From Alphaproteobacteria bacterium (GTDB lineage Bacteria > Pseudomonadota > Alphaproteobacteria > CAAGCB01 > CAG-977), in contig JAFVAT010000028.1 in assembly GCA_017480385.1 (NCBI GenBank), positions 1-64,000 of the forward strand: a stretch of DNA of 64,000 nucleotides, in the 5' to 3' direction. The number at the start of each line of letters is the position of its first letter. Position 1 is the first letter of the stretch. Shown here one piece after another: positions 1 through 64,000 of the stretch. Below the pieces are notes generated by a model, which saw only the letters and a list, made by a program, of their open reading frames with translations, was not told the DNA's origin and searched no databases. The position numbers and the translations under genes are program-made.

Positions 1-139
1 AATCAACAAACTGGGCATCGCCCTTTTGTGCCAGCACCTTCGTGATCGCCGCCGTCAATGTCGTCTTCCCGTGGTCTACGTGACCTATCGTGCCGATATT
101 GCAATGCGGCTTGTTCCTCTCAAACTTCTCTTTTGCCAT
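1..139 (-). CDS. tuf: Elongation factor Tu, N-terminal part (cut by window edge)
   Basis: The reverse strand from 139 down to base 1 encodes [20 protein letters not shown] followed by [15 protein letters not shown]. This is the EF-Tu start with the P-loop motif [10 protein letters not shown]-Tu delivers aminoacyl-tRNA to the ribosome as a GTP complex. Only 46 codons lie in the window; the rest is beyond base 1. It starts 23 bp after the fusA stop, so it is the last visible gene of the str operon (rpsL-rpsG-fusA-tuf). The identification is certain from sequence and context. Confidence 0.97.
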
Positions 140-162
140 TTTTATTTAACTCCAATTCTTTT

Positions 163-2238
163 CTAACCAGCCATTTTGGCTTTGATTTCATCAGCAACGT
201 TCTGCGGTACCTCTGCATAATGAGAGAACTGCATCGAATACTGAGCACGGCCCTGACTCATGGAACGAAGCGTATTCACATATCCAAACATAGAGGACAG
301 AGGAACTGTCGCATCGATCACACGGGCATTTCCGCGCTGATCCATTCCGGCTACCTGACCGCGTCTGCTGTTCAGGTCGCCAATGATGTCACCCATATAG
401 TCTTCAGGAGTGACGACTTCAACTTTCATAATCGGTTCCAACAACTTGGGTTTTGCCTTTGCAATCCCTTCACGGAAAGCCGCGCGGGCCGCAATTTCAA
501 AAGCCATTGTTGAAGAGTCGACATCGTGATAAGCACCGTCAAACAGGTTTGCTTTGAAGTCCGTACAGGGGAAGCCGGCGATTACGCCTGTTTCCAAAGC
601 GGCGCGCAAACCTTTTTCAACGCCCGGAATGTATTCCTTGGGAACGTTACCGCCGACGACGGTGTTCTCAAAGACAAATCCCGAACCCGGTTCCAACGGT
701 TCAAAACGAATCTTGACGCGGGCAAACTGACCGGAACCGCCGGATTGTTTCTTATGCGTATAGTCAATTTCATAAACCTGAGAAATCGTTTCACGATAAG
801 CCACCTGCGGTGCGCCGACGTTTGCATCAACCTTAAATTCGCGCTTCAAACGGTCAACAATAATTTCCAGATGAAGCTCGCCCATACCTTTAATAATTGT
901 CTGACCGCTTTCATTATCGGAAGAAACACGGAAAGAAGGATCTTCCATCGCCAAACGGTTCAAAGCTAAGCCCATTTTTTCAACGTCAGCCTTTGTTTTC
1001 GGTTCAACAGCGACCTCGATAACGGGATCCGGGAATTCCATTTTTTCCAAAATAACCGGAGCATTTTCAGCACACAGCGTTTCACCGGTTGTTGTTTCTT
1101 TCAAACCAACCAGAGCGATAATATCGCCGGCATTTGCTTCTTTGATTTCTTCACGGTGATTCGCGTGCATCAGCAACATACGGCCAATACGTTCTTTCTT
1201 GTCCTTAACGGAGTTCAGAACGTAGGAACCGGCAGTCATCGTTCCCGAATAAATACGGGCAAATGTCAAAGAACCGACAAACGGGTCGTTCATGATCTTA
1301 AACGCCAAAGCCGCTAAAGGCTCGCTGTCTGTAGCATGGCGAACAACCTCTTCACCTTTCAGGTTTGTGCAGGTTACAGCCGGAATATCAACCGGAGAAG
1401 GCAGATAATCCACAACAGCGTCCAACATCGGCTGCACACCTTTGTTCTTAAAGGAAGAACCACACAAAACCGGAACAAAGCTCATGGAAATCGTTCCCTT
1501 ACGAATGCATTTCTGCAGCGTTTCAAGGGAAATTTCTTTACCTTCCAAGTAATCTTCCATGGCCTGATCATCCTGTTCAACAACAGTTTCGACCATTTCC
1601 GCATGATACTTGTCGGTCAATTCTTTTAAATCCGCCGGAACATCTTGATAGCTGAAATCAGCCCCCAAATGTTCACCGTTCCAAATGATTGCACGCTTAC
1701 GCAGAACATCAACGACACCGACAAAATCAGCTTCCGCCCCGATCGGCAACGTCATAACGATCGGGGTAGCCCCCAAGCGTTCTTTGATCATGCCGACAGC
1801 GCGCAGGAAGTTAGCGCCGATACGATCCATTTTGTTGACAAAGCAGATACGGGGAACCTTGTACTTATCCGCCTGACGCCATACGGTTTCGGACTGCGGT
1901 TCAACGCCGGCCACGCCGTCAAAAACAGCAACAGCACCGTCCAAAACACGCAAAGAACGTTCAACTTCAACCGTGAAGTCGACGTGCCCCGGTGTGTCAA
2001 TAATATTCAAGCGGTGTTCTCTCCAGAAACAAGTTGTTGCCGCGGACGTAATTGTAATACCGCGTTCCTGTTCCTGAACCATAAAGTCCATTGTCGCGGC
2101 GCCGTCATGGACTTCGCCGATTTTATGGGACTTTCCGGTATAGTACAGAATGCGTTCTGTCGTTGTCGTTTTACCGGCATCAATATGAGCCATAATACCG
2201 ATGTTGCGATACTTTTCAATGGGAGTAGTGCGAGCCAT
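163..2238 (-). CDS. fusA: Elongation factor G
   Basis: 691-residue translational GTPase that drives ribosomal translocation and, with RRF, ribosome recycling in the cytoplasm. The G1 motif [14 protein letters not shown] lies near residues 17-30, followed by [13 protein letters not shown] and NKMD (G2 to G4). The later EF-G domains are intact, and the length matches the usual ~690-700 residues. The start [20 protein letters not shown] is canonical. It lies 24 bp downstream of rpsG and 23 bp upstream of tuf, so it is co-transcribed from the rpsL promoter at 3294-3321. Confidence 0.98.
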
Positions 2239-2262
2239 TACACAAAACCTTCTTTCTAATAA

Positions 2263-2733
2263 TTACCAACGATAATGCGAGAAAGCTTTGTTTGCTTCTG
2301 CCATACGGTGAGTTTCCTCACGTTTGCGGACGGCAGCGCCTTTGTTTGCCAACGCATCTAAAAATTCACCGGCCAAGCGCTGTTCCATTGTCTGTTCGGA
2401 ACGGTTGCGGGCGGCGGAAATAATCCAGCGGATTGCCAGAGCCTGCTTGCGATCAGGGCGGACTTCAACCGGAACCTGATAGGTCGCACCGCCGACGCGG
2501 CGGGAACGGACTTCAACGGCAGGTTTAACATTATCCAAAGCTTCATTGAAAACCTTTAACGGTTCCTGCTTCGTTTTTTCGGCAACACGGTCCAGAGCGC
2601 CATAAACAATCTTTTCGGCGGTCGCTTTAGCACCGTGCAGCATGACACAATTCATAAATTTAGCAACAACCACGTCGCCGTATTTGGCGTCGGGCACAAT
2701 TTCACGTTTTTCTGCAGCGTGACGACGAGACAT
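2263..2733 (-). CDS. rpsG: 30S ribosomal protein S7
   Basis: 156-residue S7, a primary 16S rRNA binder that nucleates the 30S head. The sequence begins [20 protein letters not shown] and has the usual S7 length. It starts only 17 bp after the rpsL stop. The long rpsL-rpsG spacer that carries the S7 autoregulatory site in Escherichia coli is absent, so any S7 feedback must use another site. Second gene of the str operon. Confidence 0.98.
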
Positions 2734-2750
2734 AATTTTCTCCCTTTCTA

Positions 2751-3122
2751 TTACTTAGGACGCTTTGCGCCATACAGAGAGCGGCTCTGGCGGCGAGTAG
2801 AAACGCCTTGTGTATCCAGCGTACCGCGAATGATATGGTAACGCACACCCGGCAAGTCTTTCACACGACCGCCGCGGATCAGAACAACAGAGTGTTCCTG
2901 CAGATTGTGACCTTCACCCGGAATATAGCTTAACACTTCAGCACTGTTGGTCAAACGAACACGCGCCACTTTACGCAAAGCGGAGTTCGGCTTTTTCGGA
3001 GTCGTGGTATAAACACGCGTACAAACGCCACGTTTCTGCGGGCAGGCCTGCAAAGCAGGAGCTTTATTACGCTTTACGCGCGGTTTACGCGGACTGCGAA
3101 TTAATTGGTTAATTGTAGGCAT
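2751..3122 (-). CDS. rpsL: 30S ribosomal protein S12
   Basis: 123-residue S12, part of the decoding centre. Lys43 (in [13 protein letters not shown]) and Lys88/Asp89 (in RVKDLPGV) are present. These are the wild-type residues at positions where streptomycin-resistance substitutions usually occur. Asp89 is the residue methylthiolated by RimO in many bacteria. First gene of the str operon, preceded by an AGGAAAGAGGAATTG ribosome-binding region and a leader of about 160 nt. Confidence 0.98.
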
Positions 3123-3293
3123 TCAATTCCTCTTTCCTAATCTAACCGTTACAACACACTTACTCGATTCCAACCTCTGCGGTCGAACCGAAAAGCTAAA
3201 CACAAGAAAACAGCAGAAATCTGCCATTTTCCAAAACTCTAAAGAGTAAAAAACGGACTAATCCCTTTATTTTCCCACTCTTCAGGAAGTGCA

Positions 3294-3321
3294 TAATTAC
3301 AAAAAGACCAAAAAGAGTCAA
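3294..3321 (-). promoter_or_regulatory. Sigma-70-type promoter of the str operon
   Basis: On the minus strand, TTGACT (3321-3316) and TAATTA (3299-3294) are separated by 16 bp. The surrounding sequence is AT-rich. Transcription would start near 3287, giving a leader of about 165 nt before rpsL. The leader contains two short inverted repeats, at 3236-3247 and 3213-3224, each followed by a U-rich stretch in the RNA. No other candidate promoter serves the four genes. Confidence 0.7.
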
Positions 3322-3372
3322 GGAAAAATAAAGGATTACAACGATTTTTTAACATAACGGCAAAATTTCCGT

Positions 3373-4862
3373 TCAAGCATTATTTTCTTTATCCTCAGAA
3401 ACGGACAGAGGCAGCATTTTCGTCAACACCCGCCCCAACGGCACTTCCACAGCATGATACACAAAGATGCCGAACAGGAATAAGGCAAACAAAATCAACA
3501 AAATCACACAATGTGGATTTTATGAATTAAAATCATCGCGTATCCACGGAATAAAAATGTCAAGGACAATACTGTGTGACATAAAAATCGAAAAAGAATA
3601 TTTTCCTATTTTAACAAAAACTTTTTCAAAAAACCATGAAACAGCTCCTTTTTTTCTATAAAAAGATAAATCAAGAGAAAAAATAAGAACACGGAGCACA
3701 GAATATTTTCAAGATCAAATGAGAAAAACAATAAAGTAACGATACAATATGTCAAAATATATAATTCCAATATTGTAAAAGAGATTTTCCTTTTAAGAAA
3801 AACCGTTTTTATTTCCGTTTTCTTTCCCGTCACCTAAGCCAAAAAGTATCCGCCACCTAAACCGGCTGCCGCACGTACAAGTCCTAAAGAGACAAGATAG
3901 CCGCTTGTGCCTTCGTTTCCCAACGTTGCCCAAACATGAAACAGGCTATACCGCGTCAAAGCGATATAAGAAAAAAAGCACACTATTCCGATAATAAAAT
4001 CAGCTATTTCCTTTTTCTATGTCTTAATTAAACAGAAATAAAAAAGAGACGTCCAGAAAAGAGCGCAAACAAACCATGCCGGAGGATTATATTCTTTCGG
4101 GGAATAAAGCCCGTTGCTTGGGAAAAGAAAAATTTCAGATATTAAAGTGGAAAAATTTATTTGTTCCCCAAGCAAACAGGAAACGAGCGCAGAAAAAACA
4201 ACAAGCGGTCAAAAACGAATAATTTTTCTTTTTATGAAATATTCCGTCTTTTCCTGATGAAAATGCAATGCCAGGAAAAATCCGGATAAAATAAAAAAGA
4301 ACTCCACAGCCCGCCACCCTGCCGTCCAAAATCCCAACAGATCTCCGATATGGTGATAAATGATCACCATAACAAACAGGATTCTTAAAAATTCATTGTT
4401 TTTAAATAAAGATCTTCTTTCCTTTTTTCGAATTCTGACGATAAAAGCGTAAAATCCATGAAAATATAGAGAGACAAATTGACCAATATAATCAAATTAA
4501 GTCCTTTTATTTTTCTGTTTGCCTGTAACAATTCTCCTGAAAGGGATTGAAATAGGACAGTTTGAAAATGCTTATGATTTTTACCGGCAAAAAAATACAT
4601 TATAAATCTGAGACGTATTTGAAATTTCCAAATCAAAGTCTGTCAGCACTTTTTTTGAAATTTTAAAAGAAATAAAATTACTGCCCTCCGTTTCAAGAAC
4701 TTGAGTTTTTATATTCCCTGAATCGCCGCCCTGATATTGCAACACAGCTTTTACCGGTTTTTCAGCCTGAACATCGATTTCGGCCTCATATTGAACATAA
4801 TTTTTATGAAAAACAAACAGCGTCACAGCCGTTACAAACAAGGCCGTCAATGCAAATTTCAC
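3373..4862 (-). pseudogene. Degraded membrane acyltransferase-3 family gene
   Basis: The minus strand holds pieces of one membrane acyltransferase split by stops and frame changes. A GTG at 4862, after a GGGAGGGG ribosome-binding site, opens a 93-codon piece with one membrane segment and a beta-rich stretch. The frame then breaks at a T run near 4590. A further frame contains KNNEFLRILFVMVIIYHHIG near 4400, the typical family N-terminus with its HH motif, then RAVEFFFILSGFFLAL. In-frame stops occur at 4209-4211, in the TAG near 4020, and near 3835. The end, in yet another frame, reads KIGKYSFSIFMSHSIVL and later GIFVYHAVEVPLGRVL, the usual C-terminus of O-acyltransferases. Whether the first 93 codons belong to the same ancestral gene is inferred. 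No function remains. Confidence 0.75.
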
Positions 4863-5057
4863 GAAGTGCCCCTCCCTCTTAAATCTTCGTATCAGAATAT
4901 AAATTCTATTTTTTCTTTGCAATATGAAAGAGTGTGACTTTTGTTTTTGACAAAGTCCAATAGTTGTATTTTTCCGCTTATCAACGGGCTTTATTCTTGT
5001 CTTTTTTCCAAAGTTGACCTTACAATAAGCCGATTTTTTCAACAAAAAAGGATTGAA
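4863..5057. other. AT-rich divergent spacer
   Basis: 195 bp between the pseudogene start and the acetyltransferase start. It contains a TTGACA at 4947-4952 on the plus strand, but no well-spaced -10 element that I can defend. No RNA gene or repeat is visible. Confidence 0.4.
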
Positions 5058-5555
5058 ATGACAGCACTCTCATTAAAGCCTGTTCTATCTGATCAGGATA
5101 TCCGGGAAATGGCTTCTTTAGCTACAGAAATCTGGAAAGAACATTTTACACCGATTATCGGTGCGGATCAGGTCGAGTATATGGTGGAAAAATTTCAGTC
5201 CGAACAGGCGCTTCACGAACAGATCAAACACGGATATTTGTATTTTGTTCTAGTGTTTGAAAACAAGCAGATCGGATATATCGGGCTTCGCTTGAACGAG
5301 GATTGTCTTTTCTTAAGCAAACTGTATATTCAAAAAGAATACCGCGGGAACGGTTTTTCCCGAATGATGCTTCAGCACGCCGAAAATATTGCCCTGCAAA
5401 ACGCAAAACCGGTTATCCGACTAACCTGTAACAGGCATAACGCCGGTTCCTTGGCCGTTTACAAAAAAATCGGCTTTCAAATCGTTCGCGAAGAAAAAGC
5501 GGACATCGGAAACGGCTTTGTCATGGACGATTATATTTTGGAAAAAAGCGTTTAA
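5058..5555 (+). CDS. GNAT family N-acetyltransferase
   Basis: 165-residue single-domain GNAT protein that transfers an acetyl group from acetyl-CoA to an unknown amine. Motif A is visible as LYIQKEYRGNGFSRMML (the Q-x-x-G-x-G region that binds the CoA pyrophosphate), followed by NAGSLAVYKKIGFQIV, the typical motif B. The ATG at 5058 is chosen over an upstream in-frame start because AAAAAGGATTGAA precedes it. It stands alone next to a pseudogene, so the substrate cannot be inferred from context. Confidence 0.85.
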   Translation: MTALSLKPVLSDQDIREMASLATEIWKEHFTPIIGADQVEYMVEKFQSEQALHEQIKHGYLYFVLVFENKQIGYIGLRLNEDCLFLSKLYIQKEYRGNGFSRMMLQHAENIALQNAKPVIRLTCNRHNAGSLAVYKKIGFQIVREEKADIGNGFVMDDYILEKSV

Positions 5556-5558
5556 AAG

Positions 5559-5881
5559 TTACCGCCCTGCACTTTTAGCAACGATCCTTTTCTGCATAAC
5601 GGCAGAATTTCCCCGAACAGAACGGGAAAGAGCCTTGCACAGTGCTTTTAAAGCCTTTTCATCGTCCTGCGTTAAAGAAGACGAAGCCAATACAGTATTA
5701 GCAAAATGCGAGCAAGAAGATGTTGCCTCTTTTTGATTATCTTGTTGTCGGCGCCTTGCGTGCAAATGCAGTTCCAAACAGCCATAGCTTCTTCTTTTTG
5801 TCGAACCTTTAAGCCCTTCACAATCGATCAGAATCCTTTCCTGTCTGTTTGAAACGATCGCCCTCCTTCCCGTTTTTCCAT
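5559..5881 (-). pseudogene. Possible frameshifted small gene of unknown function
   Basis: The minus strand has an open frame of about 110 codons ending at 5559, with no standard start codon at its 5' end. An ATG at 5881 lies one frame off. Adding a single A to the A run after it would join ATG GAA AAA to the open frame, giving a basic protein of about 108 residues. Its C-terminus includes LTQDDEKALKALCKALSRSV. A TTG at 5777 could also start a 72-residue product. No family is recognised. It may be a decayed gene or chance. It fills most of the 420-bp gap between the acetyltransferase and glgX. Confidence 0.25.
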
Positions 5882-5918
5882 ATTGCCGACAGAGTTAACC
5901 TTAGCGCTGATAATTATA

Positions 5919-5944
5919 CCGCCTTCACTTTTCAGCCAAGGCGG
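5919..5944 (-). terminator. Hairpin downstream of glgX, weak terminator candidate
   Basis: CCGCCTT (5919-5925) pairs perfectly with AAGGCGG (5938-5944), with a 12-nt loop, 30 bp past the glgX stop. The following RNA is UAUAAUUAUC rather than a solid U run, so intrinsic termination is uncertain. Confidence 0.4.
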
Positions 5945-5975
5945 CATTGAGAAAAAATTCTTTTCCCTTTTCAGA

Positions 5976-8168
5976 CTATCTTGAAAAATGCTTCTTTTTC
6001 ATCTGAGCCAGAACGCTTTCTTTAACCGCCGTTCTTTCTTTAGTGCGGTTTTCTTCGCGCACAGCCTGCAAAACAATCATGGAATGAGCCTGCGCCCGAT
6101 AAGAACCGCCCTTAACTTCGCGTTTTTCAACCGGCAATTTTTCTACGCCCAAATGAGCCGTATCAAAAGCGACTTCCCATTTTTGACCGTTCGGTGCAGG
6201 CGGCAGTTTGAAATCGATATCACCGTTATGCGCATTCATGATCACCATGAAATCGTCATCAGCGGGTTTACCATCCTTTTTCGTTTTTTCACCGGCCAGC
6301 ACATAAGACAACGTCTTTGCATGCGGTGCCCAATCGGCACCGGTCATTTCCTGACCGTCAGGACGTACCCATGTAATGTCCTTGGTTCCCTTGTCATCAA
6401 TGGCCTGTCCGTCGAAATAGGAAACATTCGCCAAAACAGGGTGATCACGGCGAAGCTTCGTGATAAAGCCGATCATTTCCGCCGACTGTACATCGCGGTC
6501 TGTAATCTTGTCCCAATTAACCCAGCTGGTTTCATTGTCCTGACAATACGGGTTGTTATTCCCGCCCTGAGAACGATTGAACTCATCGCCGGCCAGACGC
6601 ATCGGCACACCGGCGGCCATTAACAAAGTCGCCTCCAAATTGCGCACCATTTTATTGCGGAATTCGTCCAGCCCTTCATCACGGTAGCCTTCATGCCCCC
6701 AGTTGCGGCCAAAGTTCTGGTTTGCTCCGTCCGTATTGTTCCACGGATTGGCCTCATTATGTTTTTGATCATAAGACCATAAATCTTTTGCCGTAAAGCC
6801 GTCATGAGCCGTCACAAAGTTAACGGAAGGCGATTTTTCCGGATTATCCCAGTTGCGCATATCATCGGAAGCCGTCATACGCTGCGCCATTTTTGCCGCA
6901 AAGCCTTCATTGCCGCACCAGAACCGACGGGTATCGTCACGGAAACGGTCATTCCACTGCATCCAGTTTTTCTGGAAGTTGCCGACCTGATAACCGCTGC
7001 CGCCGCAGTCCCACGGTTCGGCGATCAGTTTGCATTTGGACAATACGGGATCATTTTTCAACGCTTCGTAGAACGGGTGATTTTTATCGAAATCGCGGTT
7101 GGCGGGATCGCCTTCGCGACCGCGCCCCATAACCGTTGCCAAATCGAAACGGAATCCGTCGACACCCATTTCCTCCGCCCAATAGCGCAAAGAATCGACC
7201 GCCAAACGGCGCGCCATCGGCTTAGTCATATCCAAAGCATTGCCGCAGCCCGTTTCGTTACGGTATTGAGACTTATCATTCGGGTCATGCACAAAGTAAT
7301 ATGCGCTGTCGACTCCCTTTAACCCGATCATTTGGCTGAAAGCATCGCCTTCGCCGACATGGTTGTACACCACGTCCATGATGACTTCTTTGCCTGCGGC
7401 GTGGTAAGCGTTCACCATTTTTTTGAACGCGACCGGATCGCCGTAATCCGGGTGAGGAGCAAAATACGCGATCGGTTCATAGCCCCAGAAATTAGACAAG
7501 CCTTTATCCGCCACGCCCTTATCTGTCGCAAAAGCCTGAACCGGCAGCAGTTCAACGGAAGAAATGCCCTGTTCTTCAATATATTTCATGACTTCCGGAT
7601 TCGCCATGCCGGAAAATTTGCCCTTATCCGTTTCGGGAACATCGGGGTGCTTCATCGTAAAGCCTTTGGCGTGTGTTTCGTAAACAACGGTCTGTTCCCA
7701 CGGGATATTCGGGCGTTCCACCGTTCCCACGGCCTTCAGCGCTTCCGGATCCTGAATAATGGCTTTCGGTGCGATTTTCCCCGTATCCTCCGTATTCATC
7801 GACTTCGGATCACCGGCATTGGAACACATATAAGCGTCATTCCATTCAAATTCCCGATCCAGCTGACGCGCATACGGATCTATCAGCAGTTTGTTCGGAT
7901 TGAAACGCATTCCCTTTTCCGGGTCATACGGGCCGTCCACACGATAACCATAGCGCATGCCCGGCTTGGCCCCCGGCAAATATCCCGACCAAATGCCGTC
8001 TTCCGACCGATTCGGCAGTTCAATACGCGTTTCTTTATCATTTTCATCAAACAAACAAAGCTCAACCTTTGTTGCATTCTCTGAAAACAAAGCGAAATTA
8101 ACGCCTTTGCCGTCATAGGTTGCCCCCAACTTTTCCGTGCTGCCGGGGAGAATCGTATTTTCTGCCAT
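5976..8168 (-). CDS. glgX: Glycogen debranching enzyme GlgX/TreX (isoamylase type)
   Basis: 730-residue GH13 alpha-1,6-glucosidase that removes branches from glycogen or limit dextrin. An N-terminal CBM48 beta domain (about residues 1-130) precedes the catalytic barrel. Family GH13 motifs are visible: DVVYNHVGEG (region I), VDGFRFDLATVMGR with the nucleophile Asp, LIAEPWDCGG with the acid/base Glu, and NFVTAHDGFT. The length fits GlgX (~660-750). The start ATG at 8168 follows AGAAAGGATTC, and a strong promoter lies just upstream. No glgA, glgB, glgC or glgP gene is nearby, so its glycogen partners must be elsewhere. The C-terminus ends in a short basic tail, KKKHFSR. Confidence 0.95.
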   Translation of the reverse strand: MAENTILPGSTEKLGATYDGKGVNFALFSENATKVELCLFDENDKETRIELPNRSEDGIWSGYLPGAKPGMRYGYRVDGPYDPEKGMRFNPNKLLIDPYARQLDREFEWNDAYMCSNAGDPKSMNTEDTGKIAPKAIIQDPEALKAVGTVERPNIPWEQTVVYETHAKGFTMKHPDVPETDKGKFSGMANPEVMKYIEEQGISSVELLPVQAFATDKGVADKGLSNFWGYEPIAYFAPHPDYGDPVAFKKMVNAYHAAGKEVIMDVVYNHVGEGDAFSQMIGLKGVDSAYYFVHDPNDKSQYRNETGCGNALDMTKPMARRLAVDSLRYWAEEMGVDGFRFDLATVMGRGREGDPANRDFDKNHPFYEALKNDPVLSKCKLIAEPWDCGGSGYQVGNFQKNWMQWNDRFRDDTRRFWCGNEGFAAKMAQRMTASDDMRNWDNPEKSPSVNFVTAHDGFTAKDLWSYDQKHNEANPWNNTDGANQNFGRNWGHEGYRDEGLDEFRNKMVRNLEATLLMAAGVPMRLAGDEFNRSQGGNNNPYCQDNETSWVNWDKITDRDVQSAEMIGFITKLRRDHPVLANVSYFDGQAIDDKGTKDITWVRPDGQEMTGADWAPHAKTLSYVLAGEKTKKDGKPADDDFMVIMNAHNGDIDFKLPPAPNGQKWEVAFDTAHLGVEKLPVEKREVKGGSYRAQAHSMIVLQAVREENRTKERTAVKESVLAQMKKKHFSR

Positions 8169-8225
8169 TGAAGAATCCTTTCTAAAAACCGCATGAATGA
8201 ATAATCAGCGGAAAACTTTAGACAC

Positions 8226-8254
8226 ATTTTAGCGAAAACGGATAAAGCTGACAA
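8226..8254 (-). promoter_or_regulatory. Sigma-70-type promoter of glgX
   Basis: TTGTCA (8254-8249), a 17-bp spacer and TAAAAT (8231-8226) on the minus strand. The predicted leader is about 50 nt. Spacing and hexamers are close to consensus, which makes glgX a transcription unit separate from the rfb operon upstream. Confidence 0.75.
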
Positions 8255-8327
8255 GGCTTTTTTCACGTTTTCTTAACAAAAAACAGAGAATTTTTCAGAG
8301 CTTCTTTTTTCTTTTTAAAAATATGTT

Positions 8328-9074
8328 TTAAATCAAATGCATCACCCGATCAAACAACGCTTTTCGGCGCAGTTCCACTGTCCGCATTTGATCCGCATTT
8401 TGCTCGGCGGGAACTCTGTCACAGCGCAGAGCGTGAATATTTCGCCGCAGTGTTTGTTCGCCGTCTTCAAAATGCACGCCAGACAAAATAACCTTCCCTT
8501 CTCCAAAACGTTTTTCAATCAGTGCGGCTTTTCCCTCTGCTTCCTGATATCGGGCCAAAACAACGCCGTCCGTCTGATCAAAATAAGGACCGCCATGGTA
8601 CAGCGTCGGATAAACCTCTCCGTCATCAAAACAAACATGAACAACCCTTGCTGAAAAGGCCGTCAGAGAATACGGAAGCAGCTGAAACTCTTTATAAAGG
8701 GTTCCGACCGCCCGGCCTTCCGCCAAATTCAGTCCGCACTGATTTTCAATGCGCAGTTCGGGAATATCCGCTTCAAACACAACATTACGACAAGCGTAAT
8801 ATGCCCCCGCACAGATTCCGAAATAAGTTCCGCCGTTTGCCACATAAGCGCGTATCCGGTCGTTGCCCTCTCCCTTTAATTTCTGCATAAACGGATTGCC
8901 TGCCCCGCCGCCCAAGAAAAAAGCTTTGATTTTTTTGTCCAAAATACCGGCTTTTATTTCCGCAGCGTCCGTAAAACCGACTTCTGTTTGTTTGGGGGCG
9001 AAATAAGACGTCAGCTCCTGATACAAAGAACTGACGTCCGCACAGCCATAATCCCTGTAAATCAGGATCTTCAT
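8328..9074 (-). CDS. Class-I glutamine-amidotransferase-like protein (BPL_N-like)
   Basis: 248 residues with a flavodoxin-like glutamine-amidotransferase fold. A nucleophile elbow GICAGAYYAC carries Cys88. Upstream is FFLGGGAGNP, and a C-terminal GVHFEDGE could supply the His-Glu partners. It resembles the biotin-protein-ligase N-terminal domain family (BPL_N) and lacks a ligase domain. Biochemical role unknown. It starts 3 bp after rfbB and is the last gene of the rfb operon, so a link to surface glycan assembly is possible but inferred. The start at 9074 begins directly with MKILIYRDYG. Confidence 0.75.
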   Translation of the reverse strand: MKILIYRDYGCADVSSLYQELTSYFAPKQTEVGFTDAAEIKAGILDKKIKAFFLGGGAGNPFMQKLKGEGNDRIRAYVANGGTYFGICAGAYYACRNVVFEADIPELRIENQCGLNLAEGRAVGTLYKEFQLLPYSLTAFSARVVHVCFDDGEVYPTLYHGGPYFDQTDGVVLARYQEAEGKAALIEKRFGEGKVILSGVHFEDGEQTLRRNIHALRCDRVPAEQNADQMRTVELRRKALFDRVMHLI

Positions 9075-9077
9075 TCT

Positions 9078-10091
9078 TTAACGTCTGTTTTTCAAATACC
9101 ATTCCACCGTTTTAACGATGCCGGTATCAAAGTTTTCGTCCGCTTTCCACCCCAGCTCCGTTTCAAGCTTTGTCGCGTCAATCGCATAGCGGCGGTCATG
9201 ACCGGCCCGATCTTTGACAAAAGTAATCAGATCGCTGTATTTTCCTTCTTTTCGGGGAACCTCCCGATCCAAAATCGCACAAATAGCATCAACAATCTGC
9301 AAATTATTGCGTTCGTTGCAACCGCCGATATTGTACGTTTCTCCGCTGCGTCCCCGATGATAAATCAGATCTATTGCTTTGCAGTGATCCAAGACATACA
9401 GCCAATCGCGAATATTTTTGCCGTCACCGTAAATCGGAATATTTTCTCCGTTCAAACATTTCCGGATAATTGTCGGAATCAGCTTTTCCCCATGCTGTTT
9501 CGGTCCGTAATTATTTGAACAGTTGGAGGTTGTCACATTCATACCGTATGTATGGTGATACGCACGCACCAACATGTCCGAAGACGCTTTGGAAGCAGAA
9601 TAAGGGGAATTCGGCGCATACGGCGTTGTTTCCGTAAAGAATCCCGTTTCGCCCAAAGTGCCATAGACTTCATCAGTGGAAATATGATGAAACCTGCATT
9701 TTTCATACCCTATTTTGACTTGTCCCGGTGCGTCCAGCCAATGGCGGCGGGCTGTTTCCAACAAAGTAAACGTTCCCAATACATTGGTTTTAATGAAAAT
9801 TTCGGGCCCCGTAATCGAATTGTCCACATGACTTTCGGCGGCAAAATGAATAACGCCGCGAATATCGTGCTCGGCAAAGATTTTTTCAACCAAGTCTTTA
9901 TCCGTAATATCTCCTTTGATAAAGATGTAATTCGGATTGCCGCGCACTTCGGCCAAATTGCGCTCATCGGCCGCATATGTCATTTTATCCAGATTAACCA
10001 ATTGAACATCTGGGTGAGCCGCCAAAAAATACGGAACAAAGTTTGATCCGATAAATCCGGCGCCGCCGGTGACTAAAATTTTTTCAGACAT
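9078..10091 (-). CDS. rfbB: dTDP-glucose 4,6-dehydratase
   Basis: 337-residue short-chain dehydrogenase/reductase that converts dTDP-glucose to dTDP-4-keto-6-deoxyglucose, the second step of dTDP-L-rhamnose synthesis. The NAD-binding motif TGGAGFIGSNF is at residues 8-18. STDEVYGTLG and YSASKASSDMLVRAYHHTYG (catalytic Tyr and Lys) follow. The ATG at 10091 is preferred to a TTG seven codons upstream because it matches the family start (MSEKILVTGG). It overlaps rfbD by 19 bp. Confidence 0.96.
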   Translation of the reverse strand: MSEKILVTGGAGFIGSNFVPYFLAAHPDVQLVNLDKMTYAADERNLAEVRGNPNYIFIKGDITDKDLVEKIFAEHDIRGVIHFAAESHVDNSITGPEIFIKTNVLGTFTLLETARRHWLDAPGQVKIGYEKCRFHHISTDEVYGTLGETGFFTETTPYAPNSPYSASKASSDMLVRAYHHTYGMNVTTSNCSNNYGPKQHGEKLIPTIIRKCLNGENIPIYGDGKNIRDWLYVLDHCKAIDLIYHRGRSGETYNIGGCNERNNLQIVDAICAILDREVPRKEGKYSDLITFVKDRAGHDRRYAIDATKLETELGWKADENFDTGIVKTVEWYLKNRR

Positions 10092-10891
10092 TTTTCCAAA
10101 CTTTCCTGCCAATGGGGAACTTCAATTCCCACAGATTTGATTTTAGATTTGTTTAAAACGGAATAAAAGGGCCGCTTTGCTTTTGTCGGATATTGATCCG
10201 ATCCGATCGGATCAACACAACAGGCCAGACCGGATAATTTCATGATCTCGCGCGCAAAATCATACCAGCTGCAAACGCCTTCATTCGAATAATGGTAAAT
10301 TTCTCTTGTCCCTTTTTTGATTTCCGGCAGCAGCGCAACAATCGCCCGCGCCAAATCCGATGCGCAGGTCGGCGTGCCGATCTGATCTGCAACAACCGAA
10401 ACTTTTTCCCGTTCCGCCCCTAACCGCCGCATTGTTTTTACAAAATTTGCGCCATAAGGACTGTAGAGCCACGCCGTTCGAATAACGGCACACGTTTCGG
10501 CGGTTTCCATTAACGCGATCTCGCCGTCACGTTTTGTTATACCGTAAACACTGACCGGCCCGGTCGGATCCGTTTCGACATAGGGCCTGTACCCCTGACC
10601 ATCAAAGACATAATCCGTTGAAATATGAACAACTTTAACCCCTACCGCGGCTAAATTCCGCACGCCGTCAACATTAACCGCGCGGCATTTTTCCGGTTCG
10701 TCTTCAGCCTTGTCCACAGCGGTATAAGCGGCGCAGTTAATAACCGCATCAACGTTATTTTCCCGTATAAAGGAACGAACGGCCGCACTGTCCGTGATAT
10801 CGAGCTGCGGCATATCAACACTTATCGCCTGAGGCAAAAGCGCCCGCAGTTCCGTCCCCAGCTGCCCGTTGCCTCCTGTAATTAAAAGCAT
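10073..10891 (-). CDS. rfbD: dTDP-4-dehydrorhamnose reductase
   Basis: 272-residue Rossmann reductase that makes dTDP-L-rhamnose, the last pathway step. The N-terminus MLLITGGNGQLGTELRALLP carries the dinucleotide-binding motif. VNVDGVRNLA, VHISTDYVFDG and YGITKRDGE (the Y-x-x-x-K active pair) are all present. The start overlaps the end of rfbC by 10 bp, and its own end overlaps rfbB by 19 bp, indicating tight translational coupling. Length is normal for the family. Confidence 0.96.
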   Translation of the reverse strand: MLLITGGNGQLGTELRALLPQAISVDMPQLDITDSAAVRSFIRENNVDAVINCAAYTAVDKAEDEPEKCRAVNVDGVRNLAAVGVKVVHISTDYVFDGQGYRPYVETDPTGPVSVYGITKRDGEIALMETAETCAVIRTAWLYSPYGANFVKTMRRLGAEREKVSVVADQIGTPTCASDLARAIVALLPEIKKGTREIYHYSNEGVCSWYDFAREIMKLSGLACCVDPIGSDQYPTKAKRPFYSVLNKSKIKSVGIEVPHWQESLEKCLKKF

Positions 10892-11421
10892 TCTTTCAAT
10901 CCCGGCAGAATCTTGTCTTTTTCAGACAAACACGCGCTTTCAAGCGGTACATGCCAATCAATTCCAAGCTCCGGATCGGCGCAGTTGATGCCGCCTTCCG
11001 ATTCTTTACAGTAGAAGTTATCGCATTTGTAAGAAAAAACAGCCGTTCTGGACAATACCGAGAAACCGTGGGCGAAACCGCGCGGAATAAACAGCTGCAA
11101 GTTATTGACATCGCTTAATTCCACCGCGACATACTGTCCGAAAGTATTTGATCCTGGGCGCAAATCAACGGCCACATCAAGAACGGAGCCCTGCAAAACA
11201 CGGACCAGCTTGGCCTGCGCATGCTCCCCTTTTTGAAAGTGCAGTCCCCGAATAACGCCGTAAGAAGACTTCGATTGATTATCCTGAACGAATTTTGCTT
11301 CAATTCCGGCTTCTTTAAATACGTTTTCATTATACGTTTCAAAAAAATACCCCCGGTCGTCCGAAAAAATGCGCGGTTCAAAAATAATAACGCCGGGAAT
11401 TTTCGTTTCAATAAAAGGCAT
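10882..11421 (-). CDS. rfbC: dTDP-4-dehydrorhamnose 3,5-epimerase
   Basis: 179-residue cupin-fold epimerase, third step of dTDP-L-rhamnose synthesis. Family motifs are seen in order: DDRGYFFETYNE, VQDNQSKSSYGVIRGLHFQ with the catalytic His, VLDVAVDLRPGS, and IPRGFAHGFSVLS. It lies 3 bp downstream of rfbA and overlaps rfbD by 10 bp, so the four rfb genes form one transcript. Confidence 0.97.
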   Translation of the reverse strand: MPFIETKIPGVIIFEPRIFSDDRGYFFETYNENVFKEAGIEAKFVQDNQSKSSYGVIRGLHFQKGEHAQAKLVRVLQGSVLDVAVDLRPGSNTFGQYVAVELSDVNNLQLFIPRGFAHGFSVLSRTAVFSYKCDNFYCKESEGGINCADPELGIDWHVPLESACLSEKDKILPGLKECF

Positions 11422-11424
11422 CGC

Positions 11425-12312
11425 TTACAGCTCCGGTGTTGAAATTTCGCCGTTGGCCAGCTTTAACAAATACTGCCCGTAGCCCGTTTTAGCCATTATC
11501 TGCCCTTGTTCATGCAGTTGCTCGCGGGAAATAAAGCCCTTGATGTAGGCGATTTCCTCCAAACAGGCGATTTTAATGCCCTTTCGTTTTTCAATCGCTT
11601 CGACATAAGAGCTGGCCTGAATCAAGCTGTCATGCGTTCCCGTATCGAACCAATCGATATCGCGGCTTAACACGTTGACTTTCAGCTTTCCGCGGCGCAG
11701 ATATTCTTTATTAACATCTGTGATTTCATATTCCCCGCGGGCAGAAGGCCTTAAATTTTTAGCAATTTCAATAACTTCATTATCATAGAAGTATAATCCG
11801 GGAACCGCATAATGCGATTTGGGCTTTGCCGGTTTTTCTTCAATGCTGACCGCGTTAAAATGACGATCGAACTCAACGACACCATAGCGTTCGGGATCCT
11901 GCACATAGCACCCGAAAACAACGGCCCCATCCGTAATTTTCGCCGCGCTTTCCAGCTGCTGCGTCAAAGCGTGTCCATGGAAAATATTATCCCCCAACAC
12001 CAAAGCCGCCGGTTCGTTTCCGACAAAATCCGCGCCGATCACAAAAGCTTGTGCCAAACCGTTCGGCACGGCCTGTTCTGCATAAGAAATATTCATGCCC
12101 AGATGAGAGCCGTCCCGGAACAGCCGTTTAAATCCCGGCAAATCCGTCGGCGTAGAGATAACTAGTACGTCCTTAATCCCGGCACGCATCAGCAATGACA
12201 TCGGATAATAAATCATCGGTTTGTCATAAACGGGAATCATCTGCTTCGACAGAGCTATCGTCGCCGGATAAAGTCTGGTCCCGGAGCCGCCTGCCAGAAT
12301 AATGCCTTTCAT
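11425..12312 (-). CDS. rfbA: Glucose-1-phosphate thymidylyltransferase
   Basis: 295-residue nucleotidyltransferase that makes dTDP-glucose from glucose-1-phosphate and dTTP, the entry step to dTDP-L-rhamnose. The N-terminal signature [20 protein letters not shown] is complete. [25 protein letters not shown] and [12 protein letters not shown] follow. First gene of the rfbA-rfbC-rfbD-rfbB operon. The ribosome-binding site CAGGGAG lies about 10 bp upstream. dTDP-rhamnose serves O-antigen or other surface polysaccharides; no glycosyltransferase is visible nearby. Confidence 0.97.
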
Positions 12313-12553
12313 AATCTTTAAATCTCCCTGATAATTTTTTCTAACCGTACCACAGCAAAAAACAAAAAAAAACCCTATCTGCTTAAAAATTTAAAACTTT
12401 TTTCCGCTTCTTTAACTCTGCTTTTTTTCAATCTTCTCCATAAATCAATCACTTGTCATAAATATTAAATTCACTCCTTACAAAAAAAGATATTGTTTTG
12501 ACAAATTTTTCTGCTATTCTGTCAATAGGTGTATTTTTTTTGTGAGGGGTGTC
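12313..12553. promoter_or_regulatory. Divergent intergenic region between rfbA and the repeat-protein gene
   Basis: 241 bp, very AT-rich, must drive rfbA leftward and the repeat-protein gene rightward. It contains TTGACA (12498-12503) and the inverted partner TGTCAA (12520-12525), which reads TTGACA on the other strand. Neither has a convincing -10 element at the correct distance, so exact promoters are not assigned. GAGGGG just before 12554 is the ribosome-binding site of the rightward gene. Confidence 0.45.
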
Positions 12554-15500
12554 ATGGATTTACCGGGATATATCAGGGATTTTCTGCAGACCAACTATTA
12601 CATTTCTGATGAAGACCTTGCTTTGCCGTTCGATCAAATGAAGCCGTATGTACGTGTTCTCATTTCGAATACATGCCTGCGCATGAAAGAAAACGGCGAG
12701 CTGGAACCAAAATCTGAAGAAGAAATTTTGGACGCTGCCCGCCAGCAATTCCATGCGGATATAGACTCGGACATCACCCCCTTTTCAGAAAAACAGCTGC
12801 AAAATTTCATTGATAACCAAAAAGTTTTAATGGGGTTGGCGAAATTAGCAGACAAACAAGATAAAAATCCGTCTGATTTCAGTTCCGTCGCTTCTTTGTT
12901 AACCATAAAGAGAATGACTTCCGAAGAATATGCGGATACGCCGAAGACATTTTCTAATTTTAAAAAAATTCGTGATGAAATTACAACCGAGCTTGAAATA
13001 AAGTATTATACTACCCGCTATTTTGAAGCTCAGGCTCAAGCAAAAACAGATCCGGACACATTGCAGTGTCAGTCTGTGGAAGACATCGCCATTATTTCTC
13101 AAATGGTTCAAACTAGGCAATCCGACAGAATTGCCGCCCGCTTCGGCTTGTCTGATACGCCGCAGGCACGCGCCGCTGCTAAAGGAGCCACATTGTCCTT
13201 TGCCATGGCGGAAGTAAAAACTTTTGCTAATCGTATTGAACAGCGGGTCAAAGAGTCGCCTTATGTTAAAAAAGTCAATGAATTAAACAATACGTTTCAG
13301 CAAAAATATCCTAAAACATATGTTGCGGCTAAAATCATTGCGAACGGTGCCGCAGCCATGACTTTAGGATCAGTCTTTTCGGCTTACCGCGCCGCTGCGG
13401 GCATCAATGGCATGCGCAAAGATTTTTCCGCTTATAAAAAAGAACATCCGGAAGAAAAAGGTAGCTTTTGGAAATTTATACGCAGCCCGAAAGGACGCCA
13501 ACAGTTAATGACCACCGGTCAAAATGTGCTGCGCATTATTCCCGGCATGCGCTCTGTCGGCATTGCTTTAAGTGCGGTTAAAAACTCTGACACCCTGCGA
13601 AACAGCGTCAAAGAAGCAAAAGAAAAAGGATTTGATAAAAAACGTGCCCTCAAAATCGGCGCAGCAGCAGTAGGATTGCTGGCCGTCTCTGTGACAGCGG
13701 CCTATGCCAATGATGAGGTCGCCGATATGGTGAATGATTGTATTTCTCATTCGTTTGGCGCCGTTAAAGACACTGTAGATAATGCCTTTGATTCTATTTC
13801 TTCATTTATTCCTCATTCTGTAGCAGACGCATCAACTCTGCCTGACACGACTGATATTTCCAGTTTAACAGATCACGCATCGACTCTAGCTGACACGGCG
13901 GGCGTCCCTAATTTAACAGAGCAGACGTTCGATTTTAATGATATGCCTTCAGCAGATACACCAAATATTTCAGAACAACTTTCTTCGGCAAATGAGGTAC
14001 CCGCCACAGACTTGGCAGCCGTCGAGCCTCCCGTTTCTCCTGAAGTTGAAGTAAATGCAGCACAGACACCCGCTGTTGATCCGATGACAAAAACGCCTGT
14101 TGTAGAATCGACCGCGGTTGAAACTTCCGCTGCAAATCAAGTCGAAACAAACGATGCCTCAACAACACCTCAGGTCGAAGAACAGTCAGCAGCGGTTGAT
14201 TTGGACAATTCGGCTACAGTTGACGGATCTACTCTGGATAAGAATTATTACAAAGTCGGCGATAATACCATGCTGGTAGAATCTTCTGACGGATCAAACA
14301 CCATTGTATTCGGGAACGGAGATTCTCAGGTTTCTTACCGCTTTATTGAAAAAGAGGACGGTAGTCTGCGTATGGTAACTCAGGGTAATATCTCTGTTGC
14401 TTCTTTGGACGAACAGGATACCGAGCTGTACCATAATCTAGTTGCTCAAGCACAGCAAACCGGGGATCATTCTCCATCCATTGCAGCGCAAAATGCTTTG
14501 AGAGATATCAAGATTGCCGAAGCTATTAAAGCAAACTATGCAGCCAATCCAACACCGGAATTGGAGGCACAATACGCATTATTGTCTCAAGGAGCCGCCA
14601 GACAAGGCGTTGCTCTGGGCGGAATTTCCGAAAACACCGAGGGATTGGAAAGAACCCTTCTGAGATCGGAAACAACAACCATTCACTCTGTATCGATCAG
14701 TTCGACGGGACAGGCATCCGGGACGATTGAACATGCCAACGGCAGCTCAACGTTTATCAACAAACATGATTACGGGACTTCCGTAACCCACAGCACGAGC
14801 GACGGCAACATTCATTCCGTTTCCGTCAAGAAAGACGGCTCCATTAGCGCGAGCGGGATGATTACCCGGGAGGTTGATCCGAACTCTAAGGGAGTGACGG
14901 TCACACGGACAACGTATGATACAAATTTAGGAAGTGCAAGCACCGTTCTGACAGATAATCAGACAGGCGCACACACGACCATACTGCATGACAGCAGTGA
15001 GGACAGTATCCGTTATGAAACCGGGACGGGTAATAATTCCGTTTCAGTTTCTAATACAGCCAGAGGTACGGTAATCAGCGCCAGTACCCGTCATGCCGAT
15101 TTAGGCAACGGAGAAACTTTGAAAGATGCCACGATCAGTTCGACGGGACAGGCATCCGGAACGATTGAACATGCCAACGGCAGCTCAACATTTATCAATA
15201 AACATGATTACGGGACTTCCGTAACTCACAGCACGGGCGACGGCGACATTCATTCTGTTTCCGTCAAGAAAGACGGCAGCATTAGTGCGAGCGGGATGAT
15301 TACCCGGGAGGTTGATCCGAACTCTAAGGGAGTGACGGTCACACGGACAACGTATGATACAAACTCAGGAAACGTGGAAACCGTTTTGACGAATAATCAA
15401 ACAGGCGATCATACTGTTATCCGCCGCACTAACAATGGTGTTTGCTTCAGAAAAGAAAACAATGCCAATCAAAGCAGTACTTCGGTTACGATTGACAACA

Positions 15501-15607
15501 GAGGCAATACAACCATTCAGACTAAAAACGGAAAAGGTATCAGCATATCAAGGAAAGATATTGAAACAGGCGCACGTCTTTTAAAAGGACTTTTTGGAGG
15601 ACGTTAG
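12554..15607 (+). CDS. Large repeat-containing protein of unknown function
   Basis: 1017 residues if the ATG at 12554 (after GAGGGG) is used. No family is recognised. The first ~350 residues are mostly charged and helical. A hydrophobic segment at about 366-387 (KIGAAAVGLLAVSVTAAYA) could span a membrane. No N-terminal signal peptide is seen. Residues ~416-556 form a Ser/Thr/Ala/Pro/Glu-rich low-complexity linker. The C-terminal third is a beta-type Gly/Ser/Thr-rich tandem repeat with a 146-residue period. Each copy carries SSTGQASGTIEHANGS and ITREVDPNSKGVTVTRTTYD. The layout suggests a surface or secreted display protein, but this is inference. It is followed after 9 bp by the LRR gene, whose ribosome-binding site overlaps this stop codon. 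Confidence 0.8.
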   Translation: MDLPGYIRDFLQTNYYISDEDLALPFDQMKPYVRVLISNTCLRMKENGELEPKSEEEILDAARQQFHADIDSDITPFSEKQLQNFIDNQKVLMGLAKLADKQDKNPSDFSSVASLLTIKRMTSEEYADTPKTFSNFKKIRDEITTELEIKYYTTRYFEAQAQAKTDPDTLQCQSVEDIAIISQMVQTRQSDRIAARFGLSDTPQARAAAKGATLSFAMAEVKTFANRIEQRVKESPYVKKVNELNNTFQQKYPKTYVAAKIIANGAAAMTLGSVFSAYRAAAGINGMRKDFSAYKKEHPEEKGSFWKFIRSPKGRQQLMTTGQNVLRIIPGMRSVGIALSAVKNSDTLRNSVKEAKEKGFDKKRALKIGAAAVGLLAVSVTAAYANDEVADMVNDCISHSFGAVKDTVDNAFDSISSFIPHSVADASTLPDTTDISSLTDHASTLADTAGVPNLTEQTFDFNDMPSADTPNISEQLSSANEVPATDLAAVEPPVSPEVEVNAAQTPAVDPMTKTPVVESTAVETSAANQVETNDASTTPQVEEQSAAVDLDNSATVDGSTLDKNYYKVGDNTMLVESSDGSNTIVFGNGDSQVSYRFIEKEDGSLRMVTQGNISVASLDEQDTELYHNLVAQAQQTGDHSPSIAAQNALRDIKIAEAIKANYAANPTPELEAQYALLSQGAARQGVALGGISENTEGLERTLLRSETTTIHSVSISSTGQASGTIEHANGSSTFINKHDYGTSVTHSTSDGNIHSVSVKKDGSISASGMITREVDPNSKGVTVTRTTYDTNLGSASTVLTDNQTGAHTTILHDSSEDSIRYETGTGNNSVSVSNTARGTVISASTRHADLGNGETLKDATISSTGQASGTIEHANGSSTFINKHDYGTSVTHSTGDGDIHSVSVKKDGSISASGMITREVDPNSKGVTVTRTTYDTNSGNVETVLTNNQTGDHTVIRRTNNGVCFRKENNANQSSTSVTIDNRGNTTIQTKNGKGISISRKDIETGARLLKGLFGGR
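14694..14925 (+). repeat. Copy 1 of a 438-bp-period tandem coding repeat
   Basis: This 232-bp block recurs at 15132-15363, exactly 438 bp downstream, with only a few base differences. It encodes the segment from SSTGQASGTIEHANGS to VTRTTYDTN. The sequence between and after the two copies is clearly related (VLT-NQTG-HT-I) but more diverged. Confidence 0.9.
15132..15363 (+). repeat. Copy 2 of the 438-bp-period tandem coding repeat
   Basis: Near-identical to 14694-14925, in the same reading frame and strand. The third-position identity suggests recent duplication or gene conversion inside the gene. Confidence 0.9.
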
Positions 15608-15616
15608 GAGAAAGCA

Positions 15617-16873
15617 ATGGGCTTTTTATCAGATATTTTCAAAGGAAAAAATAAATCCGTTAAACAGGAAAGAGAAAAAGAGCAGCCTTTTAATTGGCGT
15701 AAAGAGAACGGTGATTCTCTTTCCTACGGCACCGGTTTTTCTTTCGGACGGGCAAAAGAATTTACGGGACTTCGTAAAATCAAACCGCAGGAAGGGGACG
15801 CGGAATTTATTGCCGACAGAATGAGGGAGAGCTCTTTACGAGCTTTGCATTTGTCTTCCGATTGGTCTGAAACGCCTGAAGAACAAAAAGTTCTGTCAAC
15901 CGTTTGTGCCGAGCTGCCTGACAGCTCTCTCAGAGAACTGACGCTCAACGGCAATCTGACTGCCGAACAAAAAGCCGCTTTCTTTGAAGCTTTGCCCAAA
16001 ACACACATTCAAAAACTGTCTGTTGATTTCAGAATGACACCGGAAGAAGCCGAAAAATTTGGTCAGGCGATTTCCAAATTGCCTTTACAGACTCTGCGAC
16101 TAAGAAATTCCTATAACGAAGAGGAAGCCGTTCTGCCCGTTTTAAAGTACTTGCCCGTTTCCCTGCAGCATTTGGATTTGTCCGGCTGCACAAACTGCAC
16201 CGACAGGTCCATGGCAGAAATCGCGCCTTATATCGGTCGGGCAAATTTACACAGCGTTGATATGACGCAAACGCAGATCACGGATAAATACATTCCCGAA
16301 ATCATGGAAAAAGCGAAAAATCCGGATTTGCCGCCGATTATGGTTCAAACGCTTTGGACGAAGGTTTCCGATCAAGAAACCGTCGATGCCGAATTCCAAT
16401 ATTATCGCGATCAAAAAAAGATTCTTGATATCAGAACCGCGCAGCTGAGCCAGGTGACACACCGCTATGTTGTCATGAACGATGGCGTTATTTTGGGCTC
16501 CGCGCGCAGCAAACCCGAAGTGATGACGGATTACGCTTTAGCAGGTCGTTTGCATGAAGTCATGGACCGTGCAAACAAAGTCGGCAGACCGCTGACGGCG
16601 GACGAATTGACGACGCCTGCTCCGGACAGATACAGATCGCCCTTGCAGCTAGCAGCGGTCCGTCATGAATTGGACAAGGTTTTTGATCCGAAGAGGTGGA
16701 CAAATGCTCAGGAAATGCAAAAAGCATGGGACAGTCTGAAAAATCCGAAGTATACCATTCAAATGGACGGCAAGGACGGTCGCCCGTCATTTGAAGAAAA
16801 TAAAAAAATCGTGGAACGCAATTCGGTCGCCGCCTTGAAAACGCAGGTTTTAGCGGCAAAAAGAGACCGTTAA
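15617..16873 (+). CDS. Leucine-rich-repeat protein of unknown function
   Basis: 418 residues, no signal peptide or membrane segment. Residues ~65-230 contain leucine-rich repeats of the ribonuclease-inhibitor type, for example SSLRELTLNGNLTAEQKAAF, LQTLRLRNSYNEEE and SLQHLDLSGCTNCTDRSMAE. LRRs usually make protein-protein contacts. The remaining C-terminal half is charged, helical and unrecognised. The start ATG at 15617 has AGGAG overlapping the stop of the upstream repeat-protein gene, so the two genes are translated from one message. The pair is closed by a strong terminator at 16891. A partnership with the repeat protein is inferred from coupling only. Confidence 0.8.
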   Translation: MGFLSDIFKGKNKSVKQEREKEQPFNWRKENGDSLSYGTGFSFGRAKEFTGLRKIKPQEGDAEFIADRMRESSLRALHLSSDWSETPEEQKVLSTVCAELPDSSLRELTLNGNLTAEQKAAFFEALPKTHIQKLSVDFRMTPEEAEKFGQAISKLPLQTLRLRNSYNEEEAVLPVLKYLPVSLQHLDLSGCTNCTDRSMAEIAPYIGRANLHSVDMTQTQITDKYIPEIMEKAKNPDLPPIMVQTLWTKVSDQETVDAEFQYYRDQKKILDIRTAQLSQVTHRYVVMNDGVILGSARSKPEVMTDYALAGRLHEVMDRANKVGRPLTADELTTPAPDRYRSPLQLAAVRHELDKVFDPKRWTNAQEMQKAWDSLKNPKYTIQMDGKDGRPSFEENKKIVERNSVAALKTQVLAAKRDR

Positions 16874-16890
16874 AAAACAAAATCGAAAAG

Positions 16891-16912
16891 GCCTGCTTCG
16901 GCAGGCTTTTTT
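16891..16912 (+). terminator. Intrinsic terminator of the repeat/LRR operon
   Basis: GCCTGC (16891-16896), TTCG tetraloop, GCAGGC (16901-16906), then a run of six T. This is a textbook Rho-independent terminator, 17 bp after the LRR gene. Confidence 0.9.
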
Positions 16913-16940
16913 CTTTCTTTAAAAGACATTGTTTTGGTTC

Positions 16941-16970
16941 TTGAAATCGCCCTGCTTTTCGAGGTAAAAA
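16941..16970 (+). promoter_or_regulatory. Likely promoter of the uvrD-prmA-pepP-trkH operon
   Basis: TTGAAA (16941-16946), an 18-bp spacer and TAAAAA (16965-16970), directly after the terminator and 20 bp before the helicase start. The hexamers match sigma-70 consensus moderately. Confidence 0.5.
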
Positions 16971-16990
16971 TAAAAAACGAAAGCAGATAA

Positions 16991-19174
16991 ATGACAAATA
17001 CTTTTTTTGATTTCAACAAATTAAATCCTGAACAACGGCAGGCGGTCGAAACGACTGAAGGCCCCGTATTAGTTCTTTCCGGCGCGGGAACAGGCAAAAC
17101 AACTGTTCTGACCGCCAGACTGGCTTATATCATTCAGACGGGAAAGGCTTTGCCGTTTCAGTGCTTAGCCGTCACCTTTACAAATAAAGCCGCTAAGGAA
17201 ATGCAGGAACGACTGGCCGCTATGATCGGTGAAGACAATCACGTTGCATGGCTGGGAACCTTCCATAAAATCGGTTTGAAAATTCTGCGCAATCACCCGG
17301 AAAAGGCAGGTCTTTCTTCCGGTTTTAATATTTTGGATTCTTCTGATCAGGAACGCCTTTTAAAACAAATTATGACGGATCAGCATCTTGATTTAAAAGA
17401 CAACCCTCCTCAATATCTGCTGGATCAGATTCAGCGGCTGAAAGATCAGGGACTGACGCCGGAAAAAGCGGAAAGGGCGGCGCTGTCCGATCCTTTGGTT
17501 ATTCGTCTGTACCGGTTGTATCAGGAACGGCTGCGCACGATGAATACCGTCGATTTCGGCGACTTATTATTATATTGTCTGGAATTATTTCATAAAAATC
17601 CTGAAATTTTAACAGCTCTGCAAAAACAGTTTAAGTATATTTTAGTGGACGAATACCAAGATACAAATATCATTCAATACTTATGGCTGCGTTTGCTGAC
17701 CAATTCAGAACACAATAACATTTGCTGTGTCGGCGATGACGATCAATCAATCTATTCCTGGCGCGGTGCGGAAATCGGCAATATTTTGCGTTTTGAAGAG
17801 GACTTTCCCAATGCGGCAGTAATCCGTCTGGAAAGCAATTACCGTTCAACAGCGCACATTCTGGCGGGTGCTTCCGGTTTGATTGCGCATAATAAAAACA
17901 GGCTGGGCAAGACCTTGCACCCTGCTCCCGGCCATGACGAGGAACAAGGAGATCGGATCAACATCATCGGCGTTTGGAACGGTGAAGACGAAGCGCAGAA
18001 AATCTGCGGTTTAATCGAAAGAGAACAGCGACACGGCACAAAATTGTCTGATATAGCCGTTTTGGTCCGCGCCGGCTTTCAAACCCGCGTCATTGAAGAA
18101 GCCCTGCTGCAATACGGCCTGCCCTATAAAATCATTGCGGGAATGCGGTTTTATGAACGTGAAGAAATCAGAGATGCCACGGCCTATATTCGCTTGTTGG
18201 TTCAGCCCAAAGACGATATGGCTTTTACCCGCATTGTCAACAAACCGCGCCGCGGCGTTGGGGAAGCCGCTTTGGCGGCAATCCGTCAAAGAGCGGCTGC
18301 GGATCATGTGTCTTTATACGAAGCGGCAAGTATCCTTTTACAGGAAAAGGGGATTAAAGGAGCGGCGAAGACAGGTTTGGAACGCTTCCTGGCCCTTTAT
18401 GATTCATGGCGGGCATCAATGGCGGACAAGCCGGCAGATGAAATGTTGAGTCAAATGCTTGAAGAAAGCGGCTATTTGGACATGCGCCGCAGCGAAAAAA
18501 CGCCTGAATCGGAAGGGCGGCTGGAAAACCTGAAAGAATTGATCGGCGAATTCAAAGATACTTTCGATACGTTTGAAAACTATTTGGAATACATCAGTCT
18601 GGTCATGGACAATGATAACGCCGCCCTAACAGGGGATTACGTCAGCGTCATGACCTTGCACGCGGCCAAAGGATTAGAGTTTGACACCGTTTTCCTGCCC
18701 GGTTGGGAGGAAGGCATTTTCCCGCATCAAAAATCGTTGGATGAGGGCGGTTCCAAAGCTTTGGAAGAAGAACGCCGGCTGGCTTATGTCGGCATTACAA
18801 GAGCCAGAAAACGCGTTTACATCAGCTTTGCCGGATCCAGAAGAATGTACAATCAATGGCAGAACAACCCGCCGTCCCGCTTTCTTTCGGAAATTCCAAA
18901 AGAAAACGTGGAAATGATCAATGTTTCTTATGGCTATAATTCCGGCGGCGAATACAATAGGGACTATACAAATTCGCCGTATTCCTATAAAAAGAAGAAG
19001 AGCACCGGATATTTTGGATCCGTTCATTCTCCTGTTTTCTCTGTCGGAACAGAGGTTTATCATGAAAGATACGGATACGGAACCGTTGTCGCGGCAAATG
19101 GCAGTAATACGCAGGTCGTTTTTGAAGACGGCTCGACAAAAACAGTTTTGGCAGATTATTTGGAAAATATTTAA
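16991..19174 (+). CDS. uvrD: ATP-dependent DNA helicase UvrD/PcrA
   Basis: 727-residue superfamily-1A 3'-5' helicase used in nucleotide excision and mismatch repair and in clearing recombination intermediates. Motifs are complete: LNPEQRQAV (Q motif), GAGTGKTTVL (Walker A), LVDEYQDTN (Walker B), GDDDQSIYSWRGAE, and SVMTLHAAKGLEFD. The C-terminal ~45 residues, YHERYGYGTVVAANGS onward, form the Tudor-like RNA-polymerase-binding domain typical of PcrA/UvrD. First gene of a four-gene rightward operon; its TAA is directly followed by the prmA ATG. Confidence 0.95.
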   Translation: MTNTFFDFNKLNPEQRQAVETTEGPVLVLSGAGTGKTTVLTARLAYIIQTGKALPFQCLAVTFTNKAAKEMQERLAAMIGEDNHVAWLGTFHKIGLKILRNHPEKAGLSSGFNILDSSDQERLLKQIMTDQHLDLKDNPPQYLLDQIQRLKDQGLTPEKAERAALSDPLVIRLYRLYQERLRTMNTVDFGDLLLYCLELFHKNPEILTALQKQFKYILVDEYQDTNIIQYLWLRLLTNSEHNNICCVGDDDQSIYSWRGAEIGNILRFEEDFPNAAVIRLESNYRSTAHILAGASGLIAHNKNRLGKTLHPAPGHDEEQGDRINIIGVWNGEDEAQKICGLIEREQRHGTKLSDIAVLVRAGFQTRVIEEALLQYGLPYKIIAGMRFYEREEIRDATAYIRLLVQPKDDMAFTRIVNKPRRGVGEAALAAIRQRAAADHVSLYEAASILLQEKGIKGAAKTGLERFLALYDSWRASMADKPADEMLSQMLEESGYLDMRRSEKTPESEGRLENLKELIGEFKDTFDTFENYLEYISLVMDNDNAALTGDYVSVMTLHAAKGLEFDTVFLPGWEEGIFPHQKSLDEGGSKALEEERRLAYVGITRARKRVYISFAGSRRMYNQWQNNPPSRFLSEIPKENVEMINVSYGYNSGGEYNRDYTNSPYSYKKKKSTGYFGSVHSPVFSVGTEVYHERYGYGTVVAANGSNTQVVFEDGSTKTVLADYLENI

Positions 19175-20065
19175 ATGGATACGCAACCCGCAAGCAATTG
19201 GCAGATTTCTTTTATTTTGGACGCAGAGGCCCTGCCTTTTTTCGAGCGCGCTTTGGACGGCGATAATTCCGCTCTGCTGGCTTCCGAAATTGAAACAGGC
19301 GCTGATAAGGGCAAATGGAAGCTGGACGCCATTTTTCAGGATCGTCCGGACGAGACTCTGCTCAATACGTCCCTGACGTTGGCCGCAGCCGCAGCGGGCG
19401 TTTCCCTGCCCTCGTATCAAATCAGCGAGCTGGCTCAAAGGGATTGGCTGCGGGAAAATTTGATCAGTTTTGCACCCGTTTCCGTCGGAAGATATTATAT
19501 TTACGGTTCTCATATTCAGGAACCGCCGCCGAAAACAAAACTGTCGTTAAAAATTGACGCGGCAACGGCTTTCGGATCAGGCGAACACTTCACAACAAAG
19601 GGGTGTTTAATGGCAATGGAAGAGATTGCGCGCTTTTACCGGCCAAGAAACATTTTGGACATGGGGTGCGGTTCCGGTATTTTGGGATTAGCGGCGGCAT
19701 TAACTTTTCGGACAAATGTCATGGCGGCAGACATTGACCCCGAATCCGTTCGGGTTACCAAAGAAAACGCCAAAAACAACCGCCTTGCCCGCTATATTAC
19801 GGCACAGGCCGGCAATGGCTACAAACCGATGATTATTCGGTCCAGAGCGCCTTATGACCTTGTTTTTTCAAATATTTTGGCGCGTCCGCTGACATTGATG
19901 GCAAAAGATCTGGCCTCTGTGCTGGCACCGAATGGTCTGGCCGTTTTATCGGGGCTGCTCAATCGGCAGGAAGCCTGGGTATTGAATGCACATCGCCGGG
20001 TCGGCCTGCAGCTGAAGAAACGCTGGCGCCTGGAAGGGTGGAGCACTTTGATTGTGGGCCGTTAA
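19175..20065 (+). CDS. prmA: Ribosomal protein L11 methyltransferase
   Basis: 296-residue S-adenosylmethionine-dependent methyltransferase expected to trimethylate ribosomal protein L11. FGSGEHFTTKGCL precedes motif I, ILDMGCGSGILGLAAA. Motif II AADIDPESV follows, then LVFSNILARPL, where family members carry the N-I-L-A signature. Its ATG abuts the uvrD stop with no gap, so translational coupling is likely. Length agrees with PrmA (~290). Confidence 0.92.
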   Translation: MDTQPASNWQISFILDAEALPFFERALDGDNSALLASEIETGADKGKWKLDAIFQDRPDETLLNTSLTLAAAAAGVSLPSYQISELAQRDWLRENLISFAPVSVGRYYIYGSHIQEPPPKTKLSLKIDAATAFGSGEHFTTKGCLMAMEEIARFYRPRNILDMGCGSGILGLAAALTFRTNVMAADIDPESVRVTKENAKNNRLARYITAQAGNGYKPMIIRSRAPYDLVFSNILARPLTLMAKDLASVLAPNGLAVLSGLLNRQEAWVLNAHRRVGLQLKKRWRLEGWSTLIVGR

Positions 20066-20077
20066 AGGGAGAATGAG

Positions 20078-21853
20078 ATGGATAAGCTGACAGCGTTAAG
20101 AGAATGGATGCTTAAAAACGGTTTTTTCGGCCTGCTTGTTCCGATGACCGACGAATATCAGGGCGAATATATTGCTCCGTCTGCCAGACGGCTGGAATGG
20201 CTGACCGGTTTTTCCGGTTCTGCGGGAGAAGCCGTTATTTTATTGGACCGCGCTTTTTTATTTGTTGACGGGCGTTATACGCTCCAGGCACAAAAAGAAA
20301 CAGACGCGGACCAAATTACCGTTATTCAAACGCCGAATGCCCGCGCGGGGGATTGGCTGCTGGCCGCTTTGCCGAACGGCGCCAGAATCGGGTATGATTC
20401 ATGGCTGCATACGCCCGATGAAATCAAGAAAATGGCTTCCGCCTGTGCAAAAAACGGCGCAAAAATCGTCCCTCTGCCCTACAATCCGATCGACTTATTA
20501 TGGACGGACAAGCCCCAAAATGAAACGCAATGGGCCGTTTTCATGCCGGAAACATACACAGGATTGGACAGTACGGCCAAAATCGCAGATGTAACGGCGG
20601 CTCTGGGCATGGATCAGGACGATGCCCTTGTCTTAACTTCTCCTGAATCCATTTGTTGGCTGCTGAATGTACGGGGGCGGGACATTCCTTATATCCCTAT
20701 TGTTCAGTCTTTCGCGATTTTATATAAAAGCGGCACCGTAGACTGGTTTGTCACCCCCGAAAAAATCAAAGACCACGTGCGCATAAAGCTCAGCCCGTTG
20801 GTAGAAGTGAAAGATCCGGATTTTATGGCCGTCACTTTAGATGCGCTGGGAATTCAAAAAGCGCGCGTTCAGTTGGATATGGCGCTTTCTCCGGCATGGA
20901 TTTATGAACGCCTGTCAGCGGCGGGAGCCGTGGTTCATTCCAAAGAAGACCCGTGTCTGATCCGCAAAGCCTGCAAAAACACGACAGAACGCAGCGGCGC
21001 CGTCAATGCCCATGTTAAAGACGGAATTGCAATGTGCCGTTTTCTGGCTTGGTTTGACAAGGAAGCCCCTAAAGGCAAATTAAAAGAAATGGACGCCGTG
21101 CGCAAAATAGCGGAATTTCGCGCCGACAATCCGCTTTATCGCGGCGAAAGCTTTGCCACAATCGCTGCCAGCGGCAAAAATGCGGCTTTTATTCATTATC
21201 ACACTTCTGAAAAGAACAATGCGCGGATCAAAAAGGATTCAATGTTCCTGATTGATACGGGGGCGCAGTATCTGGACGGCACGACGGATATTACCCGCAC
21301 GGTCGCCGTCGGCAATGTTTCCGCTTTGGAAAAGAAGCGATATACACAAGTCTTAAAGGGCCACATTGCCATTGCGGTCATTGCTTTTCCGGAGGGAACG
21401 ACGGGGTCTCAGCTGGACATTCTGGCCCGTCAGTTTTTATGGCGCGACGGCGTTGACTACGCACACGGCACGGGACATGGTGTCGGCAGTTACCTGAGCG
21501 TTCATGAAGGACCGCAAAGAATTGCCCGCGGCAACAGCCGGATCGCTTTAATGCCGGGCATGCTGATTTCCAATGAACCGGGATATTATAAGGCAGATGC
21601 TTTTGGCATTCGGTTGGAAAATGTTGTTATGGTGGAACCCCTGCCGCCGACAGAAGGATCGGAAATTAAGACTTTGGGGCTGTCAACGCTCAGCCTTGCG
21701 CCGTTTGACAGGCGACTGATCGATAAAACACAGCTGACTCCGCGTGAAAAAGCGTGGTTAGACGGCTATCATGCCCGTATTCGCCGCATTATTTCACCTT
21801 TTGTCGACCAACAAACGGCTGATTGGCTGGCAGAGGCCTGTGCTCCGCTATAG
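20078..21853 (+). CDS. pepP: Xaa-Pro aminopeptidase (M24B family)
   Basis: 591-residue metallopeptidase that removes an N-terminal residue preceding proline. It has two creatinase-like N-terminal domains and a C-terminal pita-bread domain, the long three-domain form also known from eukaryotes. The dinuclear metal ligands are visible: the Asp pair in DTGAQYLDGTTDITRT, the His in AHGTGHGVGSYLSVHEGP, and the Glu residues in NEPGYY and GIRLENV. AAAGGGAG precedes the start at 20078, and 12 bp separate it from prmA. Confidence 0.93.
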   Translation: MDKLTALREWMLKNGFFGLLVPMTDEYQGEYIAPSARRLEWLTGFSGSAGEAVILLDRAFLFVDGRYTLQAQKETDADQITVIQTPNARAGDWLLAALPNGARIGYDSWLHTPDEIKKMASACAKNGAKIVPLPYNPIDLLWTDKPQNETQWAVFMPETYTGLDSTAKIADVTAALGMDQDDALVLTSPESICWLLNVRGRDIPYIPIVQSFAILYKSGTVDWFVTPEKIKDHVRIKLSPLVEVKDPDFMAVTLDALGIQKARVQLDMALSPAWIYERLSAAGAVVHSKEDPCLIRKACKNTTERSGAVNAHVKDGIAMCRFLAWFDKEAPKGKLKEMDAVRKIAEFRADNPLYRGESFATIAASGKNAAFIHYHTSEKNNARIKKDSMFLIDTGAQYLDGTTDITRTVAVGNVSALEKKRYTQVLKGHIAIAVIAFPEGTTGSQLDILARQFLWRDGVDYAHGTGHGVGSYLSVHEGPQRIARGNSRIALMPGMLISNEPGYYKADAFGIRLENVVMVEPLPPTEGSEIKTLGLSTLSLAPFDRRLIDKTQLTPREKAWLDGYHARIRRIISPFVDQQTADWLAEACAPL

Positions 21854-21862
21854 GAAAAATGA

Positions 21863-23338
21863 ATGAGAGCGGGCATTACCTTTTTTGTTTCCGGCTGTAT
21901 TTTAATCATTTTCGGCGCGATTATGATTATCCCCGGCTTTTTGGATTTTTCAGACGGAAACATTGGATCGGCCAAAGCTTTTTGGCAGGCTGCCGGCGTT
22001 ACATTTTTCTTTGGTTCTTTGTTTGTCACAACCTTCTATAACAAATACGAACGGCTAAGCGTGCGGGAAATGTATCTGACCACATCCATGGTCTGGCTGT
22101 TGGTCTGCACATTTTGCGCCCTTCCTTTCTTTTTCGGTTCAAATTCATTGGACTATACGGACTCTTTTTTTGAAGCCATGTCCGGCCTGACAACTATGGG
22201 AGCCACCATGATCCGCGATCTGTCCGTTCAGCCGCGCGGGATTTTATTGTGGCGGGCCATGCTGCAATGGTGCGGCGGCGTTGGGATTATCGTGATTGCG
22301 CTGGGGATTCTGCCGTTGCTGCGGATCGGCGGCATGCAGCTTTATGCAACAGAATCTTCTGACAAATCAGATAAGACTTTGCCGAAAACATCACAGATTA
22401 TCGGCATGATTATGATTATCTACACGATATTCACGATTGTCTGCACGGTACTGCTGTATTTGTCCGAACTCGGATGGTTTGAAGCTCTGACCTTCAGCCT
22501 GACAACCATTCCAACCGGCGGGTTTGCCCCCAGAAATTCTTCCGCCATGGAACTTTCGGCGTTGTCCCAATGGATTATGACCTTTTTCATGTTTGTTTGC
22601 GGCATGCCGTTATTGGTGTCTTATTCGCTGTTCAAAAAGAATTGGCAGGCCGTTAAAAATGACATGCAGATCAGAACATATGCTTATTTTTTCCTATACA
22701 GCACGGGAATACTGGCTCTTTATCTGATTCTGACAAAAGACGTTCCTTTGCTTGACAGCCTGCGATATGCCGCCTTTAATTTTATTTCCATAGTGACCTC
22801 CTCCGGCTTTTTAAACAGCGATATTGAAGCTTGGGGCAGCTTTGCCATAATGTTTTTCACCTTTCTGCTGCCGATCGGCGCATGCAGCGGATCAACCTCC
22901 GGCGGTATAAAAATTTTCCGTTTTAATATTATGTACCTGTCTTCCATGCAGTACCTGCGGCGAAAAATTCTGCCGCACGGAATTTTCATTGCTAAATATA
23001 ACGGAAAGCCTTTAACCGAAGAAATTTCTTCCGGCGTGTTCGTTTTTATGGCTATTTTCCTTTTGTCGTTTTTATTGTCCGTTTTGCTGCTTGCCTTAAT
23101 CGGGCTGGATTTTGTAACGTCTGTCAGCGCAACTTTATCCAGCTTGGGCAATACGGGAATCGCGTTTGGACCGGTAATCGGATCGGGCGGAAGCTTTGCA
23201 AATTTGCCGTTCAGCGCTAAATGGCTTTTGTCCTACAACATGATGCTGGGACGATTGGAATACATGACCGTTTTTGTTTTATTGCTGCCTTTGGCGTGGC
23301 GCAAAGAAAAGAAAAACACGGGAACTACGGCTTTTTAG
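21863..23338 (+). CDS. trkH: Trk-type potassium uptake channel subunit TrkH
   Basis: 491-residue inner-membrane protein with about ten membrane segments in four M1-P-M2 units. All four selectivity-filter loops are recognisable, each with a glycine: SGLTTMGATM, TTIPTGGFAP, IVTSSGFLNS and SLGNTGIAFG. TrkH works with the cytosolic NAD/ATP-binding ring TrkA; no trkA gene is in the window. It is the last gene of the uvrD operon, 9 bp after pepP. Its 3' end overlaps the convergent membrane-protein gene by 14 bp. Confidence 0.95.
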   Translation: MRAGITFFVSGCILIIFGAIMIIPGFLDFSDGNIGSAKAFWQAAGVTFFFGSLFVTTFYNKYERLSVREMYLTTSMVWLLVCTFCALPFFFGSNSLDYTDSFFEAMSGLTTMGATMIRDLSVQPRGILLWRAMLQWCGGVGIIVIALGILPLLRIGGMQLYATESSDKSDKTLPKTSQIIGMIMIIYTIFTIVCTVLLYLSELGWFEALTFSLTTIPTGGFAPRNSSAMELSALSQWIMTFFMFVCGMPLLVSYSLFKKNWQAVKNDMQIRTYAYFFLYSTGILALYLILTKDVPLLDSLRYAAFNFISIVTSSGFLNSDIEAWGSFAIMFFTFLLPIGACSGSTSGGIKIFRFNIMYLSSMQYLRRKILPHGIFIAKYNGKPLTEEISSGVFVFMAIFLLSFLLSVLLLALIGLDFVTSVSATLSSLGNTGIAFGPVIGSGGSFANLPFSAKWLLSYNMMLGRLEYMTVFVLLLPLAWRKEKKNTGTTAF

Positions 23339-23873
23339 CCTCGCCTTGCACAGAGGGAGCCTGCTTTGTTTTCAGCGCGGCCATATGTCCCACTCTGACA
23401 TCAACACCGGAAGCGACTTCCTCTCCCCACTTAGCAATCAATTTTGCCTGCGCTTCCCTTAAATGAACAACACGTCTTTGATCGGACATTTCCAAAAAGC
23501 TTAAAACAACCGAAGGAATGCACCGGTAGAACACCCACCCGACAAGAGCTGTCAAATAAATGATCAAAAAGGCCCCGCCGCCTAAAAACAAACCGACAGC
23601 GCCGTCCCACGTATTGTTTCCAAACCATAAGCGAAACAAATAAGGCAAAGATCCTGCAAAATTTAATCCGCCGATGCACAGCCATTTGTATTTAAATCTT
23701 GTTTTTGAATTCGAATCTATCACCAAAGCAACTAAAGTCGGCAGCATGCTCAGAAACAGAAAAATAACTGTCGGCAGCATTAAATACATCATAGGAAACA
23801 GGACCAAAAAAGCGAATCCCGTTGTCAGGATCGAATCTTTTGATTTTTTAGTTTTCCCTTCCGGTTCAGTCAT
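23325..23873 (-). CDS. Membrane protein of unknown function, partner of the pseudokinase gene
   Basis: 182 residues with about three to four hydrophobic segments (near 18-52, 68-82, 92-120) and a charged cytosolic C-terminus, LREAQAKLIAKWGEEVASGV. No family is recognised. It starts 4 bp after the pseudokinase gene ends, so the two are co-translated, and it converges on trkH with a 14-bp overlap. Conserved coupling would suggest that it anchors or is controlled by the kinase-like protein. Confidence 0.7.
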   Translation of the reverse strand: MTEPEGKTKKSKDSILTTGFAFLVLFPMMYLMLPTVIFLFLSMLPTLVALVIDSNSKTRFKYKWLCIGGLNFAGSLPYLFRLWFGNNTWDGAVGLFLGGGAFLIIYLTALVGWVFYRCIPSVVLSFLEMSDQRRVVHLREAQAKLIAKWGEEVASGVDVRVGHMAALKTKQAPSVQGEAKKP

Positions 23874-23877
23874 AATT

Positions 23878-25935
23878 TTATCCTCTCAGCAATCGGGTAA
23901 TCAGCAGCAGAAACATCGTCAGCACGGCAATGCCGAAAGAAACAACCGCAGCGACTTGATTTCCAAGCATCAGCCCTTCCTGCTCACGTTTTTCGCGATT
24001 GCCGTCTAAAAATTCAATTTCTTCGGACAATCTGGCATATTCTTTTTTGGCTTGTTCAAAATAGCTGAGATCGTACAAACGTTCCTGGCGGTCATCTAAA
24101 AAAGCGCACAGTTCAGAAAAATTTCCTTTTCTGATTATCTTCGGCAAATTTTTTTCCAGCTGCTGGCGTTTTTCCAAATTGTGATAGCTGTCAATCACCG
24201 GTACAACCATACCGCCGATCCAACTGCACATCGCATAAAGATGATCTGGCCCGAAAGTCCGCTGCAGTGCCGCAAAAATATTCAGCATTCCCTGAATGGC
24301 CACATTTTCCTTGGGCGAATTCAGCCATGAAATCTGTTCCAAAACCTTTGAGCCGAAACGCACGGCAATAAAAGCCGCAATATGCCTGTCAATCGGTTCC
24401 GTTTTCGGATTAGCCTTTTTGGCCACTTCCTCTAAAGCGGGCAGCAGATCCCGGGCTTCATCGACATAATCCTTAACAACCAACGGACTCTGACAGGGAA
24501 GTCCTTCATTTAAATCGTACAGCAGCCGCTCAATTCCCATGCCTTTTCCCGGTTTTTGCAGCGTGATCTGCATATTTTTGATATTCTGCTCTGAAACCAT
24601 ATCCTGATGAAATTCATACCAGCTTTCCAGATATCCTGTCGCGATTAAGCCGATCAGCATTTTTGTTTTTTTGTCATCATTCACATTAATCGCCAACATT
24701 GTTCCTAAAGCGTCCGGCAAAAAGGCGCAATTGCGTATTCGCAACGGAGCGGACGGATCCAGCAGCATACACGTTCTGGCGACAAAGAAATCGTCCTGCT
24801 TTTCCTTTGTTGAAAAGCGCACCAACGCCATATCGATTGATTTTCTGATCGCATCAGCCGTTTCTTTATCATCAAAGCCATGTTCTATCCATGCCAAAAG
24901 CTTTTCCGAACGAATGACATCTGCCGCCATATCCCAGTTTTTGGCAAAGGCATAAGCCAATGTGCGATAAGTAAAAAATTCAACATTATTGAACAGGAAA
25001 GGCCGCTGAGACGTTCTGACCGTTTTCGCCTGCACCGGCGTCAGACGCCGACCGTCCGCCCATAACTGCGTAGAAGAAATATCCCAGCGCTGATTAATAT
25101 TATCCGCCAACAATCCGCGGAAAAGCTCGATCAAAGCCAAGGGGACACGTTCTTCACCAATTAATGCCGCATAAGAGCCTTTATAAATTTTCAGCTCCAG
25201 CAATTCAGTATCGGAAAGACTTTCAACCGGATTATACCCGATTCCCAAACAAATCAAAGTCGCCCCGAAAGCATATAAATCATCTGCCGTTGTGCCGTTT
25301 CCTTTGCCGGCGGCCTGACACATGGACGTTTCTATTGTTTCAAAAGCGGACGGTTGATCATATCCTGGAGGCGCGGCAATGCAGTCTCCCCAGACAACTT
25401 TCGTTTTTTCCGCGTCCATATAAAACAGATTGTCCGGTCGAATAGCCCTGTGCGTCAAACCGCGGACAGCCAAATTGCTGATCCCGACCAACAGAGGCCG
25501 GACCCATTTGGAAATTTTTTCGGCTTCTTCTTCCGGCAATATTTTACCGTATGTTTTGGATTGAACGACCCGTCCGCCCAAGGGCATTTCATAAAGCAGA
25601 ATCATTGTCTTCCGACTTATCGGCTGCCAAAAAGCCGTTCCCGCATCTACCAAGGGCAGCAGTCCGTCCACTTTTAACCCGTTGCGCGCTTTGATATGAT
25701 CCTTTCTGATCGGCAAGTCCGGTTTGCACACCAAGGCAAATATCTTATGATCAGGAGCGGTCACATCTTCCGCTTGGAAAGCTTTGGCGTTCGGCATATC
25801 CAACATCGGCACCGGCAATCCCGAATACACTCTGTATTTGCCGCGAACCAGCGCGAATTGTTCCTTCCGCGTTACATAAGAATCTAATGAAGCGGAGGAC
25901 TGCGTTTGCTTCGTTTCTGTCTTTGTTTCAGTCAT
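23878..25935 (-). CDS. Tail-anchored protein kinase-like protein (predicted pseudokinase)
   Basis: 685 residues from the ATG at 25935, which follows AGAAGGAAAAA; a TTG six codons upstream is less likely. Residues ~60-300 resemble a serine/threonine kinase lobe. A Lys at 71 sits where the ATP-binding Lys is expected. The HRD motif is HRAIRPDNLFY (162-172), with the catalytic Asp replaced by Ala164. WGDC (182-185) stands in place of DFG and keeps Asp184. DDLYAFGATLICLGIG matches the kinase F helix. The loss of the catalytic Asp argues for a pseudokinase. A long helical middle region is unrecognised. The last ~30 residues hold one membrane helix (AAVVSFGIAVLTMFLLL), giving a tail-anchored topology. 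It is co-translated with the 182-residue membrane protein. Confidence 0.7.
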   Translation of the reverse strand: MTETKTETKQTQSSASLDSYVTRKEQFALVRGKYRVYSGLPVPMLDMPNAKAFQAEDVTAPDHKIFALVCKPDLPIRKDHIKARNGLKVDGLLPLVDAGTAFWQPISRKTMILLYEMPLGGRVVQSKTYGKILPEEEAEKISKWVRPLLVGISNLAVRGLTHRAIRPDNLFYMDAEKTKVVWGDCIAAPPGYDQPSAFETIETSMCQAAGKGNGTTADDLYAFGATLICLGIGYNPVESLSDTELLELKIYKGSYAALIGEERVPLALIELFRGLLADNINQRWDISSTQLWADGRRLTPVQAKTVRTSQRPFLFNNVEFFTYRTLAYAFAKNWDMAADVIRSEKLLAWIEHGFDDKETADAIRKSIDMALVRFSTKEKQDDFFVARTCMLLDPSAPLRIRNCAFLPDALGTMLAINVNDDKKTKMLIGLIATGYLESWYEFHQDMVSEQNIKNMQITLQKPGKGMGIERLLYDLNEGLPCQSPLVVKDYVDEARDLLPALEEVAKKANPKTEPIDRHIAAFIAVRFGSKVLEQISWLNSPKENVAIQGMLNIFAALQRTFGPDHLYAMCSWIGGMVVPVIDSYHNLEKRQQLEKNLPKIIRKGNFSELCAFLDDRQERLYDLSYFEQAKKEYARLSEEIEFLDGNREKREQEGLMLGNQVAAVVSFGIAVLTMFLLLITRLLRG

Positions 25936-25950
25936 TTTTTCCTTCTGGCC

Positions 25951-25992
25951 CAAAAAACAAGGAGGGGAAAGCGTTCTGCCTTCGTCCCTCCT
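25951..25992 (-). terminator. Intrinsic terminator of the hisZ-purA operon
   Basis: On the minus strand AGGAGGG (25992-25986) pairs with CCCCTCCT (25967-25960) around an 18-nt loop, followed by TGTTTTTTG. It lies 36 bp after the purA stop. The following gene begins only 25 bp downstream. Confidence 0.8.
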
Positions 25993-26028
25993 ATTTTACA
26001 TAATTTAGATCAAATAAAAAGTTTTTTA

Positions 26029-27318
26029 TTACTTTTCATACGGATCAATACGAATGATTGTATCTTCGCGTTCCGGACTGGTTGAAATCATGCCGATTTG
26101 AACGTCAAGCAGTTCCTCCAAACGCGCCAGATATTTTTTGGCGTTTTCGGGCAATTTATCATATTTGCGAATACCAAAGGTCGAGCTCTTCCACCCCGGC
26201 AGCGTTTCATAGACGGGCTTGACCTCTGCCTGCGCATTCATCTGCATCGGATAATAATCCAGCTTTTGCCCCTTATATTCATAGCCGACGCATACTTTGA
26301 TTTCGTCAAACTGATCCAGAATATCCAGCTTCATCACCGCCAGATTTTGCACCCCGTTAACCAAAATTGCCTGACGCACCAATACAGCATCAAACCAGCC
26401 GCAACGACGGGGACGCCCCGTTACCGTTCCGAATTCACGACCGACTTCACGAATACGATCGCCGTCTTCATCAAAAAGCTCTGTCGGAAAAGGACCTGCG
26501 CCGACACGGGTTGTATAAGCCTTAACCACGCCGATCACTTTATCAATATTTTTCATGCCGACACCGGATCCGACAGCCGCCTGCCCCGCAATTGTATTGG
26601 AAGAAGTCACAAACGGATACGTACCGAAGTCATTGTCCAACATTGTCGCCTGAGCTCCTTCAAACAACAGTGTCCTGCCTTTTTTCAGCTGCTCTGCCAA
26701 AATCTTCCATGCCGGCACGGCATAGGGCAGCAGAAAGTCTGAAATTTCTTCCAGTTTCTGCATCAAATCTGCCTTATCGACTTCCGGCTGTCCCCACCCT
26801 TTGCGCAAAGCATTATGGAACAACAACAAATTATCAACCTTGGCCTCCAGAGTTTCTTTTTCGGCCAAATCGCCGACACGGATCGCACGGCGAGCCACTT
26901 TATCCTGATAAGCCGGACCGATGCCGCGTCCTGTTGTTCCGATTTTGCCCTTTCCGGCAGCCGCTTCGCTCATTTGGTCCAGTTCGCGGTGCAGCGGCAA
27001 AATCAAAGTGGCCTGATCCGAAATTTTCAATACGTCCGGAGAAATTTTCGTTCCTAAATCCGCAATCCGTTTCATTTCATCGCGCAAAGCCCACGGATCC
27101 ACAACGACACCGTTTCCGACAACGGATAATTTGCCGCGCACGATCCCCGACGGCAGCAAAGAAAGCTTATATGTCACACCGTCAACAACTAATGTATGGC
27201 CGGCATTGTTGCCGCCTTGGAAACGAACGACGACATCAGCGCGTTCACTCATCAGATCAACGATTTTTCCTTTGCCTTCATCGCCCCATTGAGCGCCGAT
27301 GATTACAATATTGGTCAT
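26029..27318 (-). CDS. purA: Adenylosuccinate synthetase
   Basis: 429-residue GTP-dependent enzyme that joins IMP and aspartate in AMP synthesis. The N-terminal signature [20 protein letters not shown]-like sequence (here [19 protein letters not shown]) carries the catalytic Asp and P-loop. [11 protein letters not shown] and [10 protein letters not shown] are present, as is the IMP loop region [11 protein letters not shown]. It lies 25 bp downstream of hisZ; this hisZ-purA order is common in alphaproteobacteria. Cytosolic homodimer by family. Confidence 0.97.
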
Positions 27319-27343
27319 AATATTTTTGCTCCTTCAAATTAAG

Positions 27344-28507
27344 CTAAAGCGGCACAACCTGCCCGCCCGTATAAATACAGCCGCATTTTTGCCGCTGTGC
27401 CTCTTCCCTTCCGCCGGCGTTCAGCCCGCAGACGGTTATATATCCTTTTGCGCGCAGCTCCGCCGTTTCCCTGAAAGGAACATCAAAAGGAACATAAACC
27501 CGTTTTTTATTGTCCGATTTTTGCAGAACGGACAAAATATCTTCTAAAAACAATGTGATGCCAACCGCCGGTTCGGACCGTTCCCCGTCAATGCCGGCAA
27601 AATACCGTCCGCCGCGCCCCAATTCCTGCCCGCTTTTTTCGGAAAAAAGAGAAAATCCGATTCCGCAATGATACTCAAACCCGCGGTTTTCCAGAACATC
27701 TATCGTTAATGACAAAGAGGGCTTTTCTTTCTTCAGCAAAGCGACCGCTTCCGTCAGCCGGTGATATTCCGCTGCGGCCTCCGACGGCAAAGACAAAGGA
27801 CGCAGAAGCCCCAGCACGCGGTCACAGTCACCGAACGCCTGAAACAAAGAAAGAAAAATATCCTTATCGGAGCGCGCTTTTTTGTTGGTTGCTTCCAAAA
27901 CCTCCAAAGCTGCCGGAAAATCTTTTTGATTCAGCAGCATTGTCATTTTCTCCCGATCGTCCCGGTCAATTTCATATGCGGTGCACAAAGCGGGAAACAA
28001 TGTCGGCAGATTTAAATCAAAAACGAAATGAGGAACACCCAGTTTTTCCAAAACTTCCGCCGCCAGCAGAATAATTTCGGCATCTGCCTTTGCGCAGTCG
28101 GCTCCGATCAGCTCCGCCCCCACCTGCAAAATCTGCCGGGCCGGGTTCAGCTGTGTCGGAAACATACGGATCACATGACCGGCATAAGCCAGCCGCAAGG
28201 GCCGCGGCTCTTGTTTCAATCGTGTCACGGCTATCCTGCCGATCTGCGGCGTCATATCCGCCCGCAGCCCCATAATTTGTCCGGATACCGCATCTGTAAC
28301 GCGGAAAGTCTGACATGACAAATCGCCATATTTTTCGGAAAGAAGCGTTTCTTCGAATTCCAGCATCGGCGGCGCAACACGCTGATAGCCGGCCCCTTGA
28401 AAAACGTCCATGAATACGGATATAGCCTCAGCCTCATATTCAACGAAAGGAGACAGCGTATCTGTCATTCCAACAGGCAACAGCCCGCTATGGGCAGAAT
28501 TTTTCAT
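27344..28507 (-). CDS. hisZ: ATP phosphoribosyltransferase regulatory subunit
   Basis: 387-residue histidyl-tRNA-synthetase-like protein that activates short-form HisG in histidine synthesis. Class II synthetase core motifs are recognisable: LLPVGMTDTLSPF, GYQRVAPPMLEFEE, GLRADMTPQIGRIAVTRL and RPLRLAYAGHVIR (motif 2). It lacks the anticodon-binding domain of HisS, which sets HisZ apart. The ATG at 28507 is used rather than a TTG nine codons earlier. The hisG gene is not in the window. Co-transcribed with purA. Confidence 0.9.
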   Translation of the reverse strand: MKNSAHSGLLPVGMTDTLSPFVEYEAEAISVFMDVFQGAGYQRVAPPMLEFEETLLSEKYGDLSCQTFRVTDAVSGQIMGLRADMTPQIGRIAVTRLKQEPRPLRLAYAGHVIRMFPTQLNPARQILQVGAELIGADCAKADAEIILLAAEVLEKLGVPHFVFDLNLPTLFPALCTAYEIDRDDREKMTMLLNQKDFPAALEVLEATNKKARSDKDIFLSLFQAFGDCDRVLGLLRPLSLPSEAAAEYHRLTEAVALLKKEKPSLSLTIDVLENRGFEYHCGIGFSLFSEKSGQELGRGGRYFAGIDGERSEPAVGITLFLEDILSVLQKSDNKKRVYVPFDVPFRETAELRAKGYITVCGLNAGGREEAQRQKCGCIYTGGQVVPL

Positions 28508-28572
28508 TTCCGGAACAGATCCATAGTTAAGCAAATATGTTTAGTTTTACTCTGAATCCGGTCTAAAGGAAA

Positions 28573-28612
28573 CAAAAAAATCAATGCTTCTTTTTTTTGA
28601 TTTTTGAAGCAT
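28573..28612 (-). terminator. Intrinsic terminator closing the TCA-cycle operon
   Basis: On the minus strand ATGCTTC (28612-28606) pairs with GAAGCAT (28590-28584) across a 15-nt A-rich loop, then TGATTTTTTT. The stem overlaps the last codons and stop of the 111-residue gene. Confidence 0.75.
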
Positions 28613-28916
28613 GCGCTTTTTTCCAATGCACGCTGGCATGATAAGCGTCTTCCAACCGTTTGACATAAGCGTCCGTTTCGATATTCAAAAGGAAATCATA
28701 GATCCCATCTGCGATATTTTCCATTACGGACATATGGCATGCCTGACAATGCAGGAGCTGCCGTCCTTTGACGTCCGTAATAAAAACGTCGGCATATTCT
28801 TCTTTGGGAAAAGAAGTCTGCCCTTTTTTAAAGGGGTACTGAAAGTAATCTTTCATACATATAAAAGCCAATGCTGCAGCCATTTTTTTAGCGGCAAGCT
28901 TTTCTTCAACAGACAT
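28581..28916 (-). CDS. Small protein of unknown function
   Basis: 111 residues, soluble, with a C-x-x-C pair in LLHCQACHMS and a strongly basic C-terminus (HASKIKKKKH). No family is recognised. The N-terminus is helical (EEKLAAKKMAAALAFICMKDYF). It is the last gene of the long TCA operon, separated from the M32 peptidase gene by 93 bp. That gap contains a hairpin able to cover its ribosome-binding site, AAGAAGGAGG. The C-x-x-C pair could bind a metal or be redox active; this is speculative. Confidence 0.65.
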   Translation of the reverse strand: MSVEEKLAAKKMAAALAFICMKDYFQYPFKKGQTSFPKEEYADVFITDVKGRQLLHCQACHMSVMENIADGIYDFLLNIETDAYVKRLEDAYHASVHWKKAHASKIKKKKH

Positions 28917-28924
28917 ATCGGCCT

Positions 28925-28969
28925 CCTTCTTTATGTTTAATCAAAGTAATATGATAAGCATAAAGAAGG
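28925..28969 (-). promoter_or_regulatory. Hairpin that can mask the ribosome-binding site of the 111-residue gene
   Basis: A perfect 11-bp inverted repeat (28925-28935 and 28959-28969; CATAAAGAAGG arms) with a 23-nt spacer. In the minus-strand RNA the 3' arm contains AAGAAGG of the Shine-Dalgarno sequence just before the ATG at 28916. There is no U run, so it looks more like translational control or mRNA processing than a terminator. Confidence 0.55.
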
Positions 28970-29009
28970 GGCTTCAACACCTGACTTTAGGCGATCTTAT
29001 CTGAAAGTT

Positions 29010-30575
29010 TTATCTTTCGGCAGCGGTTTTTGCCTGTAAAAGAGCTGCCGACCGAACAGACGTTTTTTCGGATTTGCCGCCCAAATACCGTTCGCGCAGG
29101 CTGTTTTTAAACGCCTCTGTTGACAGCTCTTTGCCCGTAGCCTTTTTAATCAGATCATTAAAGGACAGTTTGGAGGCCTGAGAATGGACATTCTCATTCA
29201 GCCAGCTTTTCAAGCCGGAAAAATCCCCCTTTTCCAATTGCCGAGGAATTTCGGGCACCTGCTTTTTCGCCGCTTCAAAGAATTGAGCCGCTGCAATCGC
29301 GCCGACCGTGTAATCCGGGAAATAACCGAAATTGCCGGCAGCCCAATGAATATCCTGCAAACAGCCCTCCTTGTCGTTTTTCGGTTCAACGCCCAAGTAT
29401 TCTTTCATTTTGGCGTTCCATGCCTTGGGCAGGTCTTTGACTTCCAAATCCCCGTTGATTAAATCCTTTTCCAGTTCATAGCGCATAATGACGTGCAAAG
29501 GATACGTAGCCTCGTCCGCATTGATCCGGATCAAAGACGGCTGAACGCTGTGCATTTGTTTGGTTAAATGTTCAACCGAACATTCGTCCGTCTTGTAAAA
29601 TTCATTCATCTGTTTGGATAGATAACGAATAAATTCATTGCTCTGTAGCACAGGCCCCTGCATTAACAGAGACTGGCTTTCATGCAGTGCCATGCCTCGC
29701 GGCTTTCCGACCGGCTGCAGCATATGCTCTTTAGGCAGTCCTTGTTCGTACATGCCATGACCTGTTTCATGCATAATTGCCGACACGGACCGCAGCGGAT
29801 TATCCAGATCATAACGCCCGACAACGCGCATATCGTCTTTGCCGCACGTCGTCTGAAACGCCGAAGACGACATATCCATGCGCCCGCGATTGAAATCAAA
29901 CCCCATGGTCTGCATTAACCGTTTGGCAAATTCCGTCTGCTTTTCCAACGGATAATCCCCTTTAAATGGTTCAATCTGCCCGCCCACGTTTTGCTTTTGT
30001 GCTTCTTTGATAAAATCCGGCAGAAATTCTTTCAGATCATTAAACAGCACATCCAGTTTATCCGAAGTCATGCCCGGCTGATACATATCCAGCAAAGCAT
30101 CATAGGGTTTTTGTCCCGTCTTCGCACTTAAAGCCGCCGCCGTTTCCCGCGCAACGGCAACCAGCTTCTGCAAATGCGGCGCAAAAGATTTAAAATCGCT
30201 GTCGGCTTTAGCCTTCACCCATGCGCTTTGACCGGCATTGGCCGTTTTGGCGCTTTGTTCGACCAGAGCCTCCGGCAAAGCGGTTTCTCTGATCCATTCC
30301 TGTTTGGCCTCGCGGACATTGGCTTGCTGCCAATCGTTCAGATCCGTCCTTTTTTCCAAACGATCGAACATTTCTTTCCAGTCGGGACGGGTCATGATTT
30401 CATGCTGTTTCATGGACAGATAAGCCATTTGCTCACCCTGTTCTTCACCGGCGTCCTGAGGGGCGCATACCCGTGAATCCCACCCGATCAAAGCCGACAT
30501 GTATCCCAGCCGGCCTATTTCGTCAAACCGGCTTTCCAATTCTTTGTAATCGTCTTTTTTTGTTTCCGTATTCAT
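29010..30575 (-). CDS. Metallocarboxypeptidase, M32 (Taq) family
   Basis: 521-residue zinc carboxypeptidase that trims C-terminal residues from peptides. The metal motif H-E-x-x-H is seen in SAIMHETGHGMYEQG, with the downstream Glu ligand in MALHESQSLLMQG. VQPSLIRINADEATYPLHVI and KEGCLQDIHWAAGNFGYFPD are characteristic of the family, and the length is typical (~500). It begins one base after the stop codon of the Fic-MerR gene, so the two are coupled. A role in peptide turnover is likely; the link with TCA genes is positional only. Confidence 0.93.
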   Translation of the reverse strand: MNTETKKDDYKELESRFDEIGRLGYMSALIGWDSRVCAPQDAGEEQGEQMAYLSMKQHEIMTRPDWKEMFDRLEKRTDLNDWQQANVREAKQEWIRETALPEALVEQSAKTANAGQSAWVKAKADSDFKSFAPHLQKLVAVARETAAALSAKTGQKPYDALLDMYQPGMTSDKLDVLFNDLKEFLPDFIKEAQKQNVGGQIEPFKGDYPLEKQTEFAKRLMQTMGFDFNRGRMDMSSSAFQTTCGKDDMRVVGRYDLDNPLRSVSAIMHETGHGMYEQGLPKEHMLQPVGKPRGMALHESQSLLMQGPVLQSNEFIRYLSKQMNEFYKTDECSVEHLTKQMHSVQPSLIRINADEATYPLHVIMRYELEKDLINGDLEVKDLPKAWNAKMKEYLGVEPKNDKEGCLQDIHWAAGNFGYFPDYTVGAIAAAQFFEAAKKQVPEIPRQLEKGDFSGLKSWLNENVHSQASKLSFNDLIKKATGKELSTEAFKNSLRERYLGGKSEKTSVRSAALLQAKTAAER

Positions 30576-30576
30576 T

Positions 30577-31560
30577 TTATTCTTCCTGTAATTTCCGACG
30601 GATTTCTTCCAGCGTGTACCGCTCTTCCTTCAATTCTTTCAGACGCTTGATCCGAGGCAAAATATCCGAAGAGTACAGCGTATAATCCGCCGATGTTTTT
30701 CCCGCCGTTTCCAACAGGCCCATGCTTGTCCAATAACGCAGCGTCGAAACCCGTTCGCCGCATTCTTTGGCCAGCTGCCCGATCCGAAGGAAATACGGGT
30801 CATGCTCCTCTTCTTCAACGACTTTTTTCTGAGCGGCGTTCAAATAAGCCTCCAAAGCCCGATTAACGGCCCGACAAATCAGCTTGTCATAGCCTTCGCG
30901 GTCATTTTTAAAAATAGCTTTTTCCAATGTTTCCCAATACTCCGTTTTTTCGCGTCTGGAAAACAAAGCCGGCGGATAGCCATGGCGCATTAAAATCAAA
31001 TTCATCAAAAAGCGCGCGACACCTGCATTCCCTTGGCCAAAAGGCTGTATGGACATTAATTTCAAATGCGCTTCCGCCGCAATCGCCGCCGGGTGCAAAG
31101 TTCTGGCGGAAAACAGCCACATGCCGAAATCATTCATCATACGTTGCACGCGTATAGAATCGGGCAAATCATGGATCCCCACCTGAAATTTCAGCATAAA
31201 GCCGCGATACATGCCGCCGTTATTGTCATCTAAATTGCGCACAACGATCCGATGAATATTTTTAACGTCCGTATCATCAATTTGATGATTAACCTTCTTT
31301 GATAATTCGGAAATCATTTCAAATACTTTTGCCGCATTCAGCACTTGAATATGCTCGGTCAGGGAATGATCGGCGACCGTTTTGTCCTCGTATAAAATTT
31401 CCGCCGTTTCTTTACGGTTCAAGCTCGCCCCGTCAAAGCAGCCGCTGACGTAAGCCGTTTCCAATTCTATTTTTTTGCGCAATTTTTCAAACGCTTCAGC
31501 CGATAACGGCGGCTGTTTGTCCAATTCGCTTTTTTTCGCATTCAGATTATCATAGATCAT
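30577..31560 (-). CDS. Fic-domain protein fused to a C-terminal MerR-type helix-turn-helix
   Basis: 327 residues from the ATG at 31560 (after GGGGGAGGAAAAA). Residues ~30-240 form a Fic domain. An N-terminal inhibitory-helix motif appears as SGCFDG, where the family has S/T-x-x-x-E-G/N, so Glu is changed to Asp. The active loop reads IQPFGQGNAGVARF instead of H-P-F-x-x-G-N-G-R-x-x-R. The catalytic His is Gln172 and the first Arg is lost. AMPylation by the usual mechanism is therefore unlikely. Residues ~256-327 are a MerR-like winged helix (RIGQLAKECGERVSTLRYWTSMGLLETAG) plus a helix ending in TLEEIRRKL. The gene is 13 bp after gltA and 1 bp before the peptidase gene. A DNA-binding or regulatory role is inferred. 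Confidence 0.8.
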   Translation of the reverse strand: MIYDNLNAKKSELDKQPPLSAEAFEKLRKKIELETAYVSGCFDGASLNRKETAEILYEDKTVADHSLTEHIQVLNAAKVFEMISELSKKVNHQIDDTDVKNIHRIVVRNLDDNNGGMYRGFMLKFQVGIHDLPDSIRVQRMMNDFGMWLFSARTLHPAAIAAEAHLKLMSIQPFGQGNAGVARFLMNLILMRHGYPPALFSRREKTEYWETLEKAIFKNDREGYDKLICRAVNRALEAYLNAAQKKVVEEEEHDPYFLRIGQLAKECGERVSTLRYWTSMGLLETAGKTSADYTLYSSDILPRIKRLKELKEERYTLEEIRRKLQEE

Positions 31561-31573
31561 TTTTTCCTCCCCC

Positions 31574-32869
31574 TCAGGAATCTTCGTCAGGACGCAGCTC
31601 CAACGGCACAAAAGGTGTTTCCACCGGTCCTAAATATAATTGGCGCGGACGGGCAAGCCGGCGCTCGTCTTCATTATTTTCCCGCCAATGCGCGATCCAG
31701 CCCGGCATGCGGCCAATGGCAAACATCACTGTATACATATTCAGCGGAATCCGCAAAGCCCGCAAAATCATGCCCGAATAAAAATCAACATTCGGGTACA
31801 GACTGCGTTCTTTAAAATAGCTGTCGTTTAAAGCCCTCTCTTCTAATTTCAAAGCAATATCTATCAAAGGATCGCTGATCCGTTCGGTTTCCAGCAAATC
31901 AAACACCGCTTTTTTCAATATCTTGGCCCGCGGATCAAACGTTTTATAAACCCTGTGCCCGAACCCCATCAGACGAACCTGTTTCCGTTTAACTCTTTCA
32001 ACAAAGCTGTCAACGGATTCATCGCCTTTTGCCAAACGAGACAACATTTCAAAAACAGCCACGTTCGCTCCGCCGTGCAGCTTGCCCCATAAAGCACAAA
32101 TGCCCGAAGCAACAGAGGAAAACAAATTCGTTTCCGCCGATCCGACGATTCTGACCGTCGATGTCGAACAATTTTGTTCGTGATCCGCATGCAGCATCAA
32201 AAACAGATTCAAAGCCTTGACCGCTTCCTGCGTCGGCTGATGCGGCTTGTTGGGAATAGAAAACATCATGTGCAGAAAATTTTCGCAGTAACTGCGCGCC
32301 GGATCAGGATATACAAACGGCAGCCCCATTGCTTTGCGATAAGAAAAAGCCGCGATCGTGCGCACTTTTGAAATAATTGCCGCCACCGCATTGCGCATCG
32401 CGTCCTCATCGGTTGTATCCATAATTTCCGGCGAATAGCAAATCAAAGAATTGACGACCGCCGATAAAATCGACATCGGCTGTCCGTTCGGCGGAAAAGC
32501 GTCAAAGTGGTGCAGCAATCCTTCGTGCAGCAATTCATTATTTGTCAGCCGCGTACTGAACCTTTTCATTTCCGCCATTGTCGGCAGCCGCCCGTAAATC
32601 AGCAGCCACGCCGTTTCGACAAACGTCATTTTTTCCGCCACCGTTTCAATCGGGATTCCGCGATAGCGCAAAACACCTTTTTCCCCATTGACATACGTGA
32701 TTTTACTGGCACAGGACGCCGTATTGCCAAATCCCGGATCCAATGTTGTCAGCCCTGTCTGTGCCCTTAATTGAGAAATATCGATACAGCCCTCTCCGGT
32801 TGTCGAATAAAGCACCGGCAATTCTATTTCTTTGCCGTCATACTGCAGTTTGACTGTTTTTGCGCTCAT
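31574..32869 (-). CDS. gltA: Citrate synthase
   Basis: 431-residue type II (hexameric, NADH-sensitive class by similarity) citrate synthase that condenses acetyl-CoA and oxaloacetate. Catalytic His residues are in LHADHEQNCSTSTVR and KLHGGANVAVF. MGFGHRVYKTFDPRAKILK and DFYSGMILRALRIPLNMYTV contain the catalytic Asp region and substrate-binding Arg. The start overlaps the stop of the isocitrate dehydrogenase gene by four bases (ATGA), so it is translated by coupling. Part of the acnB-IDH-gltA unit. Confidence 0.97.
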   Translation of the reverse strand: MSAKTVKLQYDGKEIELPVLYSTTGEGCIDISQLRAQTGLTTLDPGFGNTASCASKITYVNGEKGVLRYRGIPIETVAEKMTFVETAWLLIYGRLPTMAEMKRFSTRLTNNELLHEGLLHHFDAFPPNGQPMSILSAVVNSLICYSPEIMDTTDEDAMRNAVAAIISKVRTIAAFSYRKAMGLPFVYPDPARSYCENFLHMMFSIPNKPHQPTQEAVKALNLFLMLHADHEQNCSTSTVRIVGSAETNLFSSVASGICALWGKLHGGANVAVFEMLSRLAKGDESVDSFVERVKRKQVRLMGFGHRVYKTFDPRAKILKKAVFDLLETERISDPLIDIALKLEERALNDSYFKERSLYPNVDFYSGMILRALRIPLNMYTVMFAIGRMPGWIAHWRENNEDERRLARPRQLYLGPVETPFVPLELRPDEDS

Positions 32870-34647
32870 CTGATTTCTTTCATCGTTTGTTTAAATTCCA
32901 AAGCCTTCCGATCCGCTTCCTCTTTTAAGCCCAAAAGGGTTAACAATTCCACCCTTACCGCCCGAATAAACGAAAGCGTATCAACGCCCGTTTTTTTCTG
33001 CGTTTTCAGCTTGTCCGCCAGATCGGGCGTTGCAATGCCTTTTTGTAAAACGCGGATATACGCTTCATGCAAAGACTGCGCATATATTTTCAGACGTGTA
33101 TTTTCCGGTTCTGCCAAAGCGGCCTGCTGAAACCCGATCGCCAGACCTTCAATAATCGGGATCGGATCGTAACGCCAGAAGCCCTCTTTTTTAAACAAAT
33201 TCACTAGATCCGGCGCCGTTCCCGCACCGCCCATTTCGGGCCAGATCCGCCCGTCTGCCAATAAAATCACCGAATTGACCGAAGCGATGCTTGCCCCTAA
33301 ATCCATGGCGTCCGAAACAATATCGCCCCACAGATTGTCATAAGCGTAACACGTCCCGCCTGGCAAAGGAGCCGTAAACATCATCACGGCAGCCGCATCG
33401 GGCTTCATGACCATAAAGTTTTCCCCTTCCACTTTTTTTAACCGCAGCGCTTCTTGACGCGCTGCTTTGACAACCGGCGCATCGTATGAATCGGATTCGT
33501 CGAACGCAAAAACCACCCGATCATAATTTTTAAGCGCCGCCTGACGGAAAACCTGTGCCGCATAACGTTCCGCATCTTTGTAATCATAGTGCATTTCTTC
33601 GAACATATCGCCGGCCTTGACCGGAATTCGAATTTCCTTTGCCCCGATGCGCAGACGGTATTCCCCGTCTTCCGTCACAAGCTGATTCAAACCGCCGTAT
33701 TCGCTTTTCCCCGCTGAAAAACGACAGACGGAAAACTCGCCCAACGGTTTCCTGACACCGGTCGCATAAACGGCATTCAATACAGCCGCCACTTTAGGAC
33801 CGTAGGAGGGATCGGGAACCAAAACCGTTAAATCCTTTGAAGCCGGCTTGGCCAACAAACGGGCGAACGCGGCATCGACAATATCTCCCTGATTGCCTTC
33901 CCGCCGGTCCAGACCATGCATTTCACGGCAATCGTTATAGATTTTCTTTTTCTCGCCGTCCAGCTGGGGCCGCACCGTATATTTTGACATAAAGACAATC
34001 TCATTGCCTTTTTCAATCGCCTGATCGCATAAATCTATAACCTCTTGGCGGCGCGTGATCTTAGCATACACGGCAGATCCCGCCGACAGCTTTTCGGCTT
34101 CCCTGACGATGCGGCGGTTAAAGTCAACACGGACGTCCGTTTCATTCTCCAAAACAAAAAAGAAGCCGTCCTTTTCCCGACCGCCCTCCAAAAACAGAAC
34201 GTCCAGCCTGCCCGCGTTGTCATATACCGGCAAAGAAGCGTTCAGCAGCCCCGACAGCCCCGGATTTTCATAGCGTTCCAAATTTCCTTTCACCAGCCAA
34301 TGCCCGCGCAGATACCCGTTTGGCGTGCCTGTCACCAGCTTGTTCAAATCTTCAGTTTTACGATCGTCTCCCATCATCGCCAATGCGGCCTGCGTTTGTT
34401 CCTTTGTCGGCGTAACCCCCGGCCCCTTGACTAAAACGGCCTTCGGATTGCCGCCCGCCATTTCGATCGTTTCGCGGATCACTTCGCCGTTTGTCTGAAT
34501 CCGGCCCTTCAGACTCCAATCATGTTCGCGCAGCCGTTTTTTGCCTGCAAAGTCTTCAAACGGCACGACCAGTTCTTGTTTAACAATTTCGTAAGCCGCT
34601 CCTGCCGCCTCTTCGGGCAGAGCCACATCTATAAACGCTTCAACCAT
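32866..34647 (-). CDS. Divergent isocitrate dehydrogenase-like enzyme
   Basis: 593 residues from the ATG at 34647, which lies within the 3' end of acnB (8-bp overlap). The C-terminal half shows the isocitrate/isopropylmalate dehydrogenase core: YDNLWGDIVSDAMDLGASIA with the two metal-binding Asp residues, then DGRIWPEMGGAGTAPDLV near the cofactor site. NGEVIRETIE and FMSKYTVRPQLDG resemble the substrate loop and the T-K-x-T region of NADP-type enzymes. It is about 110-180 residues longer than common dimeric forms and clearly different from the monomeric 740-residue form. Position between acnB and gltA strongly supports isocitrate as substrate. Cofactor choice is not clear from sequence. Confidence 0.72.
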   Translation of the reverse strand: MVEAFIDVALPEEAAGAAYEIVKQELVVPFEDFAGKKRLREHDWSLKGRIQTNGEVIRETIEMAGGNPKAVLVKGPGVTPTKEQTQAALAMMGDDRKTEDLNKLVTGTPNGYLRGHWLVKGNLERYENPGLSGLLNASLPVYDNAGRLDVLFLEGGREKDGFFFVLENETDVRVDFNRRIVREAEKLSAGSAVYAKITRRQEVIDLCDQAIEKGNEIVFMSKYTVRPQLDGEKKKIYNDCREMHGLDRREGNQGDIVDAAFARLLAKPASKDLTVLVPDPSYGPKVAAVLNAVYATGVRKPLGEFSVCRFSAGKSEYGGLNQLVTEDGEYRLRIGAKEIRIPVKAGDMFEEMHYDYKDAERYAAQVFRQAALKNYDRVVFAFDESDSYDAPVVKAARQEALRLKKVEGENFMVMKPDAAAVMMFTAPLPGGTCYAYDNLWGDIVSDAMDLGASIASVNSVILLADGRIWPEMGGAGTAPDLVNLFKKEGFWRYDPIPIIEGLAIGFQQAALAEPENTRLKIYAQSLHEAYIRVLQKGIATPDLADKLKTQKKTGVDTLSFIRAVRVELLTLLGLKEEADRKALEFKQTMKEIR

Positions 34648-37162
34648 TTTCAATCGCCTTAAAATACGCTTCAACCGTCGGAAAAGCACCCGTTTTCGCC
34701 GCAGCCGCCTCCAGTTCTGCCGAAACCAGATAAACGGACGCATCGTCCCCCATGCGAGCCTTGAAATTCCGCGTAGAGGTCGTCAGCACGTTTCGCCTGC
34801 CCTGTACGCGTTCCTGATTGCCCATGCACAAAGAACACCCCGGCACTTCAATCCGCACGCCTCGATCCGACAAAGCATTCAAAACCTCATGCAGTCTGGC
34901 TTCAATCAGCCGTGTCGGAGGCGCCGCCCATGTTTCCGCTGCCAGTTTGTCCGCTCCCCGCGTAATGCGCTCAAACGCGGCAAAATCTTTTTCGCCCGAC
35001 ATACATGATCCGAGAAAGCAAAACTCCGCCGCCGTTCCGGCCAGTTCCGACAGCGGCTTTACATTGTCCGGCGTATGCGGGCAGGCAACGTACGGCTGAT
35101 CAATTTCAAAAAGATCGATGTCCAGCGTATAAGCATAAACAGCCTTTTCGTCTGCCGTCACCGCCTGCGGATTTTCGGCGTATTCCTCCAAAGCCCGCCT
35201 TCTGTTTTTCAAAACGCCGTTATTGTCATATCCGGCTTTGATCAGCTGATCTATAATCGGCAGCGAATGATCACGAACATACGCCGTTATAATTGCCGCG
35301 TTTTGCTCAAAATAAGCCGCCGCAGCGGACCGTTCCGCCGAAGCGTTTGTCATTTTAAACACATCGATCATTTCAAACGGCTTGCCCAACCGACGGAATT
35401 CAATAATCGTTCCTTCAAAAATATTTTTTCCGAAAAGCTTCTGCGCTTTATAGGGAATATAATTGACCAGATCGCGCACCGTAATGCCCGGTCTGAATTC
35501 ACCGGACAAGCGCACTAAAACGCTGTCGGGCACCGTTATTTCCGTTACGCCGGTTGCCGCAGCCTCCGCAATACCGCCGGATCCTAAAGGAAAGCTTAAA
35601 GCCGTCGGCGTACGCGTATGGGAATCTCCGCCGACGACAATCGTGTTCGGCACGACCAATTCGTTAAGCCACGAATGAATAATCCCGTCCCCCATATTCA
35701 GCGTGATTCCGCCGATCGAATGCATATAATCCGTCAGCTTTTTATTCGCCGCGATAACGGGTTCCGTTCTGAACCCCATAGCCGCATTATGGCACTGAGA
35801 CTGCAGCAGCAACGGCACGGCCAGCCTCATGGCGGCCAACGTTTCCTGCAATTCCTGCACGGTCATACCGCCCGTTGTATCCTGAGAAGCCGCCGTATCA
35901 ACTTTGGCATAAACGGTTTGACCGGCGGATACACTTTTAAGACCGGCAGCTTTAGCAATAATTTTTTGCGCCGCCGTCATCGGGCGATCTTCATTCGGCA
36001 CTTTATTTTCCGAATACGGCAAGGGATAGACCCGCCCTAAAATTTTCTGCGCCGCCGCTGTTAATATCCGTCCCATACGAAAATTTGTTGCCCCGCCGGC
36101 GCGCAGCATATCCAGTTCATTTTGAGTCAGAGGGATAAAATCCGCCGTTTTTTCCCCGCTTTCGGATAAAATTTGTCCCTTTTGCCAAAGGACGTGCACA
36201 ACCTGTCCTGTATGCAGCGCGTCAGTATTGGTACGAACAATGATTGATCCCATATCCTGCGCCGTTTTTGCAAAGATCGGTCCCAACACGCGACCGGCAA
36301 AAATCACGGCGCGCGTTTTTTTATCGGGCAAAAAGCGCGTATCTTCGTTTTCAATGCCGATATTCCATTCAACATTGTTCATACCGGATTTGCGTGAAGA
36401 GCTCGTTCCGATCCTGTCCGCCGCCATGGCTATGGGAATACCGGGATTCGCCGCTTTTAACGCATTCAATTCGTCCAAAAGCTCCTTGTTCATAAAGTAA
36501 TGCTTGCCATGAAAAGGAATATCCGTACGTGTATGCCCCCCTTTGGAATGAGACAGAAAATCAGTTGACGCTTCAATGTCATCAGGAATTTTGAAAACGA
36601 CCAGTTTTGTTTCCGCTTCAAAAGGCAAACGGCGGGAAAACCATTCGGCCTTTGCCCAAGCCTCCAACAGTCCGGCCGCATATTTATTGCCCGCCCGCCA
36701 AAGCCGCGCAACGTCCGTAACCGCTTGGTGGATCAATACCAGCCCGGACAAAACTTCAGCCGCTTTTGAGGCCGTTTCTTCCTTGGTCAGAAGGGTAATC
36801 AGGACGGGAATATTTTGGCCGCCTTTCATATACCCCAGCTGTTCAACAGCCTGATCGGCGCTCAATCCCTGCACGCCGGTTTTGCCCAAAGCGACACGTT
36901 CCAAAAACTCCGCCTTGATTTTTGCGGCCTCTCCCGTTCCTGCCGGCACACGGTTCAACAGCAAAGACAGGACCTTATCCGTCTGTCTGCCCTTTTCCAG
37001 CAGTTCAACACACGCGGTGGTTTGTTCGGCGTTTAAAGGCGGCAAAGGCAGTCCATCCTGTTTTCTGGACAGCGTTCCGTCTTCAATATGTTTAGAATCA
37101 AAGGGCAGAGGTTTTTCATAGGCAGCCTCATAAGCCTGCAAGATTTCTTCAGCAGTCATCAT
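34640..37162 (-). CDS. acnB: Aconitate hydratase B
   Basis: 840-residue iron-sulfur enzyme that isomerises citrate and isocitrate. The AcnB-type N-terminal helical (HEAT-like) domain is present: LPPLNAEQTTACVELLEKGR, then AVEQLGYMKGGQNIPVLITL. The catalytic region includes QDTTGGMTVQEL, VVGGDSHTRTP and GSGGIAEAAATG. The [4Fe-4S] ligands lie in FLGSCMSG and GCSLCMGNQERVQGRRNVLTTSTRNF. Two ATG codons occur in tandem at the start (37162 and 37159). It follows the upstream lipoprotein gene by 10 bp and overlaps the dehydrogenase gene by 8 bp. Confidence 0.94.
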   Translation of the reverse strand: MMTAEEILQAYEAAYEKPLPFDSKHIEDGTLSRKQDGLPLPPLNAEQTTACVELLEKGRQTDKVLSLLLNRVPAGTGEAAKIKAEFLERVALGKTGVQGLSADQAVEQLGYMKGGQNIPVLITLLTKEETASKAAEVLSGLVLIHQAVTDVARLWRAGNKYAAGLLEAWAKAEWFSRRLPFEAETKLVVFKIPDDIEASTDFLSHSKGGHTRTDIPFHGKHYFMNKELLDELNALKAANPGIPIAMAADRIGTSSSRKSGMNNVEWNIGIENEDTRFLPDKKTRAVIFAGRVLGPIFAKTAQDMGSIIVRTNTDALHTGQVVHVLWQKGQILSESGEKTADFIPLTQNELDMLRAGGATNFRMGRILTAAAQKILGRVYPLPYSENKVPNEDRPMTAAQKIIAKAAGLKSVSAGQTVYAKVDTAASQDTTGGMTVQELQETLAAMRLAVPLLLQSQCHNAAMGFRTEPVIAANKKLTDYMHSIGGITLNMGDGIIHSWLNELVVPNTIVVGGDSHTRTPTALSFPLGSGGIAEAAATGVTEITVPDSVLVRLSGEFRPGITVRDLVNYIPYKAQKLFGKNIFEGTIIEFRRLGKPFEMIDVFKMTNASAERSAAAAYFEQNAAIITAYVRDHSLPIIDQLIKAGYDNNGVLKNRRRALEEYAENPQAVTADEKAVYAYTLDIDLFEIDQPYVACPHTPDNVKPLSELAGTAAEFCFLGSCMSGEKDFAAFERITRGADKLAAETWAAPPTRLIEARLHEVLNALSDRGVRIEVPGCSLCMGNQERVQGRRNVLTTSTRNFKARMGDDASVYLVSAELEAAAAKTGAFPTVEAYFKAIENG

Positions 37163-37172
37163 AAGCCTTTAT

Positions 37173-37598
37173 TCAGGGAAGAATTAAACCATATAACGCC
37201 GGCTCCGGCATGCGGATCAGCTTTAGTCCGTTTTCGTCTTTGCTGAAAGTCAAAACGGTTTCTCCGCTTTGGTTATCAATACCGTATCGTGGGGAACGGG
37301 CCGTTCTGAAAAAATAAACGGAAGCGTTGTACACACCGGTCTGTTCATCGATCAGCGTTTGAAAAACCGAAGTTCTGTAATCCACCTCTGTAAAGCCGGC
37401 AAAATCATTTTCCACAGCAATCTGCAAGTTATTCCTGCTGCCCTCGTATTCCGGGCTGACAAAGCTCATAAAGGCATCAAGGTCTTTGTCCTTATACGCC
37501 TGATTCATCTGATGCAGCGTCCGGCCAACTTCGGAGGACGGATCGATCAGAGCACAGCCGGACAGCAAAACGAAAAACAAAAGCGCCAAAAGTTTCAT
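37173..37598 (-). CDS. Small lipoprotein of unknown function
   Basis: 141 residues from the ATG at 37598, preceded by AAAGGAG. The signal peptide MKLLALLFFVLLSGC ends in a lipobox (LLSGC), so a lipidated periplasmic or outer-membrane protein is expected. The mature part (AYKDKDLDAFMSFVSPEYEG and a C-terminal beta stretch) resembles the NTF2-like/SnoaL fold, but this is tentative. It sits 10 bp upstream of acnB and 25 bp after a second lipoprotein gene, in the same operon. Confidence 0.75.
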   Translation of the reverse strand: MKLLALLFFVLLSGCALIDPSSEVGRTLHQMNQAYKDKDLDAFMSFVSPEYEGSRNNLQIAVENDFAGFTEVDYRTSVFQTLIDEQTGVYNASVYFFRTARSPRYGIDNQSGETVLTFSKDENGLKLIRMPEPALYGLILP

Positions 37599-37623
37599 AC
37601 GAACTCCTTTCAAATGGTGCGTC

Positions 37624-38304
37624 TTACTGCGCGGTGGGGTTTTTCTGTGCCTCGGCGAAATTATGCAGCGCAGTCATTACCGTACGCGTGAAGACGCCAT
37701 GCTTTTTGTTGATTTCCGCCTGCATTGATTTGGGATAAGTATAGCGGATCCGCACATAGGACATCAGGTCCTTGTTCGCGCCTAAAACCAGCAAAGATTT
37801 TTTAGCCTCCTCACGCTGAGAAAACTGCACGTCCGCCTCCAGCACCTGATATTTCACGGTCAGCCAGCGAAATTCGCGCGGCTTTTTTGCCCCGATTTTA
37901 ACGTTTGCATACAATCCGGAATCCTGCAAAGACTGAAATTCCTGCAAATGTTTGTCCATCAACGCTTCCATTAAAGAATCCGTTTCCTCGGACACGCCGA
38001 AATTCTGATTATTGTAAACAAAGACCGTTGCGACGATATCATCTGCCGCATACACTCGCGTAAAGCCGGCGCCACGTTGATTTTTTTCACGATCGGCAAC
38101 GGGATCCGAAGATTTAAGACCGGCGATTTCATCGGGCAAAGCTTCGGTCACATTTTTTTGTGTTTCAACCACAGCCGCCTGAACCCGATCCGTCAGGGAC
38201 AGTCTGACCGGTGCGGGCACTGCTGCCGGCGGTTCCGTTTGACCGGTTGTCACGCATGATGTCAAAAAGCAAAGCATCGCACAAATTTTCAAAGCCGTTT
38301 TCAT
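37624..38304 (-). CDS. Lipoprotein of unknown function
   Basis: 226 residues from the ATG at 38304, which follows AGGAGGGAGGACAAG. MKTALKICAMLCFLTSC is a lipoprotein signal peptide with Cys17 as the lipidation site, followed by a Pro-rich stretch. The mature domain has no recognised family; it is soluble with alternating beta and helix (VYAADDIVATVFVYNN, DSLMEALMDKHLQEFQ). First gene of the long operon that continues with a second lipoprotein, acnB and the other TCA genes. Confidence 0.75.
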   Translation of the reverse strand: MKTALKICAMLCFLTSCVTTGQTEPPAAVPAPVRLSLTDRVQAAVVETQKNVTEALPDEIAGLKSSDPVADREKNQRGAGFTRVYAADDIVATVFVYNNQNFGVSEETDSLMEALMDKHLQEFQSLQDSGLYANVKIGAKKPREFRWLTVKYQVLEADVQFSQREEAKKSLLVLGANKDLMSYVRIRYTYPKSMQAEINKKHGVFTRTVMTALHNFAEAQKNPTAQ

Positions 38305-38336
38305 CTTGTCCTCCCTCCTGATTTTTAATTGACCGC

Positions 38337-38364
38337 ATTTTAACAAAAACGCCGTCAGAATCAA
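38337..38364 (-). promoter_or_regulatory. Sigma-70-type promoter of the lipoprotein/TCA operon
   Basis: TTGATT (38364-38359), a 16-bp spacer and TAAAAT (38342-38337) on the minus strand, 33 bp before the first ribosome-binding region and 10 bp after the U32-family gene ends. All eight downstream genes have short gaps or overlaps and no terminator until 28573-28612. Confidence 0.65.
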
Positions 38365-38373
38365 AGCCTTCTT

Positions 38374-39627
38374 TTAACTTTTCAGTTTTGCGCGCGCAAC
38401 CGTGAAAACAGGCAAATTTTCAGGCTTTACGTTCTTAAAAAAAGCGGTCGGAATAAAAATACTTTGCCCCGGACGGCCAGGAGAAAGGACCGGCACTTCT
38501 TTTCGGGCAAACCCGTCAATGATTTTAGGCAAAGTGACTGGCACGCTTTCAAAACGGTCCGGCGGCAGAAAGTACAATGTATCGCCGGCGGCGACTTTTT
38601 GATAAATAATTACCTCCGCTCCCTCTTTCGTCCAGGCGGAAACCACGCCGGCATTGCGCCAATCGCTCAAACTTTGCACCGTTTCATAATTTTGCGCTGC
38701 CGAATTCGGCACTCCGTTGAAAAAACCGGCGGTATATCCTCTGTTCTGCAATGTGTCCAACTCTGCCTGATACTTTTCAAAGCGCCAATTTTCGGGCTCC
38801 GCAAACCAATCATCAATCGCACGACGGTAAGCTCTGGCCGTCTGCGCGACATAATAAGGTGTTTTATTGCGCCCTTCGATTTTCAAAAGATCGATGCCCG
38901 CTTTTAAAATTCGATCCAAATACGGCATCAAACATAAATCTTTGGAATTAAGAATATAAGTGCCGCGATCGTCCTCTTCAATCGGCAGAAATTCGCCGGG
39001 ACGCTGCTCTTCTTCCAAATAAAGTTTGTATTTCCACCGGCAGGCATGAGCGCACTTGCCGCGATTGGCACTGCGTCCCGTCATAAAAGAAGAAAGCAGA
39101 CAGCGACCGGAATAACTCATGCACATAGCGCCGTGTATAAACATTTCAATTTTCATATCAGGCAACTTTTGCTTGATTTCGCAAATATCTTCAAACGGCG
39201 TTTCACGAGACAGCACGCATACTTTTGCCCCCAACGACCGCCAAAAATCAACGGTCAGCCAAGACCCGACATTAGCTTGGGTCGAAACGTGCAGAGGAAT
39301 ATCCGGCGCGTGTTCCTTCATAAACAAAAAGACGCCCGGATCGGAAATAATCAGCCCGTCCGGCCTTAACCGCCTGACTGTTCCGGCAAATTCGGTCAGC
39401 CGTTCAATATCGCTGTTTTTGGAAAAAAGATTGAGGGTCAAATAAACTTTTTTACCTTGTTCATGCGCCTGCCTCATGGCCTGCGCCAATGTATCCGGAT
39501 CAAATCCGTCCCCTGCCCGCAAAGACAAGGAAGGCAGCCCCGCATAAACGGCATCGGCTCCATATAAAAAAGCAGTTTGCATCGCTTCCGACGTGCCGGC
39601 GGGTAAAAGCAGTTCCGGTTTTTTCAT
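38374..39627 (-). CDS. trhP: U32 peptidase-family protein, tRNA hydroxylation type (TrhP/YegQ-like)
   Basis: 417 residues from the ATG at 39627. It matches the E. coli TrhP/YegQ pattern: KPELLLPAGTSEAMQTAFLY, DAVYAGLPSLSLRAGDGF, LHVSTQANVGSW, and the Cys-rich stretch MCMSYSGRCLLSSFMTGR followed by GKCAHACRWKYK. GTYILNSKDLCLMPYL and LLKIEGRNKTPYYVAQ follow. Those cysteines likely bind an iron-sulfur cluster. The family makes 5-hydroxyuridine at tRNA position 34 using prephenate. It begins 11 bp after pbpC and is the last gene of the A2M-pbpC operon. Confidence 0.85.
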   Translation of the reverse strand: MKKPELLLPAGTSEAMQTAFLYGADAVYAGLPSLSLRAGDGFDPDTLAQAMRQAHEQGKKVYLTLNLFSKNSDIERLTEFAGTVRRLRPDGLIISDPGVFLFMKEHAPDIPLHVSTQANVGSWLTVDFWRSLGAKVCVLSRETPFEDICEIKQKLPDMKIEMFIHGAMCMSYSGRCLLSSFMTGRSANRGKCAHACRWKYKLYLEEEQRPGEFLPIEEDDRGTYILNSKDLCLMPYLDRILKAGIDLLKIEGRNKTPYYVAQTARAYRRAIDDWFAEPENWRFEKYQAELDTLQNRGYTAGFFNGVPNSAAQNYETVQSLSDWRNAGVVSAWTKEGAEVIIYQKVAAGDTLYFLPPDRFESVPVTLPKIIDGFARKEVPVLSPGRPGQSIFIPTAFFKNVKPENLPVFTVARAKLKS

Positions 39628-39638
39628 GACATTTTCCT

Positions 39639-41750
39639 TTAACGCACAATCAAAGTCTGTTCGGGCTGAGCGGCAGTCTTGCCGTTTTCCGATCTGAATT
39701 CTGCCTGTACTGTATGACGTCCGCGTTCGATAGGCCAGAAAAAAGTATTTTCCGTTCCCCGAAACGCTTCTTCGCCGTCCACCCGCCATACGACCACCGC
39801 CCCCTTTGGCACACACGACACGGAAAAGGGGTATTGCTGATACGCGCGGGGAATCCGCGGATCAATCGCCAGCATCACACCGTTTTCAGGAGAAACGACC
39901 ACGCAATCAGACGGTTCGGACAAGTAAGTTTCTTTGACAGCCGGATCAAAGTATTCCGTTTTTCCGTCAACAGTTCTTTTTTCCAATTCGGGCGACAGCT
40001 CCAAAGCTCCCGATGTCCGCATTTTATTCAGCTCGGTAAAAATCGACCGCAGCAGCAAGGCCGGCCCGGCGGCTCCAGTCACATTGTTCATCGGCTCATA
40101 GCTGAGATTGCCGAACCACACGCCCGCGGCAAAATCCCGATTGTATCCCATGGCCCAAGCGTCTCTGTAATTTGTAGAGGTCCCTGTTTTTACGGCCGTC
40201 TGCACCGGAAAATTCAAAACGCTGTCCGTGCCGAATTCCAACTGTCTTGCCAGCGGATCGGACAGAATATGTCCGATCAAAGTCGCTGCCGTTTCGGGCA
40301 AAACGCGCCGTTCCTTAAAACTTTCCTGTCCCGCATACACCCTTAACGGTTTGAATATCCCGCCGTTTGCCAGCATCAGATAAGCCTGCGTCAATTCAAA
40401 CAAAGTTACTTCCGCATTGCCCAGAGCCAATCCTTCCCTGTAAAAATCCGCCGGCTTGTCAAAATGAGCAAAACCCAGCTGTTTTAAAAAATCGTAATAC
40501 ATTTGAAATCCGATGAATTCGATTGTCTTCAAAGCGGGAATGTTCAATGAATTGCCCAGGGCCTGCCGCAGCGTGACATCGCCGTAATGGCTTCGGCTGT
40601 AATTTTTAAAGTGGTGTACCCCCTGCCCGACCGCACGGGCAAAGGGGGCATCTTTGATTTTTGTCGCTGCAGTCATGCCCTTGGTCAGCGCTAAAGCATA
40701 CAATAAAGGTTTTTGAGCGGAAGCCGGCTGTCGGGGTGCCAAGACGGCATTGATCGCTTGGGTGGCTGGATCAAGGGTTTCCGATACCCATGCCAGAATT
40801 TCCCCCGTGTGCCGATCCGCTATTAAAACGGCGGCATTTGACACTTGACGATATCGCAATTCTTTCAGCCGCTGACGGGTCATCTCCGATATTTTTTTTT
40901 GCAAAAAAACGTCCAGAGTTGTTTCAGCCGCCTTGCCCGCCGCGGGATTTACAGAACGCACATATTCCAAAAAATGCGGTGCCTGAACCGTCAAAGTAGG
41001 CGGGGACAAGATCAGCTGTTCCGACAAAGCCTGATTAAACTCCTTTTCACTGATCAGGCCCTGTTCAAAAAACAAACGCAGCTGCCGGTCAATCAAGCCA
41101 TTCATCTTGTCCGCTGAACGGTACAAATCAAACGAGGTCGGGGCCCGCACCAAAACAATCAATGCTGTCATTTCCCTAAGACTTAACCTGTCCGGCGTTT
41201 TGGAAAAATAAAAGCGCGCCGCCTGTTTTATCCCGCGCCTGTTTGCCGCGTAAGGAACCTGGTTCAAGTAAAATTCCAAAATGTCATTTTTTAAGAAGCG
41301 ATTTTCCAAACGCCGCGCATCAATCGTTTCCAGCAGCTTGGAAAAAAACGTACGTTTGCGGGGAATAATCATGCGTACGACCTGTTCGCTCAAAGAACTG
41401 GCCCCGCGTACGATTTTTCCGGCCCGAACATTTTGCCACAACGCCGAAAAGCGCGCCTTCCAGTCAATACCCGAATGATCGTAAAAATTTTTGTCCTCCG
41501 CAGCGATAAACAGCCTGATCAAAACCGACGGCATTTCATACAGGGCCATAACGTCGCGCACATTCCAATAATTTTGATAGGAGACATTCAAGGGCTCGCC
41601 TTCGCGATCGACGAACTGAATCCTATCCGCCCGCGCCGTCAAATCGGTTAACGCGTTCGGCAATTCGCCCCGCATCATGCCGACTCCCATCCCCGCCGCC
41701 AAAATAATACAGGCGCAGACAACCGCCGTTTTTTTCAAACTAGGGCGCAA
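39639..41750 (-). CDS. pbpC: Penicillin-binding protein 1C
   Basis: 703-residue bifunctional class A PBP. It has a signal anchor (about residues 5-25), a GT51 glycosyltransferase domain (FIAAEDKNFYDHSGIDWKAR with catalytic Glu; GASSLSEQVVRMI), and a transpeptidase domain (active Ser in SAQKPLLYALAL; KTGTSTNYRDAWAMGYN). A BiPBP_C beta domain ends the protein. PbpC normally pairs with alpha-2-macroglobulin, as here. No ATG lies near the expected N-terminus. A TTG at 41750 (10-bp overlap with the upstream gene) or one at 41738 is used, both without a clear ribosome-binding site, so translation probably depends on coupling. Confidence 0.93.
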   Translation of the reverse strand: MRPSLKKTAVVCACIILAAGMGVGMMRGELPNALTDLTARADRIQFVDREGEPLNVSYQNYWNVRDVMALYEMPSVLIRLFIAAEDKNFYDHSGIDWKARFSALWQNVRAGKIVRGASSLSEQVVRMIIPRKRTFFSKLLETIDARRLENRFLKNDILEFYLNQVPYAANRRGIKQAARFYFSKTPDRLSLREMTALIVLVRAPTSFDLYRSADKMNGLIDRQLRLFFEQGLISEKEFNQALSEQLILSPPTLTVQAPHFLEYVRSVNPAAGKAAETTLDVFLQKKISEMTRQRLKELRYRQVSNAAVLIADRHTGEILAWVSETLDPATQAINAVLAPRQPASAQKPLLYALALTKGMTAATKIKDAPFARAVGQGVHHFKNYSRSHYGDVTLRQALGNSLNIPALKTIEFIGFQMYYDFLKQLGFAHFDKPADFYREGLALGNAEVTLFELTQAYLMLANGGIFKPLRVYAGQESFKERRVLPETAATLIGHILSDPLARQLEFGTDSVLNFPVQTAVKTGTSTNYRDAWAMGYNRDFAAGVWFGNLSYEPMNNVTGAAGPALLLRSIFTELNKMRTSGALELSPELEKRTVDGKTEYFDPAVKETYLSEPSDCVVVSPENGVMLAIDPRIPRAYQQYPFSVSCVPKGAVVVWRVDGEEAFRGTENTFFWPIERGRHTVQAEFRSENGKTAAQPEQTLIVR

Positions 41751-44700
41751 CGTTGACCGTATCCGAACTTGTCAGCCCAAAAACGTCGGGCATATACATC
41801 GCTTCCGCTTTAGCCGGAAAAGCCGTAAACGTGCCGTCAGCCACCACTTGCGCCGCATAAGAAATTTCATGCGTTCCGGCGGGCAGGATCTCTGCATAAA
41901 ACCCGACAGCCGTCCGTCCGATGTCCTTATAACCGAAGGCCCCCGTCGTTCCCGTTTTTTCCTGATCCGTCTTTGAAGCCGTCGCCAGCAAAGAATTGAC
42001 CGGTTCAAATGCGCCGGCGACCGGATCTTTGAGCGCAACAAAATACAGCGTAACCGGATTAGTAACCGTCAGTTCCACCCTGACCAGATCACCGCGTTTC
42101 AAAACCGTCTTGTTTGTCACGGGAACAAATGTGCCGTTCTGTTCAACCGACAAACGCCGCGACACCTCCAATCCGGCATTAACCTCTTTCGTTAAATCAG
42201 ACGGATAAGACAAAAGCGTCGAATAATAATACCGCCCCCGTCCCAACGCCGCGATTTCCGCCGTTGTTTCCTCTCCCGCCGTTTCGGGCGGCAAGACCGT
42301 CTCGGCCATAACAGGCTTATCGGCTCTGGAATGGAAAGAAGCCGAAAACAGTTCCGTTGTTCCGAACAGCCCTTCGATCGTCAAATCTGGATTTTGCGAT
42401 TCTGCCTTGGCCGCGTATTGCCTGACTGCCATCATACAGAACGCATTGGCCTGCGTATTGATCCAGGCTCCGTTTCTTAACCGCAGAGAATAAGCCCCGC
42501 GCACTAAAGCTTCCGCTTTAGCCGAATCGGTTTGAACAGCGGCGGCAAGCACGGCGCAGGTCGTTTTGGCCGGCGAAGACAGCAAACCGTATGGCCGGTT
42601 TTTCTCCTCTTTAAAAATCAGGCTGCCCGACGTTTCGTAGGAAAGGTTATATAACTCTTTCAAAACAGCCTTATTTTCGGGTTTCAGCTGTAAATACAAT
42701 GCCTTGTCAAAGGCGCTCATCATCGGTAGATCCCGATCGAACACATTGATATCCGCTGCCGAAATCAGTTTCCTTTCCTTTAAAAAACCGGCTGAAAGCA
42801 GACGGGCGGTCAAAACCGTTTTCGGATCAATCCCCTGATCCGTCCGCTTAAAGAAGGCCAGCAGATACTGCGCCAGCTTATCCTGCACCTGCGAAGGAAT
42901 TTCATATCCCTGATGTGCCAAATACCTGAATACATAGGCCGTATATGCCGACAAATACGGGCTGACAAAAACGTTTTTCGGCTCAAAATAAGCCATGCCG
43001 CCGTTTTCCGCCTGATACGAAGGCGCTTTTGCCAAGATTTCCCGAACAAAATCCGCCGCCTCCGACCATAGATCATCAGACCAGACGGACTTTTTTTCCG
43101 CCGTATAAACAGCGGCAGCAACCGCCCGGCTTAACTTTTGTTCCCAACAGGGATACGGATAATCTCGCATTGCTTCGACACTGCCCCTTAACCCGCTCAG
43201 AATACTCGGCGCGGCAGACAGGAAAAAGCGCCCGCCGTACGTTTTCACCCCCTGAGGCACAACGACGGGAATCACAGTTGATTGTCCGTCGGCACTGCCG
43301 AATAAAGCAGCCGTTTCAAACGTCGTTAAATTCAATACGGGTACCGTCTGCTTTACGCCGTCCTGTTCCGTGCCGTCTGCAGCCTTAAATGTCAGCGTTA
43401 TTGCGCCGGAAACGTCTGCCGGAGAAAGAACGGCCCGGACGGGATCAAAATAAACCGTCTGACGCTCAAAGGGCTTCAGCATAATTTCTTTTGTCAAAGA
43501 TGCCGGCTGAGCCGCGGCCCCTTTGATTTGTACGGAAACGGAAACGCTTGTTTCCTTATCCGTCCTGTTCAAGACGGAAGCTCCCGGCACAAATGTATCG
43601 TTTGCCCGAACCTGATTGGGCAGCAAAGCCCGAACTTCCAAGGGCTGTGTGACATTGAACCGCCCCTCACCCATGCCTGAAAACCGTTCCGGCGTAACGG
43701 CAACCGCAATGATGCGCCACCCCGTCAGATTATCCGGCAGAGTCATTTCAAAAGCTCCTTTGCCGTTTTTATCCAACTTGACCGACGGATTGAAATAGCC
43801 GACAAATTTGAAAACGTCCCGCACGGCAAAATCCGATCCGCCGTCACCGCCCTGATTGGCCCCTTTCTTTTCAATATTCTGCCTGCCGATCAGCTGCTCG
43901 ATCAGGCTGAACGTCCGCACGTCCAGATTCCCCAACTTGTTCAGGCTCTCGTACGGATCAAAGCCCTTCACGCCGTTTGGCAGCAATGACAAAACAGCTT
44001 CGTCCAGCACAATAACGGCGGCTTCAACAGGCTGTTTTGCTTGATTCGGCAAAGCGGCGGTTATCACCGCCCTGACTTTTTGGCCCGGACGGTAATCCTG
44101 TTTTTCCGGTTCGACGGAAACGGTGATCCGACGGGAATCATCTAAAACGGGGACCTTCAAATATCCCGTCCATTGAGCCGGCTTGCCCAAATCAACCGTG
44201 CCTTCGACAGGTTTGTCAGCCCGCGGCGAAAAAACGGAAACCGAAACGTAAACGCCGGGAAAGAACTCCGATGTCACGGGAATTTTGATCTGTTCCACCG
44301 AATTTTCCAAAGGACGCACGAAAGAATCCAGCACGCCGTAACGTTCAACCGTCACCAACGCCTGCGCGCCCGGCATAGGATTTTCAACAGTCAAAAGGAT
44401 TTCATCACCAACCTTATAATCGTTTTTATCCGGCGTCATTTTCAGCTTGTTTTCGTCCGAAGCCCACGGCACATAATCCGGTCCTTCGACATAAAACCAA
44501 ATTTGCGCCGAATGACCATCCATTGCCGCTGTGGCCAGATACAACCCGCTTTTATCCGGCACAAAAGAGCATTTTTGCGGTTCAACGGCACTGATGCCCA
44601 TACATTCGCCAACCTTCTGCTCTTGAGAGACATACTTCATCAAATACGCATTGCCCGCCGATTTTTCACGCACCAGCTTGTTTTCCGTCCGCGCGAAAGA

Positions 44701-47259
44701 AAGCGTGACCGGCACGCCGGCAATCAATCGTTTTTCCGGATCGGCAACGACAAATTCGAATTCAGCCGGCTTTCCTGCAATTGCTTCTTTTTCCGACCGC
44801 CGCAGCCCGACCAGCCGGTTAACGGCAAAATAATCCGCAGAGGCAAAGGAACTGACCGAGCGCCCGGAATCATCAAACACTTTCGTTTCAAAACGTATTT
44901 TGCCAAAAGCCTTGCCCGATTTCGGCAAGCTGATTTCAGAAACGGCCTCTCCCTTTTCATCGCTGACGGCTTCCTGAGCAAACAGCGTTTCCGGCGCGTA
45001 GTCTTTCTCGTCCATTTTGCCGGTAAAGATGAACGGCTTTTGGCCGCGGGGCAGTTCTAAGTTAAACGGCACAAAAGACAAAACGGCGTTCTGGCGCATT
45101 TTTGCGCCGGCAAATGCGCCGCCAGAAAATAAAGACGCCTGAGAATTCAGCCGAACCTTATCTTCCGCCTTAAACGCTTTGCCGTTGACTTCCGTTGCGG
45201 ATTTAAACGGTGCCGGAGTAAAATCGGACACCAAAAATTTCATCGGATAAAGCGTCCCTGTTTTATAATGCAACGCGGCATGATACCAACCGGATGGCGC
45301 CTGTTCGGACAGGACAAACTTTCCGTTTAACGAACCGAACTCGGATAAAGACAATTTGTCTTCTTTAAAAACTGTCTGACCGGCGGGATCCGTAATCTCC
45401 AAACGATAGCCGCTTAAGGGAGCCCTGCCCAATCCGTTTTCTTCGACCGAACGCACATAAATTTTAAAATCCACCTGATCACCGGGACGATAAATTCCCT
45501 GCGGCGTAAAACCGAACGTGCGCAAATATTCCGAATAAGGCTGCGGAAAAAAAACGCTAGAAACTGTCCAATCGCTTAAAGAACCGGCAGAAACGGAAAA
45601 TGGTCCCGTCAACGGCAGCACAGCAATATCTTTTCCGGCGACAACAGAAACAAATAAGGATTCCTTCTTAGGATCCCATTGATTTAGCTTTTCCGCCTTC
45701 GGATCAAATTGGGCATATCCCGGCAGGACGGCACGTCCCGTTTTGTCCGTTTTGCCGAACACAAGCGCTTTTTTCTTTTGTGGATCGGCCATAGGAGCGG
45801 CAAATAATTCGACTTTGGCATTTTTGACAGGCTGTCCGGTCTGCATGTCTGCAGCCCAAATCAGCGAATTGTGCCACCCGATTTTAGCCGTTGTCTGCCA
45901 GTTGGAAACACTGGCCGTAAAGGTATAGTCGCCTTGCACCTTCGGTTCGGTTTCAAACCGACCGGATAAAAAGCCCGTCTGCCCGTTCAGCATATCGCGC
46001 ACGCCGAAATCAAACGGATAGGACAAATTTTTGACAGAAGGTAAAATATCCGCAATGTGGTGCGTCCCGCTTACGCTGCCCTGCACCGTAAAACCGGAAT
46101 ACGGCACTTCCGCCTGATCCAAATTCGTCGCATAGGCAACCGCCGCCGTGTTTTCGCCGGCCTCTAAAACGATCGAGGAATAAGGCGCATTCAGGGCGGG
46201 CGGTCTGTTCGTTGTTTGAAACACAAACGTTTCCGGTCGGATCAGTTCCGATCCCCACACGTCCTTCATTTGATCGGAAATAGTCAGCTCATAAAACTGT
46301 CCGGCTTTAGGCGCAGAAATAAAAATAACATCGGAAATTTCCGTTCTGTCCGTCACAGAAACGGCAGGCTTCCCCTTAACAAAATCGGAAACGTTTTCCA
46401 AAACCGTCCGATCGGTCAAACGAATCCGGATTCCCGACTCATATTGGCAAATCGGCTTTTGTTCCTGCGATTCTGCCGCCGTATACGTTCTGAAATGGTA
46501 TTTTTCATCATAACACTGCATGTCCTTAACGGCAAAAACGGGTAAAGTTCTGCCCTTGCCGGCAATGCCTTCCTCTTCGGATTTCAGCTTTCCGCCGTGT
46601 AAGGATTGGAAACCGGGTGTAAAAATGATCTCATAAAACTGGTCCACCCCCAAATCCCTGACCGGAGAAACCAAAAACCGCGCCTGACAATTTGTGCCGT
46701 AAACCGGACATTCGGATTCGGAAACGTCCGCTTTGACGCTTTTGCCGTTTGCCATAAAAAAGACGTTGGATTTAACAGACTTCAATTTTACGTCTGTATT
46801 AAAAAACAGTTCCCATTGCGGGCGCTGGGGAGCGACAAATTGCACAAAGCGGCTGCGCGCCGGATCAATTTCGGGACGAACGGTTTCAATCAGATATTCC
46901 TGTTCCCGCGCCATAGCCGCGCCGGACAACGCTTTTAAGCCGGGCTTTACCGTAATTTTATAGGCCGTCGCCGGCTTCATTTTGTCTTTTTCGCCTAAAA
47001 CACACGCTAAAGAAGACTGGTTCAGCCACCGCCATTGGCAGTTTAAAGCGGGCTTGATCTTCACGGGAATCTGATCCGACGACCGTTCCATTTCGCCTAA
47101 GGGCACGACGGGCTGATTGAATTCAAAAACAATTTTATCCGTCTCTTTAATTCCCTTGCCCTGCGGAACCGCCCGCAGCACAGACAAAGCCGATTCATCG
47201 GCAAAGGCAGGCACTGAAAAGAAAATGAAAGCGATCAAAACAAAAATTCTTTTTGACAT
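41740..47259 (-). CDS. Bacterial alpha-2-macroglobulin
   Basis: 1839-residue periplasmic protease trap with many MG domains. The thioester motif C-x-E-Q is intact as YPYPCWEQ with Cys1371, so it belongs to the thioester-containing ECAM/YfhM class. The N-terminus MSKRIFVLIAFIFFSVPAFA is a standard signal peptide with A-F-A cleavage and no lipobox Cys. E. coli A2M is a lipoprotein, so this one may be soluble. The C-terminal receptor-like domain ends at LTSSDTVNVAP. It is directly followed, with overlap, by pbpC. The established model is protection of the cell when peptidoglycan is breached, with PbpC repairing the wall. Confidence 0.95.
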   Translation of the reverse strand: MSKRIFVLIAFIFFSVPAFADESALSVLRAVPQGKGIKETDKIVFEFNQPVVPLGEMERSSDQIPVKIKPALNCQWRWLNQSSLACVLGEKDKMKPATAYKITVKPGLKALSGAAMAREQEYLIETVRPEIDPARSRFVQFVAPQRPQWELFFNTDVKLKSVKSNVFFMANGKSVKADVSESECPVYGTNCQARFLVSPVRDLGVDQFYEIIFTPGFQSLHGGKLKSEEEGIAGKGRTLPVFAVKDMQCYDEKYHFRTYTAAESQEQKPICQYESGIRIRLTDRTVLENVSDFVKGKPAVSVTDRTEISDVIFISAPKAGQFYELTISDQMKDVWGSELIRPETFVFQTTNRPPALNAPYSSIVLEAGENTAAVAYATNLDQAEVPYSGFTVQGSVSGTHHIADILPSVKNLSYPFDFGVRDMLNGQTGFLSGRFETEPKVQGDYTFTASVSNWQTTAKIGWHNSLIWAADMQTGQPVKNAKVELFAAPMADPQKKKALVFGKTDKTGRAVLPGYAQFDPKAEKLNQWDPKKESLFVSVVAGKDIAVLPLTGPFSVSAGSLSDWTVSSVFFPQPYSEYLRTFGFTPQGIYRPGDQVDFKIYVRSVEENGLGRAPLSGYRLEITDPAGQTVFKEDKLSLSEFGSLNGKFVLSEQAPSGWYHAALHYKTGTLYPMKFLVSDFTPAPFKSATEVNGKAFKAEDKVRLNSQASLFSGGAFAGAKMRQNAVLSFVPFNLELPRGQKPFIFTGKMDEKDYAPETLFAQEAVSDEKGEAVSEISLPKSGKAFGKIRFETKVFDDSGRSVSSFASADYFAVNRLVGLRRSEKEAIAGKPAEFEFVVADPEKRLIAGVPVTLSFARTENKLVREKSAGNAYLMKYVSQEQKVGECMGISAVEPQKCSFVPDKSGLYLATAAMDGHSAQIWFYVEGPDYVPWASDENKLKMTPDKNDYKVGDEILLTVENPMPGAQALVTVERYGVLDSFVRPLENSVEQIKIPVTSEFFPGVYVSVSVFSPRADKPVEGTVDLGKPAQWTGYLKVPVLDDSRRITVSVEPEKQDYRPGQKVRAVITAALPNQAKQPVEAAVIVLDEAVLSLLPNGVKGFDPYESLNKLGNLDVRTFSLIEQLIGRQNIEKKGANQGGDGGSDFAVRDVFKFVGYFNPSVKLDKNGKGAFEMTLPDNLTGWRIIAVAVTPERFSGMGEGRFNVTQPLEVRALLPNQVRANDTFVPGASVLNRTDKETSVSVSVQIKGAAAQPASLTKEIMLKPFERQTVYFDPVRAVLSPADVSGAITLTFKAADGTEQDGVKQTVPVLNLTTFETAALFGSADGQSTVIPVVVPQGVKTYGGRFFLSAAPSILSGLRGSVEAMRDYPYPCWEQKLSRAVAAAVYTAEKKSVWSDDLWSEAADFVREILAKAPSYQAENGGMAYFEPKNVFVSPYLSAYTAYVFRYLAHQGYEIPSQVQDKLAQYLLAFFKRTDQGIDPKTVLTARLLSAGFLKERKLISAADINVFDRDLPMMSAFDKALYLQLKPENKAVLKELYNLSYETSGSLIFKEEKNRPYGLLSSPAKTTCAVLAAAVQTDSAKAEALVRGAYSLRLRNGAWINTQANAFCMMAVRQYAAKAESQNPDLTIEGLFGTTELFSASFHSRADKPVMAETVLPPETAGEETTAEIAALGRGRYYYSTLLSYPSDLTKEVNAGLEVSRRLSVEQNGTFVPVTNKTVLKRGDLVRVELTVTNPVTLYFVALKDPVAGAFEPVNSLLATASKTDQEKTGTTGAFGYKDIGRTAVGFYAEILPAGTHEISYAAQVVADGTFTAFPAKAEAMYMPDVFGLTSSDTVNVAP

Positions 47260-47313
47260 TCAGCCGTTCTCCGTGATCTGATCAATATGAAAGGGGTATC
47301 ATAACCAAAATTC

Positions 47314-47880
47314 ATGACGAAAACCAGCCTGAAACCAGTCTTATTTCGATTAATCAAGTACCTGATCGTAATCGCAGGCGCATTGTTTGTTTTTTATCGC
47401 ATAAATACCCGTCAAGTTGTCGTCGACGGAGACACGCTAATTATCGGTCGGGAAAAGATTCGTTTTAATAATATTGACGCGCCGGAAATGAGTCAGCTCT
47501 GCCTGTGCAAAGGCGAACAAGTCAAATGCGGCGTCAAATCCAAAGAAGCTTTGTATAAATTTATCGGATCGAACAAAGTTTCCTGCGAACCTTCAGGGCG
47601 TGACTTTTACGGCCGTTTAATTGCGGAATGTTTCATTCAGGCCGACGGACAAAAAACCAGCCTGAATACATTAATGATTCGCAGCGGCATGGCGATAGTC
47701 ATTTCCAAACACGACGAGCCTTTATTATTGGAGGAAATCAAAGCTATACAACAAAAAGTCGGTTTTTGGGCCTGTGAAGGATTTGAAGATCCTGCCGCAT
47801 TCAGAAAAACAGCCCCTCCGATCAAATCCGCCGATCCGCCTGCACCTGAACCTGAACAGCCCCTCTTACAGAGCGGTTAA
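47314..47880 (+). CDS. Membrane-anchored thermonuclease-family (SNase-like) protein
   Basis: 188 residues. An N-terminal hydrophobic anchor (about residues 13-28) precedes an SNase domain. VDGDTLIIGREKIRFNNIDAPEMSQ carries the metal-binding Asp and the equivalents of Arg35 and Glu43. GRDFYGRLIAECF carries the Arg87 equivalent, so the catalytic set is complete. Extra Cys residues (LCLCKGEQVKCG) may form disulfides outside the cytoplasm. The Pro-rich tail overlaps the convergent membrane-protein gene by 59 bp. It likely cleaves nucleic acid in the periplasm. The ribosome-binding site is weak. Confidence 0.85.
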   Translation: MTKTSLKPVLFRLIKYLIVIAGALFVFYRINTRQVVVDGDTLIIGREKIRFNNIDAPEMSQLCLCKGEQVKCGVKSKEALYKFIGSNKVSCEPSGRDFYGRLIAECFIQADGQKTSLNTLMIRSGMAIVISKHDEPLLLEEIKAIQQKVGFWACEGFEDPAAFRKTAPPIKSADPPAPEPEQPLLQSG

Positions 47881-48601
47881 AAACCGACTCTGCGTTCTGT
47901 GCTGAAAACACATAGCTGCCAAAAATCATCATGACAATCGTCATCAGAGTCAGTCTCAGGGAAGAAGAGGAGGTCATCAACAGCGCACCTGTCATCAGCA
48001 TCACAACAGATTCCGCAATAACGGACGGAAAAGCGGCGTTATGATTGGCAGCGATAAACAAAAGAAAAGATCCCACCAAAACAAACAGCGGAAAAGCGAT
48101 ATCTTTCCATACATCTTGAGCCGTCTTTCTGTTTTGCTCCGGTCGGAAAAGCAAAGACAAAACAATAAAACAAATATAAACAAAACTGCCTCGGACAAGA
48201 AGAGCGCAGCCTATGCCGGTCAGACCACCGATACAGATCAGGCTGAAAAACAACCCGCGGCTGAACTTGTTTAAATTTTCAAATGCCATACTCAGACAAA
48301 CCGCATTCAATACCAGAACCGCAAAAAGCTGGGGCCACATCATAGAATATGGCAAAAATGACAAAATAAATGACGCCGTAAAAACAACAGCGGCCAACGG
48401 CTGCATTTTCACAGCCGCTTCCAAAACGCCCCTGTGTAATTTAAACAAAAAAGAACAAACGACCGTCAAAAAGCCCCCGAGCACCAATATAGCCGCGGAC
48501 AGCATATTTCCTGTTTTTTCAGAAAAACACAGCCAGAATGAAACGCTTGTCCCAAACGGCAAAGCCGATAAAAAGAGCGTCTGAATTTTTTGTTTTGTCA
48601 T
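47822..48601 (-). CDS. Multi-pass membrane protein of unknown function
   Basis: 259 residues with about eight predicted hydrophobic segments, such as ILVLGGFLTVVCSFLF, FTASFILSFLPYSM and MLMTGALLMTSS. No family is recognised. It is convergent with the nuclease gene, sharing 59 bp at the 3' ends, and divergent from the ATP-grasp gene across a 101-bp spacer. The C-terminus, RGAVQVQVQADRRI, lies in the shared region and may be a late extension. Confidence 0.65.
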   Translation of the reverse strand: MTKQKIQTLFLSALPFGTSVSFWLCFSEKTGNMLSAAILVLGGFLTVVCSFLFKLHRGVLEAAVKMQPLAAVVFTASFILSFLPYSMMWPQLFAVLVLNAVCLSMAFENLNKFSRGLFFSLICIGGLTGIGCALLVRGSFVYICFIVLSLLFRPEQNRKTAQDVWKDIAFPLFVLVGSFLLFIAANHNAAFPSVIAESVVMLMTGALLMTSSSSLRLTLMTIVMMIFGSYVFSAQNAESVFNRSVRGAVQVQVQADRRI

Positions 48602-48702
48602 TATATTTTTCTTTCATAAAAAATCAAAAGCAGCTCTGATTTTAACGACCTTTTATTTTTTTTGTCTTAAAAACAAAAAAAACTTTTCAAGAGGCACAGC
48701 GC

Positions 48703-51153
48703 ATGGCTTTTCCTTTTTCTTATCCGGTGCAATGTGAAACCGGCGGGTATAACGAACTTTTGACTCCAGACGGAAAACTCCGCCCGCATTGGCGCAGCTT
48801 CTTTGAAGCCGTTGAAAAAGAAGGCAAGGAAAAATTTATTTCCTATACGGACCAAACAGCCAGACTGATGAGTGCCGACGTATTGGCCGCCGCTGCGAAA
48901 CAGAACCATACGCACGGTGTTATTCCTTTTATTTTGCCTTATGAAGAATTCAAAACAATTTCCGCGGGACTGATACAGCGCGCTGAATTAATCAACCGCA
49001 TGCTTGCCGACCTGTACGGGGAACAAAAACTGATTATGCAGGCCGTTCTGCCGCCGCAGATCATTTTCGGCAATCCTTTTTATATGCCCGCGCTAAAAAA
49101 CATTCGGCCCCCGAACAGTGTTTTTTTACAGGAATATGCCGTTGATTTAGAGCGTGCTCCTGACGGTCGGTTCTGGGTGGTGTCAGACAAGACTCAAACG
49201 CCCGAAGGTGTCGGATTAGCTATCAAAAACCGCTTGATTTTATCGCGTGTCATGCCGGACATTTACGCGAAAGCGGCTCCGACCCGCATTTTCGACTTTT
49301 TTGAAGCGATGCGCCGCCATTTGTTTGCCAGCGCGCCGACAAAAGACAAAACAAAAATTCCGCTGATCGTTTTATTAAGCGGCGCGGTTAAAAAGAAGCT
49401 TTCCTTTGAAGAAGCTTTCTTTGCCCGCAGTTTGGGAATCAGCGCGGTGGATCCGGCGGATCTAAGCGTGCGCGGCGATCATGTTTATTTAAAAAACATT
49501 GACGGATTAAAACCGGTGGACGTGATCCTGCGCCGTATTGACGATACCTTGTGTGACCCGTTGGAGCTGAACGGCTCATCTCTGTTCGGCATCGCCGGAC
49601 TAACCGAAGTGGTCCGTCACGGCAATGTCGCTTTAATCAATCCGCTGGGGGCTGGCTTGGCCGAAATTCCCGCTCTCAGAGCTTTTATCCACGGCATTAA
49701 CCGCTTTTTTAACAACGAAGAACTGCTGCTGCCCAGCATTGCGGCCTGGTGGTGCGGGCAGCCGGCGGAAAAAGAGTATGTTTTGGAACATTTATCCGAT
49801 TTAAAAATTTACGATTTAAAAGGAGGCAAAGTTCACCCCAGTGCATCGGAAATCGAGGAACACCCCGAAAACTTCGTCGCCCAGGAACGGGTCAACGCTT
49901 CTTTGTCGCCGGTCCTGCAAAACGGAGAATTAGTGCCGGCCCGAACCCGTCTGCGTTTTCATTTAATTTATGAAAACGGCTCTTACCGTGTGTTAACGGG
50001 CGGTTTGGCCTTTACGCAGGCCGCTTCAGTCAGTCTGCGCGACATTTGGGTGGAGGGCGGTCAAATCAGACAAGAAAAGGCCTCTGTCGTTCAGGCCGTT
50101 TCTTCCCCGACTGCGCCGGTCAGGACAACATTTGAATTAACCAGCCGTATCGCTGACAACATGTTTTGGCTGGGGCGCAATTTGGAACGAAGCGAACAGC
50201 TTGCCCGCCTGCTGCGTGTCGCGGTTGAACGCGCGACTGAAGGTCCGGAAAGTCCCGAACCAAATGATGTGGCGACTCTTTTATTCATTTTTGCATTGAC
50301 GGGCCATCTGCCCTTTAAAGATTACCAAAACACCGCCATTCAAAAAGAATCCTTAGCCTTTCTGCGTGAAATCATGGTTTCTCCTGACTATGGATTTGGC
50401 CTTTATTTTCTGTTCCGTCGGTTAAAAGATATGGCCGATTTACTGCATGACCGTCTTTCAATGGATACATGGGAACTGTTCACGCAGCTGGTCGATCTGC
50501 TGCCGGAAAAAAACGCGAACAGTCAAATTCTGCTTAATCGGCTGAAGGAACTGATCCTGCGTCAAAGCGCATTAAGCGGCCTGATCCGCGAAGACATGAC
50601 CCGCGACCACAGCTGGCGTTTTATGGAAATCGGCCGCCGTCTGGAACGAGGTATGCAGATTTTAAATTTGCTTTCCGGCATTGAATGCTGTGCGAATAAC
50701 GGCTTTAACGCCTCGTTGGAAACGCTGCTGGAAACATTGGACAGCCGCATGACATATCGCGTACGGTACATGGCCGTTCCCACCGTTCCTTTGGTGTTTG
50801 ACCTGCTTGTCTGTGACGACGGCAATCCGCGGGCCCTGATTTATCAGGTCCTGAAGCTGCGCCAAAACATTTCGGTATTGGAAAGGGACAGCCGCCTGCC
50901 CGGCCTGTTTTCCAAAGAGCTTTTCATTTTGGAAAAAATCATTTCACAAATCAAAGCCATCAATGTCATGACTTTGGCAGAGCAAACACAGACTCTCAAT
51001 GAAACGGCTACCGTCAATCCGGCGTTCAACACGGCCATAGCGTCATTGTGCGCTCAGCTGCAGGAGTTTTCAGACACTTTAACACTATCCTGCTTTGTCC
51101 ATGCAGATTCAACGCGTCAGGGCCCGACATACAATAAAGGAAAAATCAAATGA
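48703..51153 (+). CDS. Circularly permuted ATP-grasp / alpha-E fusion protein
   Basis: 816 residues. Residues ~50-470 match the circularly permuted ATP-grasp family (former DUF404/DUF407), for example VIPFILPYEEFKTISAGLIQ, LINRMLADLYG and VYLKNIDGLKPVDVILRRID. Residues ~475-810 are an alpha-E domain (former DUF403), beginning LTSRIADNMFWLGRNLERSE. These proteins are predicted to ligate amino acids or peptides, but the product is unknown. The stop overlaps the transglutaminase start (ATGA), the usual partner. The fusion of both parts in one chain is common in proteobacteria. Confidence 0.9.
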   Translation: MAFPFSYPVQCETGGYNELLTPDGKLRPHWRSFFEAVEKEGKEKFISYTDQTARLMSADVLAAAAKQNHTHGVIPFILPYEEFKTISAGLIQRAELINRMLADLYGEQKLIMQAVLPPQIIFGNPFYMPALKNIRPPNSVFLQEYAVDLERAPDGRFWVVSDKTQTPEGVGLAIKNRLILSRVMPDIYAKAAPTRIFDFFEAMRRHLFASAPTKDKTKIPLIVLLSGAVKKKLSFEEAFFARSLGISAVDPADLSVRGDHVYLKNIDGLKPVDVILRRIDDTLCDPLELNGSSLFGIAGLTEVVRHGNVALINPLGAGLAEIPALRAFIHGINRFFNNEELLLPSIAAWWCGQPAEKEYVLEHLSDLKIYDLKGGKVHPSASEIEEHPENFVAQERVNASLSPVLQNGELVPARTRLRFHLIYENGSYRVLTGGLAFTQAASVSLRDIWVEGGQIRQEKASVVQAVSSPTAPVRTTFELTSRIADNMFWLGRNLERSEQLARLLRVAVERATEGPESPEPNDVATLLFIFALTGHLPFKDYQNTAIQKESLAFLREIMVSPDYGFGLYFLFRRLKDMADLLHDRLSMDTWELFTQLVDLLPEKNANSQILLNRLKELILRQSALSGLIREDMTRDHSWRFMEIGRRLERGMQILNLLSGIECCANNGFNASLETLLETLDSRMTYRVRYMAVPTVPLVFDLLVCDDGNPRALIYQVLKLRQNISVLERDSRLPGLFSKELFILEKIISQIKAINVMTLAEQTQTLNETATVNPAFNTAIASLCAQLQEFSDTLTLSCFVHADSTRQGPTYNKGKIK

Positions 51154-52052
51154 CCGTTACTTACCGCGTCCGCCATAAAACCGTTTACGGCTACAGTTCT
51201 CCGGTCACTTTGTCTCATCATTCAGCGCGTTTGAAACCGCGGGAAACACCATATCAGCATATTCTGTCTTCTGATATTTCCGTTGAACCGCAGCCAACGT
51301 TTCAAACGCAGGAAACTGATGCGTTCGGCAATACGGCAGTCTTCTTTATCGTCGAAACCCCGCACAATGAAATGACGATCGTATCCAATTTTACGGCTTC
51401 AATTACCCCTCCTGTTTACCCCAATCCGGAAAAAACGCTTTCCTGCGCACAAACCGCCGCCCTGCTGTCCGCTCCCGATACTCCCGATTTGCTAGAAGCC
51501 AGCGAAATGACGTGCCCGTCCTGCTTTATTCCCTTAACGCCGGAGATCAAGAAGTATGCTGCTTTGTCAATCCGTCCCGAGCGTCCCGTTTTAGAAGCCG
51601 CCGAAGAAATCATGCGCCGCATCTATCAGGATTTTACTTACGATCCCGCCGCGACCAGCATTGCCACGCCGATCAATGAAACGCTCGCCATGAAACGCGG
51701 CGTATGCCAGGATTTTGCCCATGTCGGCATCGCCTGTCTGCGCAGCTTCGGTTTGGCGGCAAGATATGTCAGCGGCTATATCCGCACGCACCGCAAAGCG
51801 AAACCGGAAGCGCAAAACGACATTGAAATGATCGGCGGAGATGCCTCTCACGCTTGGTTTTCCGTGTACGTTCCCGATTTTGGCTGGGTTGATTTGGACC
51901 CGACAAACAACATGTATATGCAGTCCGAACACCTTTCTGTCGGCTGGGGACGCGATTTCGACGACATGAGCCCCGTTAAAGGTATCATGACCGGAGGCGG
52001 CACACATACCGTCAGCGTTGATGTCGCCGTTTGTCCCATAACGGGAAAGTAG
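51150..52052 (+). CDS. Transglutaminase-like cysteine peptidase family protein
   Basis: 300 residues. An N-terminal beta domain (Bact_transglu_N; VTYRVRHKTVYGYSSPVTLS) precedes a transglutaminase core with the Cys-His-Asp triad seen in MKRGVCQDFAHVG, GDASHAWFSVYVP and GWVDLDPTNNMYM. There is no signal peptide, so it is probably cytoplasmic. It is translationally coupled to the ATP-grasp/alpha-E protein. Together they form a widespread but uncharacterised module thought to make or process a small peptide. Confidence 0.92.
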   Translation: MTVTYRVRHKTVYGYSSPVTLSHHSARLKPRETPYQHILSSDISVEPQPTFQTQETDAFGNTAVFFIVETPHNEMTIVSNFTASITPPVYPNPEKTLSCAQTAALLSAPDTPDLLEASEMTCPSCFIPLTPEIKKYAALSIRPERPVLEAAEEIMRRIYQDFTYDPAATSIATPINETLAMKRGVCQDFAHVGIACLRSFGLAARYVSGYIRTHRKAKPEAQNDIEMIGGDASHAWFSVYVPDFGWVDLDPTNNMYMQSEHLSVGWGRDFDDMSPVKGIMTGGGTHTVSVDVAVCPITGK

Positions 52053-52068
52053 GCAAAATTTGCCTACT
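52048..52068 (+). terminator. Perfect 21-bp palindrome at the end of the transglutaminase gene
   Basis: AGTAGGCAAA, one central A, then TTTGCCTACT. It begins at the transglutaminase stop codon and is followed by AATATATTG rather than a T run. It may be a terminator hairpin or an operator for the downstream flagellin gene. Confidence 0.45.
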
Positions 52069-52173
52069 AATATATTGAAAAAATTATATTTTTTTGTTTT
52101 CAGAAACTTCTTTTTATGGTATTTTAAAATCAGACGTATTGGTCCGTTTTTCTGAGGTGCAAGGAGAATCTCT

Positions 52174-53607
52174 ATGAAAACAATGCCTTATAATCTAACG
52201 ATTCCGACGACAAGCTCCATTCAAACGGCTCTGCAGCAGTCAAAAATGCTGACCGCCGTTCATGACAAAGACGCCGTCGCTCTGACCTCCGGAAAAAAGA
52301 TCAATTCTTCTTATGACAATTCAACGCTGTTTTTCAAAGACATGCGCCTGACGGAACGGGCGCAGGAACTGAACAATGTGCTGGACGGGCTTTCCAACAT
52401 TGTTTCAACGCTGAACACCACCAGCCGGTCTATAGACTCGATTACGGATCTGCTGGCTCAGGCGCGCGCGGCAGCCAATTCCGCTTTTGACGGACAGAAT
52501 TATCTGGCGCGGCTGAGCGGAAAAAACTGTAAAGTCACAATGGACAAATCGTTATTTGATCTGCCTTTGGTCAACGCCGGGGACGAAATTCTGCTGCGCA
52601 CGGGAGATGCCGACAAAATAGAATCGCAGTATGTCATGGACAAAGAGACTACTTTGGCCGATCTGAACATCGTTTTGGGCGAAGAAATGAAAGTCAAAAT
52701 CGGCGAAAACGATTGGATCACACTGACTGTTATTGATGATACCATGAAAGTGACGGATTTTTTCGGTCAGATTTATGAACAAACGCCTTCCGGTCACTTT
52801 CAGTTTGACATTACGGACCAAAAATTGACGCTTTCCACTACGGATCGCAGCCCCATTTTGTTGGAGGGCAGTCTGGCCGAAGCGTTCGGCTTTGATTTAA
52901 GCGAAACGCATAAAATCACGATCGGCAGCAATTGGACAATAGGAGATCTGGCCCGCGCCTTTTCAGAGATTGACGGTATTTCCGCTACGATCAACACCAA
53001 GGGATATTTCGAAGTTTCCTCCCTTTACGGCGACGATCTGATTATTGCGGACCTGACGGGAAAAACAACAGACGCCTTAGGACTGGAAGGCTATGACGAC
53101 GGCGGGTCCAACACAATGAAAACCTACGCCGATCAGTACAATGAGCTTTTAAAACAAATCAACAATATTGTTGCCGACAGCAGCTTTAACGGTCTGAATT
53201 TGCTGGAAGGCGATTCTATCCGCGCTATTTTCAATGAAAAGGGCAGCAGCCTGCGAACGGTCAACGGCGTCAAACTGGACACTGTTTCCATGGGATTGTC
53301 CGAAGCCGCCGGTGATTGGCAAAACAAAACCGACATTCAAAAGGCATTGGACGATATAGAAAATGCCTTTTATCAGGTAAAGCAGGCGACAAACAAATTT
53401 GACAGAGCCTCTTACATGGTTCAATCCCGCAATACTTTTTTGGAAACCATGTCTGATACGTGTTTAAGCGGCGCGGAAAAACTGACCGGAGCCGATTTAA
53501 ATGAAGTCGCCGTTGAAATTTTAGCGGCTGAAACACAAAAAGAATTGGTAAATCAAGTAATTAGTATTACAATGGATACAAATGCCAGTGTTTTGTCACT
53601 CTTTTAG
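52174..53607 (+). CDS. Flagellin family protein
   Basis: 477 residues. The N-terminal ~130 residues have flagellin D0/D1 features (ALTSGKKINSSYDNSTLFFK, ERAQELNNVLDGLSNIVSTL, SIDSITDLLAQARAAANSA). The C-terminal ~80 residues have LAAETQKELVNQVISITMDT ending in NASVLSLF, the usual filament-core end. The central insert (about 150-330) is Asp/Thr-rich and includes a flagellin-hook-IN-like stretch (WTIGDLARAFSEIDGISATI). AAGGAG precedes the start at 52174. It is followed 18 bp later by flbT. No other flagellar gene is in the window. It could be filament flagellin or a hook-associated relative; flagellin is preferred. Confidence 0.85.
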   Translation: MKTMPYNLTIPTTSSIQTALQQSKMLTAVHDKDAVALTSGKKINSSYDNSTLFFKDMRLTERAQELNNVLDGLSNIVSTLNTTSRSIDSITDLLAQARAAANSAFDGQNYLARLSGKNCKVTMDKSLFDLPLVNAGDEILLRTGDADKIESQYVMDKETTLADLNIVLGEEMKVKIGENDWITLTVIDDTMKVTDFFGQIYEQTPSGHFQFDITDQKLTLSTTDRSPILLEGSLAEAFGFDLSETHKITIGSNWTIGDLARAFSEIDGISATINTKGYFEVSSLYGDDLIIADLTGKTTDALGLEGYDDGGSNTMKTYADQYNELLKQINNIVADSSFNGLNLLEGDSIRAIFNEKGSSLRTVNGVKLDTVSMGLSEAAGDWQNKTDIQKALDDIENAFYQVKQATNKFDRASYMVQSRNTFLETMSDTCLSGAEKLTGADLNEVAVEILAAETQKELVNQVISITMDTNASVLSLF

Positions 53608-53625
53608 ACATTAAGGAATATCCTC

Positions 53626-54018
53626 ATGCCGTTAAAAATCGAATTAAAACCGGGCGAACGCTTGATTGTCGGCAACGCTCTGATTACAAATGACAAGGAA
53701 CGCGTCAAACTGTTCATTGAGGGCAACGTCCCCATTTTGCGTGAAAAATATGTTTTGACGGAAAAAGAAGCAGATACACCGTGCAAAAAGGTTTATTACG
53801 TTTTGCAGGAAATGTATCTGGCTAAAGATCCGAAGGTGCTGCACCCCGAATACTTTGCGCGCATTTCTGAAATCACGCAGGCAGCCCCCAGCTTTGCGCC
53901 GGCTATTGACCAACTGAACGCGGACATTCTCGGCGGCGATTATTATTCCGCTTTGAAGCACATGATGGCTCTGATTGAAAAAGAAGCTGAATTGCTCAGC
54001 AGAGCCAAAAGCGAGTAA
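53626..54018 (+). CDS. flbT: Flagellin translation regulator FlbT
   Basis: 130-residue FlbT, which in Caulobacter binds flagellin mRNA and represses its translation until the hook is finished. MPLKIELKPGERLIVGNALI matches the family N-terminus. ILREKYVLTEKEADTPCKKV and the C-terminal YYSALKHMMALIEKEAELL match the rest. FlbT is essentially restricted to alphaproteobacteria, which supports the assignment of the host. It lies directly after the flagellin gene. The usual activator partner flaF is not between or next to them. Confidence 0.9.
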   Translation: MPLKIELKPGERLIVGNALITNDKERVKLFIEGNVPILREKYVLTEKEADTPCKKVYYVLQEMYLAKDPKVLHPEYFARISEITQAAPSFAPAIDQLNADILGGDYYSALKHMMALIEKEAELLSRAKSE

Positions 54019-54034
54019 TGCCTTTTAAATCGGA

Positions 54035-54073
54035 CAGCCCCTCTTTTCATTTCTGAAAGAGGGGCTGTTGTCC
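54035..54073 (+). terminator. Hairpin terminator after flbT
   Basis: CAGCCCCTCTTT (54035-54046) pairs perfectly with AAAGAGGGGCTG (54056-54067) over a 9-nt loop, then TTGTCC. The stem is very strong although the T run is poor. It closes the flagellin-flbT unit. Confidence 0.7.
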
Positions 54074-54163
54074 TTGAAAAAAACAAAAAAAGCTTTATAT
54101 TCTGCAAAAAAACAGTATAGTGAGAAATCACAGAAAAGGATCATAAAGGAAGGATTGTCGGAA

Positions 54164-55714
54164 ATGTATTTGTATTGCCCTGTCTGTGGGAAGGAATATC
54201 CTCTGGAAACAAACGCTCTATTTTGTCCGGAAAGTACGGAAAACGGCATACACCCTTTGATTAAACAAGAAAATCCCGCCGAATTGGCGCGTGTTTTTCC
54301 CACAACCCTGACCAAACGCTGGAACGATAAAAAGCTGTCCTTCAGCGTTTTCCGTGAATTTATGGCAAGCTATCAGCTGGCTGCCGCCAACGGCAAAGCG
54401 TCTTGGTGGGTAGAACGCGTTTTAGCTTTATCCGACGCCTGCGAAAGAATCACAGGCCGCGGTTTTATCCGCACGCCTGAAATTCAGGCTGACGATTTGG
54501 CTTTAGCGATAGACCTGCCGAAAGGGTCTCTTTTCGTCAAAAATGAAACGCTGCAGTTAATGGGATCCCATAAATCCCGCCACTTTGCCGGCATAATCAT
54601 GCATTTGGAAACATTGCGTGAAATCAGTGACGATCCGGCAGCGGCCAAAAAAACGCTGGCGATTTATTCTCAGGGCAGCGCCGTTATGGAAGCGGCGGCC
54701 ATTGCCGGTGCCGCCGGCTATCAGCTCTATGCTTTTGTCCCCGGCCAAATCAGCGAAGAAATCATTTCCGTTCTGACAAATCTGGGAACAAAAGTCATTA
54801 AGGTCGACAGCGAAACGCAAGAAGCCGACATCGACCTGTGCCGTCAGCGTTATCAGGAAGCACTGAAAAAATTCGATTGGTTCCCGCTGACGCCGTACGG
54901 CCTTGATGTTTGGTCCGCCGTTGAAGGGGCCGAAACAATGGAGTACGAATTTTTGTTCAATCAGTATTTGATTGATGCTCCTCTGGACGTTCAAGTCGTT
55001 CAAGTCGGCGGCGGCAGTCTGGCCAATGCCGTTGCCAGCGCCAACTCTTTCTTCAAAAGTTTAAATATTATCCGCAAACTGCCGCGGCTCTATACATGCC
55101 AGACAATGGACTGTTATCCTTTGGCACAAAGTTATTTCTTGGTCCTGCGTGAATTGGGACGTAAGGGCGTTGTCACTTTGCCGCCGGAATTGGCAATGCT
55201 GCTGGAAGGAAATTTCGATGCCAAGGCCTTAATGGAAAACAATCTGGGGCAGATTAAAATGACCGCCGGTCTGATTGCCGAAATGTATCCCAAAATCAGT
55301 AGCGGCATGGAGACTGTATTCGCGGCTGTCGGCAAGCAGCGCAACGAATTTTTCAAAGCATGGATCGCCGAAGAAAACACACTGGGCATGCCGGTCAATG
55401 ATAGAATGTATGACGGACTGGAAATTGTCCGCCATATGATTATTTCAGGCGGTCTGCCCTTAATTGCCGGGGAAGACGAGCTGCAAAAGGCTCAGGACCT
55501 GGCGCAGGCCCATACCGGCATAGAATTATCTGTCGTCGGCAGTGCCGGACTGGCCGGTCTGCGGCTGTTGATCAAAAATAAATTGGTTCGTCAGGGGGAA
55601 CGGTGCGGAATTTTCTTTTCCGGAACAAAAATTAACAGTCACGGCCTGTCTGTAGTGCAAAACAGAGTCATTACGCTGACCGACAGTGATGATATTTCAA
55701 AACTTTCTGATTAA
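54164..55714 (+). CDS. Threonine synthase-like PLP-dependent enzyme (fold type II)
   Basis: 516 residues from the ATG at 54164 (MYLYCPVCGKEYPL); an upstream in-frame start at 54068 lies over the terminator and is unlikely. An N-terminal C-P-x-C-G segment resembles the zinc-ribbon-like start of threonine synthases. FVKNETLQLMGSHKSRHFAG contains the PLP Lys137. The usual S-S-G-N phosphate-side motif reads YSQGSAVMEAAAIA. LLIKNKLVRQGERCGIFFSG closes the fold. Threonine synthase is the nearest description, but the altered motifs leave the substrate open. It stands alone between terminators. Confidence 0.7.
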   Translation: MYLYCPVCGKEYPLETNALFCPESTENGIHPLIKQENPAELARVFPTTLTKRWNDKKLSFSVFREFMASYQLAAANGKASWWVERVLALSDACERITGRGFIRTPEIQADDLALAIDLPKGSLFVKNETLQLMGSHKSRHFAGIIMHLETLREISDDPAAAKKTLAIYSQGSAVMEAAAIAGAAGYQLYAFVPGQISEEIISVLTNLGTKVIKVDSETQEADIDLCRQRYQEALKKFDWFPLTPYGLDVWSAVEGAETMEYEFLFNQYLIDAPLDVQVVQVGGGSLANAVASANSFFKSLNIIRKLPRLYTCQTMDCYPLAQSYFLVLRELGRKGVVTLPPELAMLLEGNFDAKALMENNLGQIKMTAGLIAEMYPKISSGMETVFAAVGKQRNEFFKAWIAEENTLGMPVNDRMYDGLEIVRHMIISGGLPLIAGEDELQKAQDLAQAHTGIELSVVGSAGLAGLRLLIKNKLVRQGERCGIFFSGTKINSHGLSVVQNRVITLTDSDDISKLSD

Positions 55715-55762
55715 AAGGACTTTTACACCAAAACCGGACTGTAAAAAATCATTGACAGTAAA

Positions 55763-55803
55763 AGCAGCCAGAAAACCATACGGGCAAACAGGCTGCTTTT
55801 TTG
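55763..55803 (+). terminator. Intrinsic terminator after the PLP-enzyme gene
   Basis: AGCAGCC (55763-55769) pairs with GGCTGCT (55791-55797) across a 21-nt loop, followed directly by six T. It lies 49 bp past the stop. Confidence 0.7.
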
Positions 55804-55836
55804 TTGAGGCAAAGATGTTTGGCGGTTTTTCATGAA

Positions 55837-56181
55837 TTAAACATTTTCAATGACAACGCGTTCCGCCACCAAACGACCGTTTTCTTTATTTTTAGAAAAT
55901 GCCACATTGAGCTTTTCCCCGTCTGTAATATCTGCAAACTGAGCAATATTATCCGCTCCTTCAACGGGTTTCAGCCACATGAACCGGGTTGTGGGAGATA
56001 CGGCAATATCCATTAAAATATTGCGGTCCAAAGCCGATCTGATTTGAAACGTTCTGGCCTCATAGTTCACGGTATCAACCGTTCCCTTCACTTTCAGCAC
56101 AGGAAATTTTCCGTCTTTGTGCAGCCTGTACAGTCCAACGCCGCCTAAAGCGGCCAGTACGCCTAAAACAAACTTTTTCAT
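55837..56181 (-). CDS. Small membrane-anchored beta protein (DUF5666-like)
   Basis: 114 residues from the ATG at 56181, preceded by AAGAAGGAG. The N-terminus MKKFVLGVLAALGGVGLY is a hydrophobic anchor or uncleaved signal. The rest is a small beta domain (KVKGTVDTVNYEARTFQIRS ... LNVAFSKNKENGRLVAERVV) similar to OB-like or DUF5666-type periplasmic domains; that family link is tentative. It is downstream of msbA and has its own perfect -10 element with an overlapping inverted repeat. Confidence 0.65.
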   Translation of the reverse strand: MKKFVLGVLAALGGVGLYRLHKDGKFPVLKVKGTVDTVNYEARTFQIRSALDRNILMDIAVSPTTRFMWLKPVEGADNIAQFADITDGEKLNVAFSKNKENGRLVAERVVIENV

Positions 56182-56199
56182 GTGTTTTTCTCCTTCTTT

Positions 56200-56218
56200 A
56201 ATGATCCTAATCATTATA
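56200..56218 (-). promoter_or_regulatory. -10 element with overlapping operator-like palindrome
   Basis: A perfect TATAAT (56218-56213, minus strand) overlaps AATGAT-N4-ATCATT (56200-56215). No good -35 hexamer is seen at 17 bp, so an activator or regulator may be required. It would drive the 114-residue gene with a leader of about 25 nt. Confidence 0.45.
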
Positions 56219-56230
56219 AGAACAACACTA

Positions 56231-56248
56231 GGGCAGCGGTATCTGCCC
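56231..56248 (-). terminator. Short GC hairpin after msbA
   Basis: GGGCAG and CTGCCC pair around a 6-nt loop, 31 bp past the msbA stop, followed in the RNA by UAGUGUUGUUCUU. It is a plausible weak terminator for msbA. Confidence 0.45.
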
Positions 56249-56278
56249 AATCGGTCAAAAACACTGAAAAATAGTCTA

Positions 56279-58060
56279 TCAGTCTTCCTTCATAAACTGA
56301 ATTTTATAGAGCTGCGCATATATCCCATCGTGGGCCAACAGCTCTTGGTGTGTACCGGAATCGACAATTTTCCCTTCGTTGAAAACATAAATCCTGTCTG
56401 CATTGACAACCGTTGACAACCGGTGCGCAATAATAATGGAAGTTCGCCCCTGCATTAATACCTCCAAGGAATCCTGCACGATCTTTTCCGATTGGGAATC
56501 CAATGCAGAGGTAGCCTCGTCCAACAACAGAATCGGCGCGTTTTTCAACATTGCCCGCGCGATCGAAATCATCTGCCGCTGCCCGCCGGACAGCCCGCCG
56601 CCCTGTTCGCCCAGCATCGTATCGTATCCGTTTTCCATTTGCCGGATAAATTTATCGGCAGCAGCCGCTTTGGCTGCCTCGATCACTTGTTCGTCCGTTG
56701 CATCGGGCGATCCGTAACGGATATTGTTTTTAATCGTATCATTAAACAAAATAACGTCCTGAGAAACATACGCCGTATGCTTTCTTAAACTTTCCAGCGT
56801 GACCTGTCTGATATCCTGCCCGTCAATCAAAATCCGTCCCTGTTGCGGATCATAAAAACGCGGCAAAAAGTTGATCAAAGTCGATTTGCCCGACCCCGAA
56901 TGGCCGACTAAAGCCACCGTTTGTCCCGGTTCAACCGTTAAAGAAACATCTTGCAGAACGGGCTTTTCTCCGTCATAAGAAAAAGTAATCTTTTCAGCTT
57001 CAATTTTTCCTTTGGATACAATCAATTCTTTTGCATCGGGAGAATCTTTTATTGCCGGTTCAATATCCAAGATGGAAAACAGCCGCTGCATTGCAGCGAC
57101 GCCCATTTGCATGCGCATATGCAGATTCGCAACGTTTTTCATCGGCTTGTAAGCGGCCACAATCGCCAGCAAAAACACCATAAAATTACCGGGACTCATA
57201 TGTCCCTGCATAATTTGATAGCCGCCGTATCCCAACGTTGACGCCATGGCAATTCCGCCGAAAAACTCCATTAAAGGGCTTTGCAGCGCATGCAGACAGG
57301 CCATTGAAAAAGACAGCTTGTTCATCTTGACAATCGTATGATCAAGCTCTTGAAATTCCTGATCTTCCGTACAATAAGACTTGACAATTTTAATCCCGTT
57401 AAAGCTTTGGGTCAGCAGATTGAAAAAGCCCTCGTTCGCTTCTTGATTGCGTTTTGTTTTTCTGCGCATTTTCCGCCCGCATAAAACAACCGGATAAACC
57501 CCTAAAGGAAAAACAAAAAAGACAACACACGCCATTTCCAAGGATTGAAAGAACATTAAAATGACTAAAAACACAACCGAGGCCGTATCTTTGACAAACG
57601 TTGTCAAACTGTTCAGCACGGCGTCTTTAACCATAGCCACATCAGACGTAAAACGCGTAATGATTTCGCCGGTAGTATGGTCTTGAAAAAAAGCGTTGTC
57701 CATACGGATCAGGCGCTTGAAAATATCGCGCTGCATATCGGCAATGACACGAATAGACAGCTTTGTCATCACAACGGACTGGGAATAGCTGAACACGCCC
57801 TTCAAAAAATAAAGCCCTAAAATGGTCATACCGATAATGCCCAGGGAAGCTCGGTTCTTATCAATAAAAACCTCATCAAAAATAGGTTTCAGCTGACGCA
57901 CCAGCAGCGCATCAAAACTGGCCGCTGTCAGCATCAGGAAAACAGCCAGAATCAGCCACCGCCATTTATTAGCAATGTACGTATTCCAGACACGCTTGTA
58001 CATCAGCATGTTTTCTTTATTCAATGCTGGCAAGTCTTTATTTTTTTTCACAAAAGCCAT
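56279..58060 (-). CDS. msbA: Lipid A exporter-type ABC transporter (MsbA-like)
   Basis: 593-residue half-transporter with a six-helix membrane domain (residues ~30-330) and a nucleotide-binding domain. VALVGHSGSGKSTLINFLPR is Walker A, LSGGQRQMISIARAM the signature, ILLLDEATSALDS Walker B, and IIAHRLSTV the H loop. It acts as a homodimer in the inner membrane and most likely flips lipid A-core. The original order seems to have been corA-sua5-msbA. It is now separated from sua5 by an inserted ATPase gene, and a perfect -10 element (58192-58197) upstream may supply its promoter. Confidence 0.9.
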   Translation of the reverse strand: MAFVKKNKDLPALNKENMLMYKRVWNTYIANKWRWLILAVFLMLTAASFDALLVRQLKPIFDEVFIDKNRASLGIIGMTILGLYFLKGVFSYSQSVVMTKLSIRVIADMQRDIFKRLIRMDNAFFQDHTTGEIITRFTSDVAMVKDAVLNSLTTFVKDTASVVFLVILMFFQSLEMACVVFFVFPLGVYPVVLCGRKMRRKTKRNQEANEGFFNLLTQSFNGIKIVKSYCTEDQEFQELDHTIVKMNKLSFSMACLHALQSPLMEFFGGIAMASTLGYGGYQIMQGHMSPGNFMVFLLAIVAAYKPMKNVANLHMRMQMGVAAMQRLFSILDIEPAIKDSPDAKELIVSKGKIEAEKITFSYDGEKPVLQDVSLTVEPGQTVALVGHSGSGKSTLINFLPRFYDPQQGRILIDGQDIRQVTLESLRKHTAYVSQDVILFNDTIKNNIRYGSPDATDEQVIEAAKAAAADKFIRQMENGYDTMLGEQGGGLSGGQRQMISIARAMLKNAPILLLDEATSALDSQSEKIVQDSLEVLMQGRTSIIIAHRLSTVVNADRIYVFNEGKIVDSGTHQELLAHDGIYAQLYKIQFMKED

Positions 58061-58122
58061 TTTGCCCCCATTTTTTAAAAGCCGAGCTAGGGTAACATTA
58101 AACCCTTGGATACGTCAAAGCC

Positions 58123-58156
58123 TTAATGCGGATACGCGGCTCTTTTCAGACAGCCG
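58123..58156 (-). repeat. Remnant copy of the sua5 3' end (left flank of islet)
   Basis: 34 bp that match 59584-59617, the true sua5 3' end, at 29 of 34 positions and in the same orientation. It encodes CLKRAAYPH plus a TAA stop, against RLKRAAYPH plus stop in the intact gene. Three of the five differences are silent third-position changes. Confidence 0.8.
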
Positions 58157-58191
58157 CATAAAAAAAGACAACTCTAAAGCAAACATGGGCC

Positions 58192-58197
58192 ATTATA
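58192..58197 (-). promoter_or_regulatory. Perfect -10 element pointing toward msbA
   Basis: TATAAT on the minus strand inside the islet, 132 bp upstream of the msbA ATG. The -35 region (AAAGAC) is poor. It could replace a promoter lost when msbA was cut off from sua5. Confidence 0.4.
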
Positions 58198-58271
58198 GAA
58201 ACAGAACGGTTTCAGTCTTTAATAAAAACGCTTCAAAAGTCATAAGTTTTTATTATTTTTTATAAAAACTA

Positions 58272-58302
58272 TTGACATTTAACATGTTTTTATAAATATT
58301 AA
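58272..58302 (+). promoter_or_regulatory. Promoter of the DUF4143 ATPase gene
   Basis: TTGACA at 58272-58277 is followed by a very AT-rich stretch, TATAAATATTAAAATATTAA. Several -10 options exist (TAAATA at 15 bp, TATTAA at 19 bp), so the exact element is unclear. The ribosome-binding site CGGAGATAT precedes the start. Confidence 0.5.
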
Positions 58303-58324
58303 AATATTAACGGAGATATCGCGC

Positions 58325-59566
58325 ATGAAGGATTTTATCATCAAAAGGCCGCAGTATATAAAGGAATTGTTCAGTTTTAAAGATACCGATTTAATCAAAA
58401 TACTGACAGGCGTTCGCCGCTGCGGCAAATCAACCGTGTATGAACTATATGCCGAAGAATTAAAAAAACAAGGCATATCGCCGGAACAAATCCAAATCAT
58501 CAAACTGGAGGAAGACGAAAATTCCGACCTTTGGGATTATCATAAGTTACACAAACACGTCATGGATCATTCCGTTAAAGGCAAAAAAAACTATGTCTTT
58601 TTGGACGAAATACAAAATGTTGAACATTTCGAAAAAGCCGTCAGAAGCCTTTATGAAAAGAAAAACATCGACCTTTATTTGACCGGTTCCAACTCCAAAC
58701 TTCAATCGGGAGAATGGGCGACCTCTTTAACAGGCAGATACATCGAAATTAAAATGTACCCTCTGTCATTCAAAGAATTTTTATCAATCGCCCCCACCGA
58801 TAATCTGGATAAAGCGTATGCCGATTATCTTGCGTACAGCTCGTTTCCTTACGCTCAATATTTTGTACGTTTAAACACACCGGACTTAAAAAAGCAAATC
58901 GACACCTATCTCAACGGAATTTATGACACGGTGGTTTTGTATGACGTTATGAGCAAAAAGAATATTACAAATGCCGGCAGAATAAAGCGCATCATGAAAT
59001 TTATGGCGGGCAATATCGGTTCGGAAATATCCGTTAAAAAAATGAGCGATATGCTGAAAAATGACGGCATAATCCTTCAGCCGGGCGTGTTAGATGATTA
59101 TTTGGACGCTTTTAAAAATGCCTACATCTGGTATCAGGCGGACAGATATGATGTTCGCGGCCGTAAGGTCTTAAAAACGCAAAACAAGCATTATTTGGTT
59201 GATATGGGCATCAGAAATATGCTTGTAAGCAACAAAATCGGGGACACGGGGCATATCCTTGAAAATGTCGTTTATTTAGAATTGCTGCGCCGAGGCTGCA
59301 AAGTCTATGTCGGCAAAATAGACTATAAGACGAAAGAGAGGAACGGAGCCACAGCGGAAATTGATTTCGTGGCGGAAACACCGGACGGATTAGAATATTA
59401 TCAAGTTTGCGATACGATGAACGATCCGAAAACATTAGAAAGAGAATTGGCTTCATTAAAACTGATAAAAGACAACTATCCGAAATTTATCCTGACCAGA
59501 GATTACGGCACAAAAGATTATGAAGGCATAAAACAACAAAATGTCTTGGAATGGCTTGCCAAATAA
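58325..59566 (+). CDS. AAA_14/DUF4143 family ATPase
   Basis: 413 residues. The N-terminal AAA-type domain carries Walker A GVRRCGKSTVYELYAEEL and Walker B NYVFLDEIQNVEHFEKAVRS. It is followed by LYLTGSNSKLQSGEWATSLTG (sensor region) and YIEIKMYPLSFKEFL. The C-terminal ~200 residues match DUF4143, with a restriction-endonuclease-like end (GATAEIDFVAETPDGLEYYQV). This family is abundant, patchily distributed and of unknown function. Here it is the only gene of a 1.4-kb insertion between sua5 and msbA, on the strand opposite its neighbours and with more AT-rich flanks, which suggests horizontal acquisition. Confidence 0.9.
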   Translation: MKDFIIKRPQYIKELFSFKDTDLIKILTGVRRCGKSTVYELYAEELKKQGISPEQIQIIKLEEDENSDLWDYHKLHKHVMDHSVKGKKNYVFLDEIQNVEHFEKAVRSLYEKKNIDLYLTGSNSKLQSGEWATSLTGRYIEIKMYPLSFKEFLSIAPTDNLDKAYADYLAYSSFPYAQYFVRLNTPDLKKQIDTYLNGIYDTVVLYDVMSKKNITNAGRIKRIMKFMAGNIGSEISVKKMSDMLKNDGIILQPGVLDDYLDAFKNAYIWYQADRYDVRGRKVLKTQNKHYLVDMGIRNMLVSNKIGDTGHILENVVYLELLRRGCKVYVGKIDYKTKERNGATAEIDFVAETPDGLEYYQVCDTMNDPKTLERELASLKLIKDNYPKFILTRDYGTKDYEGIKQQNVLEWLAK

Positions 59567-59583
59567 GATGTCAATCAGCCGTT

Positions 59584-59617
59584 TTAATGAGGATAAGCAG
59601 CTCTTTTCAGACGGTCG
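59584..59617 (-). repeat. Intact sua5 3' end (right flank of islet)
   Basis: Direct-repeat partner of 58123-58156 (29 of 34 bases equal, including 13 consecutive bases GCTCTTTTCAGAC). It forms the present end of sua5. Confidence 0.8.
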
Positions 59618-60525
59618 TTGATTGCCAGCCCCAAGCCATAGGTCGGAATCGGCATCACGGCGATGCCTTTGTATTTCGGGGTGTCCAATTCGCGCATATA
59701 CGCGAACAAGTGCGCGGCGGCCTCTTTCACATCTCCGGACAGGCTGAGGTTCAGCGTCGCGTTTTCCGCTTCGCCGAACGCCAGAAAAGCTTCTCCCTCT
59801 TCGGGTTCCAATGCGTTCAATCTGACCGGCAGGCGCGGCGCGTAATGCGACAACATTTGTCCGGGGGAACGCGGCACGTTCGGATCGGCTTCCGGACGAC
59901 GCAATTTTTTCTTTAACACGTCTTCGATTTCTTCAATGCCGATGCCGCCCGCGCGCAATAAAGCGGGAGAATCTTCCGATACGTCAAGGATTGTCGATTC
60001 CACGCCGACGGCGCATGCTCCGCCGTCTAAAATCAGCGGCACGCGGTCGGCCAACCCTTGCGCGACATGCCGCGCCGTCGTCGGGCTGACCGTGCCGGAA
60101 ATATTCGCGCTTGGCGCCGCAACGGGTTTTCCGAACGCTTCAAGCATTTGCCGCGCCCCCGCATGAACGGGAAAGCGCACGCCGACCGTGTCCAGTCCCG
60201 CGCTGACCAGATGAGAAATCGGGCAGTCTTTCGCCCGCTTCATCACCAGCGTCAAAGGTCCCGGCCAGAACCGTTCCGCCAAAAGCCGCGCGGAAGGCGT
60301 CATTTCAGCGAATTTTTCCACCCACGAAATATCCGCGATATGCGCAATCAACGGATTGAACTGCGGGCGTCCCTTGGCTTCAAAAATCGAAGCAACGGCC
60401 AGATCGTTCGCCGCATCCGCCCCCAAACCGTACACTGTTTCGGTCGGAAAAGCGACCAGTTCCCCCTCCGCCAGCAATTCAGCGGCAAGAGAAATGCTTT
60501 GTTCGTTAACAGGTTCAACGCTCAT
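59584..60525 (-). CDS. sua5: Threonylcarbamoyl-AMP synthase (Sua5/YwlC type)
   Basis: 313 residues that make threonylcarbamoyl-AMP from threonine, bicarbonate and ATP for the t6A37 tRNA modification. The YrdC domain spans residues ~10-200 (LVAFPTETVYGLGADAAN, AKGRPQFNPLIAHIAD, AAPSANISGTVSPTTARHVA). The C-terminal Sua5 domain follows the linker PRSPGQMLSHYAP. It begins one base after the corA-like gene stop. Its last codons (RLKRAAYPH) are duplicated at 58123-58156, on the far side of the ATPase islet. Confidence 0.94.
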   Translation of the reverse strand: MSVEPVNEQSISLAAELLAEGELVAFPTETVYGLGADAANDLAVASIFEAKGRPQFNPLIAHIADISWVEKFAEMTPSARLLAERFWPGPLTLVMKRAKDCPISHLVSAGLDTVGVRFPVHAGARQMLEAFGKPVAAPSANISGTVSPTTARHVAQGLADRVPLILDGGACAVGVESTILDVSEDSPALLRAGGIGIEEIEDVLKKKLRRPEADPNVPRSPGQMLSHYAPRLPVRLNALEPEEGEAFLAFGEAENATLNLSLSGDVKEAAAHLFAYMRELDTPKYKGIAVMPIPTYGLGLAINDRLKRAAYPH

Positions 60526-60526
60526 T

Positions 60527-61534
60527 TCAGTACCATTTTAGCTTTTTCAGAATAAATGCCAGCAGTAATCCTAAAAACAGCAGGATTCCTGACATGAACA
60601 ACAGCCCGTTTTCACTTTCGGCCAAAGGAATCCCGCCGACGTTCATGCCGAACAATCCCGTGATAAACGTCAGCGGCACAAAGATAGCCGCCAAAACGGA
60701 CAGCATATACATATTTTCCTGCGTTTGTTCGCGCACGCGGTTGGACAGTTCGTCCATATTGATCATTGCGCGTTCCCGCAAAGAATCGATGTCTTCGATA
60801 ATACGCATCATGCGGTTGGCGTTTTCCCGCAGCTGATAGCGGTTTTCAACATTCAGCCACGGCATCACCTGACGAGGCAAAACGTCCATGGCGTCCCGCT
60901 GAGGATACAAGTACCGCCGCATCTCCGTTAAATTACGGCGGGCTTCGGACAGCTGCGGCATAAATTCGCCTTCTTCGTCTTCCTCTTCTTCAATAATTTT
61001 ATCTTCAACGTCATCAATAATAACTTCAACACCTGAAACAACGTCCACAATTTTATCCAAAGTAAACGAACAGACTTCATCTAGCAATTCGCCAACATTG
61101 CACGGACCAACACCCGTTTCAAACTCGCGTTCCATGGCAGTCAAAAAGTTCATCGGCGTTTCGCGCAAAGTAATCATGCGACCAGCTTCACACCAAATGC
61201 GCAAGGGAATCATATCGTCGGGTTCTTCACCGGGATTAAGGTTAATGGCACGCAGGAACAACATCAGCTTGTCCCCAAACGATACGCATCGGGGACGATC
61301 TTCCTCTTCTTCAGTCAAACTTTCCAGCGCCAGCGGGTTTATTCCGCTTTTATTTTCCAAAAATTCCTTTGTTCCGGTCGCCAACAGATCCATATGAATC
61401 CACAAAATGCCCTGCTCCGGCGTCCAATTCTGCGCTTCTTCAAAGTTTAAATGTTCTGCCCCGCCCTTGCCATCCAATAACAAAGCAAACAGCAGGCCCT
61501 GATTTTCATCTGCTTTTTTTTCGTCTTCAGACAT
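60527..61534 (-). CDS. CorA/ZntB family divalent-cation transporter
   Basis: 335 residues. A large cytoplasmic N-terminal domain with a long acidic helix (DVEDKIIEEEEDEEGEF) is followed by two C-terminal membrane helices. The pore signature is FGMNVGGIPLAESE. The G-M-N-V-G-G-I-P form is closer to ZntB than to the classical GMN of CorA, so zinc export or uptake is possible. Works as a homopentamer by family. First gene of the corA-sua5 (formerly msbA) unit; divergent from pepA across 156 bp. Confidence 0.88.
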   Translation of the reverse strand: MSEDEKKADENQGLLFALLLDGKGGAEHLNFEEAQNWTPEQGILWIHMDLLATGTKEFLENKSGINPLALESLTEEEEDRPRCVSFGDKLMLFLRAINLNPGEEPDDMIPLRIWCEAGRMITLRETPMNFLTAMEREFETGVGPCNVGELLDEVCSFTLDKIVDVVSGVEVIIDDVEDKIIEEEEDEEGEFMPQLSEARRNLTEMRRYLYPQRDAMDVLPRQVMPWLNVENRYQLRENANRMMRIIEDIDSLRERAMINMDELSNRVREQTQENMYMLSVLAAIFVPLTFITGLFGMNVGGIPLAESENGLLFMSGILLFLGLLLAFILKKLKWY

Positions 61535-61621
61535 GACTTTTCTCCGAATAACGCTTTTTTATAACAAAGATCAAAATACTTTGCACTTGATTTATGACAA
61601 ACAAAAATTTTGATCTGCCTC

Positions 61622-61649
61622 TTGCTTTCCGAAATAGTCCGTGTATGCT
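61622..61649 (+). promoter_or_regulatory. Promoter of pepA
   Basis: TTGCTT (61622-61627), a 16-bp spacer and TATGCT (61644-61649). Transcription would start near 61656, giving a leader of about 35 nt. Confidence 0.55.
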
Positions 61650-61690
61650 GTAAAACATATTGAACAATATTGAAAAAACAGGTTAGGGCT

Positions 61691-63163
61691 ATGGATATTC
61701 TGTTTAAAAAAAACGACCTCTCCGGCGATACCGCTTTAATTATCGGCGTTTATGAAAATCTGCTGTTGACGAAAACGGCAAAAAAAATTGATTCCCTTTT
61801 AAACGGCGCGCTTTTAAAAGCTTTAAAGGCAAACAGCTTCAGCGGAAAAGCCGGTCAGACATACGAATTGATCACAGTGAACGCACTGCCGGCAAAACGG
61901 CTGGTCTGTATGGGATTGGGCAAAAAAGAAAAGACAAGCGAACTGGCGGCCTGCCGGATCGGAGCGCATGCGGCGGCTGCGCTTTTGACCAGCGGAGAAA
62001 CGGCGGTTGCTTTCGCGACAGATGATCTGCCGCCCGCCGCTGTCGGATTCGGCGCGAAAATCGCTTCTTACCGTTTTACAAAACACAAAACGATTTTCAA
62101 AGCGCCTGTGACCGTCAAAGAATTTTATATTTTGACAGAAAAGCCGCAGGCGGCCCAGAATCAGTATGAACCGTATTTTGCTGTTGCGAAGGGGATTCAT
62201 ACGGCGCGCGATCTGGTCAATGAACCGGCGAACGTTATTACGCCGATCACTTTTGCCAAGCGGGCGGAAGAATTGCAAAAATACGGGCTGAAAACAGAAG
62301 TTTACGATCAAGTCCAGCTGAAGGCCAAAGGGTTCAATATGATGTTGGGCGTTGCGCAGGGATCCATCAATCCGCCGCGTTTGGTTATTGTGCAGTGGCG
62401 GGGTAAGCCGGAGGACAAAAATACGCATGTCGTTTTAGTCGGCAAAGGCGTTACCTTTGATTCCGGCGGCTTAAGTCTGAAACCCGCCAAAGGCATGGAG
62501 GATATGAAAGAAGATTTAGCCGGTGCGGCAACAGCCTTGGGAACGCTGCAAGCTTTGGCAATGCAGCGGGCAAAGGTCAATGCAGCCGCCGTTATGGCCA
62601 TGGTGGAAAACATGCCCTCCGGCATGGCACAGCGGCCGGGCGACATCGTTAAATCTTTATCCGGCATTACAGTTGAAGTCATCAATACGGACGCAGAGGG
62701 CCGATTGGTTCTGGGCGATGCCTTATGGTATGCGCAGGAACGTTTCAAGGCTCCCGTTCTGATCGATTTGGCCAGTCTGACCGGCGCCATTATCATCGCT
62801 TTGGGAACAGATTATGCCGGCTTGTTTTCCAATAATGATCAACTGGCCGCTCAGCTTGAAAAAGCTTCTGTTGACAGCGGTGAAAAAATCTGGCGCCTGC
62901 CTTTGGACGAAATATTTGAAGATCCGATTATATCGGACGTTGCCGACATTAAAAATGCCTGCGCGTCACGGGCTGCGGGCAGCATCACTGCCGCAACGTT
63001 CTTACAACGCTTTATCCTGCCGGAAACCAAGTGGGCTCATTTGGATATTGCCGGCGTCGCACTGCGGGAAAAAAATATGCTGTTAGGCCCCAAGGGCGGC
63101 TCCGGATTCGGCGTATGGCTGCTGGACCGGTATATTCGGGACAACCTGGAACAAAAGAACTAA
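61691..63163 (+). CDS. pepA: Leucyl aminopeptidase (M17)
   Basis: 490 residues from the ATG at 61691; an upstream in-frame start seven codons earlier has no ribosome-binding site. The catalytic domain has the bimetal ligands in GKGVTFDSGGLSLKPAKGM and the M17 signature NTDAEGRLVLGDAL. Both catalytic residues (Lys and Arg) are present. The N-terminal macro-like domain spans ~1-160. Hexameric cytosolic enzyme that releases N-terminal residues; some relatives also bind DNA. Monocistronic, with its own promoter and terminator. Confidence 0.95.
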   Translation: MDILFKKNDLSGDTALIIGVYENLLLTKTAKKIDSLLNGALLKALKANSFSGKAGQTYELITVNALPAKRLVCMGLGKKEKTSELAACRIGAHAAAALLTSGETAVAFATDDLPPAAVGFGAKIASYRFTKHKTIFKAPVTVKEFYILTEKPQAAQNQYEPYFAVAKGIHTARDLVNEPANVITPITFAKRAEELQKYGLKTEVYDQVQLKAKGFNMMLGVAQGSINPPRLVIVQWRGKPEDKNTHVVLVGKGVTFDSGGLSLKPAKGMEDMKEDLAGAATALGTLQALAMQRAKVNAAAVMAMVENMPSGMAQRPGDIVKSLSGITVEVINTDAEGRLVLGDALWYAQERFKAPVLIDLASLTGAIIIALGTDYAGLFSNNDQLAAQLEKASVDSGEKIWRLPLDEIFEDPIISDVADIKNACASRAAGSITAATFLQRFILPETKWAHLDIAGVALREKNMLLGPKGGSGFGVWLLDRYIRDNLEQKN

Positions 63164-63169
63164 ACTCTG

Positions 63170-63199
63170 ATCCCCGCGATTGAACCGCGGGGATTTTTA
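63170..63199 (+). terminator. Intrinsic terminator of pepA
   Basis: ATCCCCGCG (63170-63178) pairs with CGCGGGGAT (63186-63194) over a 7-nt loop, followed by TTTT. It lies 6 bp past the pepA stop. Confidence 0.9.
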
Positions 63200-63373
63200 A
63201 GATCGTATTTTGAGCTCTGCAGGACAGCACGACCGATAAAAAACACCGATTTTTAAAACGCATAGGGCCCTTTTTTATACAAAACGCCGATCAAATCAAA
63301 ATAACAAAAGCAGGCTTTACCTGAAATCAAAAGTATGCTTTATTCTGACAGACAAAAAATAAGGGGGCTCGTT

Positions 63374-64000
63374 ATGTCTTTACCGGAACTGAAAATTTTG
63401 TTGGCCTCGCCCCGCGGTTTTTGCGCTGGCGTGACCCGCGCGGTTCAAATCGTGTCCATGGCTTTGAAAAAATTCGGCACGCCCGTCTATGTCCGGCATG
63501 AAATCGTCCATAACAAGTATGTTGTGCAAAAGCTGGCCGACGAAGGAGCCGTATTCGTCAACGAGCTTGACGAAGTTCCGGACGGTGCCGTTGTTATTTT
63601 TTCGGCGCATGGCGTTCCCGTTTCCGTTACGGAAGAAGCCAAACGGCGCGGTCTGACAACCATTGATGCGACTTGCCCTTTGGTCGAAAAAGTGCATACG
63701 GAAGCCCGAAAAAATTATAAAAAAGGACGCAAAACACTTCTGATCGGTCATCAGGGCCACCCGGAAGTAATCGGCACAATGGGACAAGTTCCGCCTGATG
63801 AAATGAAACTGATTTCCACAATATCTGATATCGGCAGCGTGCCATCAGATTGGGCGGATAAGCTGGGCTATGTCACGCAGACAACATTGTCTCTTGATGA
63901 AACGGAAGGACTGCTGCAGGCTTTAAGAGACCGATTCCCGACCATTGTCAAACCGCACCAAAATGATATTTGCTATGCGACGACCAACCGGCAAAGAGCC
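63374..64000 (+). CDS. ispH: 4-hydroxy-3-methylbut-2-enyl diphosphate reductase, N-terminal part (cut by window edge)
   Basis: 209 codons are visible. IspH is the iron-sulfur enzyme that makes IPP and DMAPP, the last step of the MEP isoprenoid pathway. The three cluster Cys residues are seen in [27 protein letters not shown] and [12 protein letters not shown], and the active Glu region [10 protein letters not shown] is present. The ATG at 63374 follows AAGGGGGCTCGTT. The 210-bp upstream spacer holds the pepA terminator and an AT-rich promoter region without clear hexamers. Confidence 0.96.

Follow-up and report, generated by a model that had tools for sequence, protein, structure and literature searches.

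A solitary PDC-S01 ATPase gene at a duplicated sua5 3′ end in an uncultured alphaproteobacterial genus

The 64-kb stretch of DNA analysed here (the window), from genome G000, carries a solitary ATPase gene of the widespread, putative anti-phage family PDC-S01 inserted at the 3′ end of the essential gene sua5, and the end of sua5 is present on both sides of it. Sister species either lack the ATPase or carry other cargo at the same place, and this cargo has recently been exchanged between species. In our preferred reading, held with moderate confidence, incoming DNA recombined at this locus and brought the gene and its promoter into the sua5–msbA junction, without a transposase of their own.

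The duplicated sua5 end and the empty sites

The genes corA, sua5 and msbA follow one another on the minus strand, with the ATPase on the plus strand between the last two. corA encodes a CorA-type Mg2+ transporter (60527–61534, minus strand; PF01544), sua5 a 313-aa threonylcarbamoyl-AMP synthase (59584–60525, minus strand; TIGR00057, 195 bits, with Sua5_C) and msbA a 593-aa lipid A ABC transporter (56279–58060, minus strand; TIGR02203, 584 bits, slightly below the cut-off of 602). As the earlier note had claimed, the last 34 bp of sua5 (59584–59617, minus strand) recur in direct orientation at 58123–58156 (minus strand), with 29 of 34 positions identical. Sequence comparison shows that this second copy, hereafter the remnant, also terminates at the stop codon. 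The two ends enclose an islet of 1427 bp (58157–59583, no strand assigned) whose only gene is the ATPase, antisense to sua5; the observation that no integrase lies between the repeats was therefore correct. Between the remnant and msbA is a 62-bp spacer (58061–58122, minus strand), the gap predicted for the rejoined locus, which is homologous in five sister genomes and contains a putative msbA promoter (TTGACG). By our reading of the alignment, a TTGACG/TTGCGT box lies about 5 bp past the sua5 stop in all six genomes compared, and this box would be the msbA promoter.

Three of the five differences between the sua5 ends are silent in the sua5 frame (GCC/GCT, GCG/GCT and CCG/CCT), with the stop codons aligned, again as described; the remaining two are non-silent (GGC versus GAC and TGT versus CGT). 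The ends share an identical 13-bp core, GTCTGAAAAGAGC (58139–58151, minus strand, recurring at 59600–59612). To the right of this core both ends encode the same peptide up to the stop codon, past which they are unrelated in sequence, and to its left the sua5 peptide can no longer be read from the remnant. A recombination joint probably lies inside or beside the core. A hairpin in the remnant scored no better than shuffled sequences.

The repeat is exceptional in its surroundings. A scan of the window for direct repeats (score at least 18, spacing 100–6000 bp) returned only the sua5-end pair and a single repeat internal to a repetitive region, and the same scan of three block-shuffled windows returned none. 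Across whole genomes, a degenerate sua5-end pattern matched two places in G000 and exactly one in each of G001–G006, and the reversed pattern had no match in any of them. Elsewhere in the window, at 14694–15407, a 276-bp segment occurs in two copies, ~90% identical and with 438-bp spacing, in an apparently repetitive coding region.

Seven genomes of the genus (G000 and G001–G006, mostly draft assemblies) were compared, and the synteny of corA, sua5 and msbA is kept in G001 and G003–G006. Three of these (G003, G005 and G006) are empty sites, in which a single sua5 end is followed by a spacer of 61–62 bp and msbA, without the ATPase and never with both sua5 ends, bearing out the earlier proposal that an islet was inserted at the 3′ end of sua5. 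As the spacer of the empty sites is homologous to 58061–58122, the remnant beside msbA sits at the ancestral position. It is also related to the sister sequences: over the last 27 bp it has one difference from G005, and the end in use has three. A proline codon that is CCG in all sister species is CCT in the end in use, which encodes an unchanged peptide and carries silent changes relative to both the remnant and the sister species. These silent changes inside the shared stretch, and homology that stops exactly at the stop codon, make the current 3′ end of sua5 look like a replacement, as it probably is. Its foreign origin is statistically insecure because the stretch is only 34 bp long; sliding divergence along G000 sua5 gave no sharp breakpoint. 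An apparent phylogenetic incongruence across the islet, with the msbA side closer to G003, was dropped because the site patterns fit an ordinary tree shape. A tRNA or other RNA as the insertion target was also rejected, since no tRNA was found in the window, nor any Rfam family between 56000 and 62000. In G002 (L069) gene order is altered at the same sua5 3′ end, with msbA no longer next, and the sua5 3′ junction is thus also a rearrangement point.

The ATPase and its relatives

The ATPase (58325–59566, plus strand) has 413 aa, with Pfam AAA_14 and DUF4143 domains that both score above the cut-off. It is preceded by a predicted promoter/operator with inverted repeats around TTGACA-17-AATATT (58219–58302, plus strand; z −2.5, with upstream conservation). 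PADLOC assigns the protein to PDC-S01 (E = 3.1e-141, residues 1–412, profile positions 6–407, or 402 of 412), a nearly full-length match. The AlphaFold model has a mean pLDDT of 88.5, and its best Foldseek matches are a Sulfolobus STAND-type ATPase (2fna), plant NLR resistosomes and clamp loaders, with Avs5 lower. Among 30 aligned subfamily members the ATPase motifs GxRRxGKS and DE are invariant. In the nuclease-like domain D347 is nearly invariant and Q360 invariant, and the third catalytic motif reads Y-Q-V, the expected lysine being missing in nearly all 30; in this the islet protein differs from the usual PDC-S01. PDC-S01 is described as an AAA ATPase that has a PD-(D/E)XK domain at its C terminus, and is reported to rank fourth in frequency among prokaryotic defence types (PMC12988326). 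A full-text literature search for DUF4143 with ATPase found an incidental mention only. PDC-S01 is a putative single-gene defence candidate, and the PDC-S01 match, the STAND, NLR and Avs5 structural matches and the invariant ATPase motifs together make a defence role for the islet ATPase likely, if unproven. In line with such a role, a PDC-S01-like ATPase (~43% identical) adjoins a BREX operon on an Acinetobacter lwoffii plasmid (L252). Within G000, a second ATPase (L061:4674-6591) is followed by two genes for D12-type adenine methyltransferases, a restriction-modification-like setting.

The family is patchily distributed across the genus, and its close homologues occupy varied positions: ~0.5 kb from a tyrosine integrase (L076), behind tRNA-Gly (L077), near a resolvase-like gene (L078) and adjoining another DUF4143 ATPase (L079). 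The similarity of these homologues, and of a G009 homologue described below, to the window covers the gene and mostly ~80–100 bp upstream, and ends at or a few bases from the stop codon; no terminal sequence beyond gene and promoter is common to them. Likewise, a paralogue in G000 (C28) and its counterpart in G006 (C88) are 88% identical over the gene and upstream region only. This pattern suggests that the ATPase gene is carried by other processes and is not an element with ends of its own. At the threshold used, none of the four closest homologues in public genomes (80–89%) is flanked by a repeat. At the position that in G000 holds another ATPase (C24:86206), G006 (L185:2600-2706, on C74) has a similar A+T-rich upstream region with the gene itself absent, as if lost. 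The question raised earlier, whether this ATPase moves by itself or is moved in trans, can be answered in part: self-movement is not supported, and movement in trans is favoured by the different cargo at the same site (see below), the lack of common ends and the lack of a flanking repeat in most close homologues.

Imperfect palindromic repeats of 20–45 bp, different for each gene, flank other AAA_14/DUF4143 ATPases (L048:1371-2787, L054:1382-2798, L057:1339-2837, L040:1182-2792 and the second ATPase at L079:1393-2729). They were rejected as element ends, being intergenic, gene-specific, mainly at promoters and not on both sides of the window ATPase, and we read them as operators or REP-like sequences, distinct from the duplication at sua5.

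Other cargo at the sua5 stop and gene-end copies elsewhere

G001 and G004 have ~3 kb of other DNA after the same sua5 stop. It encodes a superfamily-1 helicase similar to the GajB and NERD-UvrD defence helicases, a protein of 346 aa with no known domains, and a Cro-type (HTH) regulator. Here the overlap with sua5 is different: the 8-bp end CACTAATC recurs on the msbA side of the insert, compared with the 13-bp identical core within 34 bp in G000. The sua5–msbA junction is a hotspot, holding the ATPase in G000, the helicase, unknown protein and HTH regulator in G001 and G004, and nothing in G003, G005 and G006. A 2.1-kb cassette with the helicase and 346-aa genes, reaching from the sua5 stop to the helicase start codon, is 99.9% identical between G001 and G004, whereas the flanking corA, sua5 and msbA genes are 79%, 87% and 85% identical. 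Given this disparity, the cargo at the sua5 stop was recently exchanged between species without a resident recombinase, none being encoded in the insert or in the exchanged cassette. Divergence is also reduced in the nearest stretch of sua5 and in part of the nearest stretch of msbA, and the exchange would fit homologous recombination through the flanks. The cassette itself (L067:5549-7699 in G001 and the matching part of L066 in G004) is a candidate new defence module.

Minimal mobile elements of Neisseria are alternative cassettes between two conserved genes that are exchanged via flanking homology. The sua5–msbA junction may resemble them in its cassette exchange; it differs in the duplication of one flanking gene end. 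Core defence hotspots, in which a conserved gene pair holds interchangeable defence-type cargo (PMC10250203, PMC10121019), are similar in their swapped cargo; the sua5–msbA site holds one to four genes and is documented in seven genomes only, from one uncultured alphaproteobacterial genus.

The earlier note had also proposed a search for other DUF4143 genes flanked by duplicated ends of a neighbouring gene. Such ends occur in two settings outside the genus studied here. In G009, from another genus, a homologue 79% identical to the window ATPase and carrying an in-frame stop lies behind a flagellin-like gene, and the last 54 bp of that gene region are repeated behind the islet with 48 of 54 positions identical, a repeat that is unique in that genome. 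No usable empty site was found for this case, gene order being different in all relatives. The second setting is a set of predicted viral contigs. In L229 and L230, which are identical over the stretch, a PDC-S01 gene lies behind terL, and a 118-bp copy of the terL end with 8 mismatches starts right after the ATPase stop codon. Seven codons differ, five of them synonymously (TAA/TAG among these), and homology ends at the stop codon. A third contig, L233, shares terL and the ATPase at ~95%, and from the same joint onward its sequence is a different one, in our reading the end of another terminase. Many of 80 related terL loci have extra DNA between terL and the portal gene, yet the repeat accompanies only the ATPase phage (L292, which is the L229 contig) and is absent from the other inserts there. 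The nearest relatives of the two terL copies were uninformative, as other terL genes are too distant and contain indels. Behind the duplicated terL end there is a further ATPase-like gene (L229:6527-7978), which has an EVK motif, so that the terL–portal junction seems to have collected two.

Most relatives, on the other hand, have no such repeat. Flanking repeats were present at 7 of the 73 PDC-S01 loci with long flanks and at 8 of the 177 control genes in their neighbourhood (Fisher p 0.15), and gene-end repeats at 4 of 73 and 2 of 177, respectively (Fisher p 0.06); two of the control repeats lie around genes of similar kinds, one around another DUF4143 gene and one around a SoFic-type gene. 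In L093 and L134 a second copy of the upstream gene's terminator region lies across the ATPase stop, the copies being near-identical and identical, respectively. A SoFic-type Fic gene flanked by a 72-bp direct repeat (L127:1483-2864) raises the possibility that flanking duplications occur more widely at single-gene defence or toxin genes.

Routes to the duplicated end

Recombination of incoming DNA would account for the locus as follows. The donor DNA would have contained the ATPase behind a related sua5 3′ end. On one side it would have recombined through sua5 homology, and on the other an illegitimate join would have formed ~30 bp ahead of the resident sua5 stop. sua5 would thereby receive a recoded, equivalent end, leaving the resident end before msbA together with the msbA promoter. 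With almost no free room in the spacer, an insertion would survive only with a complete sua5 end on one side and an intact promoter and spacer on the other. The divergence between the working end and the now non-coding one is synonymous, suggesting that the two ends diverged while both were coding, in different genomes. Such separate coding divergence is expected if the end arrived with the cargo, whether as an integrase replacement end or through homologous and illegitimate joins. Our preference for the latter, which is moderate, is based on the lack of a recombinase in either insert, the different overlaps, the differing target genes, the recent homologous-type exchange at the junction and a donor-type arrangement in a phage: L305 has terL, ATPase and portal without a repeat, as expected of a donor. 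A decayed terL end behind the L305 ATPase was considered and rejected, as it did not rise above shuffles. No genome was found with the expected sua5 donor, that is, sua5 and the ATPase without the remnant.

Cis-mobilisable and integrase-type islands at gene 3′ ends leave a duplicated end and a replacement end, with homology ending at the stop codon. The islet shares with them gene-end direct repeats at both borders; it differs in having no integrase, a single gene and a different joint for the other insert at the same site. Site-specific integration by a tyrosine recombinase that is encoded elsewhere or lost is a tentative alternative that we consider possible, though doubtful. The current sua5 end would be attL, the remnant attR and GTCTGAAAAGAGC the core, with the replacement end supplied by attP and the islet a cis-mobilisable remnant. 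This would explain why homology ends precisely with the stop codon, why there are silent changes on the side of sua5, and why the remnant is non-coding to the left of the core. We keep this reading because seven PF00589 matches lie elsewhere in the G000 genome and some homologues are in islands, such as those near the tyrosine integrase and tRNA-Gly described above. Against it, neither the islet nor the G001/G004 insert encodes a recombinase, no third copy of the core pattern exists in the G000 genome, and the same architecture occurs at the flagellin-like gene and terL, although one integrase would not recognise unrelated genes. A XerCD/dif module was rejected, the best dif-like scores (14–15 of 22 arm positions) being no better than elsewhere. 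Integration at a gene 3′ end with a replacement end, the pattern originally proposed, thus stands as to the islet, the duplication and the appearance of replacement; a site-specific integrase is not established, because the cargo of G001 and G004 hit the same sua5 end independently with a different overlap, and its cassette was exchanged without a recombinase.

Alternatively, the insertion itself may have copied the resident sua5 end as a long target duplication, possibly driven by the ATPase with its nuclease-like domain, with the copies diverging later. The variable-length duplications (29–118 bp) at several PDC-S01 loci, including the terminator copies at L134 and L093, are consistent with this, and long, variable target duplications are described for restriction-modification (R-M) genes, with insertions in Helicobacter (Nobusato 2000, Furuta 2010) among the cases cited in PMC3031569. 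As in those cases, the islet has a single selfish-type cargo, no recombinase and duplicated target DNA, 34 bp here and longer than a transposon target site; compared with the cases cited there, it is not an R-M system, its copies differ silently and the second copy looks imported, although the silent changes that speak against a resident origin of both copies are at few sites. We nevertheless judge this route unlikely. The remnant of G000, which is free to decay, is closer to the sister species than is the copy under selection, the phage terL differences are mostly synonymous though one copy is now non-coding, and most PDC-S01 loci have no duplication (7 of 73 with a repeat, against 8 of 177 control genes). 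More speculative still, and very improbable in our estimation, is a homing-like behaviour of PDC-S01, in which the protein would use its nuclease-like domain to attack the 3′ end of a particular conserved gene in cells without the ATPase, and its gene would bring a recoded, resistant end that restores the host gene. If true, this would explain the recombinase-free, synonymous end replacement at sua5, the flagellin-like gene and phage terL. An ordinary duplication of the sua5 end, tandem or by chance and with no connection to the ATPase, or else an artefact of assembly, might be suggested by the shortness of the repeat but is scarcely credible given the repeat-free empty sites, the two-copy status unique to G000, the lack of anything comparable in the window or shuffles, the recurrence of the pattern at other loci and the five differing sites, which a collapsed or duplicated assembly does not explain.

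The sua5 locus offers a clear before-and-after comparison of a one-gene insertion with gene-end replacement, to which the neighbouring species add a cassette exchanged very recently at the same site. With it one can test concretely by what means single-gene defence islets travel in the absence of mobility genes and what decides where they insert, and the junction shows how defence-like genes can move without carrying a recombinase.
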